A stretch of 64,000 nt of DNA from Gemmatimonadota bacterium (GTDB lineage: Bacteria > Gemmatimonadota > Gemmatimonadetes > Longimicrobiales > Gaopeijiaceae). This document shows positions 1-64,000 of this stretch, piece after piece (the first letter of the stretch is position 1; each line of letters begins with the position of its first letter). Under the pieces are notes generated by a model. That model ran no database searches and was not told the DNA's origin. It saw only the letters and a list, made by a program, of their open reading frames with translations. Both the position numbers and the translations under genes were made by a program. The stretch is taken from contig JAURER010000002.1 of the NCBI GenBank assembly GCA_030827315.1, positions 1 to 64,000 on the forward strand, in the 5' to 3' direction.

Positions 1-71
1 CAGCCGGCGGCGAGCCCGGCGAGGCCGATCACGGCGCAGAGGAAGGGGCGGAGAGAAGTCGGGGCGGACAT
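1..71 (-). CDS. N-terminus of an exported protein, cut by the left edge
   Basis: An ATG at 71 on the minus strand opens a frame that runs off the left edge. The 23 visible residues read as a signal peptide: a short polar and basic start (MSAPTSLRP) and then a hydrophobic stretch rich in Leu, Ala, Val and Gly. The gene is divergent from the penicillin-binding protein gene at 334. Nothing of the mature protein is visible, so no function can be given. Confidence 0.45.
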   Translation of the reverse strand, partial: MSAPTSLRPFLCAVIGLAGLAAG

Positions 72-219
72 CGTCGTCTGAAGAACGCGGCTCGGATACG
101 CGGCGGCTGGGCGCGAGACCGTGGGTGATACGCCGCCGAGACCCGGAAGTGCGGCACCGTTCGTTACGCCCGCGCGGAGGTTGCGGGGAAGTCGTGCCCC
201 GGTCAAGGAGAGAGAATTC

Positions 220-249
220 TTGAGGGCGGCCTCGCCGACAGGCTAGTTT
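220..249 (+). promoter_or_regulatory. Candidate housekeeping promoter before the PBP gene
   Basis: A TTGAGG (220-225) is followed after 18 bases by TAGTTT (244-249), or after 17 by CTAGTT. It lies in the 262-base divergent gap 72-333, where I see nothing else. The match is weak in the -10 box and is an inference. Confidence 0.3.
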
Positions 250-333
250 CCCTCCCGTACAGGGGATGGCACCGCCCTTGCATGAGCGCATGGGCGCATT
301 CTTCCTGCCGACGCGAGTGGACACGGGACCAAG

Positions 334-2538
334 ATGATGGCAAGGGCCGAACCGAAGACGCGCCGTGGCGCCGGGCGCGCGCCGTGGGCCGTGCTGGCCC
401 GCCTCTGGTACCCCGCGGAAACGCTTCTGGCGATCGCCTTTCTCGGCTCGCTCGCGCTCGGTGGCGCCTGGGGGACCTGGAAGAACCTGTGCGCGGGCGA
501 CGCGTGCCCCTCGATCGCGCAGATCAGCACCTTCGAGCACGAGCAGAAGAGCAAGGTGCTCGCACGCGACGGACGCCAGATCGCGGAGTTCGGCTTCGAG
601 AGCCGGACGCCCGTGTCGATCCGCGCCCTGCCCGAATACGTCGCGCACGCGGTGATCGCCACGGAGGACAAGCGCTTCTACCGGCACCGCGGCTTCGACC
701 CCCTCGGCATCGCGCGCGCCGCCGTGGGCGTCCTGACCTTCAATTACGCGGGGGGTGGATCGACGATCACGCAGCAGCTCGCCCGCAACATGTTCGACGA
801 GATCGGCTTCGAGCGCAGATACGTCCGCAAGCTGAAGGAGGTCCAGGTCGCACTCGACCTCGAACGTTCGTACACCAAGGAGCAGATTCTCGAGGCGTAC
901 CTCAACGAGATCTACATGGGCCGGGGGTACGGATTCCAGAACGCCGCCCGCGGATATCTGGGCAAGGACGCCATCGACATGAACGTGGCGGAAGCGGCGC
1001 TGCTCACTGCCATCCTGAACCGTCCGGGTCGATATGACCCGTTCCAGTATCCGGAACGGGCGAGGACGCGTCGAAACCTCGTGCTGGAGCTGATGGCGGA
1101 CCAGGGGTACCTCACGCGCGACGAAGCCGAGCGGTGGAGAGAGTTCCCGCTCCCCGAGACCGAGCCCGAGGGCCAGTTCGCCGAGCTCGCGCCGTACTTC
1201 GCGGAATGGGTGCGACAGATCCTGGCTGACCGCTTCGGGCAGGAGATCTACCGCGGCGGATTCCGAGTCTACACGACGCTCGACATCGAGATGCAGAAGG
1301 CCGCCCGGGCCGCGATGGAAATTGGCTGGAAGGCAATCGAGGCCGACTCGGCGGCCTTCCGGCACCCGCGCTACGCCGAATTCGATACCGTGGCCTCCTT
1401 TCCAGGACAGACGCCATACCTCCAGGGTGCCTTCATCGCGCTGGATCCGGAGACGGGCCACGTGCGGGCGCTCATCGGTGGCCGCGACTTCGAACAGTCG
1501 AAGTTCGACCGGGCGCGCCTGGCGCGCAGGCAGGCCGGGTCGTCGTTCAAGCCCTTCGTCTACACGGCTGCCATCGCAACCGGCATCCCCGCCTCGTACG
1601 TGCTCGAGGACAATGCGGTCGTGTACCCTCAGGTTTCTGGAGAGGACTGGCGCCCATCCAACTTCACGGAGGAGTTCCGGGGGCCGATGACGATCCGCGA
1701 GGGGCTGTACACCTCGACGAACATGATCGCCATCAAGCTTGGGTGGGAGGAGGTCGGCATCGAGACCGTGGCTCAGACCGCCCGCCGGATGGGGATCCAG
1801 ACCGAGATCGAACGCTTTCCGTCGACGACGATCGGGGCGGCGGAGGTGATTCCGCTCCAGGTGGCCGAGGCCTATTCCACCTATCCGAACCTGGGCACGA
1901 AGGTCCGGCCGTTTCCCATCCTGCGGGTCGAGGACGCCGACGGCAACGTCGTCTGGGAGCCCCAGCCGGAGCGCACCACGGTGCTCGACAGCCTGCCCGC
2001 GCGCATCATGGTGGACATGCTGGAAGACGTGGTGCGGCGCGGCACGGGCTACAATGCCATCCGGGTCGCGGCGGGCCTTCCGAACACGGTACCCGCGGCC
2101 GGGAAGACGGGCACGACCAACGACGGCACGGATGTGTGGTTCACCGGCTTCACGCCAAACCTCCTCGCAACCGTGTGGTACGGCATGGACACCCCGCAGC
2201 CGATCTTCCGCGTGGGCGGAGGACGACGCCAGGCCACGGGCGGAGGCCTCGCCGCCCCGGTATGGGGAGCGTTCATGGCGCGCGTGTACCGGGGTGCCGA
2301 TGCGGACCTCGACGCCGGCATCCCCGAGGATCAGCCGCCGCTGCTGCCGCTCCCCTCGGAGTGGCCGATTCCCGCAGGGCTCAGGACGGTGCTCGTCGAC
2401 CGTCAGACGGGTCTGCTCGCTTCGCGCTGGTGCCCCGAGGAGGACCAGTACCTCGAGTTCTACATTCCAGGAACGGAGCCGACGGAGCTCTGCGATCGCT
2501 CCAGCCGGCGCTTCCGTTTCCCGCGGCAGGATCGCTGA
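334..2538 (+). CDS. Class A penicillin-binding protein (PBP1A type)
   Basis: Bifunctional peptidoglycan synthase that polymerises glycan strands and cross-links stem peptides at the outer face of the inner membrane. The 734-residue protein has a short cytoplasmic tail and one membrane anchor (about residues 25-50). A GT51 transglycosylase domain follows, with the catalytic Glu at E111 in TEDKRF and the GGSTITQQLARN motif near 140-152. The transpeptidase domain shows all three penicillin-binding motifs: SSFK at 403-406 (S403 nucleophile), STN at 461-463 and KTGTT at 591-595. The length is normal for PBP1A. It starts at the first of two adjacent ATGs with only a weak ribosome site. MltG, encoded just downstream, acts on the same nascent glycan strands. 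Confidence 0.95.
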   Translation: MMARAEPKTRRGAGRAPWAVLARLWYPAETLLAIAFLGSLALGGAWGTWKNLCAGDACPSIAQISTFEHEQKSKVLARDGRQIAEFGFESRTPVSIRALPEYVAHAVIATEDKRFYRHRGFDPLGIARAAVGVLTFNYAGGGSTITQQLARNMFDEIGFERRYVRKLKEVQVALDLERSYTKEQILEAYLNEIYMGRGYGFQNAARGYLGKDAIDMNVAEAALLTAILNRPGRYDPFQYPERARTRRNLVLELMADQGYLTRDEAERWREFPLPETEPEGQFAELAPYFAEWVRQILADRFGQEIYRGGFRVYTTLDIEMQKAARAAMEIGWKAIEADSAAFRHPRYAEFDTVASFPGQTPYLQGAFIALDPETGHVRALIGGRDFEQSKFDRARLARRQAGSSFKPFVYTAAIATGIPASYVLEDNAVVYPQVSGEDWRPSNFTEEFRGPMTIREGLYTSTNMIAIKLGWEEVGIETVAQTARRMGIQTEIERFPSTTIGAAEVIPLQVAEAYSTYPNLGTKVRPFPILRVEDADGNVVWEPQPERTTVLDSLPARIMVDMLEDVVRRGTGYNAIRVAAGLPNTVPAAGKTGTTNDGTDVWFTGFTPNLLATVWYGMDTPQPIFRVGGGRRQATGGGLAAPVWGAFMARVYRGADADLDAGIPEDQPPLLPLPSEWPIPAGLRTVLVDRQTGLLASRWCPEEDQYLEFYIPGTEPTELCDRSSRRFRFPRQDR

Positions 2539-2611
2539 ACCGGCGGAGAGGAGCGGCGATCCGGGGCCCCGCGGCGGCGCGGCTTCGACGTGATGAAACG
2601 GACATCGAGTG

Positions 2612-2617
2612 TATATT
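2612..2617 (+). promoter_or_regulatory. Candidate -10 box of the V4R gene
   Basis: TATATT sits about 30 bases ahead of the ATG at 2647, inside a 108-base gap that otherwise holds only the ribosome site GGAGGA (2636-2641). It is one of the most AT-rich hexamers in the region. No convincing -35 box lies 16-18 bases upstream, so this is tentative. Confidence 0.3.
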
Positions 2618-2646
2618 AGCCGGTCATCATCCACCGGAGGAAGACG

Positions 2647-3186
2647 ATGAGCAGCACCGCCAACCCGCGTGAAGTCGCCGTGCCCGTCTCCGTGTTCGAG
2701 GCCCTCCGCTCGGAGTTCGCCCAGGACGTCGGTACGCTCCGCACGGTCCGCGCGATGCACCACGCCGGCTACGGAGCCGGAGTCGCCGCGGCGGCGCACG
2801 TGAACAGGGAAGCCGGTGGTGACGCGCTCGCGCTCGGCACCGCGGCCTTCTGGAGCCAGCTCTCCGCGTACTTCGAGAAGCGCGGATGGGGCTCGCTGGC
2901 CCACCGTTCGCCGCACCAGGCCGTTGCGCTCCTCACGTCCACGAACTGGGCAGAGGCCGTCGCCGACGCGCCCAGCCGGGAGAGCTCCTGTAGCTTCTCC
3001 GCGGGATTCCTGTCGGGCCTGCTCTCGCAGCTGGCGGGCGGCGCGATCGCCGTCCTGGAGGTCGAGTGCCGGAGCCGGGGTGACGACGCGTGCGCGTTCG
3101 CCTTCGGGTCGGAGGCCGCGATCCACGACCTCTATGGCCACATGCTCGACGACGAGGACCTGGAGCAGGCGCTGCAGGCGCTCTGA
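2647..3186 (+). CDS. V4R-domain small-molecule-binding-like protein
   Basis: Soluble 179-residue protein with no signal peptide or membrane segment. The C-terminal half has the pattern of a V4R (vinyl-4-reductase, 4VR) domain: a Gly/Leu-rich helix (about 120-132), then VLEVECRSRGDDACAF, where two Cys seven residues apart flank a Gly-Asp-Asp turn. In known V4R proteins (BchJ, the sensor halves of XylR/DmpR-type regulators) this fold binds small aromatic or tetrapyrrole ligands or metal. Here it stands alone, with no output domain. A strong GGAGGA ribosome site supports the ATG. It sits between a PBP gene and ruvX, which does not suggest a ligand. Family assignment is by pattern; function unknown. 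Confidence 0.6.
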   Translation: MSSTANPREVAVPVSVFEALRSEFAQDVGTLRTVRAMHHAGYGAGVAAAAHVNREAGGDALALGTAAFWSQLSAYFEKRGWGSLAHRSPHQAVALLTSTNWAEAVADAPSRESSCSFSAGFLSGLLSQLAGGAIAVLEVECRSRGDDACAFAFGSEAAIHDLYGHMLDDEDLEQALQAL

Positions 3187-3190
3187 TCCG

Positions 3191-3628
3191 TTGAGCGGGA
3201 CGCGGGCCATGGGCATCGACTTCGGCGAGAAGCGCATCGGCGTCGCCGTGAGCGACCCCTCGAACACCGTCGCCGTCCCCCTCGAGACGCTCGTCCGTCG
3301 CACGGGCAAGCGCCCGCCCTACGCGCGCATGATCGAGCTCGCCGCGGCATACGACATCGGACAGCTCGTGGTCGGCCTGCCGCTGGGTCTCGACGGCACC
3401 GAAAACGAATGGTGCGCGGAGGTGCGTGCGATGGGAACCCGGCTCGCCGAACGCTTGAATGTCCCGGTCGCATGGATCGACGAGCGCATGACCTCGGTCC
3501 GCGCCGAGCGAGCCGTCCGCAGCGGGGGGCTCGCCAAGTCGCGTCGCGAGGAGCGGGGCCGCGTCGACATGGCGGCTGCTCAGCTCATCCTCCAGGCGTG
3601 GCTGGATCACCCGGAGATGGCACGGTGA
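3191..3628 (+). CDS. ruvX: RuvX/YqgF family nuclease (pre-16S rRNA processing)
   Basis: YqgF/RuvX proteins have an RNase H-like fold and take part in 16S rRNA 5' end maturation and possibly Holliday junction resolution. The protein has the family signature GIDFGEKRIGVAVSD near the start, GLPLG in the middle, IDERMTS, and a late Asp (VDMAAAQLIL). I chose the TTG start at 3191 because it gives MSGTRAMGIDFG, which lines up with the MSGTLLAFDFG start of E. coli YqgF. The ATG at 3209 would remove most of the first strand. The stop overlaps the mltG start by four bases (GTGA). 145 residues is normal for the family. Confidence 0.85.
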   Translation: MSGTRAMGIDFGEKRIGVAVSDPSNTVAVPLETLVRRTGKRPPYARMIELAAAYDIGQLVVGLPLGLDGTENEWCAEVRAMGTRLAERLNVPVAWIDERMTSVRAERAVRSGGLAKSRREERGRVDMAAAQLILQAWLDHPEMAR

Positions 3629-4668
3629 TCGCCGCCCCCTTCGAGTCCCAGGGACGACCCGGCAGGCTCAGGCGCCTCCGACGTCCGGGCGCTGCCGCAC
3701 TCGGGCTGATCGCGGTCGCGGCGGTGGTCTTCGCACTCGGCGTCGACCGTCCCGGCGAACCGGTGCTCATCGAGATCCCCGCCGGTGCGACATCGCCGCA
3801 GATCGCGGCCCTCCTCGAGGCGAACGGCGTCGTCGGGAGCGCTCGTCTCTTCCACGTCTACGTTCGCCTGCGCGGCGCCGACCGCTCGTTGAAGGCGGGC
3901 ACCTACGCGCTCGAGACCCGCAGCTCGATGGCAGATGCCCTGCGCAGGCTCACCCGTGGAGAGGTCGAGACCGTCGCCGTCACGATCCCCGAAGGATTCC
4001 AGATCATCGACATGGCCGGGCGCCTCGCCGAGATCACGGGCCTGGATTCCGCATCCGTGGTGGCGTACCTGCGAAGCGACTCGCTGGTGGAGCGACTGGG
4101 CGTGCCGGGCCCGACCGTCGAGGGGTACCTCTTTCCCGACACGTACCGGTTCGCGCGCGGGGTACCCATCCACGTGGTCGCCCTCACGATGGTGGAACGG
4201 TACCGGGCGGTGTGGACACCGGAGCGCCTGGCACGGCTCGAGGGGACCGGCATGACCGAACGGGAGGTGGTCACCCTCGCGTCGATCGTCCAGACCGAGG
4301 CCCGCCAGGTCGCCGAGATGCCGCGGATCGCCGGCGTGTACCACAACCGGCTTCGCGAGGACTGGCTGCTGCAGGCGGACCCTACCGTTCTGTATGCGCT
4401 GGGCGGCTACAGGGCGCGTCTGCTCTACGCCGCGATCGACTCCGTACAGGACAACCCGTACAACACGTACTCGAACCGCGGACTTCCACCGGGGCCGATC
4501 GCGTCACCGGGGGAGCGGGCCATCGACGCCACGCTCTCCCCCGAGGAGCACGAGTACATGTTCTTCGTGGCGCAGCCCGACGGCTTCCACTCGTTTTCCC
4601 GGACACTCGGCGAGCACAACACGGCGAAGGAAGGGGCGCGAGTCGCGCGGACGGGCAGCGGCCCGTGA
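3625..4668 (+). CDS. mltG: Endolytic murein transglycosylase MltG
   Basis: Inner-membrane lytic transglycosylase that cuts nascent glycan strands and is thought to set their length. The 347-residue protein has a basic N-terminal tail, one membrane helix (about 22-40), a LysM-like region and the YceG/MltG domain. The conserved catalytic Glu is E225 in ASIVQTEA; DPTVLYAL and the NRGLPPGPIASPG block near the C terminus are also typical. The GTG start overlaps the ruvX stop, and its own stop overlaps thiE, so the three genes look translationally coupled. The ruvX-mltG pairing is common in bacteria and supports both calls. Confidence 0.93.
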   Translation: MIAAPFESQGRPGRLRRLRRPGAAALGLIAVAAVVFALGVDRPGEPVLIEIPAGATSPQIAALLEANGVVGSARLFHVYVRLRGADRSLKAGTYALETRSSMADALRRLTRGEVETVAVTIPEGFQIIDMAGRLAEITGLDSASVVAYLRSDSLVERLGVPGPTVEGYLFPDTYRFARGVPIHVVALTMVERYRAVWTPERLARLEGTGMTEREVVTLASIVQTEARQVAEMPRIAGVYHNRLREDWLLQADPTVLYALGGYRARLLYAAIDSVQDNPYNTYSNRGLPPGPIASPGERAIDATLSPEEHEYMFFVAQPDGFHSFSRTLGEHNTAKEGARVARTGSGP

Positions 4669-5321
4669 GGGCCGTATCGCTCATCGTCATCACCGACGCC
4701 GGACTCGCGCGCCCCCGCACGGTGCTGGAAGTGGTTCGGGCCGCCGTCGACGCCGGCGCTCCCGCATTCCAGCTCCGCGACAAGGGGGCCGAAGCGCGTG
4801 AAATGGCCGAAGCCGCCCGCGCGCTCCTCGAGGTTACGCGCCCGGCAGGGGCGCTGCTCATGGTCAACGACCGCCTCGACGTCGCCCTGGCCGTGGGCGC
4901 GGACGGCGTCCACCTGGGCCCGGACGACATTCCCGTAGCCGAGGCCCGGGCGGTCGTGCGAGAGGCGCAGGCGCGGCACGACGTCCCCTCGACCTTCATC
5001 GTCGGCACGTCCACGGACGACCCCCATGAGGCCCGCCGGCTGGTGGCCGACGGGGCCGACTACATCGGCTGCGGCACGGTGTACCCCACGACGTCGAAAG
5101 CGAACGCGGGCGCAGTCATCGGTCTCGACGGCCTTCGGCGCGTCGTTGCCGCCGTCGACGTGCCCGTGTTCGGCATCGGCGGGGTTTCGGAGGCTCGCTC
5201 GGAGGAGATCGCACGCGAGACAGGTGCGGCAGGCATTGCGGTCATCGGCGCCGTCATGTCCGCCCCCGACCCGGGTGCGGCGGTACGGGCGCTGATGCGC
5301 CCGTGGCTCCGCCGCGCCTGA
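4665..5321 (+). CDS. thiE: Thiamine-phosphate synthase
   Basis: Cytoplasmic TIM-barrel enzyme that joins HMP-pyrophosphate and thiazole phosphate to make thiamine phosphate. Landmarks in the 218-residue protein are QLRDKG (pyrophosphate-binding Arg/Lys, about 36-41), VNDRLDVAL followed by GADGVHLG, GTVYPTTSK, and a final FGIGGV phosphate loop. The GTG start overlaps the mltG stop by four bases. No other thiazole or pyrimidine genes adjoin it; thiD is about 13 kb away on the same strand. Confidence 0.93.
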   Translation: MRAVSLIVITDAGLARPRTVLEVVRAAVDAGAPAFQLRDKGAEAREMAEAARALLEVTRPAGALLMVNDRLDVALAVGADGVHLGPDDIPVAEARAVVREAQARHDVPSTFIVGTSTDDPHEARRLVADGADYIGCGTVYPTTSKANAGAVIGLDGLRRVVAAVDVPVFGIGGVSEARSEEIARETGAAGIAVIGAVMSAPDPGAAVRALMRPWLRRA

Positions 5322-5372
5322 CAGCTTCCCGAAGCGAAGTTCGTAGGCGGCCGCACCTAAGGCACTCGGGCG

Positions 5373-6191
5373 TCAGATCCCCACCGCTTCGAGGAAGGCC
5401 TCGATCTCGCGCGCGCTCACGTGGAAGTCTCCGAGCGCCGCGCCGGCGTCGGGGTTGTGCCAGTCCGAGCCGCCGGTCATGAAAAGTCCCGCCGTGCGGC
5501 AGATGGACTCCAGGCGGAGCACCTCGGTGCGCCGGCTGCGCGGGCGGTAGACTTCCAGCCCCCTCAGCCCCGCGGCCTTGAGCGCCGGCAGGAAAGCGTC
5601 GACGAGTTCGGCCGGAGGGTGCGCCCAGACCGGGACGCCACCGCCGGCCAGAACCAGCTCGACCGCACCGACGGGGTCCAGTACGTGCGTCGGAACGAAG
5701 GCCTCGGCGTCATCCCCGATGAGACGGTCGAACGCGTCCCAGACGGACGTCGCGTGTCCGTCCGCGACGAGTGCCCGGGCGAGGTGCGGGCGGCCGATCA
5801 CGACGCGATCGGGACCGGCGGCGTCTTCCACCGCCGAGAAGGGGACTTCGATCCCCTGCCTGCGAAGGAGTTCGAGCATCTCGCGCATGCGTTCCTCACG
5901 GCGGAGTGCCGCCCGTTCGGCATGCGCCACGATCGCGGAGGCTCCCGGGTCGACGAAGTACCCGAGGACGTGGACGTCGTGGCGATCGTGCGTGGAGGAG
6001 ATCTCGATGGCCGGGATCACCTGGAGATTCTCGGAGCCGGCCGCCAGCTGGGCGGCCGCTACCGCCGCGCAGGTGTCGTGATCCGTGATCGCGATCACGT
6101 CGAGCCCGCCATCGGCGGCACCACGCACGACGGCCTCGGGCGACCAGGAGCCGTCCGAGGCCGTCGTATGAATGTGCAGGTCGAGCCTCAC
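5373..6191 (-). CDS. PHP-domain metal-dependent phosphoesterase
   Basis: 272-residue protein of the PHP family, close to the YciV/RNase AM type that removes 3'-phosphorylated or short RNA 5' nucleotides. The N-terminal LHIHTTASDGSWSP (H6, H8, D13) and the ITDHD motif supply the first metal ligands; further ones appear as PAIEIS and WAHP, and a late GGSDWHNP. No membrane segment or extra domain is visible. It lies 4 bases beyond atpC and probably ends the ATP synthase transcript. The substrate is inferred from the family only. Confidence 0.82.
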   Translation of the reverse strand: MRLDLHIHTTASDGSWSPEAVVRGAADGGLDVIAITDHDTCAAVAAAQLAAGSENLQVIPAIEISSTHDRHDVHVLGYFVDPGASAIVAHAERAALRREERMREMLELLRRQGIEVPFSAVEDAAGPDRVVIGRPHLARALVADGHATSVWDAFDRLIGDDAEAFVPTHVLDPVGAVELVLAGGGVPVWAHPPAELVDAFLPALKAAGLRGLEVYRPRSRRTEVLRLESICRTAGLFMTGGSDWHNPDAGAALGDFHVSAREIEAFLEAVGI

Positions 6192-6195
6192 TGGC

Positions 6196-6510
6196 TCAGC
6201 CCTCCACGTCCTCCGGGTCGACGATCGCCGAGGCGGGGATCTCCGCCGGAGGCTCGTCCCCGGCGTACTCGGTCAGGACCGTCACCGTATCGCGCTCGAC
6301 CTTGAGCACGCCACCGGCCACTTGGAACGATGCGCTTCCGCCGCCGGGCCGGTCCACGCTGAGTTCGCCGACGCCCACCAGGGCCAGAAGGGGCGCATGG
6401 CCCGGAAGGATTCCGACCTGACCGTCCCACGCCGGCGCAACCACGGCCGAGGCCTCGCCCTGGAAGACGATGCGCTCGGGGGACACGACCCGCACGTTGA
6501 GGGAGGCCAT
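6196..6510 (-). CDS. atpC: F-type ATP synthase epsilon subunit, short form
   Basis: Central-stalk subunit of F1. The 104 residues cover the N-terminal beta-sandwich (SPERIVFQGEASAVVAP, then GILPGHAPLLALV) but stop soon after it. E. coli epsilon is about 139 residues and ends in a two-helix hairpin that inhibits ATP hydrolysis. That hairpin is not recognisable here; the tail is acidic and Pro-rich (about 84-104). The gene is 2 bases downstream of atpD. The missing regulatory helices are a real feature of the frame, since the stop codon is clear. Confidence 0.9.
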   Translation of the reverse strand: MASLNVRVVSPERIVFQGEASAVVAPAWDGQVGILPGHAPLLALVGVGELSVDRPGGGSASFQVAGGVLKVERDTVTVLTEYAGDEPPAEIPASAIVDPEDVEG

Positions 6511-6512
6511 CG

Positions 6513-7961
<1,449 letters not shown>

Positions 7962-8822
7962 CTACTCGAGGGCAGCGGAGCCACCGACGATCTCGGCGAT
8001 CTCCTGCGTGATCTGGGCCTGACGGGCCCGGTTGTACGTGCGGGTGAGGTGCTCGAGCACGTCCCCGGCGTTGTCGGTGGCACTCTTCATCGCCGAGCGC
8101 CGAGCACCCTGCTCGGCCGCGGCGTTCTCCACGAGCGCCGTGTACACGGCGTTGCGGACGTAGGCGGGGAGCAGCCTTTCCAGAATCATGTCCCCGTTCG
8201 GGCTGACGATGAAGGAATCGGCCGCGGCCGCCTTCGCGTCGCCCTGAATCGGCAGCAGGTCGCGCGTGTGCGGCGGCGTGGACATCGCCGACACGAACTT
8301 CGAGCTGACGAGGTAGACCGCGTCGATCTCACCCCGCTCGAAACGATCGCGGATCGGCGCGACAAGCGACTCCGCGTCGTCGACGGACGGCAGGTCGCCG
8401 ATGTCCACGCGCTTCGTCATCATCTCTTCCCCGCGGAAACGGAAGTAGGCGACCGCTTTTTTCCCCGCGATGTGGAGCTCGGTCTCGACGCCCTGGCCCC
8501 GGAGATGCTCCATGAGGTTGCGGGCCTGCTTGATCAGATTCGAGTTGAATCCACCGCACAGCCCGCGGTTGGCCGTCAGCAGCAGGACCGCCGCCCGCTT
8601 CACCTCTGCCGGGCGCCGCAGAATCGGATACTGCTCGGAGAGACCGGGCGAATACAGCCCGCTCACGATCTCGGCCAGCGCGTCCGCGTACGGACGCGCC
8701 GCGTGCACGCGGTCGGTGGCCCGCTTCAGCTTCGAAGTCGCCACCAGCTCCATCGTGCGCGTGATCTGCCGGGTATTCTCGACCGACTTGATCCGGCGCT
8801 TTACGTCGCGTGAGCCTGCCAC
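7962..8822 (-). CDS. atpG: F-type ATP synthase gamma subunit
   Basis: Rotor shaft of the F1 motor. The 286-residue protein begins with the conserved coiled-coil helix (VKRRIKSVENTRQITRTMELVATSKL) in pattern, has the Rossmann-like core with LTANRGLCGGFNSNL, and ends with the second helix carrying EQGARRSAMKSATDNAGD. This closing motif is the most conserved part of the family. It sits between atpA and atpD in the usual operon order. Confidence 0.97.
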   Translation of the reverse strand: MAGSRDVKRRIKSVENTRQITRTMELVATSKLKRATDRVHAARPYADALAEIVSGLYSPGLSEQYPILRRPAEVKRAAVLLLTANRGLCGGFNSNLIKQARNLMEHLRGQGVETELHIAGKKAVAYFRFRGEEMMTKRVDIGDLPSVDDAESLVAPIRDRFERGEIDAVYLVSSKFVSAMSTPPHTRDLLPIQGDAKAAAADSFIVSPNGDMILERLLPAYVRNAVYTALVENAAAEQGARRSAMKSATDNAGDVLEHLTRTYNRARQAQITQEIAEIVGGSAALE

Positions 8823-8857
8823 GTCGTCTCTTCCTGTCTAGCGGATGATCGGGACGG

Positions 8858-10423
8858 TCAGGCCGAAGCCCCGGCCGGCTCCATCTCGGCGGCGAACGAC
8901 GCGTTGAACGACTTGATCGCGTCGATCAACTGCTGGGTCAGCTCGTCCGTGAGCTGCCCGCCGGTGCGGATGCCGTCGAGGATGTGCTGGTGCTTCGCCG
9001 CCATCGTCTCGTGGAAGCCGAGCTCCCACCGACGGACGTGCGCGATGTCGATCTCGTCGAGGTAGCCGTTGGTCACCGCGTAGATGACGGCCACCTGGTT
9101 TTCCACCGGCATCGGCTGGTACTGGGGCTGCTTGAGGATCTCGACGGTGCGGGCGCCGCGCGCGAGCTGGCGCTGCGTGGCCGCGTCGAGGTCGGATCCG
9201 AACTGAGCGAAGGCCTCGAGCTCCCGGTACTGCGCCAGGTCGAGACGGAGACGGCCGGCAACCTTCTTCATCGCCTTGATCTGCGCCGAGCCACCCACGC
9301 GGGAAACCGAAATGCCGACGTTCACCGCCGGCCGGACGCCCGAGAAGAAGAGATCCGGCTCGAGGAAGATCTGACCGTCGGTGATCGAAATGACGTTGGT
9401 CGGGATGTAAGCCGACACGTCACCACCCTGCGTCTCGATGATCGGGAGCGCGGTGAGCGACCCGCCGCCGAGCTCGTCGGAGAGCTTCGAGGCGCGCTCG
9501 AGCAGCCGGGAGTGCAGGTAGAAGACGTCGCCCGGGTAGGCCTCGCGTCCCGGGGGACGGCGAAGCACCAGCGAGAGCTGACGATACGCCTGCGCCTGCT
9601 TCGAGAGGTCGTCGTAGACCACCAGCGTGTGCTTGCCCTGCCACATGAAGTGCTCGGCGAGCGCGGTCGCGGCGTACGGAGCGATGTACTGCATCGGCGC
9701 CGGGTCGGAGGCGTTCGCGGCGACGACGATGGTGTAGTCCATCGCGCCATGCTCGCGCAACGTCTCCACGACGCCGCGGACCTTGCCGGCGCGCTGCCCG
9801 ATCGCGCAGTAGATGCAGATGACGTCCGTGTTCTTCTGGTTGATGATCGCGTCGACCGCGACGGCCGTCTTGCCCGTACCGCGGTCCCCGATGATCAGCT
9901 CGCGCTGACCGCGGCCGATCGGGATCATCGAGTCGATCGCCTTGATGCCCGTCTGCATCGGCTGGCCGACCGGCTGCCGCTTGACGATGCCCGGGGCCAC
10001 GATGTCGATCTGGCGCGTGCCCTCGATACCGTCGATGGGTCCGAGACCGTCCTGGGGGGCACCGAGCGGGTCGACGACGCGGCCGAGGTAACCCGCACCG
10101 ACCGGTACGTCGAGGACGCGGCCGGTCCGGCGGACCTGGTCGCCCTCGTGCAGGCGGGTCCACTCACCCATGATTACCGCGCCGATATTGTCCTCTTCGA
10201 GGTTCAGCGCGAGCGCGGTCACGGCTTCGCCGGTCTCGGACGAGGTGATCTCGAGCATCTCGGAGGCCATCGCCTTTGTGAGGCCGTAGATGCGCGCGAT
10301 ACCGTCCTTCACCTCGAGGACTTCGCCGATCTCCTCCGCCTGGAGCTGTTCTTCGTACCGCTCGATCTCGTTGAGCAGGACGTCCTTGATCTCACTGGCG
10401 CGGAGCTGGGAGTCGTTGGCCAT
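8858..10423 (-). CDS. atpA: F-type ATP synthase alpha subunit
   Basis: Non-catalytic nucleotide-binding subunit of F1. The 521-residue protein has the P-loop GDRGTGKT at 179-186, the [11 protein letters not shown] segment with the Arg that reaches into the beta active site, and a C-terminal helical domain. It is preceded by atpH with a 33-base gap. The N-terminal helix (about 1-25) that binds the peripheral stalk is present, so the start is reasonable. Confidence 0.98.
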
Positions 10424-10456
10424 CTCTGATTCAGGTCCTGTAAAGTTTGTCCGGGA

Positions 10457-11029
10457 TCAGGCGCTCGTCCCGCCGACACCGGCGGGCAGCTTTGCCTGAA
10501 GAAGGTGGCGGCGCATGATGTCGAGACGCCGACGCACCGATCCGTCGTAAATCGTGTCACCGGTTCTAACGACGATCCCACCGACGATCTCGGGCTGAAC
10601 CCGGACGTGGGGAATCGCTTCCTTTCCGAGGACCGCCGAGAGCTTCTCGGTGATCACCCGTCTCGTGGCCTCGTCGATGGGACGCGCCACCGTGACCTGC
10701 ACGTGTTCACGCCCGAGGTGGGCGTCGAGGATCGCATGGTACTGCTGTGCGATGGCGCGCAGCAGCCGCTGGCGACGCTTGTCGATCGTGACGAGAACGA
10801 AGTTCACGACGTGCCGCGGCATCGTGTCCCCGAGCACCTTCCGCACCACGTCCTTCTTGACGTCGTCGGAGATGCGCGGAGTCTCGAGGAAGAGACGCAC
10901 CCTGGCGTTCTCCTCGAGAAGCCGCGCGACGGTGTCGATCGCCTCCCCGTACGCCTCGAGCGCGTCGTTCCGACCGGCGAGCGCGAAGAGCGTCTCCGCG
11001 TAATTCCGCGCGACGGTCTCGTCCCTCAC
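10457..11029 (-). CDS. atpH: F-type ATP synthase delta subunit
   Basis: Peripheral-stalk subunit (OSCP type) that links the b subunits to the top of F1. The 190-residue protein starts ARNYAETLFALAG, the family's first helix, and ends with the strand-rich region containing PEIVGGIVVRTGDTIYDGSV, the most conserved C-terminal stretch. It begins one base after the atpF stop codon. Confidence 0.95.
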   Translation of the reverse strand: MRDETVARNYAETLFALAGRNDALEAYGEAIDTVARLLEENARVRLFLETPRISDDVKKDVVRKVLGDTMPRHVVNFVLVTIDKRRQRLLRAIAQQYHAILDAHLGREHVQVTVARPIDEATRRVITEKLSAVLGKEAIPHVRVQPEIVGGIVVRTGDTIYDGSVRRRLDIMRRHLLQAKLPAGVGGTSA

Positions 11030-11030
11030 C

Positions 11031-11615
11031 TCAGGCGCTCCCGCTCACGAGTTCGCCGAGGTACTTCTCGACGAGCTGCCGATCCCTGTCCTGGTCGAGC
11101 TTGTCGGACAGCAGGCGCGAGGCACCCGCCATCGCCAAATCGACGGCCTCCTTGCGGAGCACCTGGATCGCCGCGTCGCGCTCCCGCTCGATTTCGACAC
11201 GGGCGCGCTCCACGATGCCCTGCGCCTCGACGCGGGCCTTCTCCTCGATCTCGTGACGGAGGTGCTCGCCAGCAGCCTTGCCTTCGGCGATCAGCTCGTT
11301 GGCCTGACGACGTGCGTCGGCCAGCTGGGCCTTGTGCTCGGCCAGCAGCTTCGCTGCTTCCTCGCTGCGTGCCGACGCCTCGTCGAGCTTCGACTGGATC
11401 CCACTCTCCCGGGCCTCGACGGCCGCGAGAATCGGACCCCACGCGAACCGCCTCAGAAGGCCGAGCAGCGCCAGAAACACGACCCCGGTCCAGACGGTCG
11501 TGCCGAGGTTGACGGTGAACAGAGGGGTCGTCCCCTCCGCACCACCCTGAGCCCACGCCGCCTGCGGCAGCGCGAGGAGGAGGGCTGTAAGCGCAGCCAT
11601 ACGGCTCGTCTTCAT
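11031..11615 (-). CDS. atpF: F-type ATP synthase b subunit with a signal-peptide-like start
   Basis: Peripheral-stalk subunit b. After a start at M-K-T-S-R there is a hydrophobic run ending ALPQAAWAQ, which looks like a signal peptide with an AWA-Q cleavage site. The usual single membrane helix follows (about 35-57), then a long charged coiled coil. I start at 11615 because GGAG lies six bases ahead of this ATG; an in-frame ATG at 11627 has a poorer ribosome site. Most b subunits have only one membrane helix at the N terminus, so the extra hydrophobic segment is unusual but known in some phyla. Whether it is cleaved cannot be told from sequence. Confidence 0.9.
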   Translation of the reverse strand: MKTSRMAALTALLLALPQAAWAQGGAEGTTPLFTVNLGTTVWTGVVFLALLGLLRRFAWGPILAAVEARESGIQSKLDEASARSEEAAKLLAEHKAQLADARRQANELIAEGKAAGEHLRHEIEEKARVEAQGIVERARVEIERERDAAIQVLRKEAVDLAMAGASRLLSDKLDQDRDRQLVEKYLGELVSGSA

Positions 11616-11670
11616 ACCAAGCTCCATGTTGTTCCGATGCCCTGTACGCTTCGAGCGCGCGGACGCCGGA

Positions 11671-11925
11671 TCAGAACTTGAGGAAGGCGAGACCGAGGCC
11701 GAAGAGCGCTGCGCCTTCGATGAGGGCCGCGAGAATGATCGACGCGGTCTGGATGCTGCCGGTCGCCTCGGGCTGGCGGGCGATCCCGGCGGCCATCTGC
11801 GCGCCGATCTGGCCGATGCCGATGCCGGCGCCGATCACGGTGAGACCGATCGCGAGACCGGCACCCACCAGTCCGATGCCACCCTGCGCCGCAGCGTCCT
11901 GTACCGCCATGAGCGAGAAGAACAT
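11671..11925 (-). CDS. atpE: F-type ATP synthase c subunit
   Basis: Proteolipid of the membrane rotor ring. The 84-residue protein has two Gly-rich membrane helices joined by the polar loop ARQPEA (about 49-54), with the ion-binding Glu at E70 in ILAALIEGAALF. A Gln is present in helix 1 (Q39). The residues after E70 are Gly and Ala, not the Ser/Thr of sodium-binding rings, so proton coupling is more likely. The first residues (MFFSLMAVQDAAAQ) form a short extra hydrophobic leader; a start at M6 is possible. Confidence 0.95.
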   Translation of the reverse strand: MFFSLMAVQDAAAQGGIGLVGAGLAIGLTVIGAGIGIGQIGAQMAAGIARQPEATGSIQTASIILAALIEGAALFGLGLAFLKF

Positions 11926-11988
11926 GATGTCAGATTCCCGGATGTTGAGGGGTTGTTACGAAGTGAATACCAACGGCCCGGCGAAGCA

Positions 11989-12948
11989 TCAGTGTGCGTG
12001 CCGGATGAGTCCGATGAAGACCGAGGTCAGCATCGCGAAGATGTAGGCCTGCAGGCAGGCGACAAACAGCTCGAGGATCATGAGCGCGCTCATGATCAGC
12101 ACGGACACCCCGCCCACGACGAAGCTCTGGGTCACGAGGATGAGTCCGACGATCGCGAGGATGAGGATGTGTCCCGCCATCATGTTCGCGAAGAGACGGA
12201 CGGCGAGCGCGAAGGGCTTGGTCAGCTTACCGAGGAACTCCACCGGGGCCATGATGACCAGCATCACCGGCTTGAGCGGCGTCGGCAGTCCGTGGGGCAC
12301 GAAGAAGACCGTGCGCGCGTAACCGGCCGGGCCCAGAGCCCGGAAGCCGGCGATCTCCGTCACGACGAACGAGATCACGGCGAGTGCCGCGGTCACGGAA
12401 AGATTCGCGGTGGCCGTGATCCCGAACGGGGTGAGCCCGAGCAGGTTCATGAACAGGATGAAGAAGAAGATCGTGAGAATGAACGGGGTATAGCCGTCGC
12501 CATCCTCACCGATGTTCGCCCGCACCACGTCATTCCGGAAATACAGGATCAGCGCTTCCATCGCGTTCGCGATTCCGGACGGTGCCTTCCCTTCCTCGCG
12601 CGTGCGGCTCGCACGGGCGACGGGGATGAAGATCGCGAGACATAGGAACGCAGCGAGGAAGATGAACAGGAGCTGGCGGGTCGGAGACAGGTCGAGCGTG
12701 AGCCCCCCGATGTGGATCGGGTCGAACGCCAGCGCGTTCAGATCGAAGTGCAGCCCCGCGAACTCCATCTCGCGCGCGTCTTCGAGGTGGTGCGAGATGT
12801 AGTCGGGGATCTCACCGATCGATCCGAGGCCGTGCGCGGACGCGGCCGATTCCGCCCCGTGCGCCGCGGCCTCGGCCCCATGAGCGGCTTCCTGAGCGTG
12901 CTCGGCCGCCTGACCCGGACCCTGGAAGATGCTGGCGAAGAAGCTCAT
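11989..12948 (-). CDS. atpB: F-type ATP synthase a subunit with an Ala/His-rich N-terminus
   Basis: Stator channel subunit of Fo. The 319-residue protein has six or so membrane helices from about residue 90 and the essential Arg at R251 in PFALAVRLFANMMAGH. Residues 14-41 are a low-complexity Ala/His/Glu stretch with repeated AHGAE units and His at 17, 23, 30 and 39, which subunit a does not need. The ATG at 12948 overlaps the stop of the preceding gene by four bases; a longer reading upstream has no family similarity and is rejected. Confidence 0.96.
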   Translation of the reverse strand: MSFFASIFQGPGQAAEHAQEAAHGAEAAAHGAESAASAHGLGSIGEIPDYISHHLEDAREMEFAGLHFDLNALAFDPIHIGGLTLDLSPTRQLLFIFLAAFLCLAIFIPVARASRTREEGKAPSGIANAMEALILYFRNDVVRANIGEDGDGYTPFILTIFFFILFMNLLGLTPFGITATANLSVTAALAVISFVVTEIAGFRALGPAGYARTVFFVPHGLPTPLKPVMLVIMAPVEFLGKLTKPFALAVRLFANMMAGHILILAIVGLILVTQSFVVGGVSVLIMSALMILELFVACLQAYIFAMLTSVFIGLIRHAH

Positions 12949-13319
12949 CGTGCGTATCCGCTGGAGGCGTGTCCGCCAAGGAAGGCGGTCTCGAGCAGGT
13001 GCAGGGCGAAGAGGAAGCCGGCCGTGGAGAGGACCGTCACGGCGGGCTCGGGAACAGGATAGAGCGAAGCGACCGCGCCGGCGACGCCGATGCATCCGAA
13101 CCGGACGAGCATGCCCGCGACCCACAGCTTCATGAAGCGCAGGTGATCGCCGTGGGCAGCTTGAAGGAGCACGAAAAGACCGGCCTGGATCCCGAGGGCC
13201 GCGACCCCCGCCGCGAGCGTGGTGACACCCGCGGGAGCCCCGAGCAGCGCCCAGCAGAGCGCGACCGCGAGGGCCACCAGTGCGGCCGCAGCCGCCATGT
13301 ATCGCGTTGTTCCCGTCAT
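12945..13319 (-). CDS. AtpI-like membrane protein of the ATP synthase operon
   Basis: 124-residue protein with four predicted membrane helices (about 9-28, 34-54, 62-85, 92-113) and short loops. Size, topology and position just upstream of atpB match the AtpI / ATP synthase protein I group, which helps assemble the c ring or supports ion supply, but I see no diagnostic motif. It overlaps atpZ upstream and atpB downstream by four bases each, so the three are made together. The exact family is inferred from context. Confidence 0.7.
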   Translation of the reverse strand: MTGTTRYMAAAAALVALAVALCWALLGAPAGVTTLAAGVAALGIQAGLFVLLQAAHGDHLRFMKLWVAGMLVRFGCIGVAGAVASLYPVPEPAVTVLSTAGFLFALHLLETAFLGGHASSGYAR

Positions 13320-13579
13320 GGGGAGTCCGAATCCCGGTTCTGTTCCAAGCGCCTCGTCACGTGCGCATAGAGACTGTAGAAGCCGGCAGCCGCCCCAATG
13401 AGCGCTCCAATCACCGCGAGCACGTCCGGCGCGCCGACCTTCGTACCGATCCAGTGGCCCAGAAATCCGAAGACGAAACCGGCGACACCGACGTTGAGAG
13501 CCCGCCCCAGAACCTCGGCCGAAGCCGAAGCCGGTCGGACCTTCTTCGACCCTCCACTTTGGTCGTTTGTCGCTGCCAC
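13316..13579 (-). CDS. AtpZ-like small membrane protein, first gene of the ATP synthase operon
   Basis: 87-residue protein with two membrane helices (about 27-45 and 51-71) separated by a short Gly/Lys loop, and a charged C-terminal tail. This is the shape of AtpZ, the small protein encoded at the head of many atp operons and proposed to act in Mg/Ca transport or complex assembly. I chose the GTG at 13579 because GGGAGG lies seven bases ahead of it and the upstream reading continues without similarity. The stop overlaps the next gene by four bases. Confidence 0.72.
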   Translation of the reverse strand: MAATNDQSGGSKKVRPASASAEVLGRALNVGVAGFVFGFLGHWIGTKVGAPDVLAVIGALIGAAAGFYSLYAHVTRRLEQNRDSDSP

Positions 13580-13607
13580 GACGGTACCTCCCGTCCCGAG
13601 CCGGCAA

Positions 13608-13636
13608 AGCTTAGTCGCTTGTGAAAAACTGCGCAA
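13608..13636 (-). promoter_or_regulatory. Candidate housekeeping promoter of the atp operon
   Basis: On the minus strand TTGCGC (13631-13636) is followed after 17 bases by TAAGCT (13608-13613). Transcription would start near 13601, leaving a leader of about 20 bases that contains the GGGAGG ribosome site of atpZ. It lies in the 192-base divergent gap to the MoxR gene. Spacing is ideal; the -10 match is moderate. Confidence 0.4.
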
Positions 13637-13771
13637 GCCGTGTCGGGCCCCGTATCCGGGTCCTCCGGCGCCCCCCGGCGAGGCCACATGGTCTGCTTGA
13701 CGGGCAAGGAGGCGACCGGCTTTATTCGAGGCCGAACAGATCCTCGCCGCGGCCCTGCAGCCGCAAGCCGA

Positions 13772-14791
13772 ATGAGCCCGAACACCGACACGATCAGCGA
13801 AGTCGACCGCGACCTGGAACTGCTCGAACGAGCCGCCGACGTCGCGAACTCGATGCGGGCTCAGGTGGAGAAGCGCATCGTCGGCCAGCATCAGGTCATC
13901 GACGAGATGCTCACTGCGCTTCTGGCCAACGGCCACGCGCTCCTCGTCGGCGTCCCCGGACTCGCCAAGACCCTCCTCGTCCAGACCGTAGCCGACGCAC
14001 TCGACCTCGGCTTCAGCCGGATCCAGTTCACCCCCGACCTGATGCCCACGGACATCACCGGCACGGAGGTGATCGAGGAGGACCGAACCACGGGAAAGCG
14101 CGTCTTCCGTTTCGTGAAGGGCCCGATCTTCGCGAACATCGTTCTGGCCGACGAGATCAATCGAACGCCACCGAAGACGCAGGCGGCGCTGCTCGAGGCG
14201 ATGCAGGAGCGCGCGGTCACCGCGGCGGGTGAGACGTATCGCCTCCCGCCGCCCTTCTTCGTTCTGGCGACGCAGAATCCGATCGAGCAGGAGGGCACGT
14301 ACCCCCTGCCGGAGGCCCAGCTCGACCGCTTCATGCTCGAACTCCCCATCTACTACCCCTCGCGGGAGGAAGAAGAGGAGGTCGCCATGAGGACGACGGG
14401 CGAGCAGACGGATCAGGTCGAGAGCGTCATCAGCGCGCAGGAACTCATCGAGCTCCAGGGTCTCGTGCGCCGGATTCCCGCACCGCCGTCCCTCGTCTCT
14501 TTCGCGGTTCGGCTGGCGCGCGCGACTCGTCCGGGCCAGGAGGCTGCCCGCGTGACCAGCCGTTACGTCGCCTGGGGAGCGGGGCCCCGCGCATCTCAGT
14601 ACCTCGTTCTGGGTGCCAAGGCGAGAGCGGCGGCTCGGGGGTCGGCCATGCCCTCTCTAGACGACGTCCGCTCCGTCGCGCCCGCGGTGCTGGCTCACCG
14701 CCTCGTGCTCAACTTCGAGGCGGAAGCCGACGGACGAGGCACGCGCGACGTGATCCGGGAACTCCTGGAGGAGAGCCAGGGTTGGACGTAG
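13772..14791 (+). CDS. MoxR-family AAA+ ATPase
   Basis: 339-residue chaperone-like ATPase. Walker A is GVPGLAKT at 60-67, Walker B is the LADEINR segment, followed by TPPKTQAALLEAMQER and the ATQNPIEQEGTYPLPEAQLDRF block that marks MoxR proteins. MoxR ATPases usually work with VWA-domain and DUF58 proteins to mature or insert metal cofactors or envelope proteins. No such partner is encoded next to it; the following gene is a CNNM/CBS protein. I start at the ATG at 13772 because the 44 residues upstream lack family similarity. Confidence 0.9.
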   Translation: MSPNTDTISEVDRDLELLERAADVANSMRAQVEKRIVGQHQVIDEMLTALLANGHALLVGVPGLAKTLLVQTVADALDLGFSRIQFTPDLMPTDITGTEVIEEDRTTGKRVFRFVKGPIFANIVLADEINRTPPKTQAALLEAMQERAVTAAGETYRLPPPFFVLATQNPIEQEGTYPLPEAQLDRFMLELPIYYPSREEEEEVAMRTTGEQTDQVESVISAQELIELQGLVRRIPAPPSLVSFAVRLARATRPGQEAARVTSRYVAWGAGPRASQYLVLGAKARAAARGSAMPSLDDVRSVAPAVLAHRLVLNFEAEADGRGTRDVIRELLEESQGWT

Positions 14792-14831
14792 ATCGAAGTA
14801 CCGTTGATCGACCCCTGGGTCGACGCACCCC

Positions 14832-16079
14832 ATGATCGGCTTCGCCGCCCTCGTCGTCGCGGCGCTCCTCGGTGTTTCGGCCGTGCTCACCGCGGTGCAC
14901 GATGCGGCGTTTCAGATCGCGCGCAGCCACGTGCGCGCGCTCCTCGACGAGGGCTTCGACGGCGCGGGGTCGCTCACTCGCGTCCGCGAAAACGCGACCT
15001 CCATCCAGGCGAGTGTCCGCATCGTGACGCAGGCCCTCGACCTCTCCGCGCTCGCCATCATCATCCTCATGGGGGTGTCGGTCTGGCAGGGCGCGGGTCC
15101 CCTGGTCAATGCCGTGGCCGCCGTCGTGCTCGTGGTCGCCGTCGCGGACGTCATCCCCCGCCTGATCGCGGCGCGGCGCCCCGTCCGCCTCGCTCTGAGC
15201 GGGTCTCGGGTCCTGCTCGCCGTGGAGCGCATCACCCGGCCGATCACGGCGCCCGTGGAACGCCTCGAGGAGCGGATCGGTTCGAATGGCGACGCGCGCA
15301 CCGACCAGCACCGCGAGCTGAGGGAGATCCAGGCCATCGGGGCCGAGGAAGGCGTCCTCGTCGAGGGGGAAAACCGGCTCGTGGAGCGAGCCTTCCGACT
15401 CGACGAGACGACGGCGTGGGACGTGATGATTCCGCGCGTGGACATCTTCGCCTGGAACGAGCAGCGCACGCTTGCCGAGGTGATCGACGAACTCCACGAC
15501 GTGCCGTACAGCCGGGTACCGGTCTTCCGCGAGTCGGTCGACGACGTCACGGGCATCGTGTACGTCCGCGAAGCCTACGCCCGATGGGCGCAGGGCGAAC
15601 GAGACCTCCCTCTGGCCCGACTGGCCAGGGAGCCCTTCTTCGTGCCGGGATCGCTCCCGCTCACGCAGCTGCTGCAGGACTTCCAGGCCCGGCGCATCCA
15701 CCTGGGTATCGTGGCCGACGAGTTCGGGGGTACCGACGGGCTCGTGACCCTCGAAGACGTTCTCGAGGAGCTGGTGGGCGACATCCAGGACGAGACCGAC
15801 CGCGAAGAGGACGATATCGTCCGCCTGGCCGACGACGTGCTGATGTGCGACGCGGGGGTGGATCTGCGCGACCTGGTCGAGGTGCTCGACGTACCCCTTC
15901 CCGAGACGGAACACCGGTCCCTCAATGGATTCATTCTCGACGAGCTCGGACACGTGCCGGCGGTCGGGCACGTCCTGGAGGTCGAGGGGGTGCGCATCGA
16001 GGTCGTCGCGGCGTCGGAGACACAGGTACTGCGCGCCCGTCTGACGCGGATCGCCCGGACCACCGACGCCCCGGAGTAG
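14832..16079 (+). CDS. CNNM/CorC-type membrane protein with CBS pair
   Basis: 415-residue protein related to CorC/CNNM cation efflux and hemolysin-like proteins. The N-terminal 135 residues hold about three hydrophobic helices in a DUF21-like arrangement. A CBS pair follows (about 195-305), including DVMIPRVDIFAW and the VADEFGGTDGLVTLEDVLEELVG stretch in pattern. The CorC_HlyC transporter-associated domain (about 325-405) carries SLNGFILDELGHVP. Likely role is Mg/Co efflux or divalent cation homeostasis; this is family knowledge, not shown here. Confidence 0.85.
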   Translation: MIGFAALVVAALLGVSAVLTAVHDAAFQIARSHVRALLDEGFDGAGSLTRVRENATSIQASVRIVTQALDLSALAIIILMGVSVWQGAGPLVNAVAAVVLVVAVADVIPRLIAARRPVRLALSGSRVLLAVERITRPITAPVERLEERIGSNGDARTDQHRELREIQAIGAEEGVLVEGENRLVERAFRLDETTAWDVMIPRVDIFAWNEQRTLAEVIDELHDVPYSRVPVFRESVDDVTGIVYVREAYARWAQGERDLPLARLAREPFFVPGSLPLTQLLQDFQARRIHLGIVADEFGGTDGLVTLEDVLEELVGDIQDETDREEDDIVRLADDVLMCDAGVDLRDLVEVLDVPLPETEHRSLNGFILDELGHVPAVGHVLEVEGVRIEVVAASETQVLRARLTRIARTTDAPE

Positions 16080-16083
16080 CCGG

Positions 16084-16659
16084 TTGGCAACGATTCTTCC
16101 CTTCGACGGCAAGACCCCGAGTATCCACCCGTCGGCGTTCCTGGCCCCGACCGCGGTGATCATCGGCGACGTCACCATCGGCGCCGAATCGAGCGTCTGG
16201 TTCGGCGCGGTGCTCCGGGGAGACGACCCTGAGCACGGGATCGTGATCGGCCCGAGGACAAGCATCCAGGAGAACTGCGTGGTCCACGTCGGCGGGTGGG
16301 CGCCGACGATCATCGGCGCCGACGTGACCATGGGTCACGGCGCGAAGTGCGAAAGCTGTACCGTGGGAGACGGCACGGTCATCGGCATGAACGCGGTCGT
16401 GCTCCAGAACGCCGTGGTCGGCGAGCAGTGCCTCCTGGCCGCCGGCACCGTGATCCTCGAGGGAACCGAGATCGCTCCGAGAAGCCTGGTCGCGGGGGTT
16501 CCAGGCGTGGTGAAGAAGACGCTCGAGGGCAACGCGGCCCGCTGGATCGAGCGAGGCGGCGCCCACTACGTGGCCCGGTCACGGGCCTACCTGCGCGAGG
16601 GGATCGGCTCCGGTGATCCGGACGCCGGGAGCCGGCCCGGGGATGACGCGCCGCAGTGA
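16084..16659 (+). CDS. Gamma-carbonic-anhydrase-like hexapeptide-repeat protein
   Basis: 191-residue left-handed beta-helix protein of the YrdA/CaiE/gamma-CA group. Hexapeptide turns run from about residue 20 to 150, closing with VAGVPGVVKK. Two of the three usual zinc ligands are seen: H68 in CVVHVG and H85 in MGHGAK. At the third position, where relatives have His in LHGC, this protein has CESC, so E90 replaces His, with Cys at 89 and 92 beside it. True anhydrase activity is therefore uncertain. The start is a TTG five bases after the preceding stop. It overlaps the next gene by four bases. Confidence 0.85.
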   Translation: MATILPFDGKTPSIHPSAFLAPTAVIIGDVTIGAESSVWFGAVLRGDDPEHGIVIGPRTSIQENCVVHVGGWAPTIIGADVTMGHGAKCESCTVGDGTVIGMNAVVLQNAVVGEQCLLAAGTVILEGTEIAPRSLVAGVPGVVKKTLEGNAARWIERGGAHYVARSRAYLREGIGSGDPDAGSRPGDDAPQ

Positions 16660-16883
16660 GTCCGGAGGATTCCGCGAGAGGGGAGGGCGAAGCTCGACCC
16701 TTCGTCACGCCCGACCGCGGCCGTGACGCCGACTCCCCGCGCCCCGGGTCCTCCTCCCCCCCCTCGCCCCCGGTCGAGGAGCAGGTCTTTCTCTGCGACC
16801 TGTGTGGAAGCGTCATGCTGAACCTTCACTGCAAGCTCGTCTGCGAACGCTGCGGCTACAAACGGGACTGCTCGGACCCCTGA
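16656..16883 (+). CDS. Tiny zinc-ribbon protein
   Basis: 75-residue protein. The first 40 residues are acidic, Pro/Ser-rich and probably disordered. The C-terminal 30 form a compact Cys cluster: CDLC, then CKLVCERC, then a last Cys in KRDC, with a His in NLHC. This matches a zinc ribbon of the CxxC...CxxC type. The GTG start overlaps the gamma-CA stop (GTGA), so the two are very likely made together. I recognise no named family; a role as metal carrier or partner of the beta-helix protein is only a guess. Confidence 0.7.
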   Translation: MSPEDSARGEGEARPFVTPDRGRDADSPRPGSSSPPSPPVEEQVFLCDLCGSVMLNLHCKLVCERCGYKRDCSDP

Positions 16884-16913
16884 CGCCAGCCGCGCGAACG
16901 TGCGGTGCCGCCT

Positions 16914-17753
16914 TCAGAGGCCGACGACGGACTCCAGGTACCAGCGCACCATCGCCTCGCCCCAGACGTAGGACACCCCACTCCCGGCCGCGAGGAAGAC
17001 GCCGAAGGGGATCAGTCGATGGAAGACCTCCTCGCCCGACCGCGGCCGAGCGCTTGCCAGCAGCGAACGGACCAGCGTCACCACCAGCGCAAAGACGGAC
17101 CCCAGGAAGACGGTCAGGCCGACCCCCCACGGTCCGAGGAAGGCGCCGACCATCATCATCATCTTCACGTCGCCGCCGCCCATCGCCTGGTCCACGCCGG
17201 CCTCCTCGAGCCGGCCCGGCGACATCTTCCGGATGATCCGGGTCCCGAGAACGCCCACGAGCCAGAGCACCCCGTATCCGAGGGCCGCACCCACGACCGA
17301 CGTGCGCCAGTCGATGCCCCCGGGCAGGAACGCCATGGCGAGCCCCAGGGCCGTCCCCCCCTTGGAGAACTCGTCGGGAATGATGTAGAAGCGGGCGTCC
17401 GAGATGGAGATCCCGAACAGGATGGTCAGGAAGAGGCTGCCCCGGAACGCCTCCTCGCTCGGGCCGTTAAGGGCGAAGAGCGCCGCCCACATGAGCCCGG
17501 TCGCGAACTCGACCAGGGGGTACTGCAGGGAGATCGGCGCTCCGCAGTTGCGGCACCTGCCCCGCAGCCACAGCCAGCTCACGACCGGTACATTGTCGTG
17601 CCAGGCGATCGCGCGGTCGCAACCGGGGCAACGCGACCTCGGGCGGACGACCGACTCGTCGACCGGCCAGCGCAGGGCGCAGACGTTGAGGAACGACCCG
17701 ATCAGGAGCCCGTACAGGCCCGCGATCACGGGAATCGCGATGTCCATCGTCAC
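16914..17753 (-). CDS. pilD: Prepilin peptidase / N-methyltransferase
   Basis: Inner-membrane aspartic protease that removes the leader of type IV prepilins and methylates the new N terminus. The 279-residue protein has the cytoplasmic zinc site made of C42, C45, C67 and C70, the first catalytic Asp at D119 in ISISDARFYIIPDEFS and the second at D195 in MGGGDVKMM. About eight membrane helices are present. It would process the prepilins encoded 36-40 kb away in this window. The start is a GTG at 17753, with a G-rich ribosome site; the ATG at 17747 is an alternative. Confidence 0.94.
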   Translation of the reverse strand: MTMDIAIPVIAGLYGLLIGSFLNVCALRWPVDESVVRPRSRCPGCDRAIAWHDNVPVVSWLWLRGRCRNCGAPISLQYPLVEFATGLMWAALFALNGPSEEAFRGSLFLTILFGISISDARFYIIPDEFSKGGTALGLAMAFLPGGIDWRTSVVGAALGYGVLWLVGVLGTRIIRKMSPGRLEEAGVDQAMGGGDVKMMMMVGAFLGPWGVGLTVFLGSVFALVVTLVRSLLASARPRSGEEVFHRLIPFGVFLAAGSGVSYVWGEAMVRWYLESVVGL

Positions 17754-17799
17754 CGGCGCCCCCCCCCGTCGGTCGTCCCGGCCCCGTGTCTCCTGGGCG

Positions 17800-18597
17800 T
17801 CATCCCCTGGTCCTCGCGATGTCGTACATGAGGACCGCTCCTGCGATGCCGACGTTCAACGACTCGGCCGGCCCGCTCATCGGCACGGCCACGACGCTGT
17901 CGGCGACGGCGCGGATCTCCGCGCGAACGCCGACCCCCTCGTTGCCGACGACGAGAGCCAGGCCCCGGCGCGCTCCGCTTGTCCCGGGTTCGCGTGCCGT
18001 TCCGAGCGAGGCGCCGACGGGCTCGCCCTCCGACGACGCCACGAGGATCGGCACCCCGAGCGCACCGAGCCGTTCGGTAGCCCGCGCCGCGGACGTGGCC
18101 ACCACGGGGAGGCGGAAGACCATCCCCGCCGAAGCACGCACGGCCTTCGCGCTCCAAGGGTCGCCGGTGCCGTCCAGGCACAGCAACGCGTCGAATCCGA
18201 ACGCCACGGCGGATCGGACGAGCGTCCCCACGTTGCCCGGATCCTGGACGGCGTCGAGCACCAGGAAGAGTCCTCCGGGGGGCAGCTCGTCGTCTCCAGC
18301 GTCCGGCTCGTGGCAAACGAGAAGGACCCCCTGGGGGTGCTCGGTGTCGCCGAGCCCCGACAGCTCGGCGTCCCCGATCTCGACTCGATCCAGCTCGCCG
18401 AGGCGGTCGTCGAGCGACCTCCCGGCGGGACTTTCCCGCAGCCGCGGCGACGTCACCGCGAACGCGGGCCGGGCGCCCGCGTTCAGGGCCTCCGCCACGG
18501 CACGGATCCCCTCGACCAGCACCCTGCCCTCACGCGTCCGGCTCTTCCGCGACCTCAGGCGGGCGATCAGACGCGTCCGGCTCTGGCTCAGCGACAT
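17800..18597 (-). CDS. SpoU/TrmH-family RNA 2'-O-methyltransferase
   Basis: 265-residue SPOUT-class enzyme that methylates a ribose in rRNA or tRNA. An N-terminal substrate-binding domain (about 1-95, basic start RTRLIARLRSRKSR) precedes the knotted domain, which shows all three motifs: QDPGNVGTLVRSA, VVGNEGVGV and MSGPAESLNVGIAGAVLMYD. It resembles the RlmB/TrmH-like YsgA group more than tRNA-specific TrmH. The target cannot be told from sequence. It is divergent from thiD with a 47-base gap. Confidence 0.88.
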   Translation of the reverse strand: MSLSQSRTRLIARLRSRKSRTREGRVLVEGIRAVAEALNAGARPAFAVTSPRLRESPAGRSLDDRLGELDRVEIGDAELSGLGDTEHPQGVLLVCHEPDAGDDELPPGGLFLVLDAVQDPGNVGTLVRSAVAFGFDALLCLDGTGDPWSAKAVRASAGMVFRLPVVATSAARATERLGALGVPILVASSEGEPVGASLGTAREPGTSGARRGLALVVGNEGVGVRAEIRAVADSVVAVPMSGPAESLNVGIAGAVLMYDIARTRG

Positions 18598-18644
18598 CGC
18601 CCGGGCCACCTTTGGCGCGCATCCGAGGCGAGGACCGAGACGCC

Positions 18645-19475
18645 ATGAGCCCCCCACGAAGATCCGTCCCACCCATCGCACTGACCATCGCCGGGAGTGA
18701 CTCCGGTGGCGGCGCGGGCATCCAGGCCGATCTCAGGACGTTCCATCAATTCGGGGTGTACGGGACGAGCGTGATCACGGCGATCACCGCTCAGAACACC
18801 TTGGGCGTGCGGGCGATCCATGCCGTCCCGCTCCACGACGTGCGCGCTCAGCTCGACGCCGTCGCCGAAGACCTGCGCCCCGCGGCATTCAAGACCGGCA
18901 TGCTCGCCACCGCGGAACTCGCCCGGGAGGTCGCCCGGGGTATCCGGGCCCACCGCCTCGTCGGCTTCGTCATGGACCCGGTGATGGTCGCCACCACCGG
19001 CCACCGGCTGCTCGACGCCGATGCGGAGTCGGCGCTGCTCGACGCGCTGCTCCCGCTCGCCGCGGTCGTCACGCCGAACCTCGAGGAAGCCGGCATCCTC
19101 ACCGGAGCGCCCGTGGCCACCGTCGACGAGATGGCGGCCGCAGCACGCGCCCTCGTCCGCCTCGGCGCGGGCGCGGCGCTCGTGAAAGGCGGGCATCTCG
19201 ACGACGCGGCGAGTGGCACCCGAGTCGTCGACCTGCTCTGGGACGGCACGGCCGAGCACCGCTGGACCCGTCCGCGTGTCGATACGCGGCACACGCACGG
19301 AACTGGGTGCACCCTGTCCGCGGCCATCACCGCGGGTCTCGCCCACGGCCTGCCCGTGCGCGAAGCCGTCGCCCGCGCGACCGCCTTCATCGGCCGGGCC
19401 ATCGCGACGGCCCCGGGCCTGGGGACCGGAAGGGGACCGGTGAATCACTTCGCACCCCCGGACGAATCGGACTGA
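18645..19475 (+). CDS. thiD: Hydroxymethylpyrimidine / phosphomethylpyrimidine kinase
   Basis: Ribokinase-fold enzyme that phosphorylates HMP-phosphate for thiamine synthesis. The 276-residue protein starts with TIAGSDSGGGAGIQADL, the substrate and nucleotide signature, has MDPVMVATTGHRLL, VTPNLEEAGIL, and ends with DTRHTHGTGCTLSAAI, the anion hole and catalytic base. I start at the ATG at 18645 with GAGGCGAGGA upstream. The last 31 bases overlap the end of the convergent purine nucleoside phosphorylase gene. Confidence 0.93.
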   Translation: MSPPRRSVPPIALTIAGSDSGGGAGIQADLRTFHQFGVYGTSVITAITAQNTLGVRAIHAVPLHDVRAQLDAVAEDLRPAAFKTGMLATAELAREVARGIRAHRLVGFVMDPVMVATTGHRLLDADAESALLDALLPLAAVVTPNLEEAGILTGAPVATVDEMAAAARALVRLGAGAALVKGGHLDDAASGTRVVDLLWDGTAEHRWTRPRVDTRHTHGTGCTLSAAITAGLAHGLPVREAVARATAFIGRAIATAPGLGTGRGPVNHFAPPDESD

Positions 19476-20302
19476 GCCCCGTCGCGCCCGACCGACGCGC
19501 CGCTCGCGGGGGCCGGTGCGGCCCCGCTCATTCCGCTCACGAATTCCGTCAGCAGCCCCGCCACGTCCGAAGAAGCCCGCCCTCCTGCCTCCAGCACCTC
19601 GTCGTGCGACAGCGTGCCACCGCCGAGCCCGGCGGCCCGGTTCGTGACCAGGGACAGAGCGACGACACGGAGTCCCGCCGCCCGAGCAACGGCTACTTCG
19701 TGGACGGTCGACATCCCCACGAGGTCGGCTCCGAGGCTCCGGAGCATCCGGATCTCGGCGGGCGTCTCGAAGGCGGGGCCGAGTACTCCGGCATACGTCC
19801 CCTCCGCGAGCCTCAGGCCGCGACGGCGGGCGGCGGACCGCATCGAGGCCCGCAGCTCCGGGTCGTACGGCGCGCTCATGTCGGGAAAGCGAACCTCGCC
19901 CCGTGCCGACGGACCGCTCAGGACGCTTTGGAAGGAGAGATTGATCTGGTCGTCGAGGAGCACGAGGTCGCCGGGCTCCAGCAGGGGGTGGATCGCCCCC
20001 GCCGCGTTGGTCAGCACGACGGACTCCACGCCGAGGTGCGCCATCATGCGGACCGGCGCGGCCACCACGTGCTCCGGCACGCCTTCGTAGGCATGTACCC
20101 GCCCAGCCTGCACGAGGACGTCGACACCGCGCAGGCGCCCCGCGACGAAGCGTCCCCCGTGACCCTCGATGCCGGCCGGAGGCAGGGGTGGCAGCTCCTC
20201 GAAGGGGACCGAGACCGGCCCCTCGATCGCGTCGGCGAAGGCGCCGAGCCCCGACCCGAGCACCACGGCGACCCTCGGCGCGCACCGCATGCGCGCACGC
20301 AT
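19445..20302 (-). CDS. Purine nucleoside phosphorylase (trimeric type)
   Basis: Cleaves purine nucleosides with phosphate to a base and ribose-1-phosphate, for salvage. Motifs are VVLGSGLGAFADAI (phosphate loop), GHGGRF, TNAAGAI, GPAFETPAE and SLVTNRAAGL, all in the order of the PNP-I/MTAP family. From the ATG at 20302 the protein has 285 residues, but relatives have about ten more before VLGSGLG. A matching helix (LELEASVER) is encoded upstream with no ATG, GTG or TTG. A CTG at 20359 overlaps the transporter stop as CTGA and may be the true start. Confidence 0.88.
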   Translation of the reverse strand: MRARMRCAPRVAVVLGSGLGAFADAIEGPVSVPFEELPPLPPAGIEGHGGRFVAGRLRGVDVLVQAGRVHAYEGVPEHVVAAPVRMMAHLGVESVVLTNAAGAIHPLLEPGDLVLLDDQINLSFQSVLSGPSARGEVRFPDMSAPYDPELRASMRSAARRRGLRLAEGTYAGVLGPAFETPAEIRMLRSLGADLVGMSTVHEVAVARAAGLRVVALSLVTNRAAGLGGGTLSHDEVLEAGGRASSDVAGLLTEFVSGMSGAAPAPASGASVGRDGAQSDSSGGAK

Positions 20303-20355
20303 CCGCTCGACCGACGCCTCGAGTTCGAGGCTCCACCCCGTCCCGCCCTGCGAGC

Positions 20356-21807
20356 TCAGAGAATCATCCCGGCGACGGTCGCGGTCATGAACGCCGCGAG
20401 TGAGCCTCCGATCATGGCGCGGATCCCGAGTCGCGAGAGATCGTGCCGTCGACTCGGCGCGATCCCGCCGATGCCCCCGATCTGGACCGCGATGGACCCG
20501 AAGTTGGCGAAGCCGGAGAGTGCGTATGTGGCGATGATGACGGAGCGCGGCTGCAGACCCGCGGCCCCATCCGTGCTTCCGCCGGCCAGCGTTCCGGCGA
20601 GCTGCAGGTAGGCCACGAACTCGTTGAGCACCGTCTTGACCCCCATGAGTGAAGCCACCGCGGGGGCGTCTGCCCAGGGCACGCCCATGAGCCACGCGAG
20701 TGGCGCAAGGAGCATTCCGAGGATCCGCTCGAGGGTCACGCCTTCCACCCCCACGAGGGCGCCGGCCCACCCGAGCATGCCGTTGCACAGGTGGATGAGC
20801 GCGACGAAGGCGAGGAGCATGGCGCCCACGTTGAGGGCGAGGGTGAGTCCCTCGGCCGCCCCGCGCGCGGCCGCGTCGATCACGTTCACGTCGGGGCGCT
20901 CGACGACGATGTCGAGGGACCCGGACGTGGTCGGTGTCCCGGTCTCCGGAAGCATCAGCTTCGCCACGACGAGCGCCGCCGGGGCGGACATCACGGATGC
21001 CGCCAGCATGTGCCCGGCCACGTCCGGGAAATACGCCACCAGCATGCCGACGTAGGCCGCGAGGACTCCTCCAGCGACGGTGGCGAAGCCGCTGGTCATG
21101 AGCGCCATCAGCTCCGACTTCGTCATCTTCTCGACGAAGGGCTTGATGAGCAGCGGCGCCTCCGTCTGACCCACGAAGATGTTGCCCGCGGCGGACAGGG
21201 TCTCGGCCCCCGAGGTCCCCATGGTCCGCTGCATGACCCATGCGAACGCCCGCACGACCCGCTGCATCACGCCCAGGTGGTACAGCACGGTCATCAAGGC
21301 CGAGAAGAAGATGATCGTCGGCAGCACGAAGAAGGCGAAAGCCGCACCCGTCCGCGCCACCTGGTCCGGCATCGCCTCGAAGCCCCCCTGACCCACTACG
21401 CCCACGGGTACGGTGTCGAAGACGAGGTTGCCGAAAACGAAGGCCGCGCCGTCGGCGGTGTAGCCGAGGAGTCCGACCACCACCGCGCCCGCCGCGTCGA
21501 AGACGCGCGCACCGAGGGAGCTCTTGAGAATGAAGACCGCGAACAGGAGCTGGAGGGCGATCCCCCAGCCCACGGTCCGCCACACGATCTTCCGGCGATC
21601 GGTGCTCAGAGCCCAGGCGATCCCTCCGAGGACGAGCAGCCCGAGCAGCGACCGTGCCCGTTCCACCCACGGGGTATCGAGCCCTCCCTGGGGTACCACG
21701 ATCTGCCCCGCCGCGGAGGCGGGCGCGACGATCGCGACGACGGCCAGAGCGCACCCGCACCCGACCAGAAGCCGCCCGCCGGCCCGGCGGCCCGCTCCGG
21801 CGCTCAC
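20356..21807 (-). CDS. Concentrative nucleoside transporter (CNT/NupC family)
   Basis: Ion-coupled nucleoside importer in the inner membrane. The 483-residue protein starts with a hydrophobic segment ending in APASAAGQ, then has the CNT pattern: GIALQLLFAVFILKSS, the NIFVGQTEAPLLIKPF substrate loop, MTSGFATVAGGVLAAYVG, and TVLNEFVAYLQLA, followed by YALSGFANFGSIAVQIGGIG. These last motifs bind the nucleoside and the ion. It is followed directly by purine nucleoside phosphorylase, so uptake and cleavage are paired. The GTG start at 21807 overlaps the rhomboid stop; other GTGs lie 3 and 6 bases upstream. Confidence 0.92.
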   Translation of the reverse strand: MSAGAGRRAGGRLLVGCGCALAVVAIVAPASAAGQIVVPQGGLDTPWVERARSLLGLLVLGGIAWALSTDRRKIVWRTVGWGIALQLLFAVFILKSSLGARVFDAAGAVVVGLLGYTADGAAFVFGNLVFDTVPVGVVGQGGFEAMPDQVARTGAAFAFFVLPTIIFFSALMTVLYHLGVMQRVVRAFAWVMQRTMGTSGAETLSAAGNIFVGQTEAPLLIKPFVEKMTKSELMALMTSGFATVAGGVLAAYVGMLVAYFPDVAGHMLAASVMSAPAALVVAKLMLPETGTPTTSGSLDIVVERPDVNVIDAAARGAAEGLTLALNVGAMLLAFVALIHLCNGMLGWAGALVGVEGVTLERILGMLLAPLAWLMGVPWADAPAVASLMGVKTVLNEFVAYLQLAGTLAGGSTDGAAGLQPRSVIIATYALSGFANFGSIAVQIGGIGGIAPSRRHDLSRLGIRAMIGGSLAAFMTATVAGMIL

Positions 21808-22535
21808 CACCACCCCCCATGGTCGATCTCGTCGCGGCCCAGCACGATCCCGCCCCGCTTCGCCTGCACGAGTTTCGGGTTGCGGAAGATCGGGACGAGC
21901 GCGAGCCCTGCAACGAAGCCGCCCACGTGGGCGGCATACGCCACACCCCCGATGCCTCCCGATACCAGCACGCCGCTGAGCTGCAGCGTGAACCAGTAGC
22001 CGAGCATGATCCAGGCCGGCAGGGGAACGATCCAGAAGCCGACGAGCGTGTCGACCCGAGCGTGCGGGTACAGCAGGATGTAGGCGCCCATCACGCCGCT
22101 GATGGCGCCCGAGGCGCCGACCATCGGCAGCGTGGACGAGGGGTCGGTGAGAACCTGTGCCATCGCCGCGGCGATCCCGGTCAGGAGGTAGAAGGCGAGA
22201 AAGCGGAAATGCCCCATCGAGTCCTCGATGTTGTTGCCGAAGACCCAGAGGAACCAGAGGTTCCCGATGAGGTGACCCCATCCGCCGTGCAGGAAGATGG
22301 ACGTGACCACCGAGACGGCCCCGAGGCCCGGGACGCCGCAGATCGGGTCGGCGGCCGCGCCCAGGCTGCCCGTAAGATCCGAGGGCACCACGCCGAATGA
22401 ACAGATCGAGGTGACCAGGCGCTCCCCCGCGCCCGCCCCCTGGACGAGCACCCACGTGGCGAGCGTCAGGCCTGCGAGGAAAAGACTGAGCACCGGAGGG
22501 AGCTCGGTCGGGTTGTGGTCTCGAAGCGGAAACAT
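21804..22535 (-). CDS. Rhomboid-family intramembrane serine protease
   Basis: 243-residue six-helix membrane protein. The catalytic Ser is S142 in [13 protein letters not shown] and the His is H203 in [12 protein letters not shown], forming the rhomboid dyad. [18 protein letters not shown] is the conserved loop 1 region. A 33-residue polar C-terminal tail lies beyond the last helix. The substrate is unknown. It is the first gene of the rhomboid-transporter-phosphorylase run and is divergent from dnaK. Confidence 0.92.
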
Positions 22536-22708
22536 CGCGCCAAGCTACCTCCCGTGCCGCGCGGGGGGCAAAATTCCGCCACTTCGACAGGTGTCGACGC
22601 GCGATTCCCGCCATTCCGGCGCAATCAGCGTCGTCTTATCCGGCACGGCCATTGCACCTCGGAGGGGGAGTACAACTTCACCTCCCAAAACACAGTGACG
22701 AGGAGAGC

Positions 22709-24625
22709 ATGGGTAAAGTCATCGGGATCGACCTTGGAACCACCAACTCGGTGGTCGCGGTCATGGAGGGCGGCGAGCCCGTCGTGATCCCCAACTCGGA
22801 GGGCGGGCGCACCACGCCGTCTGTCGTGGCGTTCACCCGCGACGGGGAGCGCCTCGTCGGCCAGGTCGCTCGCCGGCAGGCGATCACGAATCCGGAGAAC
22901 ACCGTGTTCTCGATCAAGCGGTTCATGGGTCGCAAGCACACCGAGGTGAAGGAAGAGGAAAAGCTCGTCCCTTACGACGTCGAGCACGGCGCGCAGGAGC
23001 GCATCACTGTGAGGATCCCCAACGCGGACACGTCGTTCACGCCGCCGGAGATCAGCGCGATGATCCTCCAGAAGATGCGTCAGACGGCCGAGGACTACCT
23101 GGGCACCAAGGTGGAGCAGGCCGTCATCACGGTCCCGGCGTACTTCAACGACGCGCAGCGTCAGGCCACGAAGGACGCGGGCAAGATCGCGGGCCTCGAA
23201 GTGCTCCGGATCATCAACGAGCCCACCGCCGCCGCGCTCGCCTACGGCCTCGACAAAAAGAAGGAAGAAAAGATCGCCGTCTTCGACCTCGGCGGCGGCA
23301 CCTACGACATCTCGATCCTGGAGCTCGGCGACGGCGTCTTCGAGGTGAAGGCGACGAACGGCGACACGCACCTCGGCGGCGACGACTACGATCAGCGCGT
23401 CATCAACTGGCTGGTCGAGGAGTTCCGGCGCGACCAGGGCATCGACCTGTCCAAGGATTCGATGGCGCTCCAGCGCCTCAAGGAGGCGGCGGAGAAGGCG
23501 AAGATGGAGCTCTCGACGACGATGTCGTCCGACATCAACCTCCCCTTCATTACCGCGACGCAGGAAGGTCCGAAGCACCTGAACTACAGCCTCTCCCGAG
23601 CCAAGTTCGAGCAGCTGGTCGACGACCTCAACCAGCGCACGATCCCCCCGATGGAGAAGGCGCTCAAGGACGCAGGTCTCTCGAAGGCGGACATCGACGA
23701 GGTGATCCTCGTGGGTGGATCGACACGCATCCCGAAGGTGCAGCAGATCGTGCGCGACTTCTTCGGCAAGGAGCCCCATAGGGGCGTGAACCCCGACGAG
23801 GTGGTGGCGGTCGGCGCCGCCATTCAGGGTGGCGTGCTGGCCGGTGACGTGAAGGACGTCCTGCTCCTCGACGTGACCCCGCTGTCGCTCGGCATCGAAA
23901 CGCTGGGCGGCGTCATGACCCGGCTCATCGAGCGCAACACGACGATTCCGACGAAGCGGGCCGAGGTGTTCTCGACGGCCGAGGACAACCAGACCACCGT
24001 CGAGATCCACGTGTTGCAGGGCGAGCGCGAGATGGCGATCAACAACAAGACCATCGGCAAATTCCAGCTGACCGGCCTTCCACCGGCTCCGCGCGGCATG
24101 CCGCAGGTCGAGGTGACGTTCGACATCGACGCCAACGGCATTCTCCACGTGTCCGCGAAGGACCGTGCGACCGCCAAAGAGCAGAAGATCCGCATCGAGG
24201 CCTCGAGCGGCCTTTCGGATGCGGAGATCGACAAGATGGTCAGGGACGCGGAGTCGCACGCGACGGAAGACCAGGAGCGGCGCCAGAAGGTCGAGTCGCG
24301 CAACCAGCTCGATTCGCTGGTCTATCAGGTCGAGAAGGACTCGGCCGAGTGGGGCGCGAAGGTCTCCGAGACCTCCCAGGCACGCCTCAAGGACGCCACC
24401 GAGGCCGCCAGACAGGCCCTGAAGGGCGACGACCTCGCGGCCATCAACGCGGCGCGCGACGAGCTCATGCAGGCGTTCAGCGCGGCCGGGCAGGAGATGT
24501 ACCAGTCGCAGGCAGCGGCCAGCGAGGACGCCGGCGCCGGCGCGGACGAGCCCGCCACAGAGCCCGCGTCCGACGACGAGGACGTGGTCGAGGCCGACTA
24601 CGAGATCGTCGACGAGGAGAAGTAA
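22709..24625 (+). CDS. dnaK: Chaperone DnaK (Hsp70)
   Basis: ATP-dependent folding chaperone. The 638-residue protein has [13 protein letters not shown] at the start, [21 protein letters not shown], the [18 protein letters not shown] phosphate loop, and [11 protein letters not shown]. The substrate domain follows with [17 protein letters not shown], then a helical lid and an acidic tail. GAGGAG lies six bases before the ATG. grpE, dnaJ and hrcA are not adjacent, and I see no CIRCE operator in the 173-base gap upstream (22536-22708), where I recognise nothing else. Confidence 0.98.
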
Positions 24626-24637
24626 CGCGTGCGGGGC

Positions 24638-24665
24638 GGAGCCGGCGGGGCAACCCGCCGGCTCC
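24638..24665 (+). terminator. Strong hairpin after dnaK
   Basis: A perfect 12-base stem (24638-24649 with 24654-24665) closes on a GCAA tetraloop 13 bases after the dnaK stop. It has no T tract, so it may act as a terminator or as a 3' stabilising or attenuating hairpin before htrA. Confidence 0.5.
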
Positions 24666-24787
24666 GTCACGGCGTCAGAAGCCAGACACGCACGGATCAT
24701 GTCCGCGTTCCGTCGTGTACGCACGGGAACGAGGCGGGCCCCGCACCGGGCGCCCGCTCCATCGAGGGTAGTACGGAGGAGTGACCC

Positions 24788-26353
24788 ATGTACGATCCGC
24801 TGAAGGCCAAGTCTCGTGTCGTGGTCTTCGTCCTGACGGTGTTCCTGATCGGCGCGGGGGCGGCAACGGGCCTAGGGTGGACGAGCCCCTCGCACTCGAT
24901 GCCGGAGATCAGCGAACTCGGCCAGGTGTCGGCCTCCGCGGTCCAGCCGGCGGCGGACCTGAGCGAGGCGTTCACCAATCTGGCGGACGCCGTCACGCCG
25001 GCGGTCGTCCGCATCGAAAGCCGGCGTACGGTGACGCGCCCCGCGCGAGAGCGGGTGGTGCCGGATCAGTTCCGGCGCTTCTTCGACGAGGCGCCGGAGG
25101 AGGAGGAGCCGCCGCGTTCCGCCATCGCCGGCGGCAGCGGCTTCATCGTCTCCCGGGACGGCTACATCCTGACGAACAACCACGTCGTGGAGGGGGCGAC
25201 GGAGCTCCGCGTGTATTTCCCGGACCGGCGGTACTTTCCCGCGCAGGTCATCGGAGCCGACCCCTTCACCGACGTCGCCGTCATCAAGGTGGCCGTGGAC
25301 GGTGACCTCCCCATGATGGCGTTCGGGAACTCGGACGACATCCGGGTGGGCGAGTGGGTGCTCGCCATCGGCAACCCCGGGTTCGGCGCCTCGACGCAGC
25401 TCGACTTCACCGTGACCGCGGGCATCATCAGCGCCCGGGGTCGCAATGTCCGGCTCCTGCAGAACGACCTGAACTTCGATCCGCGCTTCAACAACGACGA
25501 GGTCGGCAACCTCTCCGGGTACGCCATCGAGAACTTCATTCAGACCGACGCGGTCATCAATCCGGGCAATTCGGGCGGGCCCATGGTGAACCTCCGTGGT
25601 CAGGTCGTGGGCATCAACTCGGCCATCGCGTCCACGACGGGCGTGTACCAGGGCTATGGCTTCGCGATCCCCATCAACCTCGCACGCCGGGTCATGGAGG
25701 ATCTCGTGGAGTACGGGCACGTCCGGCGCCCGAGACTCGGTGTCCAGATCGTGGACGTGAGCGCCGAGGACGCCGAGGCCTACGGCCTTCCGTCCGTGTC
25801 GGGCATCCTGGTTCAGGCCGTCCCTGACGACGGACCGGCCGCGAACGTTCTTGAATTCGAGGACGTGATCGTGGCCCTCGACGGGAAGCCGGTCGGATAC
25901 GTCTCCGAGCTCCAGGCGCAGATCGCAGAACGGCGCCCCGGCGACCGGGTGCGGGTCACCGTCTACCGCGAGAACCGTCCGGTCGACGTCGAGATCCGCC
26001 TCGGCGAGGCTCCGATCAACGACATTCCCACGACCGTCGCGGCGCGGGCGAGCGGAGCCGCCGAGCGCCTGGGGATCCAGGTGGAAGCGCTCGACGCCGA
26101 AACGGCCGCAGAGCTCGGTTATGCGGACGCGAGCGGAGTCATCCTCTCGGCGGTGGCACGGGGCAGCGCGGCGGAACGCCGCGGCGTCGGTGGGTACCGC
26201 GGCTTCAAGCTGAGCCGGGTGAACGATATCGCCATCGGCACGGCCGACGACGTGGGTCGTGCCCTGGAGGCGGTCGACACGGGCGAGATCGTCTCGCTGC
26301 ACTTCACGGATCCGGCGGGTGAGCAGCGCGTGGTGAACGTGCGCATGCCCTGA
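24788..26353 (+). CDS. HtrA/DegP-family periplasmic serine protease
   Basis: Trypsin-like protease with two PDZ domains that removes damaged envelope proteins. The 521-residue protein has one N-terminal membrane helix or uncleaved signal (about 9-30), then the catalytic triad H132 (TNNHVV), D162 (PFTDVAV) and S262 (NPGNSGGPMV). PDZ1 covers about 325-410 and PDZ2 about 430-520. An acidic stretch EEEE at 104-107 lies before the protease core. GGAGGAG gives a clear ribosome site. It follows dnaK by 162 bases. Confidence 0.95.
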   Translation: MYDPLKAKSRVVVFVLTVFLIGAGAATGLGWTSPSHSMPEISELGQVSASAVQPAADLSEAFTNLADAVTPAVVRIESRRTVTRPARERVVPDQFRRFFDEAPEEEEPPRSAIAGGSGFIVSRDGYILTNNHVVEGATELRVYFPDRRYFPAQVIGADPFTDVAVIKVAVDGDLPMMAFGNSDDIRVGEWVLAIGNPGFGASTQLDFTVTAGIISARGRNVRLLQNDLNFDPRFNNDEVGNLSGYAIENFIQTDAVINPGNSGGPMVNLRGQVVGINSAIASTTGVYQGYGFAIPINLARRVMEDLVEYGHVRRPRLGVQIVDVSAEDAEAYGLPSVSGILVQAVPDDGPAANVLEFEDVIVALDGKPVGYVSELQAQIAERRPGDRVRVTVYRENRPVDVEIRLGEAPINDIPTTVAARASGAAERLGIQVEALDAETAAELGYADASGVILSAVARGSAAERRGVGGYRGFKLSRVNDIAIGTADDVGRALEAVDTGEIVSLHFTDPAGEQRVVNVRMP

Positions 26354-26394
26354 TCGCCGAGCTCCGAAAGCGGGTCGGCGTCAGCCGTCCTCAC

Positions 26395-26429
26395 GAGGCA
26401 CCGGGCTTCCCGCCCGGTGCCTCGTTCTT
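26395..26429 (+). terminator. Terminator after htrA
   Basis: A 12-base stem (26395-26406 with 26412-26423) and a five-base loop are followed by GTTCTT. It lies 41 bases after the htrA stop and ahead of the tRNA gene. Confidence 0.6.
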
Positions 26430-26465
26430 CAACCCCCCTCGCCCCGGGTTTATCTTTTCCCACGC

Positions 26466-26548
26466 GCGAAAGTGGCGGAACTGGTAGACGCGCGGGACTT
26501 AGGATCCCGTGGCCCCGTGCCGTGGGGGTTCGAGTCCCCCCTTTCGCA
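26466..26548 (+). tRNA. tRNA-Leu (UAG anticodon)
   Basis: The acceptor stem GCGAAAG (26466-26472) pairs with CTTTCGC (26541-26547), with A as discriminator base. The anticodon stem CGGGA/TCCCG encloses a loop reading CTTAGGA, giving anticodon TAG for CUN leucine codons. A long variable arm and a T arm with GGTTCGAGTCC fit a class II leucine tRNA. The 3' CCA is not encoded. It lies 34 bases upstream of the tig start. Confidence 0.95.
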
Positions 26549-26582
26549 CTCTACTCCTCTTGATCGGTAACCGCGTTCTCGC

Positions 26583-27860
26583 ATGAATCTCGACGTATCC
26601 AGTCTGCAGATCTCCGTCCAGGAAGAGGAGCGGTGGCGCCGCCGCATGCGCGTGACCGTCCCCGCCGCGATCGTGAAGGAAGAGGAGCGCAAGGCAGCGA
26701 AGAAGCTCGCTGGTCAGGCGCGCCTGAAGGGCTTCCGAAAGGGTCGCGTGCCCAGCAAGGTCATCGAGTCCCGTTTCGGTGGGGCGCTCAGGCAGGAGGC
26801 ACTGGACCGTCTCATCGGGACCGCGTACCGCGAGGCGCTCTCCTCCGAAGCGCTGCGGCCCATCAGCGAGGGTGAACTTCAGGAACTCCAGTACGAGCCG
26901 GACACCGATCTGACCTTCGCCATCGCCTTCGACGTCGAGCCGGTGTTCGACGTGGAGAAGCTCGGCGGCTTCGTGGTGGAGCGGCCCGCCCGCCGGGTGA
27001 CGGACGAGCAGATCGACGCCGTGCTGGCGCGCATCCAGGAGCAGAACGGGGTCTGGCAACCCGCCGACGAAGGGCAGCCGGCAGACGGCGACCTCGTTTC
27101 GGTGAAGATCGCCCGGCTCGGCGACGAAGGTGAGCCCACCGACGACGGACGCGACTACGACCTCGTCGTCGGCCAGGGCGACGCGATCCCGGACATCGAG
27201 GCCGCGATCCGCTCCCTCGCCATCGGCGCCACGGAAGATTTCGACATTACCTTCCCCGACGATTTCCAGGACGAGTCCCGACGCGGGGGCAGCGAACGGA
27301 TCCGCGTGACGCTGCTCTCCCGCAAGACGCTCGACGTGCCCGCCCTCGACGATGACCTCGCACGCCAGGTCGGCGATTTCGAGACACTGGGCGACCTCAA
27401 GGCCAAGGTCCACGAAGACATGGAGAAGGAGGCGGCTCAGCAGTCCGAAGGTGTGGTGCGAGGCCGGCTTCTCGACCTCATCGTCGAGGCGAACCCCTTC
27501 GACGTTCCCGCGTCGATGGTCGCCCGCTACGCTGACGGCGTGCTCGGCGACACCAAGAACATCCCCGAAGATCGGCTGCGCGAATTCCGCGAGCAGATCC
27601 GGCCGGAGGCCGAGCGCGCCGTGAAGCGCATTCTGGTCATCGAGCGCATCGCGGAGACACACGGCCTCGCGGCCAGCGACGACGACCTTGACGCGCGCAT
27701 CCAGCAGATCGCCGAGGCGAACAACACCGACGCGGCGAAGGTGTACGCAGAATTCCAGAAGGCCGGTCGTCTCGAGGCGCTCGAGCGCGAACTCACCGAG
27801 AAGGCCGTCTTCGACTTCCTCATGGAAAAGTCCGAGATCACCGAAGCTCCCGCCGCCTGA
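26583..27860 (+). CDS. tig: Trigger factor
   Basis: Ribosome-bound chaperone and prolyl isomerase that meets nascent chains. The 425-residue protein has the ribosome-docking region [17 protein letters not shown] at about 49-65. Then come the FKBP-like PPIase domain (about 155-240, GDLVSVKIA, then [15 protein letters not shown]) and the long helical C-terminal chaperone domain. Length is typical. It heads the tig-clpP-clpX-lon run, a widely conserved order. Confidence 0.96.
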
Positions 27861-27880
27861 CGGGCGCACAAGGAATCCAC

Positions 27881-28510
27881 ATGGCCATCTATCCGCCTTA
27901 CGTCATCGAGCGCACCAGCCGCGGCGAGCGCAGCTACGACATCTTCAGCCGGCTGTTGATGGATCGGATCGTCTTCCTCGGCGCTCCGATCGACGACAAC
28001 GTGGCGAACATCATCGTGGCGCAGCTCCTCTTCCTCGATGCCGAGGACCCGGAGCGCGACATCTTCATGTACATCAACTCACCGGGCGGGTCGGTCTATG
28101 CCGGCATGGCGATCTACGACACCATGCAGCATCTGCGCGCACCGGTCTCGACGTTCTGCGTCGGCATGGCCGCGTCGATGGGCGCCGTTCTGCTGACCGC
28201 AGGCGAGAAGGGGAAGCGCAACGCGCTGCCCAACTCGCGCATCATGATCCACCAGCCGTCCGGAGGATCGCACGGTACGGCGGCGGACATCGAGATCGCC
28301 GCGGCGGAAATCTTGTACATCCGGGAGCGACTCAACGGTATTATTGCCAAGCACACGGGACAGAGCGTGCAGCGGATCGCCGACGACGTCGATCGTGACC
28401 GGTTCATGAGCCCGGAAGCGGCCGTGGAGTACGGCCTGATCGACCGTGTGCTGGCAGGACCGGTATCCCAGACCGCAGGCAGGCCGGCTGATTCGGATCA
28501 CGCCGAGTAG
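27881..28510 (+). CDS. clpP: ATP-dependent Clp protease proteolytic subunit
   Basis: Tetradecameric serine protease. The 209-residue protein has the triad S99 (GMAASMGA), H124 (MIHQPSGG) and D173 ([13 protein letters not shown]), and YINSPGGSV forming the oxyanion region. The AAGGA ribosome site supports the ATG. It is 20 bases after tig and 21 bases before clpX, whose product feeds it unfolded substrates. Confidence 0.98.
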
Positions 28511-28531
28511 CTCCGGAACCAGGAGTCGGAC

Positions 28532-29779
28532 ATGACGGACAAGCACCTCCGCTGCAGCTTCTGCGGAAAGTCCAAGGAAAGCGTCAAGAAGTTCATTTCC
28601 GGACCGAACGTGTTCATCTGCAACGAGTGCATCTCGCTGTGTAACGAGATCCTCGCCGAGGAGGAGGAGCGCGAAGCTCAGGGCCAGACGGTCCCCAGTC
28701 CCCGGCCCGAAGAGATCAAGGCCACGCTCGACCAGTATGTGATCGGTCAGGAAGCCGCCAAGAAGGCGCTCGCCGTCTCCGTCTACAACCATTACAAGCG
28801 GGTGGCTCACCACGGCGTGCTCGACGATGTCGAGCTCGACAAGGCGAACATCCTGCTGATCGGTCCGACGGGCGTCGGAAAGACGCTCCTCGCCCAGACG
28901 CTCGCGCGCACGCTCCACGTGCCCTTCACCATCGCGGATGCGACGACGCTCACCGAGGCCGGCTACGTCGGTGAGGACGTCGAGAATATCCTCGTGCGGC
29001 TTCTCCAGGCCGCGGATTTCAACGTCGCGGAGTGCGAGCGCGGCATCGTCTACATCGACGAGATGGACAAGATCGCTCGCAAGTCCGAGAACCCGTCGAT
29101 CACGCGCGATGTGTCAGGGGAAGGCGTGCAGCAGGCTCTTCTCAAGATTCTCGAAGGAACCATCGCGAGCGTTCCGCCCCAGGGCGGCCGCAAGCATCCG
29201 CAGCAGGAATACATCCAGATCAACACCCGGAACATCCTCTTCATCTGCGGCGGCGCGTTCGACGGCATGGAGCAGATCATCGAGGCCCGTCTCGGCAAGA
29301 AGGCCATCGGATTCGGCGGCGGGGACCCGGACGTCGCCCGCGACGTCCGGGACGCCGAGGGCGGGCTGATGCAGTTCGTCGAACCGGAGGATCTGCAGCG
29401 CTTCGGTCTCATCCCCGAACTCGTAGGCCGACTGCCGGTTACGGTGCACCTCGACGACCTCGATGAGGCGGCGCTCATCCGAATTCTCCGGGAACCCAAG
29501 AACGCGCTCGTGAAGCAGTACGAGAAGATGTTCGAGCTCGAGGGGATCGGCCTGACCTTCGATCCGGAGGCCATTCTCTCGATCGCGCGAAAGGCGCTGG
29601 ACCGCAACACCGGTGCGCGCGGACTGCGTTCGATCATCGAGACCGCAATGCGCGACATCATGTTCGAGATCCCGTCGCGCAACGACGTTCGGGAAGTCGT
29701 CGTGACCCGTGAGTGCATCGAGGACGGCCTTCCCCCGCTTCTGGTTCTGCAGGGTGCCGAACGGGCGATGGAGGCGTAG
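28532..29779 (+). CDS. clpX: ATP-dependent Clp protease unfoldase ClpX
   Basis: AAA+ ring that recognises and unfolds substrates for ClpP. The 415-residue protein begins with the four-Cys zinc-binding domain (CSFCGKS, then CNECISLC), then Walker A GPTGVGKT, pore loop GYVGED, Walker [12 protein letters not shown] and the sensor regions. The IGFGG loop that docks into ClpP is visible as IGFGGG. AGGAG precedes the ATG. Confidence 0.98.
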
Positions 29780-29812
29780 CCCGCCCTGCTTTCCTGTCGC
29801 CTGGACGACAAA

Positions 29813-29845
29813 AAGGTCCGCGGCGACCCGATCGCCGCGGGCCTT
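29813..29845 (+). terminator. Terminator-like hairpin between clpX and lon
   Basis: Arms at 29813-29826 and 29832-29845 pair over 14 positions with one mismatch, around a five-base loop. The downstream bases CCCTGTT are only weakly T-rich. It sits 33 bases after the clpX stop in the 158-base gap, so lon may have its own promoter or be read through. Confidence 0.5.
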
Positions 29846-29937
29846 CCCTGTTCCGGTCGCCCCGCACTCGGTACGATACCCGGTCCTTTCGAACCGGACG
29901 CCGGACCCGAAGCGCCGGCGCTCGCCACCGCCGAGCC

Positions 29938-32352
29938 ATGACCACCCTCACACGGGCTGAAGACACGGTCGAAGTCCCCGACCGCCTCCCGGTCGTCGCA
30001 CTGCGGGATCTGGTGTTCTTTCCGTATATCGTGCTGCCCATTCTCATCGGGCGGCATCGATCCGTGGCGGCGCTGGAGGAGGCCCGCAGCTCGAACGACC
30101 TCGTCCTGCTGGTCGCTCAGAAAGACCCGGGGGTGGACGACCCGGGCGCAACGGACCTCTTCCGGGTCGGGACGATCGCACGTGTCGTCCAGGTCTCGCG
30201 GCTTCCTGATGGCACCTCGCGGGTCGTGCTCGAGGGTCTCGGACGAGGCCGTATCCGGCGCCTGACCACGACCACGGAGGCGCTGCGCGCGACCATCGAC
30301 CTGTACGTGGACCGCGAAGTCGAGGAGGAGGGAGCTTCCTCCCCAGAGCTCGCGGCCGCGTGCGACGGCGTCCGGCGCCACTACGCCGAGTACGCGCGGC
30401 TTCACGAGCGCATTCCCGACGAGATCTCCGGGATCCTTTCCGCGGACGGCGACCGGGTGCGTTTTGCGCACCTCGTGGCCGGCCACATCATTCTGCCAGC
30501 TCTCGAGAAGCAGGAGGTGCTCGAGGCGTCGGGTGCGGCGGCGCAGCTCGAGCTCCTTCGCGAGATCCTCGTGCGTGAGATCGAGATCCTCCGTATCGAG
30601 CGGAAGCTCGACCGGCAGATCCAGCTCCAGCTCGGCGGCAAGGACAGCCCGCTGGATCTGCGACCGACGGCGCGCTTGGAACTGGAGGGCCGGCAGTCCC
30701 GCGAAGACGCTGACGAGTGGGAGGAGCTCGCGGAGCAGATCCGGCGGGTCGACCTACCCGCGTACGCGCGGGCCAAGGCCGAGAAGGAGCTCGCGAGGCT
30801 CCGGAAGTTGAATCCGGTGGCACCGGAGGCGGCCGTCATCCGGACCCATCTCGACTGGCTCGTCTCGCTGCCCTGGTCGGCACGGTCGAAGGACAACATG
30901 GACGTCGCCCACGCCAAGCAGGTCCTCGAGGACGAGCACTTCGGGCTCCAGGACGTGAAGGAGCGCGTCCTGGACCACGTGGCGGTGCTCTCACTCGTGG
31001 GCGAGATGACCGGCCCCATCCTCTGCCTGGTCGGGCCTCCCGGGGTCGGCAAGACCTCTCTGGGTCGGAGCATCGCGAACGCACTCGACCGCGAGTTCGT
31101 ACGGGTGAGCCTCGGTGGGGTCCGCGACGAGGCGGAAATCCGGGGACATCGGCGGACCTACGTCGGCGCGCTTCCCGGTCGGGTGATCCAGGGCATGCGG
31201 CGCAGCGGGACGCGCAACCCGGTCTTCCTGCTCGACGAGATCGACAAGCTGGCCCGGGACTTCCACGGAGACCCCGGCGCCGCGCTCCTCGAGGTCCTCG
31301 ACCCCGAACAGAATCGGTCGTTCACCGACCATTACCTGGAACTCGAGTACGATCTGTCCGACGTCCTCTTCGTGGCGACCGCCAACACCCTTCAGGACGT
31401 CCCGGAAGCGCTGCGGGACCGGATGGAGGTCATCGCGCTCTCGGGGTACCTCGACACGGAGAAGCGCGAGATCGCGCACCGCTTCCTCTGGCCGCGGCAG
31501 CTCGAGCAGCACGGGATCCCCGCGGAGTCGATCGTGCTGTCACCCGACGCGATCCACGAGGTGATCGAGCGATACACCCGGGAGGCGGGCGTGCGCGAGC
31601 TCAACCGCCGTCTGTCCCGGATCGCCCGGAAGCTGGCGCGGCGCGTCGCCGACGGTGTGGAGGTCGCGACCGTCGTCGACGTCGACATGCTCAAGGACCT
31701 TCTCGGCCCGACGAGCTACCAACCGCCCGAGCGGGACCAGGACATCGACCGCATCGGCATCGCGAACGGTCTGGCATGGACGGCCGCGGGGGGCGAGGTC
31801 ATGGACGTCGAGGTCGCGATCGTGCCCGGACAGGGCAATCTGCGCCTGACCGGGACCCTCGGGGACGTGATGAAGGAATCCGCTCAGGCGGCCGTCACGT
31901 ACGCGCGGTCCCGTTCACGCTTCCTCGGGCTCGACGCGCTGTTTCACGAGAAGATCGACGTGCACATCCACATCCCCGAAGGCGCGACGCCGAAGGACGG
32001 CCCGTCGGCGGGGATCACCATCGCGACGGCCCTGATTTCGGCGCTCACCGACACCCCGACGCGCAGCGACGTCGCCATGACGGGGGAGATTACCCTGCGG
32101 GGCCGGGTCATCGCCGTGGGAGGCGTGAAGGAGAAGGCTGTCGCCGCGCTTCGAAGCGGGATGGCGAGAGTGGTCCTTCCCGCGGCCAACGTCAACGATC
32201 TCGACACACTGCCCGACGAGGTTCGCGAGCACCTCAGCTTCGACCTGGTCCGCACGATGGACGAGGTGATGGACGCCGTATTCACGCGTCGGCCGTCCTC
32301 CATGCGCGCGCCCGCGGAGCCGGAGGTGGGGATGCCGCTGCCCCACGGATGA
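29938..32352 (+). CDS. lon: ATP-dependent protease Lon
   Basis: Hexameric AAA+ protease for misfolded and regulatory proteins. The 804-residue protein has the LON substrate domain (about 18-215), Walker A GPPGVGKT, and the catalytic Ser-Lys dyad S690 (KDGPSAGITIA) and K733 (GVKEKAVAALRSG), spaced 43 residues as in E. coli Lon. I start at the ATG at 29938; an open reading upstream crosses the clpX terminator hairpin and has no similarity. The stop overlaps engB by four bases. Confidence 0.97.
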   Translation: MTTLTRAEDTVEVPDRLPVVALRDLVFFPYIVLPILIGRHRSVAALEEARSSNDLVLLVAQKDPGVDDPGATDLFRVGTIARVVQVSRLPDGTSRVVLEGLGRGRIRRLTTTTEALRATIDLYVDREVEEEGASSPELAAACDGVRRHYAEYARLHERIPDEISGILSADGDRVRFAHLVAGHIILPALEKQEVLEASGAAAQLELLREILVREIEILRIERKLDRQIQLQLGGKDSPLDLRPTARLELEGRQSREDADEWEELAEQIRRVDLPAYARAKAEKELARLRKLNPVAPEAAVIRTHLDWLVSLPWSARSKDNMDVAHAKQVLEDEHFGLQDVKERVLDHVAVLSLVGEMTGPILCLVGPPGVGKTSLGRSIANALDREFVRVSLGGVRDEAEIRGHRRTYVGALPGRVIQGMRRSGTRNPVFLLDEIDKLARDFHGDPGAALLEVLDPEQNRSFTDHYLELEYDLSDVLFVATANTLQDVPEALRDRMEVIALSGYLDTEKREIAHRFLWPRQLEQHGIPAESIVLSPDAIHEVIERYTREAGVRELNRRLSRIARKLARRVADGVEVATVVDVDMLKDLLGPTSYQPPERDQDIDRIGIANGLAWTAAGGEVMDVEVAIVPGQGNLRLTGTLGDVMKESAQAAVTYARSRSRFLGLDALFHEKIDVHIHIPEGATPKDGPSAGITIATALISALTDTPTRSDVAMTGEITLRGRVIAVGGVKEKAVAALRSGMARVVLPAANVNDLDTLPDEVREHLSFDLVRTMDEVMDAVFTRRPSSMRAPAEPEVGMPLPHG

Positions 32353-33023
32353 AGATCCGGACCGTCGAGTACGCGGGAACGATCGCCCAGCGGGGCGGTG
32401 CCGCGCCGGGGACGCTTCCCCAGGTCGCGTTCTCGGGCCGATCCAACGTGGGAAAGTCGTCGCTGATCAACACCCTGCTTCGGCGAACCCGGTCGAAGAT
32501 CGCACACGTGTCGGCGAGGCCTGGCAAGACGCAGGCGCTCAACTTCTACCGGGTCAACGACGAATTCTTCCTTGTGGATCTTCCGGGATACGGGTACGCG
32601 CGCGTGCCCGACGCCATTCGTGCGACCTGGGCTGATCTCATCGACTGGTACCTCGGCGAGTCGGGGGACGTGCGGGCCGTCGTACACCTGGTCGACGCCC
32701 GTCACCGTCCCACGCAGCACGACCTTCGCATGGTCGCCTACCTGGCCGAGCTCCGGCTGCCCACGATGGTGGTCCTCACCAAGATCGACAAGCTCAAACG
32801 TGCCGAGCGGGCGAAATCCATTCGGCGCGCGATCGAGACGCTCGAAATCGACGAATCTCAGATCCTCCCCTTTTCGTCCGCGACCGGAGAGGGACGCAGC
32901 GAACTGCTGCAGGCGCTGGACGACATCGTGCACGGCGGGCGGGCGCCCGACGCTGAAGCCGCTGAGCAGACCGAATCCGGAAACGCCACGGCCAGCGGAG
33001 TCACATCGAGGGACGGGCCGTGA
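32349..33023 (+). CDS. engB: Ribosome-biogenesis GTPase EngB (YihA/YsxC)
   Basis: Small GTPase needed for large-subunit assembly and linked to cell division. The 224-residue protein shows G1 GRSNVGKSS, G2 region RPGKTQALNFY, G3 DLPGYGYA, G4 TKIDKL and G5 SSATGEG. A 25-residue polar C-terminal tail is extra. The lon-engB pair is common in bacteria. It overlaps both lon and the following lipoprotein gene by four bases. Confidence 0.96.
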   Translation: MKIRTVEYAGTIAQRGGAAPGTLPQVAFSGRSNVGKSSLINTLLRRTRSKIAHVSARPGKTQALNFYRVNDEFFLVDLPGYGYARVPDAIRATWADLIDWYLGESGDVRAVVHLVDARHRPTQHDLRMVAYLAELRLPTMVVLTKIDKLKRAERAKSIRRAIETLEIDESQILPFSSATGEGRSELLQALDDIVHGGRAPDAEAAEQTESGNATASGVTSRDGP

Positions 33024-33616
33024 GGCGCCGCACGACCGCAGGACTGCTCCCCCTGCTCTTCGCCGCATGCACGATCGCCCCGGCAGCGGAGCCGGCGGGG
33101 CCTTCGACGGGTGCCGGCCTCCTTCCGCCGCCGGGCTTCGGCACGCTGCTCCAGGACGACATCACGATGCGACTCCTGAGTCGCGAGCTCGAGATCGCCG
33201 TCACGCCGCTCGACGAGTCCGTCACGCGAGCGACCGCACCCGACACGTACCGGCGCCTCGCCGCGCTCGCCGGCAGGCACCGCGCCACGGCGCCGCGGGG
33301 TAGTCACCTCTTCCTCGTATCCTTCTTTTCCGACCAGCCCGGTGTCCGCTTCGAGCCTGAGGAAGTCCAGCTGATCTCGCGCGGTCTCCGGATGCGCCCG
33401 CTGGCGGTCCTGCCGGTCACCCCGACGTGGGGACAGCGAAGGGTCCAGCAGCGGCAGGCGGAAATGGCGGTGTACGCCTTCCCAGGGGAAATCGACCTCG
33501 AGTCGGACCTCCTGCTGGCCTACGAGCTCGAAGAGACGGCGAGCTGGATGCAGATCCTGCCCCGCATCCAGGCCGAGCGGGCCCGCGCCCGGGCCCGGGC
33601 CGGCGTGGGAGGCTGA
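33020..33616 (+). CDS. Predicted lipoprotein of unknown function
   Basis: 198-residue protein with a basic start (MRRRTTAG), a hydrophobic stretch and a lipobox LFAAC that puts the lipidated Cys at residue 17. The mature part is mostly alpha/beta with no repeats; RGSHLFLVSFFSDQPGVRFEPEE is its most distinctive segment, and a long charged helix closes the protein. I do not recognise the family. The GTG start overlaps the engB stop by four bases. The convergent NtrC gene ends 13 bases downstream. Confidence 0.7.
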   Translation: MRRRTTAGLLPLLFAACTIAPAAEPAGPSTGAGLLPPPGFGTLLQDDITMRLLSRELEIAVTPLDESVTRATAPDTYRRLAALAGRHRATAPRGSHLFLVSFFSDQPGVRFEPEEVQLISRGLRMRPLAVLPVTPTWGQRRVQQRQAEMAVYAFPGEIDLESDLLLAYELEETASWMQILPRIQAERARARARAGVGG

Positions 33617-33629
33617 GCCGCGACGGCCG

Positions 33630-35222
33630 TCAGCCGTCCAGCCCGTACTTCGCGATCTTCCTGTAGAGGGTGCGCTCCCCGATGCCGAGGAGCTCCGCTG
33701 CCTTTCGACGGTTCCCCTGGACTTCCTCCAGGGCGGCGACAATCGCCTCGCGCTCCATCTCCTCGATCGTCATCCCGGGGCGGAACACGACGATGGACTC
33801 CGTGACCTCGGGCTCGCGGCCGACCTCAATGTGCGCGGCACCTGGCGTGTAGGGCGCGATCTCGATCCCTGCGCGACTCTGCACGGCGAAGCCGTCATCG
33901 TCGTCGGGACCGGCCACGCGCCCGAGGATGGCGCCCCCGCCGAATGGCACCGCCATACCGCTCCGGTACGCTTCGAATTCCCGGCGCAGGTCGTCCATGT
34001 CGACCCGAAGGTCCACCAGCGTACGGAACACGAACTCGAGTTCCGGGCGAAGGCCCGCCACGCCCGAGTCCGACGAAGCCCGCGGAATCAGCGCGGGCAG
34101 GAGCGACTCTCCCCGGCCCCTGCGCACGTCGTCGGGGATGTCCTCGGGGCGGATGGCACTCCCGTGGGCCAGCACGACCATGGACTCCACCAGGTTGCGA
34201 AGCTCACGGATGTTGCCCGGCCAGCTGTACTCGATGAGGAGGTCCATCGCCTCCGGCGAGATGCCCGGGAAGGTCCGGTCGTTCCGGTCCGAGACGTCCT
34301 TGACGAACGTCTCGACGAGAAGCGGGATGTCTGCTCGTCGCTCGCGGAGCGGCGGAAGCTCGATACTGAGCACGTTGAGGCGAAAGTAGAGATCCCGCCT
34401 GAACTCACCGATGGCGACGAGCTGCCGGAGTTCCTGGTTCGTCGCTGCCACGATGCGCACGTCGATCCGGATCGATTTCTCACCGCCGACGCGATGAAAC
34501 TCCCGCTGCTCGAGCACGCGCAGCAGCTTGGTCTGCGTGGCGAGCGGCATCTCCCCGATCTCGTCGAGGAAGATCGTCCCCCCGTCTGCGAGTTCGAACA
34601 GCCCGCGACGGGCGTCGATCGCCCCGGTGAAGGCCCCTTTTTCGTGGCCGAACAGCTCGGACTCGAGGAGGCTGTCGGACAGCGCGGCCACGTTCACCGC
34701 GATGAAGGGCTTGTGCCGCCGGGGCGAGAGCGCGTGGATCCCTCTCGCGACGAGTTCCTTGCCCGTCCCCGATTCGCCCGTGACCAGCACGGTGGATGCA
34801 ACGGGCGCGATCTGCACGACACGCTCGAGTACCTGACGCATCGCGTCGGTCTGACCGACGATGCCGGTGATCGAGCGCAGTCGCATTCGCTCGATGGTGC
34901 GGCTCGCGACGAGCACGATGTCCTCGACCTCCGCCCGGGGTCCGAAGACCTCCTCGAAGCGCGAATGGGCCACCCTGCCCGCACCGCCCTCGTCCTCGAT
35001 GCCGAAGACAGGGACCTTGAGGACGTTGAAGGCCTGTCGGGCGAGCGCGCCGCCGTCGTCCTCGAGGCCGCCGGTGAGGACGAGGATGGTCGGGCGCTCC
35101 TCGGCGGTGAGCCGCTCGCCTGGGGTCACCAGGTCCGTCTCGTATCCGGCCGAATCGAAGCGCTTGCGAAGGGCGCCGGCCCGGGGCAGGTCGTGCGTCG
35201 AGATGAGCACACGCCCGATCAT
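33630..35222 (-). CDS. Sigma-54 activator (NtrC family) with a degenerate receiver
   Basis: 530-residue bacterial enhancer-binding protein. Residues 1-110 have receiver-like size and pattern, but the acidic pair and the phosphorylatable Asp are missing (the expected strand reads TILVLTGG). The AAA+ domain is intact: GESGTGKE Walker A, GAFTGA loop that contacts sigma-54, FLDEIGEM Walker B and the RELRN sensor II region. A linker of about 90 residues is followed by a Fis-type helix-turn-helix ([23 protein letters not shown]). It probably responds to something other than phosphorylation. It overlaps mogA by four bases. Confidence 0.92.
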
Positions 35223-35794
35223 GCGTCACCTCCCCGCCGAGTTCCGGTCGCGCGCGTCAGCGACGCGCTGCCCACCGCCGGCTTTGCGGTGTCGGGGGGC
35301 GCGTGGGGCGCGGGGCGATCGGCCAGCAGCGCGAGCGCGTGCCCCAGCACGGGCTCGAGCACGGCGAGCCCGTCGGCGACGCCGTTCGGGCTTCCCGGCA
35401 GATTCACGATGAGCGTACGCCCGCGAACCCCCACGATGCCTCGGGAGAGGACGGAATAGGGCGTCGCCGCGAGGCCACGGCGCCGGATCTCCTCCGCGAG
35501 GCCCGGCACGTCCCGATCGATCACCGCGCGCGTGGCCTCGGGCGTCACGTCCCTCGGCGCCATGCCGGTGCCCCCGGTGGTGAGCAGGAGCGAGACACCC
35601 CGGTCAGCCCAACGGACGAGCGCCCTCACGATCTCGCTGATCTCGTCCGGCACGACGCCTCGCTCCACCACCTGGTAGCCCTGCTCCGCACACCAGGACA
35701 CGATGCGCGCGCCGCTCACGTCCTCCTGCTCCCCTCGGGAGCAGCGGTCACTCGCGGTCAGGACCGCGACGGTCACGGAAGCGTCGGCCGACAT
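35219..35794 (-). CDS. Molybdopterin adenylyltransferase / MoaB-MogA family
   Basis: Activates molybdopterin by adenylation before molybdate insertion. The 191-residue protein has TASDRCSRG near the start, [19 protein letters not shown] (nucleotide and phosphate loop) and [11 protein letters not shown], the three family signatures. A 35-residue Pro/Ala-rich tail is extra. MogA and MoaB cannot be separated by these motifs. It lies 3 bases after gcvT and overlaps the NtrC gene, with no other molybdenum cofactor gene nearby. Confidence 0.85.
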
Positions 35795-35797
35795 CGG

Positions 35798-36907
35798 TCA
35801 GCGGCGTATGGAGCCCTCGGTATAGAAGGGCGGTCGCTGAACGACCGCCTCCACGAGGCGCCCCCGCGCGTCGACCTGGACTACGGTGTCCGCGGCGGAT
35901 CGCTCCGCCGGCACATAGGCGAGCGCCACCCCGTAGCCGAGCGTCGGACTCACCGTCCCGCTGGTGATCTTGCCCACGACCTCGCCCCCCGACACGACGT
36001 CATACCCGGGCCGCGGAAAACCCTTGTCCGTGAGCCGGAGGCCGACCAGTCGACGGCCCACGCCCGACTCCTTCTGGGCCGCCAGCGCCGCGCGGCCCAC
36101 GAAGTCACCCTTGTCGAGCTTCGTGACCCATCCGAGCCCGGACTCGAGCGTGGTGTGCTCCTCGTCGAGATCGTTGCCGTAGAGCGCATACCCGACCTCG
36201 AGCCGCAGAGAATCCCGCGCTCCGAGCCCGGCCGGGATCAGGCCCGCACCAGTGCCCGCCTCGAGGAGCGCCCGCCAGAGGTCGACGGCCCGGTCGGCAG
36301 GGACGTACAGCTCGAAGCCGTCCTCGCCCGTGTAGCCGGTGCCGCTGATCACGGCCGGCACCCCCGCGACCTCACCTTCGAGGAAGCGGTAGTACTTCAC
36401 GTCGTCGACGTCGAGGCTCGCGAGGGGACGCAGCACTTCGCGCGCCTTCGGCCCCTGGAGGGCCAGGAGTGCCGTGCGGTCCGACACGTCTTCGACTTCC
36501 ACGTCGAAGGCGGCAGCGTGCTTCGTGACCCAGGCCCAGTCCTTGGCGAGGTTCGCCGCGTTCACGACGAGCATGAAATGATCGGGAAAGCGGTAGATGA
36601 TCAGGTCGTCGATGACACAACCGGTCTCCAGGCACATCGCCGAGTATTGCGCCTGCCCGACCTCGATCCTGGAGGCATCGTTCACCGAGATCCTCTGGAT
36701 CAGATCGAGCGCGCCGGGTCCCCGCACGATGAACTCCCCCATGTGGGAGACGTCGAAGAGCCCGCACGCCTCCCGGACCGCCCGGTGCTCGGTGGTGATG
36801 CCGGTCGGGTACTGTACCGGCATCGAATAGCCGGCGAAGGGCACCATCTTGCCTCCGAGGGCGACGTGCTCGTCGTTGAGCGGGGTGTGCTTCAGGCCGT
36901 CGGTCAT
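35798..36907 (-). CDS. gcvT: Aminomethyltransferase (glycine cleavage T protein)
   Basis: Transfers the methylene group from the H-protein-bound intermediate to tetrahydrofolate, releasing ammonia. The 369-residue protein starts with a LKHTPLNDEHVALGGKMVPFAGYSMP-like block, has DVSHMGEF, the INDAS-type region NDASRIEVGQAQYS, GYTGEDGFE and LGARDSLRLEVGYALYG. Length matches the T protein and not the longer dehydrogenase relatives. gcvH and gcvP are not in the window. About 100 bases separate it from hslU, with nothing recognised there. Confidence 0.95.
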   Translation of the reverse strand: MTDGLKHTPLNDEHVALGGKMVPFAGYSMPVQYPTGITTEHRAVREACGLFDVSHMGEFIVRGPGALDLIQRISVNDASRIEVGQAQYSAMCLETGCVIDDLIIYRFPDHFMLVVNAANLAKDWAWVTKHAAAFDVEVEDVSDRTALLALQGPKAREVLRPLASLDVDDVKYYRFLEGEVAGVPAVISGTGYTGEDGFELYVPADRAVDLWRALLEAGTGAGLIPAGLGARDSLRLEVGYALYGNDLDEEHTTLESGLGWVTKLDKGDFVGRAALAAQKESGVGRRLVGLRLTDKGFPRPGYDVVSGGEVVGKITSGTVSPTLGYGVALAYVPAERSAADTVVQVDARGRLVEAVVQRPPFYTEGSIRR

Positions 36908-37010
36908 GCGGCGCTCCGTTCGTTCGTGGGAGGTTCGGTTTCAGCTGGCCACTGCGGCACCCCATCACGCCCCGGAGACGAGATCGGCCGGCCGCGGTCG
37001 TGAGGTGCCG

Positions 37011-38489
37011 TCAGAGGATGTAGCGGCTCAGGTCCTCGTCCTGCGCGACCTTCTCGAGCCGTCCCACCACGAAGTCGCGGTCTACGACCACGGCCTGGCT
37101 GGCGGCCTCGGGCAGGTCGAACATGATCTCCTCGAGAAGTGTCGTCATGACCGTCTGCAGCCGGCGCGCACCGATGTTCTCCATGCGGTCGTTCAGCTGC
37201 ATCGCGATCCGCGCGATCTCCTCGATGCCGTCGTCAGTGAAGGAAATCGAACCGCCCTCCGTCTCGATCAGTGCACGGTACTGTTCGAGCAGGGCGTTCT
37301 TCGGCTCCCTGAGGATCCGCACGAACTCCTCGCGGCCGAGGTTCTGCAGCTCCACCCGGATAGGGAAGCGGCCCTGGAGCTCGGGGATCAGGTCCGACGG
37401 CTTCGCGACATGAAATGCGCCCGCCGCGATGAAGAGGATGTGGTCGGTGCGCACGAGGCCGTACTTCGTCGCGACCGTCGAGCCCTCCACGATCGGAAGG
37501 AGATCGCGTTGCACGCCCTCGCGGCTCACGTCCGGTCCGTGGCCGCCACGCTGGCCGGCCACCTTGTCGATCTCGTCGAGGAAGACGATCCCCATTTCCT
37601 CGGCGCGATACAGGGCCTCGTTCACCACCTCGTCCATGTCGACGAGCTTGTCGAGTTCGTCCTGCAGGAGGATGCGCCGTGCCTCGGAAACGGAGACGGT
37701 GCGCCGCTTCTTCTTCTTCGGCAGCATCTCCTGCAGCATCTCGGTGAAGTTGTAGTCCATACCTTCGTTGCCGCCCATCGGGATCATCATGCCGTCGATG
37801 GACGCCGACTGCGTGACCTCGATCTCGACCTCGCGCTCCTCGAGCTTTCCATCCTTGAGGAGCGCGCCGAGCTTTTCGCGCGTGCGGGCGCGGCGCTCCT
37901 TGACCGCCTCGCCATCCGCCGAGGCGACACCGTCCGGACCCGCGACGAAGATGCTGGGACCCTCCCTGGGCCTGGGCTCCGGCTCGGGGTTCGTGACCGG
38001 CAGCAGAAGGTCGAGAATCCGCTCGTGGACCCTGCCCTCGGCCAGATCCTGCACCTCGTACTCCCGGTCCGCACGCACCAGGTTGATCGAGATGTCGACG
38101 AGGTCGCGGATCATCGATTCCACGTCACGGCCGACATAGCCCACCTCGGTGAACTTCGACGCCTCGACCTTCAGGAAGGGGGCCCCCGCGAGGCGCGCGA
38201 GGCGACGCGCGATCTCGGTCTTGCCGACGCCGGTCGGGCCGATGAGGATGAGGTTGTTGGGCGCGATCTCCTGTCGCATCTCCTCCTCGACGCGCTGGCG
38301 GCGCCAACGATTCCGGAGCACGATCGCAACCGCCTTCTTCGCCTCGTCCTGCCCAACGATGTACTTGTCGAGCTCGGCGACGATCTGGCGGGGCGTGAGC
38401 TCGTCGAGCCACACCCCCTCGTCGTCGTCCTCACGCTTGGACTCGGGTGGTGCGTCCGCCGTGCGACTCAGTGCTTCCGAGGTCGTCAT
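37011..38489 (-). CDS. hslU: ATP-dependent protease ATPase subunit HslU
   Basis: AAA+ unfoldase of the HslUV (ClpYQ) protease. The 492-residue protein has [22 protein letters not shown], Walker A GPTGVGKT at 84-91, the GYVGRDVE pore loop, a long inserted I-domain (about 140-265), and Walker [12 protein letters not shown]. The final residues RYIL are the C-terminal tail that inserts into HslV. The N-terminal 28 residues are a poorly conserved acidic extension. It overlaps hslV by four bases. Confidence 0.97.
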
Positions 38490-39049
38490 CGCTCACCTCC
38501 CTCGTCCGAGCCCAGCTCGAGGACGAGGATGTCCCGGTTCGTGTAGATGCAGATGTCCCCCGCGATCTCGAGGGCGCTGCGCACGATGGCGGAGGCCGTG
38601 AGCTCGGAGTGGTCCTTGAGCGCGCGCGCTGCCGCGAGGGCGTACGAGCCGCCGGAGCCGATGGCGACGATGTCGTCGTCCGGCTCGATCACGTCCCCGT
38701 TCCCCGACACCAGGAAGAGGTGGTCCGCGTCGGCCACCGCGAGCAGGGCGTCGAGGCGCCGAAGGTACCGGTCCATACGCCAGTCCTTCGCAAGTTCCAC
38801 CACCGCACGGGTCATGTTGCCCGGATAGCGCTCGAGCTTCTCCTCGAGCTTTTCGAAGAGCGTGAAGGCGTCCGCCACCGCGCCGGCGAACCCGGCCAGG
38901 ATCAGACCGTCCTTGAGCTTGCGGACTTTCCGGGCCGAGCCCTTTACGACGGTGTCGCCCATCGTGACCTGCCCATCGCCACCCATGGCGACCCTTCCGT
39001 CCCGGCGGACGGCGAGAACGGTGGTGGCGTGATATTCGGGAAGGGTCAT
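38486..39049 (-). CDS. hslV: ATP-dependent protease subunit HslV
   Basis: Proteasome-like threonine protease. The 187-residue precursor begins MTLPEYHA and continues TTVLAVRR, so processing would expose Thr9 as the nucleophile; the eight-residue propeptide is longer than the single Met of E. coli. [25 protein letters not shown] and [16 protein letters not shown] are family blocks. The ATG at 39049 is chosen because upstream sequence has no similarity. The 70 bases between it and xerC hold no recognised feature. Confidence 0.96.
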
Positions 39050-39119
39050 CGATTCCGGGGTTCGAGATACTGCGGGAACGGAATCTAACGCTTCTGCCGA
39101 TATGGCATACACCCCGGGG

Positions 39120-40040
39120 CTATTCCGAGCGCGGGTGTGCGTCCCGGTACACCCGCAGGAGCCGTTCCTTGCTCGTGTGCGTGTAAATCCGTGTGGTGGA
39201 CAGGGAGACGTGCCCCAGAAGCTCCTTGACCGCCAGAAGGTCCGCACCGGCCTCCATGAGGTGCGTGGCGAAGGTGTGCCGCAGGGCATGCGTCGAAAGG
39301 CCTCGTGCACCGGCGGCGTGCTCGAGGCAGCCGCGGACCGAAGCCTGGATCGAACGGCGGGAGAGGCGTGCGCCCTTCTGGTTCACCAGGAGCGCCCGCT
39401 CGTCCCTCGCAGTGACCTCCCGCCGCCGGTTCGCGTAACGCTCGACGGCAACCAGCGCGGCGTCCGTCACCGGAACGATGCGCTCCCTGCTCCCCTTGCC
39501 CAGCACCCGCACCTGCCGGGCCCGGCGATCGATGGAGTCGATGTCGACGCCGTGCAGCTCGGAAAGTCGGAGGCCGCTCCCGTAAAGGAGTTCGAGAATC
39601 GCGAGCGTCCGGGTGCCTGCGAGCGTGTTCTCCGCCGCCCTCGCCTCGGCGTGCTCGAAGACCGCGGCGATGTCGGACGACGTGAGATGCCCCGGGAGAC
39701 GCCGTTCGAGCTTCGGCGCGCGAACCGTGCGTCCCGGGTTCGACGGGATCCGGTCCTCGAGGTGCAGGAACGAGAAGAAGGCGCGGGCCGAAGCGAGCTT
39801 TCGCGCCGCACTGCGCTTGGCGAGTCCCTTCCGGGCGCACCAGCCGAGGAATGCGCGGATGGCGAGGCGGTCGACGTCCGAGTCTCCCCACCGCCATCCG
39901 GGACGACCGACGTACTCGGTCAGAAAAGCTTCGAGCTCCTCGAGGTCGCGCCGGTAGGCCCGAACGGTATTCGGCGAAAGCTGACGTTCGTCCGAAAGGT
40001 GGCGGACGAACTCCGCGACTTCGGGGCGAAGGTCCGGCAC
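39120..40040 (-). CDS. xerC: Tyrosine recombinase XerC/XerD
   Basis: Resolves chromosome dimers at dif. The 306-residue protein has an N-terminal SAM-like core-binding domain (about 1-95) and the catalytic domain with GSGLRLSEL (first Arg), [11 protein letters not shown] (Lys), [11 protein letters not shown] (His and second Arg), [15 protein letters not shown] (His and nucleophile Tyr). The start is a GTG. Position between trmFO and hslV matches the codV-clpQ-clpY order of Bacillus, which supports XerC. No dif-like site was found in the window. Confidence 0.92.
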
Positions 40041-40044
40041 GGGA

Positions 40045-41370
40045 TCAGCCGACGACCGACCCCGTGGGGGCAGTTTCCGCGATCCAGCGCGAAAAGTCGC
40101 TTTGGGCGCGCTCCGCGAGTCGGACGCGCTTCTCCGTCTTGTCCTTCACACGGCCCGGCAGCGCATCGATGAGTCCCCAGTTCGAGTTCATGGGCTGGAA
40201 TCGACCAGGCGTGGCCTCCCTGAGGTAGCGGTAGAGTCCGCCGAGCATCGTGGTCGGGGGAGGAACGACCGGCTCGAGTCCCGAGAGCAGACGTGCCAGG
40301 TTGCGCCCCGCGAGGATGCCGCTCGCCGCGGATTCGGTGTACCCCTCCACGCCCGTGAGCTGCCCGGCGAAGATGAGATCCGGACGCTCGGGCAACGACC
40401 CGTGGGGCGTGAGCCGGCCGGGAAAGTTCAGATAGCTGTTCCGGTGGATCGAGCCCCAGCGGAGGAATTCGGCGTCGGCGAGCCCCGGGATCATGGTGAA
40501 CACCCGGCGCTGTTCACCGACCTTCAGCCTCGTCTGGAAGCCGACCATGTTCCACATCTGACCGGCTCGGTCCTCGCGGCGGAGCTGCACGACGGCCCAG
40601 GGGCGGTCGCCGGTGCGCGGGTCCGTGAGCCCGATGGGCTTCATGGGACCGAAACGGAGCGTGTCGACCCCGCGGGACGCCATGACCTCGACGGGCAGGC
40701 ACCCCTCGAAGTACGGCACGGCATCCCAGTCGTGTCCCGCATGCGACTGCCCGCTTCGCAGAGCGTCGACGAACGCCTCGTACTCGTCGCGGCTCATGGG
40801 GCAGTTCAGGTAATCGGCGTCCTCGTCGAACCGGCCTGCCTCGAACACGATCGACTCGTCGAGGCTCTCGCGGTGGACGATCGGCGCGATCGCGTCGAAG
40901 AAGGCCAGCCCGCCATCGCCCAGCGCCCGTTCGATGGACTCGTAGAGAGGGCCCGAGGTCAGGGGCCCGGTCGCGATGATCGCCGGGCCTTCCGGAAGTG
41001 CCGTGCACTCCTCGCGCACGACCTCGACCCGTGGCTCACGCTCCACGGCGCGCGTCATCGCCTCGGCAAAGAGGTGACGGTCCACGGCGAGCGCAGAGCC
41101 GGCGGCGACGCGGGACGCGTCCGCCGATTCCAGCAGAACCGAGCCCATGGTCCGCATTTCACGCTTGAGCTGGCCGTGCGCGTTCTCGGGCGACTCGCTC
41201 TTGAAGGAGTTCGTGCAGACGAGCTCTCCCAGTCGGTCGGACTGGTGCGCCTCCGTGCCGCGCACGGGACGCATCTCGACCAGTCGCACGTCGACGCCGG
41301 CGCGCGCGAGCTGGAGCGATGCCTCGCAGCCGGCGAGCCCACCGCCGACCACCGTCGCGCGCGGAGTCAC
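40045..41370 (-). CDS. trmFO: Folate-dependent tRNA (uracil-54) methyltransferase TrmFO
   Basis: Flavoprotein that makes m5U54 in tRNA with methylenetetrahydrofolate. The 441-residue protein starts with the FAD loop VVGGGLAGCEAS, then has LVCTNSFKSESPENAHGQLKREM with the catalytic Cys, YFEGCLPVEVMASRG with a second conserved Cys, and FAGQLTGVEGYTESAASGILAG. The GTG start overlaps the topA stop. The topA-trmFO-xerC order is shared with many Firmicutes and others. Confidence 0.96.
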   Translation of the reverse strand: MTPRATVVGGGLAGCEASLQLARAGVDVRLVEMRPVRGTEAHQSDRLGELVCTNSFKSESPENAHGQLKREMRTMGSVLLESADASRVAAGSALAVDRHLFAEAMTRAVEREPRVEVVREECTALPEGPAIIATGPLTSGPLYESIERALGDGGLAFFDAIAPIVHRESLDESIVFEAGRFDEDADYLNCPMSRDEYEAFVDALRSGQSHAGHDWDAVPYFEGCLPVEVMASRGVDTLRFGPMKPIGLTDPRTGDRPWAVVQLRREDRAGQMWNMVGFQTRLKVGEQRRVFTMIPGLADAEFLRWGSIHRNSYLNFPGRLTPHGSLPERPDLIFAGQLTGVEGYTESAASGILAGRNLARLLSGLEPVVPPPTTMLGGLYRYLREATPGRFQPMNSNWGLIDALPGRVKDKTEKRVRLAERAQSDFSRWIAETAPTGSVVG

Positions 41371-43931
41371 TCCTTCTTCCGCGCCGCGGCCTTCTTCCTG
41401 GCGCCGGCCTTCTTCGCCCCCGCCTTCTTCGCCCCCGCCTTCTTCGCGGCGCCGGCCTTCTTTCGGGCCGCAGGCCTACCCCGCGTGCGTCCGCCTCCAC
41501 CCTTGGCCGCCTTGTCCGCGAGCAGGGAGAGCGCGGCGGCGAGGTCGACATCCTCGGGCTCGGTACCCTTGGGAAGCGTCGCATTGACCTTCCCGTCCGT
41601 CACGTAGGCTCCGTAGCGACCGGACATCACGGAGATCTCGTCGCCGGTCTCGGGGTGCCTGCCCAGCTCCTTGAGCGGAAGGCGCTTGCCGGCAGCCTTC
41701 GCGTCGAGGAGCTGGACGGCCTGATCGAGCGTGACGGTCCACATGGCGTCGTGGTCCCGGAGACTGGCGAAGGTCTTGGCACGGCGCACGAACGGCCCGA
41801 AGCGGCCGAGCCCGGCGACCACCTCTTCGCCCGACTTCGGGTCGGTGCCCAGAGGGCGAGGAAGCTCCAGGAGCCGGACGGCGTAGGCCAGGTCGACGTC
41901 CGCAGCTTCCTTTCCCTGCGGAAGGCTCACTCGCTTGGGCTTCTTCTCGTCGTCGGCAACATCGAGCTCGACATACGGTCCGTACGGTCCGTACTTGAGG
42001 CGTACCATGCGCCCTTCCCCGGGATGTTCGCCCAGCTCCTCTCCCTCGGGGTTGAACCCGTCGAGCGACCGGGTCGTTGAGCACTCCGGGTACCCCGAAC
42101 AGCCCAGAAACCGGCCGTAGCGGTTCCAGCGAACCAGCATGGGCCGCCCGCACTTGTCGCAGACTTCGCCTTCCGCGGCCAGGATCTCCTTGATGATCTC
42201 GTCGGACTGCTCCTCCCCCGCCTGGATGCGCTGCATGAGGCCCGGGTAGAAATCCGCGAGCAGCTTCCGCCAGTCCACCTCACCGTCTTCGACCCGATCG
42301 AGCTCACTTTCCATGCGACTGGTGAAGTCGACGTCGAAGATGTTCGGCAGGACACGCACCAGGAGCTTGGCCACGACCTCGCCCAGATCGGTCGGATAGA
42401 ATCGACGCTGTTCCAGATCGACGTAGCCCCGATCGACGATGACCGAGATGATGGACGCGTACGTCGAAGGACGCCCGATGCCCAGTTTCTCCAGCTCCTT
42501 GACCAGGCTCGCCTCGGAGAAGCGCGGAGGCGGTTGCGTGAAGTGCTGCTTCGGCTCCAGACCACGCGTCTCGGCGACGACCCCGTCGACGAGCTCGGGC
42601 AGCGGCTCGAGGTCGTCGAGCCGGCGCTTCTCCCCGGCCTCCGTCGCCTCGAGATACAGACGGGTGAACCCGTCGAACTTCACGATCGACCCGGTTGAGC
42701 GGAACAGGTACCCGTGCCCGTCCGCACCGTCGATGTCGAAATCGGCGGTCGTCGTGTCGTAGACCGCCGCCTCCATCTGACTGGCCACGAAGCGCATCCA
42801 GATGAGCTCGTACAGCTTCGCCTGATCGGGCTCAAGATAGCGTGCCGCCTCGGACGGATGGATCGTCACGTCCGTCGGCCGGATCGCCTCGTGGGCGTCC
42901 TGCGCCGCGCGCTGCTGGTTTCCACCGTAGAGCCGCGGAGCACCGGGCACGTAACGGCTGCCGAACTCCTGCTCGATCCACCCGCGCGCCTGGCCCACGG
43001 CCAGCGGCGAGACCCGGGTGGAGTCGGTCCGCATGTAGGTGATCAAACCGATCTGGCCGCGGGCGCCGATCTCCTGGCCCTCGTACAGGCGCTGGGCCGT
43101 CGACATGGTGCGGCGCGCGGAGTAGCGAAGCCCCTTCGCCGCCTCCTGCTGGAGGGTCGACGTCGTGAAGGGTGCCGCCGGATTCTTGCGCCGTTCGCGG
43201 CGCTTGACGTTCGTGACCTCGAACGCGCGGTCGCGTACCGCCTCGACGACGGAGTGCGCGTGGTCCTCGTTGGAGATCGTGAACGACTTTCCGTCGATCT
43301 GATGGAGCCTGGCTTCGAAGGGCTGCTCCTCGTGCACCAGGTGCGCGGTGATCGACCAGTACTCCTCCTGGACGAACGCCCGAATCTCGTCCTCGCGCTC
43401 GCAGATGAGGCGGAGTGCCACCGTCTGGACCCTGCCTGCAGACAGCCCCGGCCGGATCGGCTTCCACAGGAGCGGACTGACCTTGTATCCGACCAGTCGA
43501 TCGAGGATTCGCCGCGCCTGCTGCGCCTCGATCTTCTTCAGGTCGAGGTCACCCGGATCCTCCAGCGCACGCTGAACGGCGCTCTTGGTGATCTCGCGAA
43601 AGGTCACCCGTTGAAACCGGGCCTGATCCTTTTCGTACCCGAGCTGCTCCGCGACGTGGTACGCGATGGCCTCGCCTTCCCGGTCCGGGTCGGTCGCGAG
43701 GATCACCATTTCGGCACCCCTCGCCTTACGCTTGAGATCGTCGATGACCTTCTTCTTGCCACGGATCGTCACGTACCTGGGCTCGAAGCCCTGATCGACG
43801 TCGACGCCGAGTTCCTTCGTCGGCAGGTCACGGACGTGCCCCACCGACGCGGCGACCTCGTAGTCGCTGCCGAGATACTTCCCGATCGTCCGCGCTTTCG
43901 CGGGCGATTCCACGATGACGAGCTTGGTCAT
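41367..43931 (-). CDS. topA: DNA topoisomerase I with a Lys/Ala repeat tail
   Basis: Type IA topoisomerase that relaxes negative supercoils. The 854-residue protein has the TOPRIM domain with TDPDREGEAIA at 80-90, the catalytic Tyr Y299 in TYMRTDSTR, one four-Cys zinc finger (CDKCGRPM through CSGYPEC), then two or three Topo-C repeats. Residues from about 820 are a basic tail of repeated KKAGA units, like eukaryotic H1 tails, which probably adds nonspecific DNA binding. It overlaps aroK upstream and trmFO downstream by four bases each. Confidence 0.97.
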   Translation of the reverse strand: MTKLVIVESPAKARTIGKYLGSDYEVAASVGHVRDLPTKELGVDVDQGFEPRYVTIRGKKKVIDDLKRKARGAEMVILATDPDREGEAIAYHVAEQLGYEKDQARFQRVTFREITKSAVQRALEDPGDLDLKKIEAQQARRILDRLVGYKVSPLLWKPIRPGLSAGRVQTVALRLICEREDEIRAFVQEEYWSITAHLVHEEQPFEARLHQIDGKSFTISNEDHAHSVVEAVRDRAFEVTNVKRRERRKNPAAPFTTSTLQQEAAKGLRYSARRTMSTAQRLYEGQEIGARGQIGLITYMRTDSTRVSPLAVGQARGWIEQEFGSRYVPGAPRLYGGNQQRAAQDAHEAIRPTDVTIHPSEAARYLEPDQAKLYELIWMRFVASQMEAAVYDTTTADFDIDGADGHGYLFRSTGSIVKFDGFTRLYLEATEAGEKRRLDDLEPLPELVDGVVAETRGLEPKQHFTQPPPRFSEASLVKELEKLGIGRPSTYASIISVIVDRGYVDLEQRRFYPTDLGEVVAKLLVRVLPNIFDVDFTSRMESELDRVEDGEVDWRKLLADFYPGLMQRIQAGEEQSDEIIKEILAAEGEVCDKCGRPMLVRWNRYGRFLGCSGYPECSTTRSLDGFNPEGEELGEHPGEGRMVRLKYGPYGPYVELDVADDEKKPKRVSLPQGKEAADVDLAYAVRLLELPRPLGTDPKSGEEVVAGLGRFGPFVRRAKTFASLRDHDAMWTVTLDQAVQLLDAKAAGKRLPLKELGRHPETGDEISVMSGRYGAYVTDGKVNATLPKGTEPEDVDLAAALSLLADKAAKGGGGRTRGRPAARKKAGAAKKAGAKKAGAKKAGARKKAAARKKE

Positions 43932-44473
43932 TCCGTGCTGCTTTCGAGTCCGAGTTCCGCGAGGATCGCCAGGACCCGCGCCGTGACATCATCTACGGAC
44001 GAGGCGTCCGTGTCCACTCTCCGGTCCGCCGCGGCATACGCCAGCCGCCGGACTTCGACGAGCTGACGAGCGGTCTCGAGAGGCCGTTCCACGTCGAGGA
44101 GCGGCCGCCGCCCCGGCTCCTTTGCGGCCCTTCGAAGCGCCTCGTCGGCAGACACGTCGAGCCATATCGAGACCGTTCCCGCCGGGACTTCGGCGAGCCG
44201 GCCGGGCGCCGCCGCCCATCCGCCCCCGGTGGATACGACGACCCGGGAGGCCGTGAGGAGCTTGTCGGCAGCGCGGGCCTCCAGCTCGCGGAACGCTTTC
44301 TCTCCGCGCGCCGAGAAGATCTCTCGAACGGAAGCCCCGGCGGCCTTCTCCACCTCGTCGTCGAGATCGGCGTGGCGCCACCCCAGTTGTCGAGCCACGG
44401 CCGCGCCGACGGTACTCTTGCCCGAGCCCATGAAGCCGACCAAAAGCACCCTCGAGCACACCGGAACCGTCAC
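43928..44473 (-). CDS. aroK: Shikimate kinase
   Basis: Phosphorylates shikimate in aromatic amino acid synthesis. The 181-residue P-loop kinase has GFMGSGKSTVG, the DLDDEVEKAAG shikimate-binding and Mg site, FRELEARA and STGGGW (the substrate glycine triplet). AVARQLGW precedes the Asp motif as usual. The GTG start overlaps aroC by four bases, and aroC-aroK is a natural pathway pair. Confidence 0.95.
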   Translation of the reverse strand: MTVPVCSRVLLVGFMGSGKSTVGAAVARQLGWRHADLDDEVEKAAGASVREIFSARGEKAFRELEARAADKLLTASRVVVSTGGGWAAAPGRLAEVPAGTVSIWLDVSADEALRRAAKEPGRRPLLDVERPLETARQLVEVRRLAYAAADRRVDTDASSVDDVTARVLAILAELGLESSTE

Positions 44474-45675
44474 CGCTCGCCGAAGCCCCGTTCAGCGAGA
44501 TGGGCCACGAACGACTCCAGATTCCGACGGACCTCGACCATCGAATCCCCTCCGAACTTCTCGAGGATCGCGTCGGCCAGCACCAGCGCCACCATCGCCT
44601 CTCCGACGACTCCGGCCGCCGGCACCGCGCAGACGTCGCTCCGCTCCACCGCCGCGTCCCCGGGGCTGCCGTCCCGCAGGTCGACACTGGGCAGGCGGCT
44701 GCGGAGCGTCGAGATCGGCTTCATGGCGCCTCGCACCACGAGGGGCTGACCCGTGGTCACACCGCCCTCGAGCCCTCCGGCACGGTTGGAGGTGCGTCCC
44801 ATGCCTCCGGCCCGGCGCTGCGCGTCATCCCGCACGATGGGGTCATGGACACCGGACCCCCGTCGCCCGGCGCCCTCGAAGCCGATCCCGAGCTCCACGC
44901 CCTTCACCGCCTGGATCGACATCAACGCCCCCGCGAGCCGGCCGTCGAGGCGGCGGTCCCAGGAGACGTAGCTGCCCAGGCCGACCGGCACCCCCGTGGC
45001 CACCACCTCGAAGACGCCTCCCACCGTGTCGCCGCGCTCCGCCGCATCGTCGATCTCCCCCATCATCCGCTCTGCCGCATCACCATCCAGGCACCGTACC
45101 GGGCTCGCGTCCGCTGCCGCGTTCAGGTCGTAGGGGAGCGCCGACGGCTCGGCCGTGACGGATCCGATGGAGACAACGTGGCTTCCTATGGACACGCCGA
45201 GCGCGTCCAGGAGCCTGCGCGCGACCGCACCGCACGCCACGCGTGCCGCGGTCTCCCGGGCACTGGCGCGCTCCAGAACGTCACGCACGTCTCGCCGGTC
45301 GTACTTGAGCGCCCCGACGAGGTCCGCGTGGCCCGGCCTCGGAAGGTAGTGGGGACGAAGCGCCTTGGGGTTCACGTCGGCGTCGGGTGCCTCGTGCGCC
45401 ATCGCGGTGGTCCAGTTCTCCCAGTCGCGGTTGCGGATGAGCATGGAGATCGGGGAGCCGAGCGTCTCGCCGAGACGAACGCCACTCAGCACTTCCACCT
45501 GGTCGGATTCGATCTGCATCCGGCGGCCCCGGCCGTAACCGCCCTGGCGTCGCTTCAGCTGCGGGTCCACGTCGCGCTGGGCGTCGAGCTCGAGGCCGGC
45601 GGGAACGCCCTCGAGCAGCGCAGTCAGCGCCTTCCCGTGGGATTCTCCGGCGGTGTGGAAGGTGAGTCGCGGCAT
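44470..45675 (-). CDS. aroC: Chorismate synthase
   Basis: Converts EPSP to chorismate with reduced FMN. The 401-residue protein begins MPRLTFHTAGESHGKAL, the first family signature, then RRQGGYGRGRRM, RPGHADLVGALKYD, RASARETAARVA and GRTSNRAGGLEGG. The ATG at 45675 is used because 24 residues of upstream open frame lack similarity and cross no ribosome site. It is the first gene of the aroC-to-NtrC run and lies just past the pilus terminator. Confidence 0.96.
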   Translation of the reverse strand: MPRLTFHTAGESHGKALTALLEGVPAGLELDAQRDVDPQLKRRQGGYGRGRRMQIESDQVEVLSGVRLGETLGSPISMLIRNRDWENWTTAMAHEAPDADVNPKALRPHYLPRPGHADLVGALKYDRRDVRDVLERASARETAARVACGAVARRLLDALGVSIGSHVVSIGSVTAEPSALPYDLNAAADASPVRCLDGDAAERMMGEIDDAAERGDTVGGVFEVVATGVPVGLGSYVSWDRRLDGRLAGALMSIQAVKGVELGIGFEGAGRRGSGVHDPIVRDDAQRRAGGMGRTSNRAGGLEGGVTTGQPLVVRGAMKPISTLRSRLPSVDLRDGSPGDAAVERSDVCAVPAAGVVGEAMVALVLADAILEKFGGDSMVEVRRNLESFVAHLAERGFGER

Positions 45676-45747
45676 CGGCTCGCTCTCCGGCTCAGGCAGT
45701 GAACATGGAATCTCCCGCGCCCCGGGGCCCCGACGGCGGGAACGCAA

Positions 45748-45770
45748 AAGCCCGGCTCGCGGCCGGGCTT
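45748..45770 (-). terminator. Terminator of the pilM-pilQ operon
   Basis: On the minus strand a perfect nine-base stem (45762-45770 with 45748-45756) around a five-base loop is followed by TTTT as part of its 3' edge. It lies between the lipoprotein stop at 45838 and the aroC start at 45675. Confidence 0.7.
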
Positions 45771-45837
45771 CCGCCGGTCCAGGGACCGACGCGCGCCTTC
45801 ATTATATAGACTGGTCGCGACGTGCGACCAAGTCTCG

Positions 45838-46284
45838 TCAGTTTATGATCTGTACCTTGACCGAGTCGGTGCCCACGGCGCCGCCGAGGTCCGTCGCCTG
45901 CACCACCACGTAGACGTCACCGACCACCTGCGTCCCCTGGGGCCGCAGCCAATTGTCGACCCGCGCGAAGGGCGCTCCCGCATAGGTCTGGGTCTCGGGC
46001 CCGTACGCGTCGGAGCCGGTCGCCGCGTAGCTGGCACGGTAGGCGACCACAGTCAGTCCGGACGCCGCGGTGACCTCCGCCTGAACGCGAAGCGAGTCGC
46101 CCCGTGCAATCGTGAAGCCGGGCCCGGGCTGCGTCATGTTCACCGTCGGGCCGGGCTGCGCCACCGAGGCCGCCAGCGAGAAGAGGTTCTCGCCCCGGCA
46201 GGCGCTCAGGAGGGCCGCCCCCACGATCACACAGGCAGCCATCGCGGCTCTAGGGCGGCGCGCATTCGGTCTAGGCTGGGTCAT
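45838..46284 (-). CDS. Ig-like lipoprotein encoded after pilQ
   Basis: 148-residue protein with a basic N-tail, a hydrophobic helix and a lipobox LLSAC that puts the lipidated Cys near residue 29. The mature part reads as one bacterial Ig-like domain: PTVNMTQPGPGFTIARGDSLRVQAEVTA in pattern, and a closing VVVQATDLGGAVGTDSVKVQI strand. Ig-like domains of this type mediate surface or protein contacts. It is the last gene of the pil operon, 20 bases after pilQ and before the terminator, so it may be a pilotin-like or secretin-associated factor. That role is inference. Confidence 0.7.
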   Translation of the reverse strand: MTQPRPNARRPRAAMAACVIVGAALLSACRGENLFSLAASVAQPGPTVNMTQPGPGFTIARGDSLRVQAEVTAASGLTVVAYRASYAATGSDAYGPETQTYAGAPFARVDNWLRPQGTQVVGDVYVVVQATDLGGAVGTDSVKVQIIN

Positions 46285-46304
46285 CGTATCGGATCCTTGG
46301 GTCC

Positions 46305-48062
46305 TTACCGGAGCCTGCTCTGAACGATGTGCGGGGTCACGAGGATGATCAGATCGCGCTGGATCTCCTGCTCCCGGCGCGTGCGGAAGATGCCGCCGAT
46401 CAGCGGCAGATCCATGAGAAGGGGAATCCCCGCGACAGCCTCGGTGCGCTCGGTCTGCGTGAGGCCACCGATGACCACAGTTTCGCCGTCCGCGACGAGG
46501 ACACGAGTCTGCGCGCGCTGGGTCCGGAAGATGAAGCCAGCGTCGGAGTCCGCGAGCTCCGCCGCGGACCGCTCGGCGAGCACCTCGAGGAGAATATGGT
46601 TGTCGCCCGTCACGTGAGGGGTCGCCTGGAGCTTAATCCCCGTCTCCTGCTGCTCCACCTGCGCCGTGGGGAACGCCGGCCCGCCGCCGGCCTGGCCGCC
46701 GGCGCCGCCGGCCGCACCCGCACCGAGGTCGATGGTACGGATCGGCGTGATTTCACCCACCAGGATGTCCGCCCGCTGGTTGTCCAGCACCGTCACCTGG
46801 GGTGTCGCCTCGATGTCGCTGAGCTGGACGGACTCGAGCGCGTCGATGAAGCCGATCAGCTGGTGACGGCCAAGAACGAGCGACGTGAGGATCTGGAGCG
46901 TCGGCGCCGTCACGCGAGCGTTCGCATTCCCGAGTGCAGCGACGGAATTTCCGCCCAGCGCGACCACCGCCTCGCCCTGCGGGATTACCTCGGAGGTGCC
47001 GTCGCCGTCGAGATCGGCCTGACCGGAAGTCAGCGTGTTGAACTGGTTTCCGCGGGAATCCTTCAGCTCGTACGTGACGCCCATTTCGTCGAGGTCCGTA
47101 CGGTTGACGAAGATAATCTTGGCCTGGATCGAGACCTGAGGGGTCTCCACGTCCAGCTGCCGGACCAGCATCGTGATGTCGTCGTGAATCCGCTGGATGT
47201 CGGACACGACCAGCGTGTTGGTCGACACACTCACCGTGCTCGTGCCCCGCTCGGTGAGAAGATTTTCGACCGCCTGCTGGGTTTCCTGGGCAGTGGCGTA
47301 CGAGATACGATAGGCCCGGGTGAGGATGGGCTCGATCGCCTCCCGGTCGTTCAGGTCCGCGATGTTGTCCACGCGGATGATGCCGTACTCGTCTTCGGCT
47401 CCGGCCAGGCCCTGGCCCTGCAGAATCGTGCGCAACGCGACATCCCAGGGCTGATCGTTGATGTCGGCCGTGACGAAGCCCGCCACGTTGGACCCCGGAA
47501 CGATCGACTTGCCGGAGAAGGCTGCAAAGGCGAGCAGGACGTCGTTGATGGGAGCCTGTGTCCACGTCACCGAGATCCGACGCGCCTCCTGCGCCACCGC
47601 GGCCGACGGGGACGTCGGTGCGGTCCGCATGACCGTCGCGGGGACGAGCGTGCTCGGATCGAAGGGCGTCGTCACTCCGGACGACCAAGGCTCGAAGTCA
47701 CCCGTCGGGTTTTCCAGGGAGATCCGCAGGCCCCCGGCATCGGGGATGATCGAGTACCCGAGCTGTCGGTCGAGCACGAGCACGAGCCGGACGACCTCTT
47801 CGGCGTACTGACTCGTCCGAATGGAGAGGATCCCGCCGCGGTTCAGGGCGGCGAAATTGTCCTGGGGAAGAGCGTGTTGCGCACCCATGATGTCGACCAC
47901 CAGACGATGGGGACCTTCCATGGAGAAGTCGCGGTAATCGACGTCCCCGTCGATCGAGATGAGGACGCTCGTCTGCGATGCCATCGGCGTGATCGTCACT
48001 TCCGTGACGGATCCACCGAGGGCAAGCAGCGTGCCCGCCCATAGAGCGAACATCGACGTCAT
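46305..48062 (-). CDS. pilQ: Type IV pilus secretin PilQ
   Basis: Outer-membrane channel through which the pilus passes. The 585-residue protein has an N-terminal hydrophobic export segment, one AMIN domain (about 20-115), a secretin/TonB N0 domain (about 165-235), an N1 domain (about 245-320), and the beta-barrel with VLDNQRADILVGEITPI and VPLLMDLPLIGGIF-type motifs (here IPLLMDLPLIGGIFRT). A Gly/Ala-rich loop interrupts the barrel near residue 455. It ends VTPHIVQSRLR. The start overlaps pilP by four bases. Confidence 0.95.
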   Translation of the reverse strand: MTSMFALWAGTLLALGGSVTEVTITPMASQTSVLISIDGDVDYRDFSMEGPHRLVVDIMGAQHALPQDNFAALNRGGILSIRTSQYAEEVVRLVLVLDRQLGYSIIPDAGGLRISLENPTGDFEPWSSGVTTPFDPSTLVPATVMRTAPTSPSAAVAQEARRISVTWTQAPINDVLLAFAAFSGKSIVPGSNVAGFVTADINDQPWDVALRTILQGQGLAGAEDEYGIIRVDNIADLNDREAIEPILTRAYRISYATAQETQQAVENLLTERGTSTVSVSTNTLVVSDIQRIHDDITMLVRQLDVETPQVSIQAKIIFVNRTDLDEMGVTYELKDSRGNQFNTLTSGQADLDGDGTSEVIPQGEAVVALGGNSVAALGNANARVTAPTLQILTSLVLGRHQLIGFIDALESVQLSDIEATPQVTVLDNQRADILVGEITPIRTIDLGAGAAGGAGGQAGGGPAFPTAQVEQQETGIKLQATPHVTGDNHILLEVLAERSAAELADSDAGFIFRTQRAQTRVLVADGETVVIGGLTQTERTEAVAGIPLLMDLPLIGGIFRTRREQEIQRDLIILVTPHIVQSRLR

Positions 48063-48553
48063 GGGGTGCCTCCCTGGCGCCTGGAAACGAAGTTCATGGT
48101 GCGACGCTCCACGGCGTCGAACTCCTGCACATCAACTACAACAGCGTCGCGACGGATCTGCACGATCGTCGTATTACCGATTCTCTGGCCCGCCTTCAGG
48201 TAGAAGGCGTCTCCCGCGACAGGCGCCGTCGTCCCGTCCGGATTGACGTTGACGCCCCCGGTACTCAGAACGGCAACGCTGTTGACGTCGTCCGGGGAAT
48301 ACATGATGCCGATGAGGCTGAGGTCCTCGAATCGGATTCCCTCGTTTCCGGCCAGCCCGGCGTCCCAGGGCCGGAACGGGTTCCGCCGGGTGAACGACGG
48401 ATATTCGAAGACCTCGCGCTCGAAGACGAGCTCCGCGCCCTGCGCCGGCCTCGCCCCCGCCTGCCCGGTGGGTGCCTGAGCACGCACTTCGGGCGCCACC
48501 GCCACGAGAGCCAGGGTGGCCGCGGAGAGGGTCAGGATCCCTCGGATGGTCAT
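48059..48553 (-). CDS. pilP: Type IV pilus assembly protein PilP-like
   Basis: 164-residue exported protein with a signal peptide ending VRAQ. The mature C-terminal half (about 80-160) has the small beta-sandwich pattern of PilP, which joins the PilN/PilO inner-membrane complex to PilQ: LSLIGIMY, then KAGQRIGNTTIVQI and VVVDVQEF. No lipobox Cys is present, unlike the Neisseria and Pseudomonas lipoproteins. Position between pilO and pilQ carries much of the weight for this call. Confidence 0.8.
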   Translation of the reverse strand: MTIRGILTLSAATLALVAVAPEVRAQAPTGQAGARPAQGAELVFEREVFEYPSFTRRNPFRPWDAGLAGNEGIRFEDLSLIGIMYSPDDVNSVAVLSTGGVNVNPDGTTAPVAGDAFYLKAGQRIGNTTIVQIRRDAVVVDVQEFDAVERRTMNFVSRRQGGTP

Positions 48554-49167
48554 GGTCGGTCTCCTGGCAGTTCGGCAGGCGGCAGCGCCGACTGGTCGGG
48601 CAGCACGTACGTCTCGATGCGGAAGGTCGCCCGCACCGGATACTCCATGTCCCGCCGGGTCTGCGGCTGGCCGAACAGCTCGAGTTCCACCTGAACGGGC
48701 GTCACGATCCGGGACAGACTCGCGATCTCAGTGAGAAAGCGGGCAACGTCGTGATACTCGCCGACGACCGTCATCTGATAGGTCGTGCGCGTGTACGGGC
48801 CGGCGGGCTGCGGCGGCTCGGGATCGAGCCCCTGCACGTCGATGTTCGTGTTCCGGGCCCGGCCCTGAATGTCATTGAGCAAAGACGCGACTTCCTCCTG
48901 CCCGGGGATCAGCTCCTCGAGTCGGGCGACGTGACGGCTGTATTGCTCCATCCGCCGGCGCAGTTCATCGACGCCCCCACGGGCGATGATCGCCGTGGCC
49001 TGCCGGTTCCGGATCTCGAGCGACTCCAGGCGATCCCGAACGACGTCGTTCTGGTCGTTGCGGGGCGTCAGGAAGTACATGTTGAACGGGACGATGAGAA
49101 CCAGCACGGCCAGTCCACCGAGTGCCCAGTTCCGCTGTGCGGGATCCGTGGGGTTGTACCAAGCCAT
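48550..49167 (-). CDS. pilO: Type IV pilus assembly protein PilO
   Basis: 205-residue bitopic inner-membrane protein. A short cytoplasmic tail, one membrane helix (about 14-32), a coiled coil (about 40-85) and a C-terminal ferredoxin-like domain with TYQMTVVGEYHDVARFLTEIASLSRIV are all typical of PilO. It pairs with PilN and helps align the pilus machine. It overlaps pilP by four bases and is two bases from pilN. Confidence 0.93.
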   Translation of the reverse strand: MAWYNPTDPAQRNWALGGLAVLVLIVPFNMYFLTPRNDQNDVVRDRLESLEIRNRQATAIIARGGVDELRRRMEQYSRHVARLEELIPGQEEVASLLNDIQGRARNTNIDVQGLDPEPPQPAGPYTRTTYQMTVVGEYHDVARFLTEIASLSRIVTPVQVELELFGQPQTRRDMEYPVRATFRIETYVLPDQSALPPAELPGDRP

Positions 49168-49169
49168 GG

Positions 49170-49874
49170 TCAGTTCCCCCCTCCGACGGTCTGAGCCTCA
49201 GGGGTCGCGTCATCGAACAACGGCACCGTCTCCAGCTCCTCGAGCGGTGGCTGGTCATAGGTGACGGACAGCTCGAACAGGAACACGAGATCGTCCGGGT
49301 TGGCTTCGGAGGCGACCTCCTGAATCGTCTCCGGAGAAACCGAGCGCAGGAAACGGGAGCCCTCGAGCCGGTTCATGAAGCTGGTGATCGCGAAGATCGA
49401 ACCGGCGCGACCGATGATGCGCACCTGCGGCCCTTCACCGGCGTACAGGACTTCGCGAAGCCAGGTGTAGTCCGGCACGGCCGTCGCGACCTCGTCCAGG
49501 AGGTGCGACCACACGTATCGGCCCCGGTCGATTTCCTGGATCACCGCGACGCGCGCCTCGATGGAGTCGCCCTGGGCCTGCAGCTGCTCGATCTGCCGGA
49601 TGACAGCGGCGTTCGTGGCCGAATCCTGAGCCGCGACCTCGAGCTGAACACCAAGCTCCTCGGTCTCGCTCCGGAGGCTCGTGAAGCTGAACCCCATGTA
49701 TCCCAGCGCGATGGCCGCGGCGACGGCGAAGAAGCCCTGATAGGGGTCCATGCCCGCGGCGCCAGCGCCACCACCACCACTCCGCAGATTCTTTACGGAT
49801 GCCAGGACGGCGGCGAGGCTGAAGCCGCCGGCGCCCGCCTTCCTTCCGCCTGGAAGCAGATTGACTTCGATCAC
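49170..49874 (-). CDS. pilN: Type IV pilus assembly protein PilN
   Basis: 234-residue inner-membrane protein that starts MIEVNLLPGG, the conserved peptide that binds PilM. One membrane helix (about 46-66), a coiled coil (about 68-105) and a ferredoxin-like periplasmic domain follow. A Gly/Ala-rich cytoplasmic insert (about 10-45) makes the region between the PilM-binding peptide and the helix longer than usual. Confidence 0.92.
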   Translation of the reverse strand: MIEVNLLPGGRKAGAGGFSLAAVLASVKNLRSGGGGAGAAGMDPYQGFFAVAAAIALGYMGFSFTSLRSETEELGVQLEVAAQDSATNAAVIRQIEQLQAQGDSIEARVAVIQEIDRGRYVWSHLLDEVATAVPDYTWLREVLYAGEGPQVRIIGRAGSIFAITSFMNRLEGSRFLRSVSPETIQEVASEANPDDLVFLFELSVTYDQPPLEELETVPLFDDATPEAQTVGGGN

Positions 49875-49892
49875 GGTATCGGTGTCCTCGTC

Positions 49893-50927
49893 CTAGGCCC
49901 GGAGGGCGAGCCCGAGTGGAAGCAGGAGCATGGGCGCAGCCTCGTCGAGATTGAACCCCTTGGCGGCATCCGGACGGACGGCGACCCGCTCGAACGGATT
50001 CACGACCTGGGTCTCGACGTTCATGCGCTGAGCCAGCGTCCGGTCCATGCCGGGAATGCGCGCGCCCCCGCCACTGAGGAAGATGCGGCCGACCGAGTTC
50101 CCGTCCTGCCGGGTCATGAGGAATGCGCTTGCGCGCTCGATGCCGACTGCGATCTCGTCCGCCGAGCCCTGCACGAAGCTGTCCAGGCCCTCGACGGTAT
50201 CACGACCCTGCACCACGTCTTCGGCCCGCTCCGCCGTGAGTCCGCGCTCGCGCTGGAGCTCCTCCCGGATCTTGCGCGAGCCGAACGGGATGTCCCGGGT
50301 CAGGATCGGAACCCCATCGTCGAGGATGCTCACGTTGGTCGTCTCGTGGCCGACGTTGACGAGAGCCACGATCCCTTTCTGGGCGTCCGGATAGTTGAAC
50401 TCGAACGCGTTGTGCAGGGCGAAGGCCTCGACGTCGATGATCACGGGCTCGACACCCGCGTCCTGGAGAAGACCGACCTTGTTGTCGATCAGCTCGCGCT
50501 TGGCCGCGACGAGGAGCACTTCCATCTGGAGACCGTCACCGTCGGGGTCGAGGATCTGGAAGTCGAGCTCGACGCTCTTGATGTCGAAGGGGACGTGCTG
50601 CTCCGCCTCCCACTTGATGACTTCGCGGGCGTCGGACTCCTTCATGCGATCCATGCCGATCGGCTTGATGATCACGTCGTGCCCGCCGACCGCCGTAACG
50701 ACCTCGGCACCCTTCAGACCGAGTTCGCCGAAGAGTCCCCCAACCGCGTCGGAGACCAGGCTGTAGTCCATAATCTCCCCTTCCACGATGGCGTCGGGAA
50801 GGAGAGGGCGCATCGCGACCCGGACGACTTCCGGCTGATCGCCGGAGTGATCCACTTCCACGACCTTCACGAAGCCGGACCCGATATCCAGGCCGATCAC
50901 GGTTCGCTTTCGTCCGAAGAGGCCCAT
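49893..50927 (-). CDS. pilM: Type IV pilus assembly protein PilM
   Basis: Cytoplasmic actin-like protein that binds PilN. The 344-residue protein has FtsA/PilM features: VIGLDIGSGFVKVVEV (phosphate 1), VVTAVGGHDV, ALVNVGHETTNVSIL (phosphate 2) and FLSGGGARIPGMD (adenosine). It is the first gene of pilM-N-O-P-Q and has a candidate promoter 55 bases upstream. Confidence 0.96.
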   Translation of the reverse strand: MGLFGRKRTVIGLDIGSGFVKVVEVDHSGDQPEVVRVAMRPLLPDAIVEGEIMDYSLVSDAVGGLFGELGLKGAEVVTAVGGHDVIIKPIGMDRMKESDAREVIKWEAEQHVPFDIKSVELDFQILDPDGDGLQMEVLLVAAKRELIDNKVGLLQDAGVEPVIIDVEAFALHNAFEFNYPDAQKGIVALVNVGHETTNVSILDDGVPILTRDIPFGSRKIREELQRERGLTAERAEDVVQGRDTVEGLDSFVQGSADEIAVGIERASAFLMTRQDGNSVGRIFLSGGGARIPGMDRTLAQRMNVETQVVNPFERVAVRPDAAKGFNLDEAAPMLLLPLGLALRA

Positions 50928-50981
50928 TCTCCGCCTTCACGCGAGGGGATGAGAATAGAAAATCCTGTGAATGTCCAAGGC

Positions 50982-51011
50982 AGGTTACCACAAAAAGTTA
51001 AGACTTGTCAA
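50982..51011 (-). promoter_or_regulatory. Candidate promoter of pilM-pilQ
   Basis: On the minus strand TTGACA (51006-51011), a perfect -35 box, is followed after 18 bases by TAACCT (50982-50987). The whole 175-base gap 50928-51102 is unusually AT-rich for this genome. pilM would start about 50 bases downstream of the expected transcription start. Confidence 0.55.
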
Positions 51012-51102
51012 GAAAACGAAGCCCGCGCTCCGATGGGAGAAAATTGATAAACATTTGATGCGGTCAGCCTTTCGGCCCGGGTCCCGTCCAACCCTGGCTC
51101 GA

Positions 51103-52137
51103 TTAGGGTTGGAGCCACATCCAGCCACCACCGGCGATCGCAACCGGAGCGAGCACGGGGTCGACCGAAAGCGCGCGTATCGCCCAGCAGCGGGATCCGC
51201 TGACGGCGGATCCTCCGCGGATTTCGATCCCGCCCCCCGCCCTCACGAAACCGGTGACCACGGATCCGCGGTCCAGACGCAGCCGTCCGGCCACGACGAC
51301 CCCGCCATACAGCGCGACTCCGGAAAGCGTGAGATCACCGCGCCCGACGAGCAGTGCCTGGCCCGAACCGTCGGCCGCGACCGTCCCGTGCTCGGCCACC
51401 ACCGCCGGCACGCGGTCCGCGCACGCCCCGCCGGGCCGAGCGGCGTCGCCCCAGTTCCAGGCGCCTTCCGCGCACAAGCCACCCGTCTCCCGCGGGGCCG
51501 GACGTCCGGCCCCGGCGACCCCGAGCGGGATCCGCACCGCCAGTACCCCCGGGTCGAGCGTGTCTCCCGGATCGCCGCCCGCGAGTGCCTCCTCGACTCT
51601 CCAGGCCGCGAGCGGGGATGAATCCGGAGGCGCCGGCGCGCACCCCTCGGGTGGCGCCGGCTCGGCCTGCAGCTGGAACGTCGTCTCGTCAACGCCTTCG
51701 ACCTCGCCGGCCTCCGGAGCGACCCCTACGGACACTACGGCACCGAGGGCGCGGAGGAGCCGTTCGGGGTCCGGGCGACGGAACGGGCGCCCCACCCTCG
51801 CCCGGGCCGCGCCGGCTGACGCCTCGCCCTCCACCATCCACAGGTCACCGCCGAGCGGGCGCACGCTTCCTCGATAGTACGTCCCGTCGAGCGCGCCGGA
51901 CACCGAATCGGCCTCGGCGAGAATCGTCGCGTCGGGCGATGCGTGGGGAAGGCGTTCCCGGGCCGCGCGGAGCGCTGCCCACTCGGCGACCGCGCGGGCG
52001 GCCAGCGCGCTCCTCGCTGCGGCGGAGGCCAGCGCCTCCTGCCGCGCAAGAAGGAGGGCGCCGTGCGCGAGAAGCATCGCGCAAAGCGAAAGCAGAACCG
52101 CCGCCGCGAGCGCGCCGCCGCGCCTGCGGGTACTCAC
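51103..52137 (-). CDS. PilX-like pilus assembly protein
   Basis: 344-residue protein with a basic start (MSTRRRG), one long hydrophobic helix (about 8-32) and a Ser/Ala-rich helix after it, as in PilX N-terminal domains, which lack the standard prepilin cleavage site. The large C-terminal region is beta-rich, with a right-handed repeat look (DLTLSGVALYGGVVVAGRL, then GSVVTGFVRAGGGIEIRGGS) and six or so Cys. It is the last gene of the minor-pilin run and overlaps the PilW-like gene by four bases. Assignment rests on topology and context. Confidence 0.65.
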   Translation of the reverse strand: MSTRRRGGALAAAVLLSLCAMLLAHGALLLARQEALASAAARSALAARAVAEWAALRAARERLPHASPDATILAEADSVSGALDGTYYRGSVRPLGGDLWMVEGEASAGAARARVGRPFRRPDPERLLRALGAVVSVGVAPEAGEVEGVDETTFQLQAEPAPPEGCAPAPPDSSPLAAWRVEEALAGGDPGDTLDPGVLAVRIPLGVAGAGRPAPRETGGLCAEGAWNWGDAARPGGACADRVPAVVAEHGTVAADGSGQALLVGRGDLTLSGVALYGGVVVAGRLRLDRGSVVTGFVRAGGGIEIRGGSAVSGSRCWAIRALSVDPVLAPVAIAGGGWMWLQP

Positions 52138-52883
52138 CGGGCCGGCGCCAGCGGGACGTTCCACCGCCCATCCAACCGACCCGGTGCATCGATCTCGAGA
52201 CCCGCCGCGCTGGCCGGCGGCGTCCCGTCCACCAGCCGGGCACCGCGGAGGACCGCCTCCGTCATCGGCTGTGCGCCGCCCGCTCCGCGGCGATACCGCA
52301 GGGTGGCGCCACCGACGTGATACGATCCGGCTTCGAAGAGCCGGAACATGACCGGGACGCCGCCCGAAGCGGATCCGGCCCCGATGCCCCGGACCCTCCA
52401 TCGTTCCGGTCGCCCCGCCGTCGAGTCGGGACATGAAGCCGGAGCGGGGCCTGAGGAGACCAGCCCGGCGGCCACCCAGCTCCCGTCTGCGCGGAGCGCG
52501 AGCACCGAGTCCTTGCCGGGGTCCGGCTCCCTCGCGGAGCGGACCCGTACCGCGAAGGTCGAGTCGTCCAGCGGCGCGCAGACCAGCGCGAGACCCCGGA
52601 AAGCTCGAACGTGCACCGAGTCGGGAGCGCGCATCCGCCAGTCGCGCCCCGCCGCCCCGTCGCCGAGCTCCGAGCGGAGGACCCACCGGACCGAACGAGC
52701 CGCTCCGATCCACGTCCCGCGTTCCTGGAGCCCGGTCGCGGCCCGGGCGACGCCAGCGAGCGCACGCACCGACAGGATCATGAGGATCAAGAGGCACGCG
52801 AGCGTGACCGTGAGCTCCGCGACGGTGTGCCCCGCCCGGGCATGCCGATTGCCGCCCTGTCGTCGGCGGAGGACGCGCGTCAC
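52134..52883 (-). CDS. PilW-like minor pilin
   Basis: 249-residue prepilin. The leader MTRVLRRRQGGNRHARAG ends in Gly; the mature start HTVAELTVTLACLLILMIL has Glu at +5 and the hydrophobic helix of type IV pilins. The globular part is beta-rich with two Cys (VCAPL and SCPDS). The GTG start at 52883 overlaps the PilV-like stop. The large size for a minor pilin and its place after PilV fit PilW, which helps prime pilus assembly. Confidence 0.72.
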   Translation of the reverse strand: MTRVLRRRQGGNRHARAGHTVAELTVTLACLLILMILSVRALAGVARAATGLQERGTWIGAARSVRWVLRSELGDGAAGRDWRMRAPDSVHVRAFRGLALVCAPLDDSTFAVRVRSAREPDPGKDSVLALRADGSWVAAGLVSSGPAPASCPDSTAGRPERWRVRGIGAGSASGGVPVMFRLFEAGSYHVGGATLRYRRGAGGAQPMTEAVLRGARLVDGTPPASAAGLEIDAPGRLDGRWNVPLAPAR

Positions 52884-53212
52884 CACCCGGCTCTCGCACC
52901 GGTGAGCCGGAAGGGTGGAACGTCCCGCCCCTCGACCACGATCACGAACCCGCCCGTGGTCGGCAGCCAGAAAGCGCCGACGCTCGCCGTCGTGTCGCCC
53001 CCGCCGGTGATTGAGTCGACGGCCCCGAGCGAGTCCCGAAGCGCGGAGGCCCTCCACGCGGTCGCCTCGAGCGTCCGGGCTCGGGTCATCGTACGCTCCG
53101 CGACGAGCACCACGCCCAGCGCAGCGAGGAGACCCACCTGGAGAACGAGGAGTCCCACGACGACCTCCACCAGGGTGAGGCCGCGACGTCGTCCGGAGCC
53201 CACGGGCGTCAT
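52880..53212 (-). CDS. PilV-like minor pilin
   Basis: 110-residue prepilin with a ten-residue basic leader ending RRRG and the mature start LTLVEVVVGLLVLQVGLLAALG, with Glu at +5. The C-terminal part is short, with no disulfide Cys. Small size and the LTLVEVVV motif suit PilV/GspI-type minor pilins. Four-base overlaps link it to the genes on both sides. Confidence 0.75.
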   Translation of the reverse strand: MTPVGSGRRRGLTLVEVVVGLLVLQVGLLAALGVVLVAERTMTRARTLEATAWRASALRDSLGAVDSITGGGDTTASVGAFWLPTTGGFVIVVEGRDVPPFRLTGARAGW

Positions 53213-53640
53213 CTGCGACGCACCCGGCCATACGAGGAGACGACGATCCCCGCTTCCGCGCGGCCCCGCCGTACCACGATCGTCGCGCTGGCGAAGCGTC
53301 CGATACCCAGGGCGTCGAAGTCGAACGCAGTCGATGCGCGCCCCGCAGGAAGGAGCAGTTCCGGCGGGAGGGCGGTCCTTCCGAGACGGACGGACCGAAC
53401 CAGGGAATCACGGGCCAGTAGAAGAGCGGCCGGGGGCTCCGACTCGAGGACAAGGGTGGCTCCGCCGCGTGCCACTCCGACCGCGCGAGCCTGCGTCATC
53501 AGGCCGACCAGTTCTTCCCGCACCGAGCGGACCTCCACCCGGTCGCCGAGTTCGTTCAGACGCGGGGTGGCCAGAGCCGTGACCGCCACGAGGACGGCGA
53601 GGCAGACCACCAACTCCATGAGTGTCGTTCCCGTTCGCAT
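53209..53640 (-). CDS. FimT/GspH-like minor pilin
   Basis: 143-residue prepilin. From the ATG at 53640 the leader is only MRTG; the mature start TTLMELVVCLAVLVAVTALATPRL has Glu at +5. The C-terminal part ends with a strand pattern (ATIVVRRGRAEAGIVVSSYGRVRR) like the GspH/FimT domain. I chose 53640 because GAGG lies eight bases ahead; an in-frame ATG at 53676 has no clear ribosome site. FimT binds DNA in some species; that cannot be judged here. Confidence 0.75.
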   Translation of the reverse strand: MRTGTTLMELVVCLAVLVAVTALATPRLNELGDRVEVRSVREELVGLMTQARAVGVARGGATLVLESEPPAALLLARDSLVRSVRLGRTALPPELLLPAGRASTAFDFDALGIGRFASATIVVRRGRAEAGIVVSSYGRVRRR

Positions 53641-53688
53641 GAGGACAACCTCGGCCCGCACGCGGAGCCCCTCCATGCGCCTATGGGA

Positions 53689-55047
53689 CTACGCGATCCC
53701 GTACTCCTGGATCTTGTAACGAAGGGCGCGGGGGGAAAGCTCGAGGAGCTCGGCGGCCTGCGTCTTGTTCCCCCCGGTGCGGTCCAGCGCGAGCTGGATG
53801 AGGTGGCGTTCGAGCCGGGTCCCCTGCCTCTTCACGGAGAGGTCGTCCCCGTCCATGCCGCGCGCCGGCATCTGCGGCGCCGGCCGCCGGATCGCTTCGG
53901 GCAGATCCTCCAGCGACACGACGTCGTCCTCGGTGAGAACCAGCGCCCGCTCCAGAACGTTCTCGAGCTCACGGATGTTGCCGGGCCAGGCGTAGGAGAG
54001 CAGCAGCTCCATCGCGTCGGGGGCGATGCCGGACACGTGTATCCCGAGACGCGACGACTGCCGCTCAAGCAGGTGCAATGCCAGCTGGGGAATCTCCTCG
54101 CGGCGCGCGCGGAGAGAGGGCAGGTGGACCGGAACGACCGCCAGTCGATAGTACAGATCCTTGCGAAAGCCACCGGACTCCACGGCTTCCTCGAGATCCC
54201 TGTTCGTGGCGGCAATCACGCGCACGTCCACCGGCGTGGTGTCCATGGCACCGATCCGCCGCACCTCGCGTTCCTGAAGCGCGCGCAGCAGCTTGACCTG
54301 CAGCGCCCCGGGGAGCTCACCGACCTCGTCGAGGAAGAGCGTGCCGCCGTCCGCCACTTCGAAGAGACCGGCCTTGTCACGATCCGCGCCCGTAAACGCG
54401 CCCTTCACGAATCCGAAGAACTCAGACTCGAGAAGCTGCTCCGGAACCCCACCGCAGTTGACCGCGACGAAGGCACGATTCTTACGCGTCGACTCGCGGT
54501 GCAACATACGCGCCACAAGCTCCTTCCCGGTGCCGCTCGCACCCGTCACGAGCACCGAGGAATCGTACGGCGCGACTTTCTGAACGACGTCGAGCGCCGC
54601 ACGCATGGCGGGCGACCCGACAACGATTTCGCCGAACCTGGCATCCGCGCGAACCTCCTGGCGCAGACGTCCCACCTCCCGGCGCAGCTGCTCTCGCTCT
54701 TCCGCCTTGCCGACGATGAGCAGCACGTCGTCGGCGCCGAACGGCTTCGGGATGTAGTCGTAGGCGCCCTTCTTCATAGCCTCCAGCGCGAGGTCCAGTC
54801 CACCGTAGGCCGTCATGACAAGGATCAGCGCCTGCCCGCCCCATTTCCGGTACGCCTCGACGAATTCCAGCCCCCCGAGCCGGGGCATCCGGACGTCGCA
54901 CAGGATCATGTCGGGCGACTGTGCCTTCGCCGTGGCGAGCCCCTGCTCTCCGTCTTCCGCCTGCACGACGTCGTATCCAGCGTCGCCGAGGATGAGCGTA
55001 AGCGACTTCCGCAGACCTGCGTCGTCGTCAATGATCAGGATCTTCAC
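53689..55047 (-). CDS. NtrC-family response regulator (minor-pilin side)
   Basis: 452-residue sigma-54 activator. The receiver has the acidic pair DD and phosphorylatable D51 in LCDVRMP, then T in MTAYGG and K in PKPF. The AAA+ domain has GASGTGKE, GAFTGAD and FLDEVGEL. The Fis-type DNA-binding end is KTQAAELLELSPRALRYKIQEYG. It overlaps its partner kinase by four bases and is followed by the minor pilin genes, so it probably shares their transcript. Confidence 0.95.
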   Translation of the reverse strand: MKILIIDDDAGLRKSLTLILGDAGYDVVQAEDGEQGLATAKAQSPDMILCDVRMPRLGGLEFVEAYRKWGGQALILVMTAYGGLDLALEAMKKGAYDYIPKPFGADDVLLIVGKAEEREQLRREVGRLRQEVRADARFGEIVVGSPAMRAALDVVQKVAPYDSSVLVTGASGTGKELVARMLHRESTRKNRAFVAVNCGGVPEQLLESEFFGFVKGAFTGADRDKAGLFEVADGGTLFLDEVGELPGALQVKLLRALQEREVRRIGAMDTTPVDVRVIAATNRDLEEAVESGGFRKDLYYRLAVVPVHLPSLRARREEIPQLALHLLERQSSRLGIHVSGIAPDAMELLLSYAWPGNIRELENVLERALVLTEDDVVSLEDLPEAIRRPAPQMPARGMDGDDLSVKRQGTRLERHLIQLALDRTGGNKTQAAELLELSPRALRYKIQEYGIA

Positions 55048-56138
55048 GAATCCTCCGGGGGTGCCGTCCGTTCCGCCTCGCCGCCCTCATCGTACATGAT
55101 CGGCAGGCGAATGACGAAGTGCGCGCCGCGGCCAGAGCCGCTCCGCGCCTCGATGGTCCCGCCCATCCCTTCCAGGAGGCGGGCGCAGATCGACAGCCCC
55201 AGACCTGTACCCTCCCCCGGCTCCTTCGTCGTGAAGAAGGGGTCGAAGAGGTGCTCCGCGACATCCTCGGGGATGCCGGGCCCGTTGTCCATGATCTCGA
55301 TGACGGTGACGCGTTCCGCGCTCCGGACCGACGCCACCCCGTCCTCGTCGGCCGCGACGCGACGCCGGTGCAGATAGTTCAATGAAGGTGGATCGCCCTC
55401 CCGTCGCCGAGGCATCCGGCGTACGTCTCCCTCCTCGACCCCGACCCGCACCTGCACCTCGGGTTCAGCGACGTCCCGGACGGCATGAAGCGCGTTGAGC
55501 AGGACGTTGACGAGGACCTGTTCGAGCCGCTCGGAGTCATGCAGGAGCATCATCCCGTCGGACGCCACGTGCCAGGCTGTGGATACCGCGGTGAGCTTGC
55601 CCTGGCGCTCGAGGAGCTCGCGCACGCGCTCGACCACCTGTGACACCGAGCGCGGCTCCAGTGACGCGCGTCCGGGGCGCGCGTAGTCGAGGAGCCCGCG
55701 CACGATCCGGTCGATCCGAACGGCCTCGTCGCGGATCGCATCGAGGATCTCCGTGTCCGCCCCGTCGCGGCGGGCGCGTGCGCGAGCCACGTCCACGAAT
55801 CCGAGGATGGCACCGAGTGGATTGCCGACCTCGTGCGCGATGCCGGCCGCGAGCGTACCCGCGGATGCGAGTCGGGCCGTTCGGACCACCTGATCACGGG
55901 CCGCACGCACCTCGCGGTTGCTGGCGTCGAGAGACTCGATGTTGGCCGCGAGGAGCGCGCGTTCGCTTGCAGCGGACTCGGCCAGTCGATTCACCCCGAC
56001 CGCGATGTCGCCCAGCTCGGGGGACGCGAACCCCGACAGCCGGTGCTCGTGGGCCCCCTCGGCGATCCAGCGGATCTCCTCCGCCAGGCGCAACAACTCC
56101 GATCGGTCAGTCAGAAGCGGAACCCCACCCTCGGGCAT
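55044..56138 (-). CDS. Soluble sensor histidine kinase
   Basis: 364-residue kinase with no membrane helix. Residues 1-75 look like a HAMP or signalling helix region, followed by the H box AAGIAHEVGNPLGAILGF with the phosphorylated His. The HATPase domain has an N-box variant (NVLLNALHAV), DNGPGIP (G1), FFTTKEPGEGTGLGLSI (F and G2) and a final GAHFVIRLP. An Arg/Asp-rich insert with YLHRRR splits the HATPase domain. It pairs with the following NtrC-type regulator (ATGA overlap). With no sensor domain visible, the input may come from a protein contact. Confidence 0.92.
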   Translation of the reverse strand: MPEGGVPLLTDRSELLRLAEEIRWIAEGAHEHRLSGFASPELGDIAVGVNRLAESAASERALLAANIESLDASNREVRAARDQVVRTARLASAGTLAAGIAHEVGNPLGAILGFVDVARARARRDGADTEILDAIRDEAVRIDRIVRGLLDYARPGRASLEPRSVSQVVERVRELLERQGKLTAVSTAWHVASDGMMLLHDSERLEQVLVNVLLNALHAVRDVAEPEVQVRVGVEEGDVRRMPRRREGDPPSLNYLHRRRVAADEDGVASVRSAERVTVIEIMDNGPGIPEDVAEHLFDPFFTTKEPGEGTGLGLSICARLLEGMGGTIEARSGSGRGAHFVIRLPIMYDEGGEAERTAPPEDS

Positions 56139-56364
56139 GCCGGAGCACGCGCCGCGCGAGTCGCGCCGGTGACCAGGGTCCGCGGGCCGGCGGGCCCGGG
56201 ACGGAGCAGCTCGGGATCTCGTTCAAGGCACGCACCTCGGCTCGGTGTCTCGCTCGGACAGGGGCCCGGACGAAGCGAAGGGTGGCCCGGACACACCCGA
56301 ACCACCCTCGCGCTTCATTTCACACCCGCGTCATCTCGCGGGAGCCTGCAACTCGACCCGGAGG

Positions 56365-56763
56365 TCAGCTGGTGCAGGCGACCTCACCCGGCTGCGTCGG
56401 CGTGGCCGTCCCCACGGTCGGCGCGGCGGCCGTTCCGTAGAAGTACGCGCAGCCCTGATCGGTACCGAGCGCCATGTGGTAGGCCGTGGCGGCCCACCCG
56501 GAGGCGGTCACGTTCTGGATGGTCACGATCACGCCGTCCGAGTTCGTGAAAGCCAGATCGGCCTCGACGTCGGAGTAGGCGTAGGTGTCCGAGTAGTAGA
56601 TCTCCTGCTGGCTCGCCAGGTTCTTCAGATCGGACTTCATGGCGGCGAAGTAAGCCTTCTCACGCGTGGCGCTGAACTTCGGAATGGCGATGGCCGCCAG
56701 GATTCCAATGATCACGACCACGATGAGGAGCTCAATGAGGGTGAAACCCTTGTTGTCTCGCAT
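56365..56763 (-). CDS. pilA: Major type IV pilin PilA
   Basis: 132-residue prepilin with the short leader MRDNKG and the classic mature start FTLIELLIVVVIIGILAAIAIP, with Glu at +5. The mature pilin is about 126 residues. Two Cys near the C terminus (QGCAYF and EVACTS) can form the D-region disulfide loop. The globular domain is rich in Thr and Ser (TAAAPTVGTATPTQPG), possible O-glycosylation sites. It stands alone between the TMTC-like gene and the soluble kinase, with its own sigma-54 promoter. Confidence 0.97.
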   Translation of the reverse strand: MRDNKGFTLIELLIVVVIIGILAAIAIPKFSATREKAYFAAMKSDLKNLASQQEIYYSDTYAYSDVEADLAFTNSDGVIVTIQNVTASGWAATAYHMALGTDQGCAYFYGTAAAPTVGTATPTQPGEVACTS

Positions 56764-56816
56764 CGGAGTGACTCCAGGTGTGAGTGAACCACGGTGACGT
56801 TCGGGTCCGCGAAACG

Positions 56817-56832
56817 TGCAAACTGCGGGCCA
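56817..56832 (-). promoter_or_regulatory. Sigma-54 promoter of pilA
   Basis: The minus strand reads TGGCCCGCAGTTTGCA. It has the essential GG and GC spaced by ten bases and matches the consensus TGGCACG-N4-TTGCA at all but one fixed position. The expected start near 56806 leaves a leader of about 42 bases before the pilA ATG. An AT-rich stretch lies just upstream. The rest of the gap 56764-56987 holds no recognised feature. Confidence 0.85.
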
Positions 56833-56987
56833 TTTTCCTTAAAGGCTTGGCAAATCTAACTCAGGCAACGCGTTATGGCCACAGAGCGGATGGTCGAGTG
56901 TCGACCTCGTGGGACGAACACCGTGGGATTCTGCGATTTTCCGGCACCTTGCCAGAGTCCTGGCCACCCGCGAGACGTCGTAGTCGA

Positions 56988-58901
56988 TCAACCGCCGGAC
57001 CCCGGATCGAGGCGTTCGGAGGTGTCGACGAGCCTCGTGGCAAGGCCGAATTCGGACACCATGACCGAATCGAGCGCGCGACGACCCGCGGGCGTGCGGA
57101 CCGCGGCCCACGCGGTGTCGAGCTTGGCCTCTGCGACGAGGGGTTCCCCGCGGGCGCGGGCGGCGTACGCTTCGTAGACGTAGCCCTGCCAGAAGACGGC
57201 CCGGCCGATGTCGTCGCCCCGTGCCCGCGCTTCCGCGGCTTCGTCCATTCGTCCTTGCGCGGCCAGGGCCCATGCGAGGAGATGGTGGCGCGCTGGATCG
57301 TTCCCCTCCACCTCCCGCAGCAGCGCCTCCCGCGCCCAGCGTTCCGTTCCCACGGCATCCCCCTGCTCGGCGCGACCCGACGAAAGGAGCCGGTACGCCG
57401 TCGAAAATTCCGGTCTGTCGTTGATGGCGAAGTGCAGGAGCCGCTCGGCGCCGTCGTAGTACCCGTGGTCCGTCATGATGCGGGCGATGTCCGTGACCAG
57501 GGGGTACGCCGCCCCGAGCAGCGAGATGGCGGCCCGGTAGGAGCGGAGCGCCTCGGAAGGACGTCCGGTCCGGAGGAACTGGTCCCCCAGGACCCACTGC
57601 GACCGCCCCGACTGGGGGTAGTCGCGCACGAGGACGGTGAAGACGCTCGAGGAGTCGTACCAGGTGGCGTTGCGCGTCCACGTCCGCACCGAGGCGCCCA
57701 GGAGGAGCGCCACGACCAGGGCGGGAACGGCGCGGGGCCGCGCGCCGGCGAGCCGCACCACCAGCCAGCCCGTCGCGGCGGCGAGCCCGACGGACGGAAG
57801 GTAGAAGGCTCGCTCCGCCAGCAGCACGCCTGAGAGGAACACGGTGTTGGAAACCGGCGAGATGGCGATGAGGAACCAGACGACGCCGAAGGCGGCGGCC
57901 TTCTCGGTGTCGCGGCCCCGGGCGAGATCGGGGCGTCGCCACGCGATGAGCGTGATGCCGAGGATAAGCAGGGCGAGCAGGACCCCAACGGTGTTCTGCA
58001 ACTCCCAGGAGGTCGTGACCCGGATGACGTTGGGGGAGTAGTCGGCCGACAGATCGAGAGGGAAGACCCAGAGCCGCACGTAGTGAAGCCAGACCTCTCC
58101 CAGCGTCCAGATGCGCGGAACCTCCTCGAGCAGCATGGCGCCGAGCGGGGGAAAGGGGCTGGCCAGGCTTCCGAGCACGAAGTGCCGCGCCACGAGGAGC
58201 CCGGCGGCGACGGCGAGCATGACCACGTAAACGCGCCAACGGTCCCTGACGTACGCTGGCAGCTCGGCGAACCCGAGGGGGCGACGGGCAGCGTCGACCA
58301 GCAGCACGAGCCCGGGGAGGGTCACCCCGCTCTCCTTCGCGCCGAACGCGAAGAAGTAGAGCACTCCGATCCCCATCGCGGTGCCCCAGCGCGTCACCGC
58401 GCCCCCGCGTACGTGCACGAGCAGGGCCGCCAGGACCGCGGCGGTCGAAAGGATCTCGGAAAAGCCGACCACGTTCGCCACGGCCTCGACATGCACGGGG
58501 TGCACTGCGAAGACGAGCGCGGCCAACGTCGCGGCGGCGAGCGACATGAACTCCACGAGGAGCGCGAGGACGAGCAGTGTGGCCACCACGTGCGTGGCGA
58601 CGTTGACCGCGTGGAAGACGACCGGAGCGCCCCCACCCGCCATCCACTGCAGCCCGAAGAGAGCGGTCGTGACCGGGCGCCACAGACCGAGGCCCTGGCC
58701 GTAGTCGTTGGGCCAGTAAGGCGCGACCAGGGCCCCCGGGAGTGTGCCCAGCGCGTGGATCGCCGTGTTGTGCTCGACGATGTGGAGGTCGTCGTAGGCG
58801 TAGAGGTTGGAAAGCGAATTCGCGTACACCAGCGCCGCCAGCAGCCCCACCAGCAGAGCAGCGGTGCGCACGTCGCGCACGGGCGACCCGAGTCGCGTCA
58901 T
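56988..58901 (-). CDS. TMTC-like membrane protein with TPR tail (putative GT-C glycosyltransferase)
   Basis: 637-residue protein with about ten membrane helices (residues 10-430) and a soluble TPR-like region (about 445-637). The first periplasmic loop has [10 protein letters not shown] with D37-D38, the acidic pair seen in GT-C enzymes; WRPVTT, VNVATHV and [16 protein letters not shown] are typical of TMTC/DUF1736 proteins. Such enzymes move a sugar from a polyprenyl-phosphate donor onto protein. Its start overlaps a GT2 gene of the DPM type, which would make that donor. pilA is the next gene downstream, making the pilin a plausible target. The activity is inferred. Confidence 0.78.
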
Positions 58902-59749
58902 GCGCGCTCCTCCTCCGAGGCGACGCGCGTGAGCGAGATCGACGAGAGCCGTTCCGGTGTGTCCCACAGCGGCACGTCCGGTGGCGTCCACGGGCGGGCC
59001 TTCGGCCCGAAGACGTTGTACCTCACGATGCACCAGAGAGCCGAGACGCCGTCCTTCCAGCCGATCTTCTTCCCCTCCTCGTACGACCGTCCGTCGTAGC
59101 TGATGGGCAGCTCGTAGATCTTCGCCCGTGCCTGCGCCAGCCGGGCCGTGAGCTCCGGTTCGATGCCGAACCGGTTGGCGGACAGCGGAAGCGTATGGAG
59201 CAGCTCGCGGCGAACCATCTTGTAGCAGGTTTCCATGTCCGTGAGGTTCACGTCGGTGAACATGTTGGACAGGAGCGTGAGGACGCGGTTACCGACCGAG
59301 TGCCAGAAGAAGAGGACGCGGTGTGGTCCCCCGAGGAAGCGCGACCCGTACACCGCGTCTGCCTTCCCGGCGAGGATCGGCTGGAGCAGAATCGGAAACT
59401 CCCGCGGGTTGTACTCCATGTCTGCGTCCTGGACGACGACGACGTCACCTGTGGCGTGCTGGAACCCCGTGCGCAGCGCCGCTCCCTTTCCGCGGTTCTT
59501 CTCGTGGAGCACCAGGGTGTCGATGAGTGTCCCTTCCAGACGCGGCAGGATATCGCGGGTGCCGTCGGTCGACCCGTCGTCGACGACGATGACCTCGAGC
59601 TGGAGCGGGACCTCGCGCACCTTGTGCAGGAGCTGTTCGACCGTCCGGGCCTCGTTGTAGACCGGCACGACCACCGAGAGGCGAACGCGATCCCAGGCGA
59701 GGTCGTCACTCGAGCCCAGATCGTGGCGTCGGAGTCCGGGGTTGATCAT
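58898..59749 (-). CDS. GT2 glycosyltransferase, polyprenyl-phosphate sugar synthase type
   Basis: 283-residue GT-A enzyme: [46 protein letters not shown] (DXD-like metal site) and GSRFLGG. This set matches dolichyl/polyprenyl-phosphate mannose or glucose synthases. No C-terminal membrane helices are present, as in the soluble DPM1 type. The sugar cannot be told. It overlaps the PilR-type regulator gene upstream and the TMTC-like gene downstream by four bases each, tying both to the PilSR operon. Confidence 0.88.
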
Positions 59750-61095
59750 TCTTCGATCCCGTATCGGTTGAGCTTGCGGTAGAGCGTGGACGGGTCGATG
59801 CCCAGGACATCGGCCGCACGCGTCTTGTTTCCGCCCTCCGACTGCAGGACCCAGAGAATGTACGCCCGCTCCACCACTTCCATGGTGGGATTCGGCGGCA
59901 GGTCGTTCGCACCCAGCCTCGGGGGCGGAGCCTCCCGGACCCGATCCGGCAGCGCATCCGGGCCGACGACGGACCCACTCGACACCACCGCGGCACGTTC
60001 GAGCGCATTTTCCAGCTCGCGCACGTTACCGGGCCAGTGGTAGGCCGTGAGGATGTCCATTGCCTCCTCCGACACGGTGCGCGGCTCGCCGCTCCCTGGC
60101 TTGCGCTGAAGAAAGTGCCGAACGAGGAGCGGGATGTCTTCGCGCCGCTCGCGCAGGGGCGGCAGGTGGAGCTGAATGACGTTCAGCCTGTAGTAGAGGT
60201 CGCTCCGGAATCCACCCCGCGCCATCTCCTCTTCGAGGTCGCGGTTGGTAGCGGCGATGATCCGGACGTCGACCGGCACCGCGCGGGTCGAGCCCACCGG
60301 AGTCACCTCGCGTTCCTGGATCGCGCGGAGCAGCTTGACCTGGGTCTGGGGGCTCATTTCCCCGATCTCATCGAGGAAGAAGGTCCCATCCGCCGCCGCC
60401 ACGAGCAGGCCGTCCCGGTCGCGGACCGCGCCCGTGAAGGCACCCTTCACGTGGCCGAAGAGTTCGCTTTCAAGGAGGCTTTCGGGGAGCGCACCGCAGT
60501 TGACCGACAGGAAGGGGCCGCCGGCACGTTGCGAGAGTGCGTGGATGTACCGGGCCACCACCTCCTTGCCCGTTCCGCTCTCACCGGAAATCAGCACGGT
60601 CGAGTCCGTCGCCGCCACGGTCTCGGCCAGTTCGAGAACCTCCTCGAAGCGCGGCGCTGCGCCGACGGGACGATTCCCCTCCCGCCTCGGACGGCTTCGG
60701 ATCTCGTTCTTGAGCTGGCGGTTCTCGACCTTGAGACGGCGCGCCTCGGCGGCCCGGCGGCAGATGGCGAGAAGTTCGTCGTTGGCGAAGGGCTTCTGCA
60801 GATAGTAGTAGGCCCCCTCGTTCACCGCGCGGACCGCCGACTGCAGGGACGCCTGAGCCGTCATGAGGATCACCGGCATCTCGCTGTCGACTTCGCGGGC
60901 CTGCGTGAGCACCTCGAGCCCGCTCGCTCCGGGCATGCGGATGTCGGTGAGGACGAGATCCGGCCTCTCGTCTTCGAGCGCCGCCAGCGCCTTGGGTCCG
61001 GAGTCGGCCACCGCAACCTGCCAGCCTTCGCCCCTGAGGAGGATCGAGAGCGTGTCGAGGATGGCGGTCTCGTCGTCCACCAGCAGAATCTTCAC
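59746..61095 (-). CDS. pilR: PilR-type NtrC response regulator
   Basis: 449-residue sigma-54 activator. The receiver has DDE at 7-9, the phosphorylated D51 in LTDIRMP and K in QKPF. The AAA+ domain has [15 protein letters not shown] and FLDEIGEM; the Fis-type end is [24 protein letters not shown] start at the GTG at 61095, which gives MKILLVDDE and overlaps the kinase stop (GTGA). It is the likely activator of the pilA sigma-54 promoter, judged from its PilS-like partner. Confidence 0.93.
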
Positions 61096-62819
61096 GCGGT
61101 CGCTCCGGCCGTTGGTGCATCGGCGCCACACGAGGCACCTGGAAGGAAGATCACGAACTCGGCTCCGACGTCGCGGCCCTCCTCGACGAAGGTGACCCCC
61201 GCGTGGGCCTCGACGGCACGATGGACCACCGCGAGACCCATTCCGCTGCCGCCCGACTTCGTCGTGAAGAAGGGATCGAAGATACGCTCTCGCTCGTCCT
61301 CGGCGATCCCGGGGCCCGTATCGGAGACCGAGAGGCGAACGGGTCGCTCGATCTCCGTCCCACGGGGCCGTCGGCGATCGGGTTCATTGGAGAGACGCAC
61401 CGTGACCCGGCCGCCCGGCCCGGCCGACTGCGCCCCGTTGAGCACGAGATTGAAGAGCGCACGGTGCAGGAGATCGGCATCCCCCACCACGAAGACGGGA
61501 CCGTCGTCGAGCTCCGTCACCACGTCCACGCCCTCGAGATCCGGGTGCTGCCCGGCCACGAGCAGGCACCCCTGCACGAGCGTGCGCAGATCCAGCTCGT
61601 CCCGGTGTGCCATCCCCAGGCCCGAATAGTCGAGGAACTCGGACAGCAGACGGCTGAGGCGGTCGGATTCGGCGAGCACCAGGCGCTGGAGCACTTCGCG
61701 GTCGGGCTCGGCGAGACGGCCGTGGCCGAGCTGCTCGACGGCGGAGCGAATGGAGGCGAGCGGGTTCTTGATCTCGTGCGCGAGTGACGCCGACAGGGTC
61801 GCAACCGCTTCCAGCCGCTCGGTCCGTACCCTGAGGGCGTCCAGGCGCTCGACGTCGGTGACGTCCTGAAAGAGCACGGTAGCCGACGGCAGCTCTTCCC
61901 CGCCCCGGTCCAGCACGGCGGTACTGACGCCCAGCTGAATGGCGCGGCGGCTCGACCCGACTGCGACGCGCCCGTGAGACACCGCGACCCGCCGATGAAT
62001 CGCCTCCTGGAGGAGCGAGCCCAGCGAAGGGGCGACGCCATCGAGTTCTTCGAGGACTCGCTCACCGAGCCGATGCTGCAAACGAATTCCCAGGAGGCCT
62101 TCCGCGGCAGGGTTCGCATACGCCAGCCGCCCGGTGCCGTCCACGGTGATGACGCCCGTCGAGAGCGTGGCCAGGATGTCGTCGGTGTCGAGCCGCAGCT
62201 GATACAGCTCCGAGGCGACGGCGCCGAGCGCCTGGCCCGCGCGCCGGAGACGATCTCCGAGGAGTGCCGTGATCAGCGCCACCACCGAAAACAGGATGAC
62301 GCGGAGTCCGACGAAGATCGTGAAGGGCTCCGCGAAGCCCCACACGAGATCGGCTGTGTAGAGGATGCTCGAGAGTCCCCCGATAAGGAGCCCGCCGAAC
62401 AGCGGAAGCAGCAGCGCGCCCGCACTGATGACCAGGACGTAGAGCGACGCGAAGCCCGAGTCCGGCCCTCCCGTCAGGTGCACGATCCCCGTGACGAGCA
62501 GGGCGTCGAAGATGACCTGCGCGTAGAGAAAGTTTCCGCTCGGCTCGCTCCGCCGCACGTGCGTGACCCAGAAGGACCCCGCGGTCAGACAGACCGACAG
62601 GAGTAAGAGCACGATCACAACGACCGTGTCAGGCCTTCGCGCGTCGAACCAGCTGACGAGCGCCGCGACCAGGATGCCGGTCACCAGTGTCAGTCGCCCG
62701 ACATAAAGCCAGCGAAGCAGGTTCGCGCGGACCAGCCCGGGGGCGGTGTGTTCCTGCGGTGTGCTCGACGTGACCAAACTCGACCGTGGGCCTGGGGCGG
62801 ACTGCGCCTTCGGACCCAC
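61092..62819 (-). CDS. pilS: PilS-type membrane histidine kinase
   Basis: 575-residue kinase with six membrane helices (about 35-210), the number in PilS, then a PAS domain (about 225-335), the H box ASLAHEIKNPLASIRSAVEQL, and the ATPase domain with NLVLNGAQSA (N), SDTGPGIAEDE (G1) and FFTTKSGGSGMGLAV (F, G2). In Pseudomonas PilS senses pilin in the membrane. The GTG at 62819 is one possible start; a TTG at 62777 is another and would remove 14 polar residues. It is followed by the pilR gene with a four-base overlap. Confidence 0.9.
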   Translation of the reverse strand: MGPKAQSAPGPRSSLVTSSTPQEHTAPGLVRANLLRWLYVGRLTLVTGILVAALVSWFDARRPDTVVVIVLLLLSVCLTAGSFWVTHVRRSEPSGNFLYAQVIFDALLVTGIVHLTGGPDSGFASLYVLVISAGALLLPLFGGLLIGGLSSILYTADLVWGFAEPFTIFVGLRVILFSVVALITALLGDRLRRAGQALGAVASELYQLRLDTDDILATLSTGVITVDGTGRLAYANPAAEGLLGIRLQHRLGERVLEELDGVAPSLGSLLQEAIHRRVAVSHGRVAVGSSRRAIQLGVSTAVLDRGGEELPSATVLFQDVTDVERLDALRVRTERLEAVATLSASLAHEIKNPLASIRSAVEQLGHGRLAEPDREVLQRLVLAESDRLSRLLSEFLDYSGLGMAHRDELDLRTLVQGCLLVAGQHPDLEGVDVVTELDDGPVFVVGDADLLHRALFNLVLNGAQSAGPGGRVTVRLSNEPDRRRPRGTEIERPVRLSVSDTGPGIAEDERERIFDPFFTTKSGGSGMGLAVVHRAVEAHAGVTFVEEGRDVGAEFVIFLPGASCGADAPTAGATA

Positions 62820-62881
62820 GGTACACAGCGAGTGTCGCAAGTTGCAACCCCCGGGTTCTGGCAGATTGCAAGCCCCGGTCG

Positions 62882-63529
62882 CTAGCTCCGGTCGGGGCGA
62901 GGGATCCGCCGTATCTCCGACGCGACCGCGTACGCCTCGCCTCCCAGTCGACCCACCGGCCGCAACTGTTCGGGGAGGACGACCATCGTCCCCTCCTCGA
63001 ATTCGAGCGCGGGATCGAGTCGGACGCCAACGACCTCGGCGATCACCAGCGCGTTGGGCGCACCGCCGAGATCCACCTCCTGGCGGAACTCGCACTCCAG
63101 CACCGCGGGGCATTCCGCCACGTAGGGCGCGTCGACGCGGGGCGAGACCGCGAGCCCGAGGCCCGCGAGCTCGAACTCGTCGACGTCCGGCGGCACGTTC
63201 GCGGAGGACTCGTTCATGGCCTCGATCAGTGACTCCGTGACCACGTTGACGCAGAACGCGCCGCGCGCTCGGACGTTCACGATCGAGTCCTTGAGCTCTC
63301 TCCGCCGCTGGCCGATCGAGACGCAGACGAGCATCGGGTCGACCGAGATCGCCGCGAAATAGCTGAAGGGCGCCAGGTTCGGCACGCCGTCCGGGCCCCA
63401 GGTGGAAAGCCAGCCGATGGGACGCGGCACGACCAGCGAGGTCATGAGCTGGTAGCGCTCGCGGGCGGATACCCCGGCAGGCGCGAGCACGCGAGTCGCC
63501 AGCGGCGGTGTGTCGGACAGGTGCTTCAC
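62882..63529 (-). CDS. Flavin reductase-like FMN-binding protein
   Basis: 215-residue protein with the split-barrel fold of the flavin reductase family. Its N-terminal RYQLMTSLVVPRPIGWLSTW and NLAPFSYFAAISVDPMLV blocks are the FMN-binding signature, with GAFCVNVV following. Members either reduce flavin for a monooxygenase or bind FMN for other redox work. No monooxygenase is nearby. It lies about 60 bases upstream of pilS on the same strand. Confidence 0.85.
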   Translation of the reverse strand: MKHLSDTPPLATRVLAPAGVSARERYQLMTSLVVPRPIGWLSTWGPDGVPNLAPFSYFAAISVDPMLVCVSIGQRRRELKDSIVNVRARGAFCVNVVTESLIEAMNESSANVPPDVDEFELAGLGLAVSPRVDAPYVAECPAVLECEFRQEVDLGGAPNALVIAEVVGVRLDPALEFEEGTMVVLPEQLRPVGRLGGEAYAVASEIRRIPRPDRS

Positions 63530-63575
63530 CCCTGCGGCTCCGGGGCGGGCCCGCTGCGGGCCGGCGGCGTCGGGC

Positions 63576-64000
63576 TCAGCTTCCGGTCGGGACGTCGAGT
63601 ACCTGCCCGACGAAGATACGGCTGCCGTCGAGCCCGTTCGTCGCCCGGAGCTCGTCGACGCTCACGCCAAGCGACCGCGCGATCTTCCAGAGGGAGTCGC
63701 CACGCTGGACGCGATAGGCTTGGACGTCCGACGCCTCGGCGGGCTGGGCGGACCGCGTCGCGAGATACTGCCCGTACTGCTTCGGGAAAAGCGCGACGTG
63801 GTAATGCCGCGGGCGCCGCTCGAGCGTCGCCTCGAGGACACCCTGCCGCTCGAGACTCAGCAGCACGCCCTCCAGCCAGCGGCGACAGTTCCCATCCCAC
63901 GAATACCGGATGTCGAGCGCCATGCCGGTGGGGTGCACGCTCCGGTCCGACGCGTTCGCGGGCTGCCGGCTCGCAGGGCGCGTCAGGCTGGTCACCACGA
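63576..64000 (-). CDS. LysM protein with an M15-like motif, cut by the right edge
   Basis: The frame runs off the right edge; about 141 C-terminal residues are seen. They contain NASDRSVHPTGMALDIRY, which matches the SxHxxGxAxD zinc motif of M15/VanY-type peptidases and DUF5715 proteins, then a spacer and one LysM domain (AYRVQRGDSLWKIARSLGV, NGLDGSRIFVGQVLDVP). This points to a cell-wall-bound, periplasmic peptidoglycan protein. Without the N terminus, enzymatic activity cannot be judged. A GTG at 63998 is unlikely to be the true start. Confidence 0.75.
   Translation of the reverse strand, partial: VVTSLTRPASRQPANASDRSVHPTGMALDIRYSWDGNCRRWLEGVLLSLERQGVLEATLERRPRHYHVALFPKQYGQYLATRSAQPAEASDVQAYRVQRGDSLWKIARSLGVSVDELRATNGLDGSRIFVGQVLDVPTGS

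Follow-up and report, generated by a model that had tools for sequence, protein, structure and literature searches.

In the window (the whole 64,000-nucleotide stretch that was analysed), a pilA-like type IV pilin gene is flanked by regulatory genes on both sides, all on the minus strand (Table 1). A histidine kinase without a predicted membrane segment and an NtrC-type regulator lie downstream of it, and upstream a second NtrC-type regulator adjoins a PilS-type membrane kinase; the names PilR1 and PilR2 were coined in this analysis. The start codon of the PilS-like kinase is uncertain, and its 6TM match starts at residue 133. The 25 best NCBIfam matches of each regulator include many NtrC-type families, and no cut-off is exceeded among them. 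The closest named matches of PilR1 come from Gemmatimonadota assemblies (L043 with 84% identity, L044 with 69%, and L045–L050 with 57–59%), which points to a member of this phylum as the source. The genome contains a single rpoN match, an intact open reading frame of 502 aa (PF04552, 213.3 bits; TIGR02395, 411 bits against a cut-off of 277) whose product includes the sequence ARRTVAKYRD, presumably the typical RpoN box. The sigma-54 activator domain PF00158 is matched nine times in the genome, six times strongly (E 1.7e-65 or better); a third strong domain in the window is located at 34359–34862, and three of the six strong ones of the genome thus fall within 64 kb. A second pilin, encoded elsewhere in the genome (G000:C45:76572-76949), is 58% identical to PilA, and the best -24/-12-like match in the 160 bases upstream of it is poor.

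Table 1. Genes and putative promoter elements of the pilA locus, with the evidence for each
Feature	Position	Strand	Evidence
NtrC-type response regulator PilR1, downstream of pilA	53689..55047	minus	domains; GAFTGA; ortholog distribution
Histidine kinase with no predicted membrane segment, encoded between PilR1 and pilA	55044..56138	minus	HisKA, HATPase_c; top 19-residue hydropathy 1.14
pilA-like type IV pilin, 132 aa	56365..56763	minus	ORF; PF07963 prepilin motif; TIGR02532 over cut-off
Sigma-54 -24/-12 element TGGCCCGCAGTTTGCA	56817..56832	minus	read in sequence, conservation and held-out score
Proximal 25-bp element TAACGCGTTGCCTGAGTTAGATTTG	56851..56875	minus	alignment and matrices; 43 bases before T of TGG
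Distal element ACTCTGGCAAGGTGCCGGAAAATCGCAGAATCCCA, consensus core TTGCAGAATCC; candidate activator site	56924..56958	minus	alignment and matrices; 126 bases before T of TGG
NtrC-type response regulator PilR2, upstream of pilA	59746..61131	minus	receiver, sigma-54 interaction and Fis-type HTH domains; GAFTGA; co-occurrence
PilS-like histidine kinase with membrane segments	61092..63113	minus	PF25323 6TM_PilS 43.0 bits, cut-off 27; hydrophobic stretches

Read on the minus strand from 56832 to 56817, TGGCCCGCAGTTTGCA runs TGGCCCG-CAGT-TTGCA, with exact GG-N10-GC spacing, and its core differs by one mismatch (C for A) from the sigma-54 consensus TGGCACG-N4-TTGCW as given in PMC2725144. An earlier note on this DNA had described the same spacing and single mismatch, both of which hold on re-reading, and had placed the element about 54 bases before the pilA ATG (56763–56761), where 53 bases were measured between the two. 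The gene 5' of pilA ends at 56988, leaving an intergenic gap of 224 bases, and the entire promoter therefore lies within this gap. Taking C as -12, the transcription start of pilA is predicted near 56806, in agreement with the earlier note. The earlier note had also read a sigma-54 control logic from the two NtrC-type regulators encoded on either side of pilA; both carry GAFTGA in an AAA+ domain of the sigma-54 activator type, and together with the intact rpoN and with the -24/-12 element, conserved in part of the order, they support it.

By sequence match alone, TGGCCCGCAGTTTGCA is no better than chance. With at most three mismatches allowed, the window holds 55 motif matches (70.7 expected), of which four have a single mismatch, and TGGCNCGN4TTGCW occurs twice in the 3.07-Mb genome against seven times for the reversed control. 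The one other genome match to this pattern could be set aside: it is located at 54500–54515, within the coding sequence of PilR1, eight named relatives were inspected and all have lost or never had TGG-N8-TTGC at that position, and as a second sigma-54 site it is taken as a chance occurrence. The site before pilA rises above chance because it is intergenic, is conserved with exact spacing and is accompanied by two more conserved blocks, each at its own set distance. Its held-out matrix score is 11.5 bits, which is reached at three window positions (both strands, itself included).

To analyze the conservation of the spacing, the regions upstream of pilA were compared across the order. A pilin match was found in 29 of 30 relatives and in 94 of 116 genomes of family f1; of the latter, genomes whose best pilin match did not reach E 1e-25 were left out, and 100 of the 106 that entered the scan were usable, five being without a recognised pilin and one having too short an upstream region. 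TGG-N8-TTGC was present in 38 of these 100 related, non-independent upstream regions, whereas each of 12 other spacings (3 to 15) was seen on the same strand in 0–3 (N9 in 2) and the opposite strand gave 0–8. When a single mismatch was tolerated outside GG and GC, the count was 54 of 100, against 8–22 on the same strand and 6–32 on the opposite one.

The alignment, at TGG, of 52 upstream regions with a site between -126 and -58 revealed two further blocks. Three of these promoters with unconserved flanks (G061, G063 and G114) were removed, leaving 49, and were counted as promoter-less in the co-occurrence analysis. The proximal block is a palindrome with the consensus TAAGTC.TTGT...A.AA.GACTTA in relatives, read as TAAGTC.TTGT...ACAA.GACTTA across the 49 promoters; its matrix, built with genus g1 held out and seeded by offset alone, correlates with its own reverse complement at 0.87, and at no more than 0.28 when the centre is shifted. 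The source genome carries a degenerate version of the palindrome, in which 4 of the 12 dyad pairs agree, and the proximal element scores 13.2 bits held out, a level found at a fraction 4.7e-5 of window positions. The distal block, which ends TTGCAGAATCCAA in the 49 aligned promoters, has a held-out score of 28.3 bits here, the best in the window, the next being 12.2. Relative to the T of TGG, the palindrome is positioned at -43/-44 in 41 of 49 promoters and the distal element between -128 and -124 in 42, offsets that were measured with the same matrices, with a training shift of 3 bases allowed, and thus lean towards the trained positions; the distance from the ATG to the T of TGG varies from 64 to 123 bases. 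With matrices trained without genus g1, the combined score is 53.0 at this locus and 3.6 at the runner-up among the GG-N10-GC sites of the window. In relatives, the -24/-12 site is thus part of a putative promoter of nearly fixed geometry.

The distal core pattern TTGCARAWTCCMA was matched 10 times, in 9 of the 12 genomes searched. Eight of these matches are at pilA, and the remaining two read like coding sequence. The source genome (G000) is one base off the pattern and so is not among the matches, G005 and G009 are likewise missed, and G016 matches only away from pilA. The proximal element also has a match upstream of pilM (51000–50976), which at 15.3 bits exceeds the one at pilA. The follow-up covered 26 sequences, 10 with a recognised pilM start, and in 6 of these 10 upstream regions each of two features was aligned: TTGACA and, further upstream, a block resembling CAAATGTTTA. 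A sigma-70-like promoter, TTGACA-N17-GTAACC, is located 5' of pilM at 50983–51011 on the minus strand, and the match was rejected as a second operator since it overlaps this promoter, whose TTGACA is the aligned one. The pilM operon may thus use another sigma factor than pilA.

To extend the analysis across the phylum, a gapped pattern of the distal core and the -24/-12 element was searched with the palindrome left out, which yielded 55 matches in 52 of 395 genomes and 2 control matches. Family f1, on which the pattern was modelled, accounts for 21 of the 55, and the match strings of 35 were inspected. At 23 loci checked in families f4 and f5, a pilin lies within 260 bases in 17, is missing in 5 and is cut off by the contig edge in 1. 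On visual inspection, most f4 and f9 rows show the palindrome at about the same offset, and it is displaced in some rows of f5. In the chromosomes L045, L046 and L048, the -24/-12 element is located 78–79 bases 5' of a pilin, with a palindrome match at -43 of 17.6, 17.4 and 13.3 bits, respectively, and a weak distal match (6.6–9.4 bits; the 99.9th percentile of the background is 7.2). Among 72 relatives of PilR1 outside Gemmatimonadota by title (L051–L122), five (L054, L056, L065, L071 and L084) are followed by TGG-N8-TTGC before a pilin-like gene, about 1.06 kb past the regulator in L065 and about 70–270 bases past it in the other four.

The distribution of the regulators was then set against that of the promoter. 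PilR1 was searched in 112 genomes and PilR2 in 108 at E 1e-130, followed by 57 and 51 named genomes, respectively, at E 1e-115; matches of at least 57% identity were called orthologs, and those of 45–49% were read as the paralog or another regulator. A genome was labelled promoter-bearing when the sigma-54 and proximal elements each exceeded 5 bits; the training set of the matrices included many of these genomes but left out genus g1. Of 89 classified f1 genomes, 41 bear the promoter and 48 do not. One or both regulators occur in 39 of the 41 (both in 29, PilR2 only in 6, PilR1 only in 4, neither in 2), and neither occurs in 42 of the 48 promoter-less genomes, the other 6 having one or both. 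PilR2 is found in 35 promoter-bearing genomes and PilR1 in 33. The six exceptions for PilR2, i.e., the PilR1-only and the regulator-less genomes, are all drafts less than 90% complete, and PilR2 is present in every promoter-scored f1 genome that is at least 90% complete. The two regulator-less drafts are G081 (76% complete) and G128 (73%), the latter being a promoter-bearing member of genus g50.

The six genomes with a regulator and no promoter at the scored pilin are G014, G131, G007, G077, G086 and G105. In G014 the promoter stands beside the other pilin, in G131 the pattern matches on another contig with no adjoining pilin shown, the best pilin of G086 is located at a contig start, and G007, a 64% complete member of g1, has PilR2. 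Both promoter states occur within genera g1, g4, g47 and g49, where the regulators mostly follow the promoter, which suggests that promoter and regulators may have been lost together repeatedly; the co-occurrence itself is confounded by shared ancestry. The PilR1 match of G065 (G065:C54:7133-8287) has two in-frame TGA codons, and the gene may therefore be broken there.

Of the 154 genomes of the order, 144 gave an rpoN match. The gene does not track the promoter, because it is matched in 40 of the 42 f1 genomes that show no promoter and no regulator, and four promoter-bearing genomes, in 250–580 contigs, show none: G010 (63% complete), G078 (90%), G081 (76%) and G083 (89%). Genus g48 has rpoN in 2 of 5 genomes, with no match found in G117, G119 and G120, one of which is 94% complete; this contrast is uninformative, since the three upstream regions scanned, with rpoN (G116) and without it (G117, G120), all miss the site.

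Considering the conserved spacing and the co-occurrence pattern, we regard TGGCCCGCAGTTTGCA as very probably the -24/-12 recognition element of a sigma-54 promoter of pilA that is opened in an activator-dependent manner. RNA polymerase with RpoN would sit on it as a closed complex, a phosphorylated NtrC-type activator bound upstream would spend ATP to open this complex, and pilA would be produced only on signal. The activator would most likely be PilR2, driven by the membrane kinase PilS, and would probably bind at the distal element, the proximal element or both. PilR2 rather than PilR1 is the best-fitting candidate because three near-complete genomes retain the promoter without a PilR1 ortholog.

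The palindrome could be the operator of a separate factor, a repressor or a DNA-bending protein, with only the distal element serving the sigma-54 activator, a reading to which we give somewhat less than an even chance. The two elements are unlike in sequence (best 11-bp correlation 0.46), and IHF commonly binds between enhancer and promoter at RpoN-dependent promoters according to PMC7962754; however, the palindrome is fixed beside -24 and is retained jointly with the distal element even where PilR1 was not found, and a single activator fits equally. The possibility that the promoter is sigma-54-dependent and PilR1, with the membrane-segment-less kinase just downstream of pilA, is the main activator appears unlikely. 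pilA, this kinase and PilR1 adjoin in gene order and PilR1 accompanies most f1 promoters, but no PilR1 ortholog was found in the promoter-bearing genomes G064 (98% complete), G122 (97%) and G123 (94%) or in the drafts G010, G099 and G124, all of which have PilR2. That a sigma-70-type polymerase transcribes pilA and the -24/-12 match is coincidental is highly improbable: the bare motif is indeed no rarer than chance, and pilA can presumably be expressed otherwise, given the 42 f1 genomes in which both the promoter and the regulators are missing, but the conservation is spacing-specific, two further elements stand at set distances, the promoter co-occurs with sigma-54 activators, and no sigma-70 consensus match was found at 56340–57000, which is a weak test because shuffled sequences yield none either. 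Genomes that miss the sigma-54 site were also searched for sigma-70 promoters, and this likewise gave nothing above shuffles.

Taken at its broadest, the sigma-54 reading leads us to hypothesize, tentatively, that several families of this Gemmatimonadota class share a previously undescribed pilA promoter of set geometry (distal site, palindrome and -24/-12 element), acted on by PilS-PilR2 and perhaps by the second pair, in which the palindrome would be a second activator contact or would serve an unknown partner; the promoter and its activators would have been lost jointly in several lineages that keep rpoN and pilA.

Control of pilA by sigma-54 and PilR is of an already known kind, and what is new here is the phylum, the palindrome at a set distance and the paired regulators. 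A literature search on sigma-54/RpoN, type IV pili and pilA in Gemmatimonads returned no title on pilin control in the phylum, and the word pilA is absent from the sigma-54 survey PMC3162934. The locus thus extends sigma-54/PilR pilin control to the little-studied Gemmatimonadota, offers a three-part promoter with candidate activator sites, and provides natural contrasts between members of one genus, some of which miss the promoter and the activators alike. In Pseudomonas aeruginosa, as outlined in PMC6058289, the pilA promoter is acted on by sigma-54, the NtrC-type PilR and a PilS with six membrane segments, and the source genome similarly combines rpoN and a -24/-12 element with a 6TM_PilS kinase that adjoins an NtrC-type regulator. 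The hallmark of the P. aeruginosa PilR site in the same source, TGT-N11-AGA, is that of one species and is not known to define the circuit elsewhere; it occurs 10 times in the window against 10.6 expected and is absent from the pilA promoter, and the locus further differs from P. aeruginosa in the second regulator pair beside pilA and in the set-distance palindrome of its relatives. In Geobacter sulfurreducens, PMC2725144 describes an RpoN promoter of pilA identified by 5'-RACE and regulation of pilA by a PilR encoded in the adjoining gene, so that the start is mapped there whereas it is predicted from sequence here. In Myxococcus xanthus, in the account of PMC6211767, pilA is influenced by two NtrC-like regulators: motility requires PilR, and NmpR is a modulator that showed no binding to the pilA promoter and is proposed to work via pilR. 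The locus described here likewise has two NtrC-type regulators, and PilR1 is encoded at the pilA locus itself.
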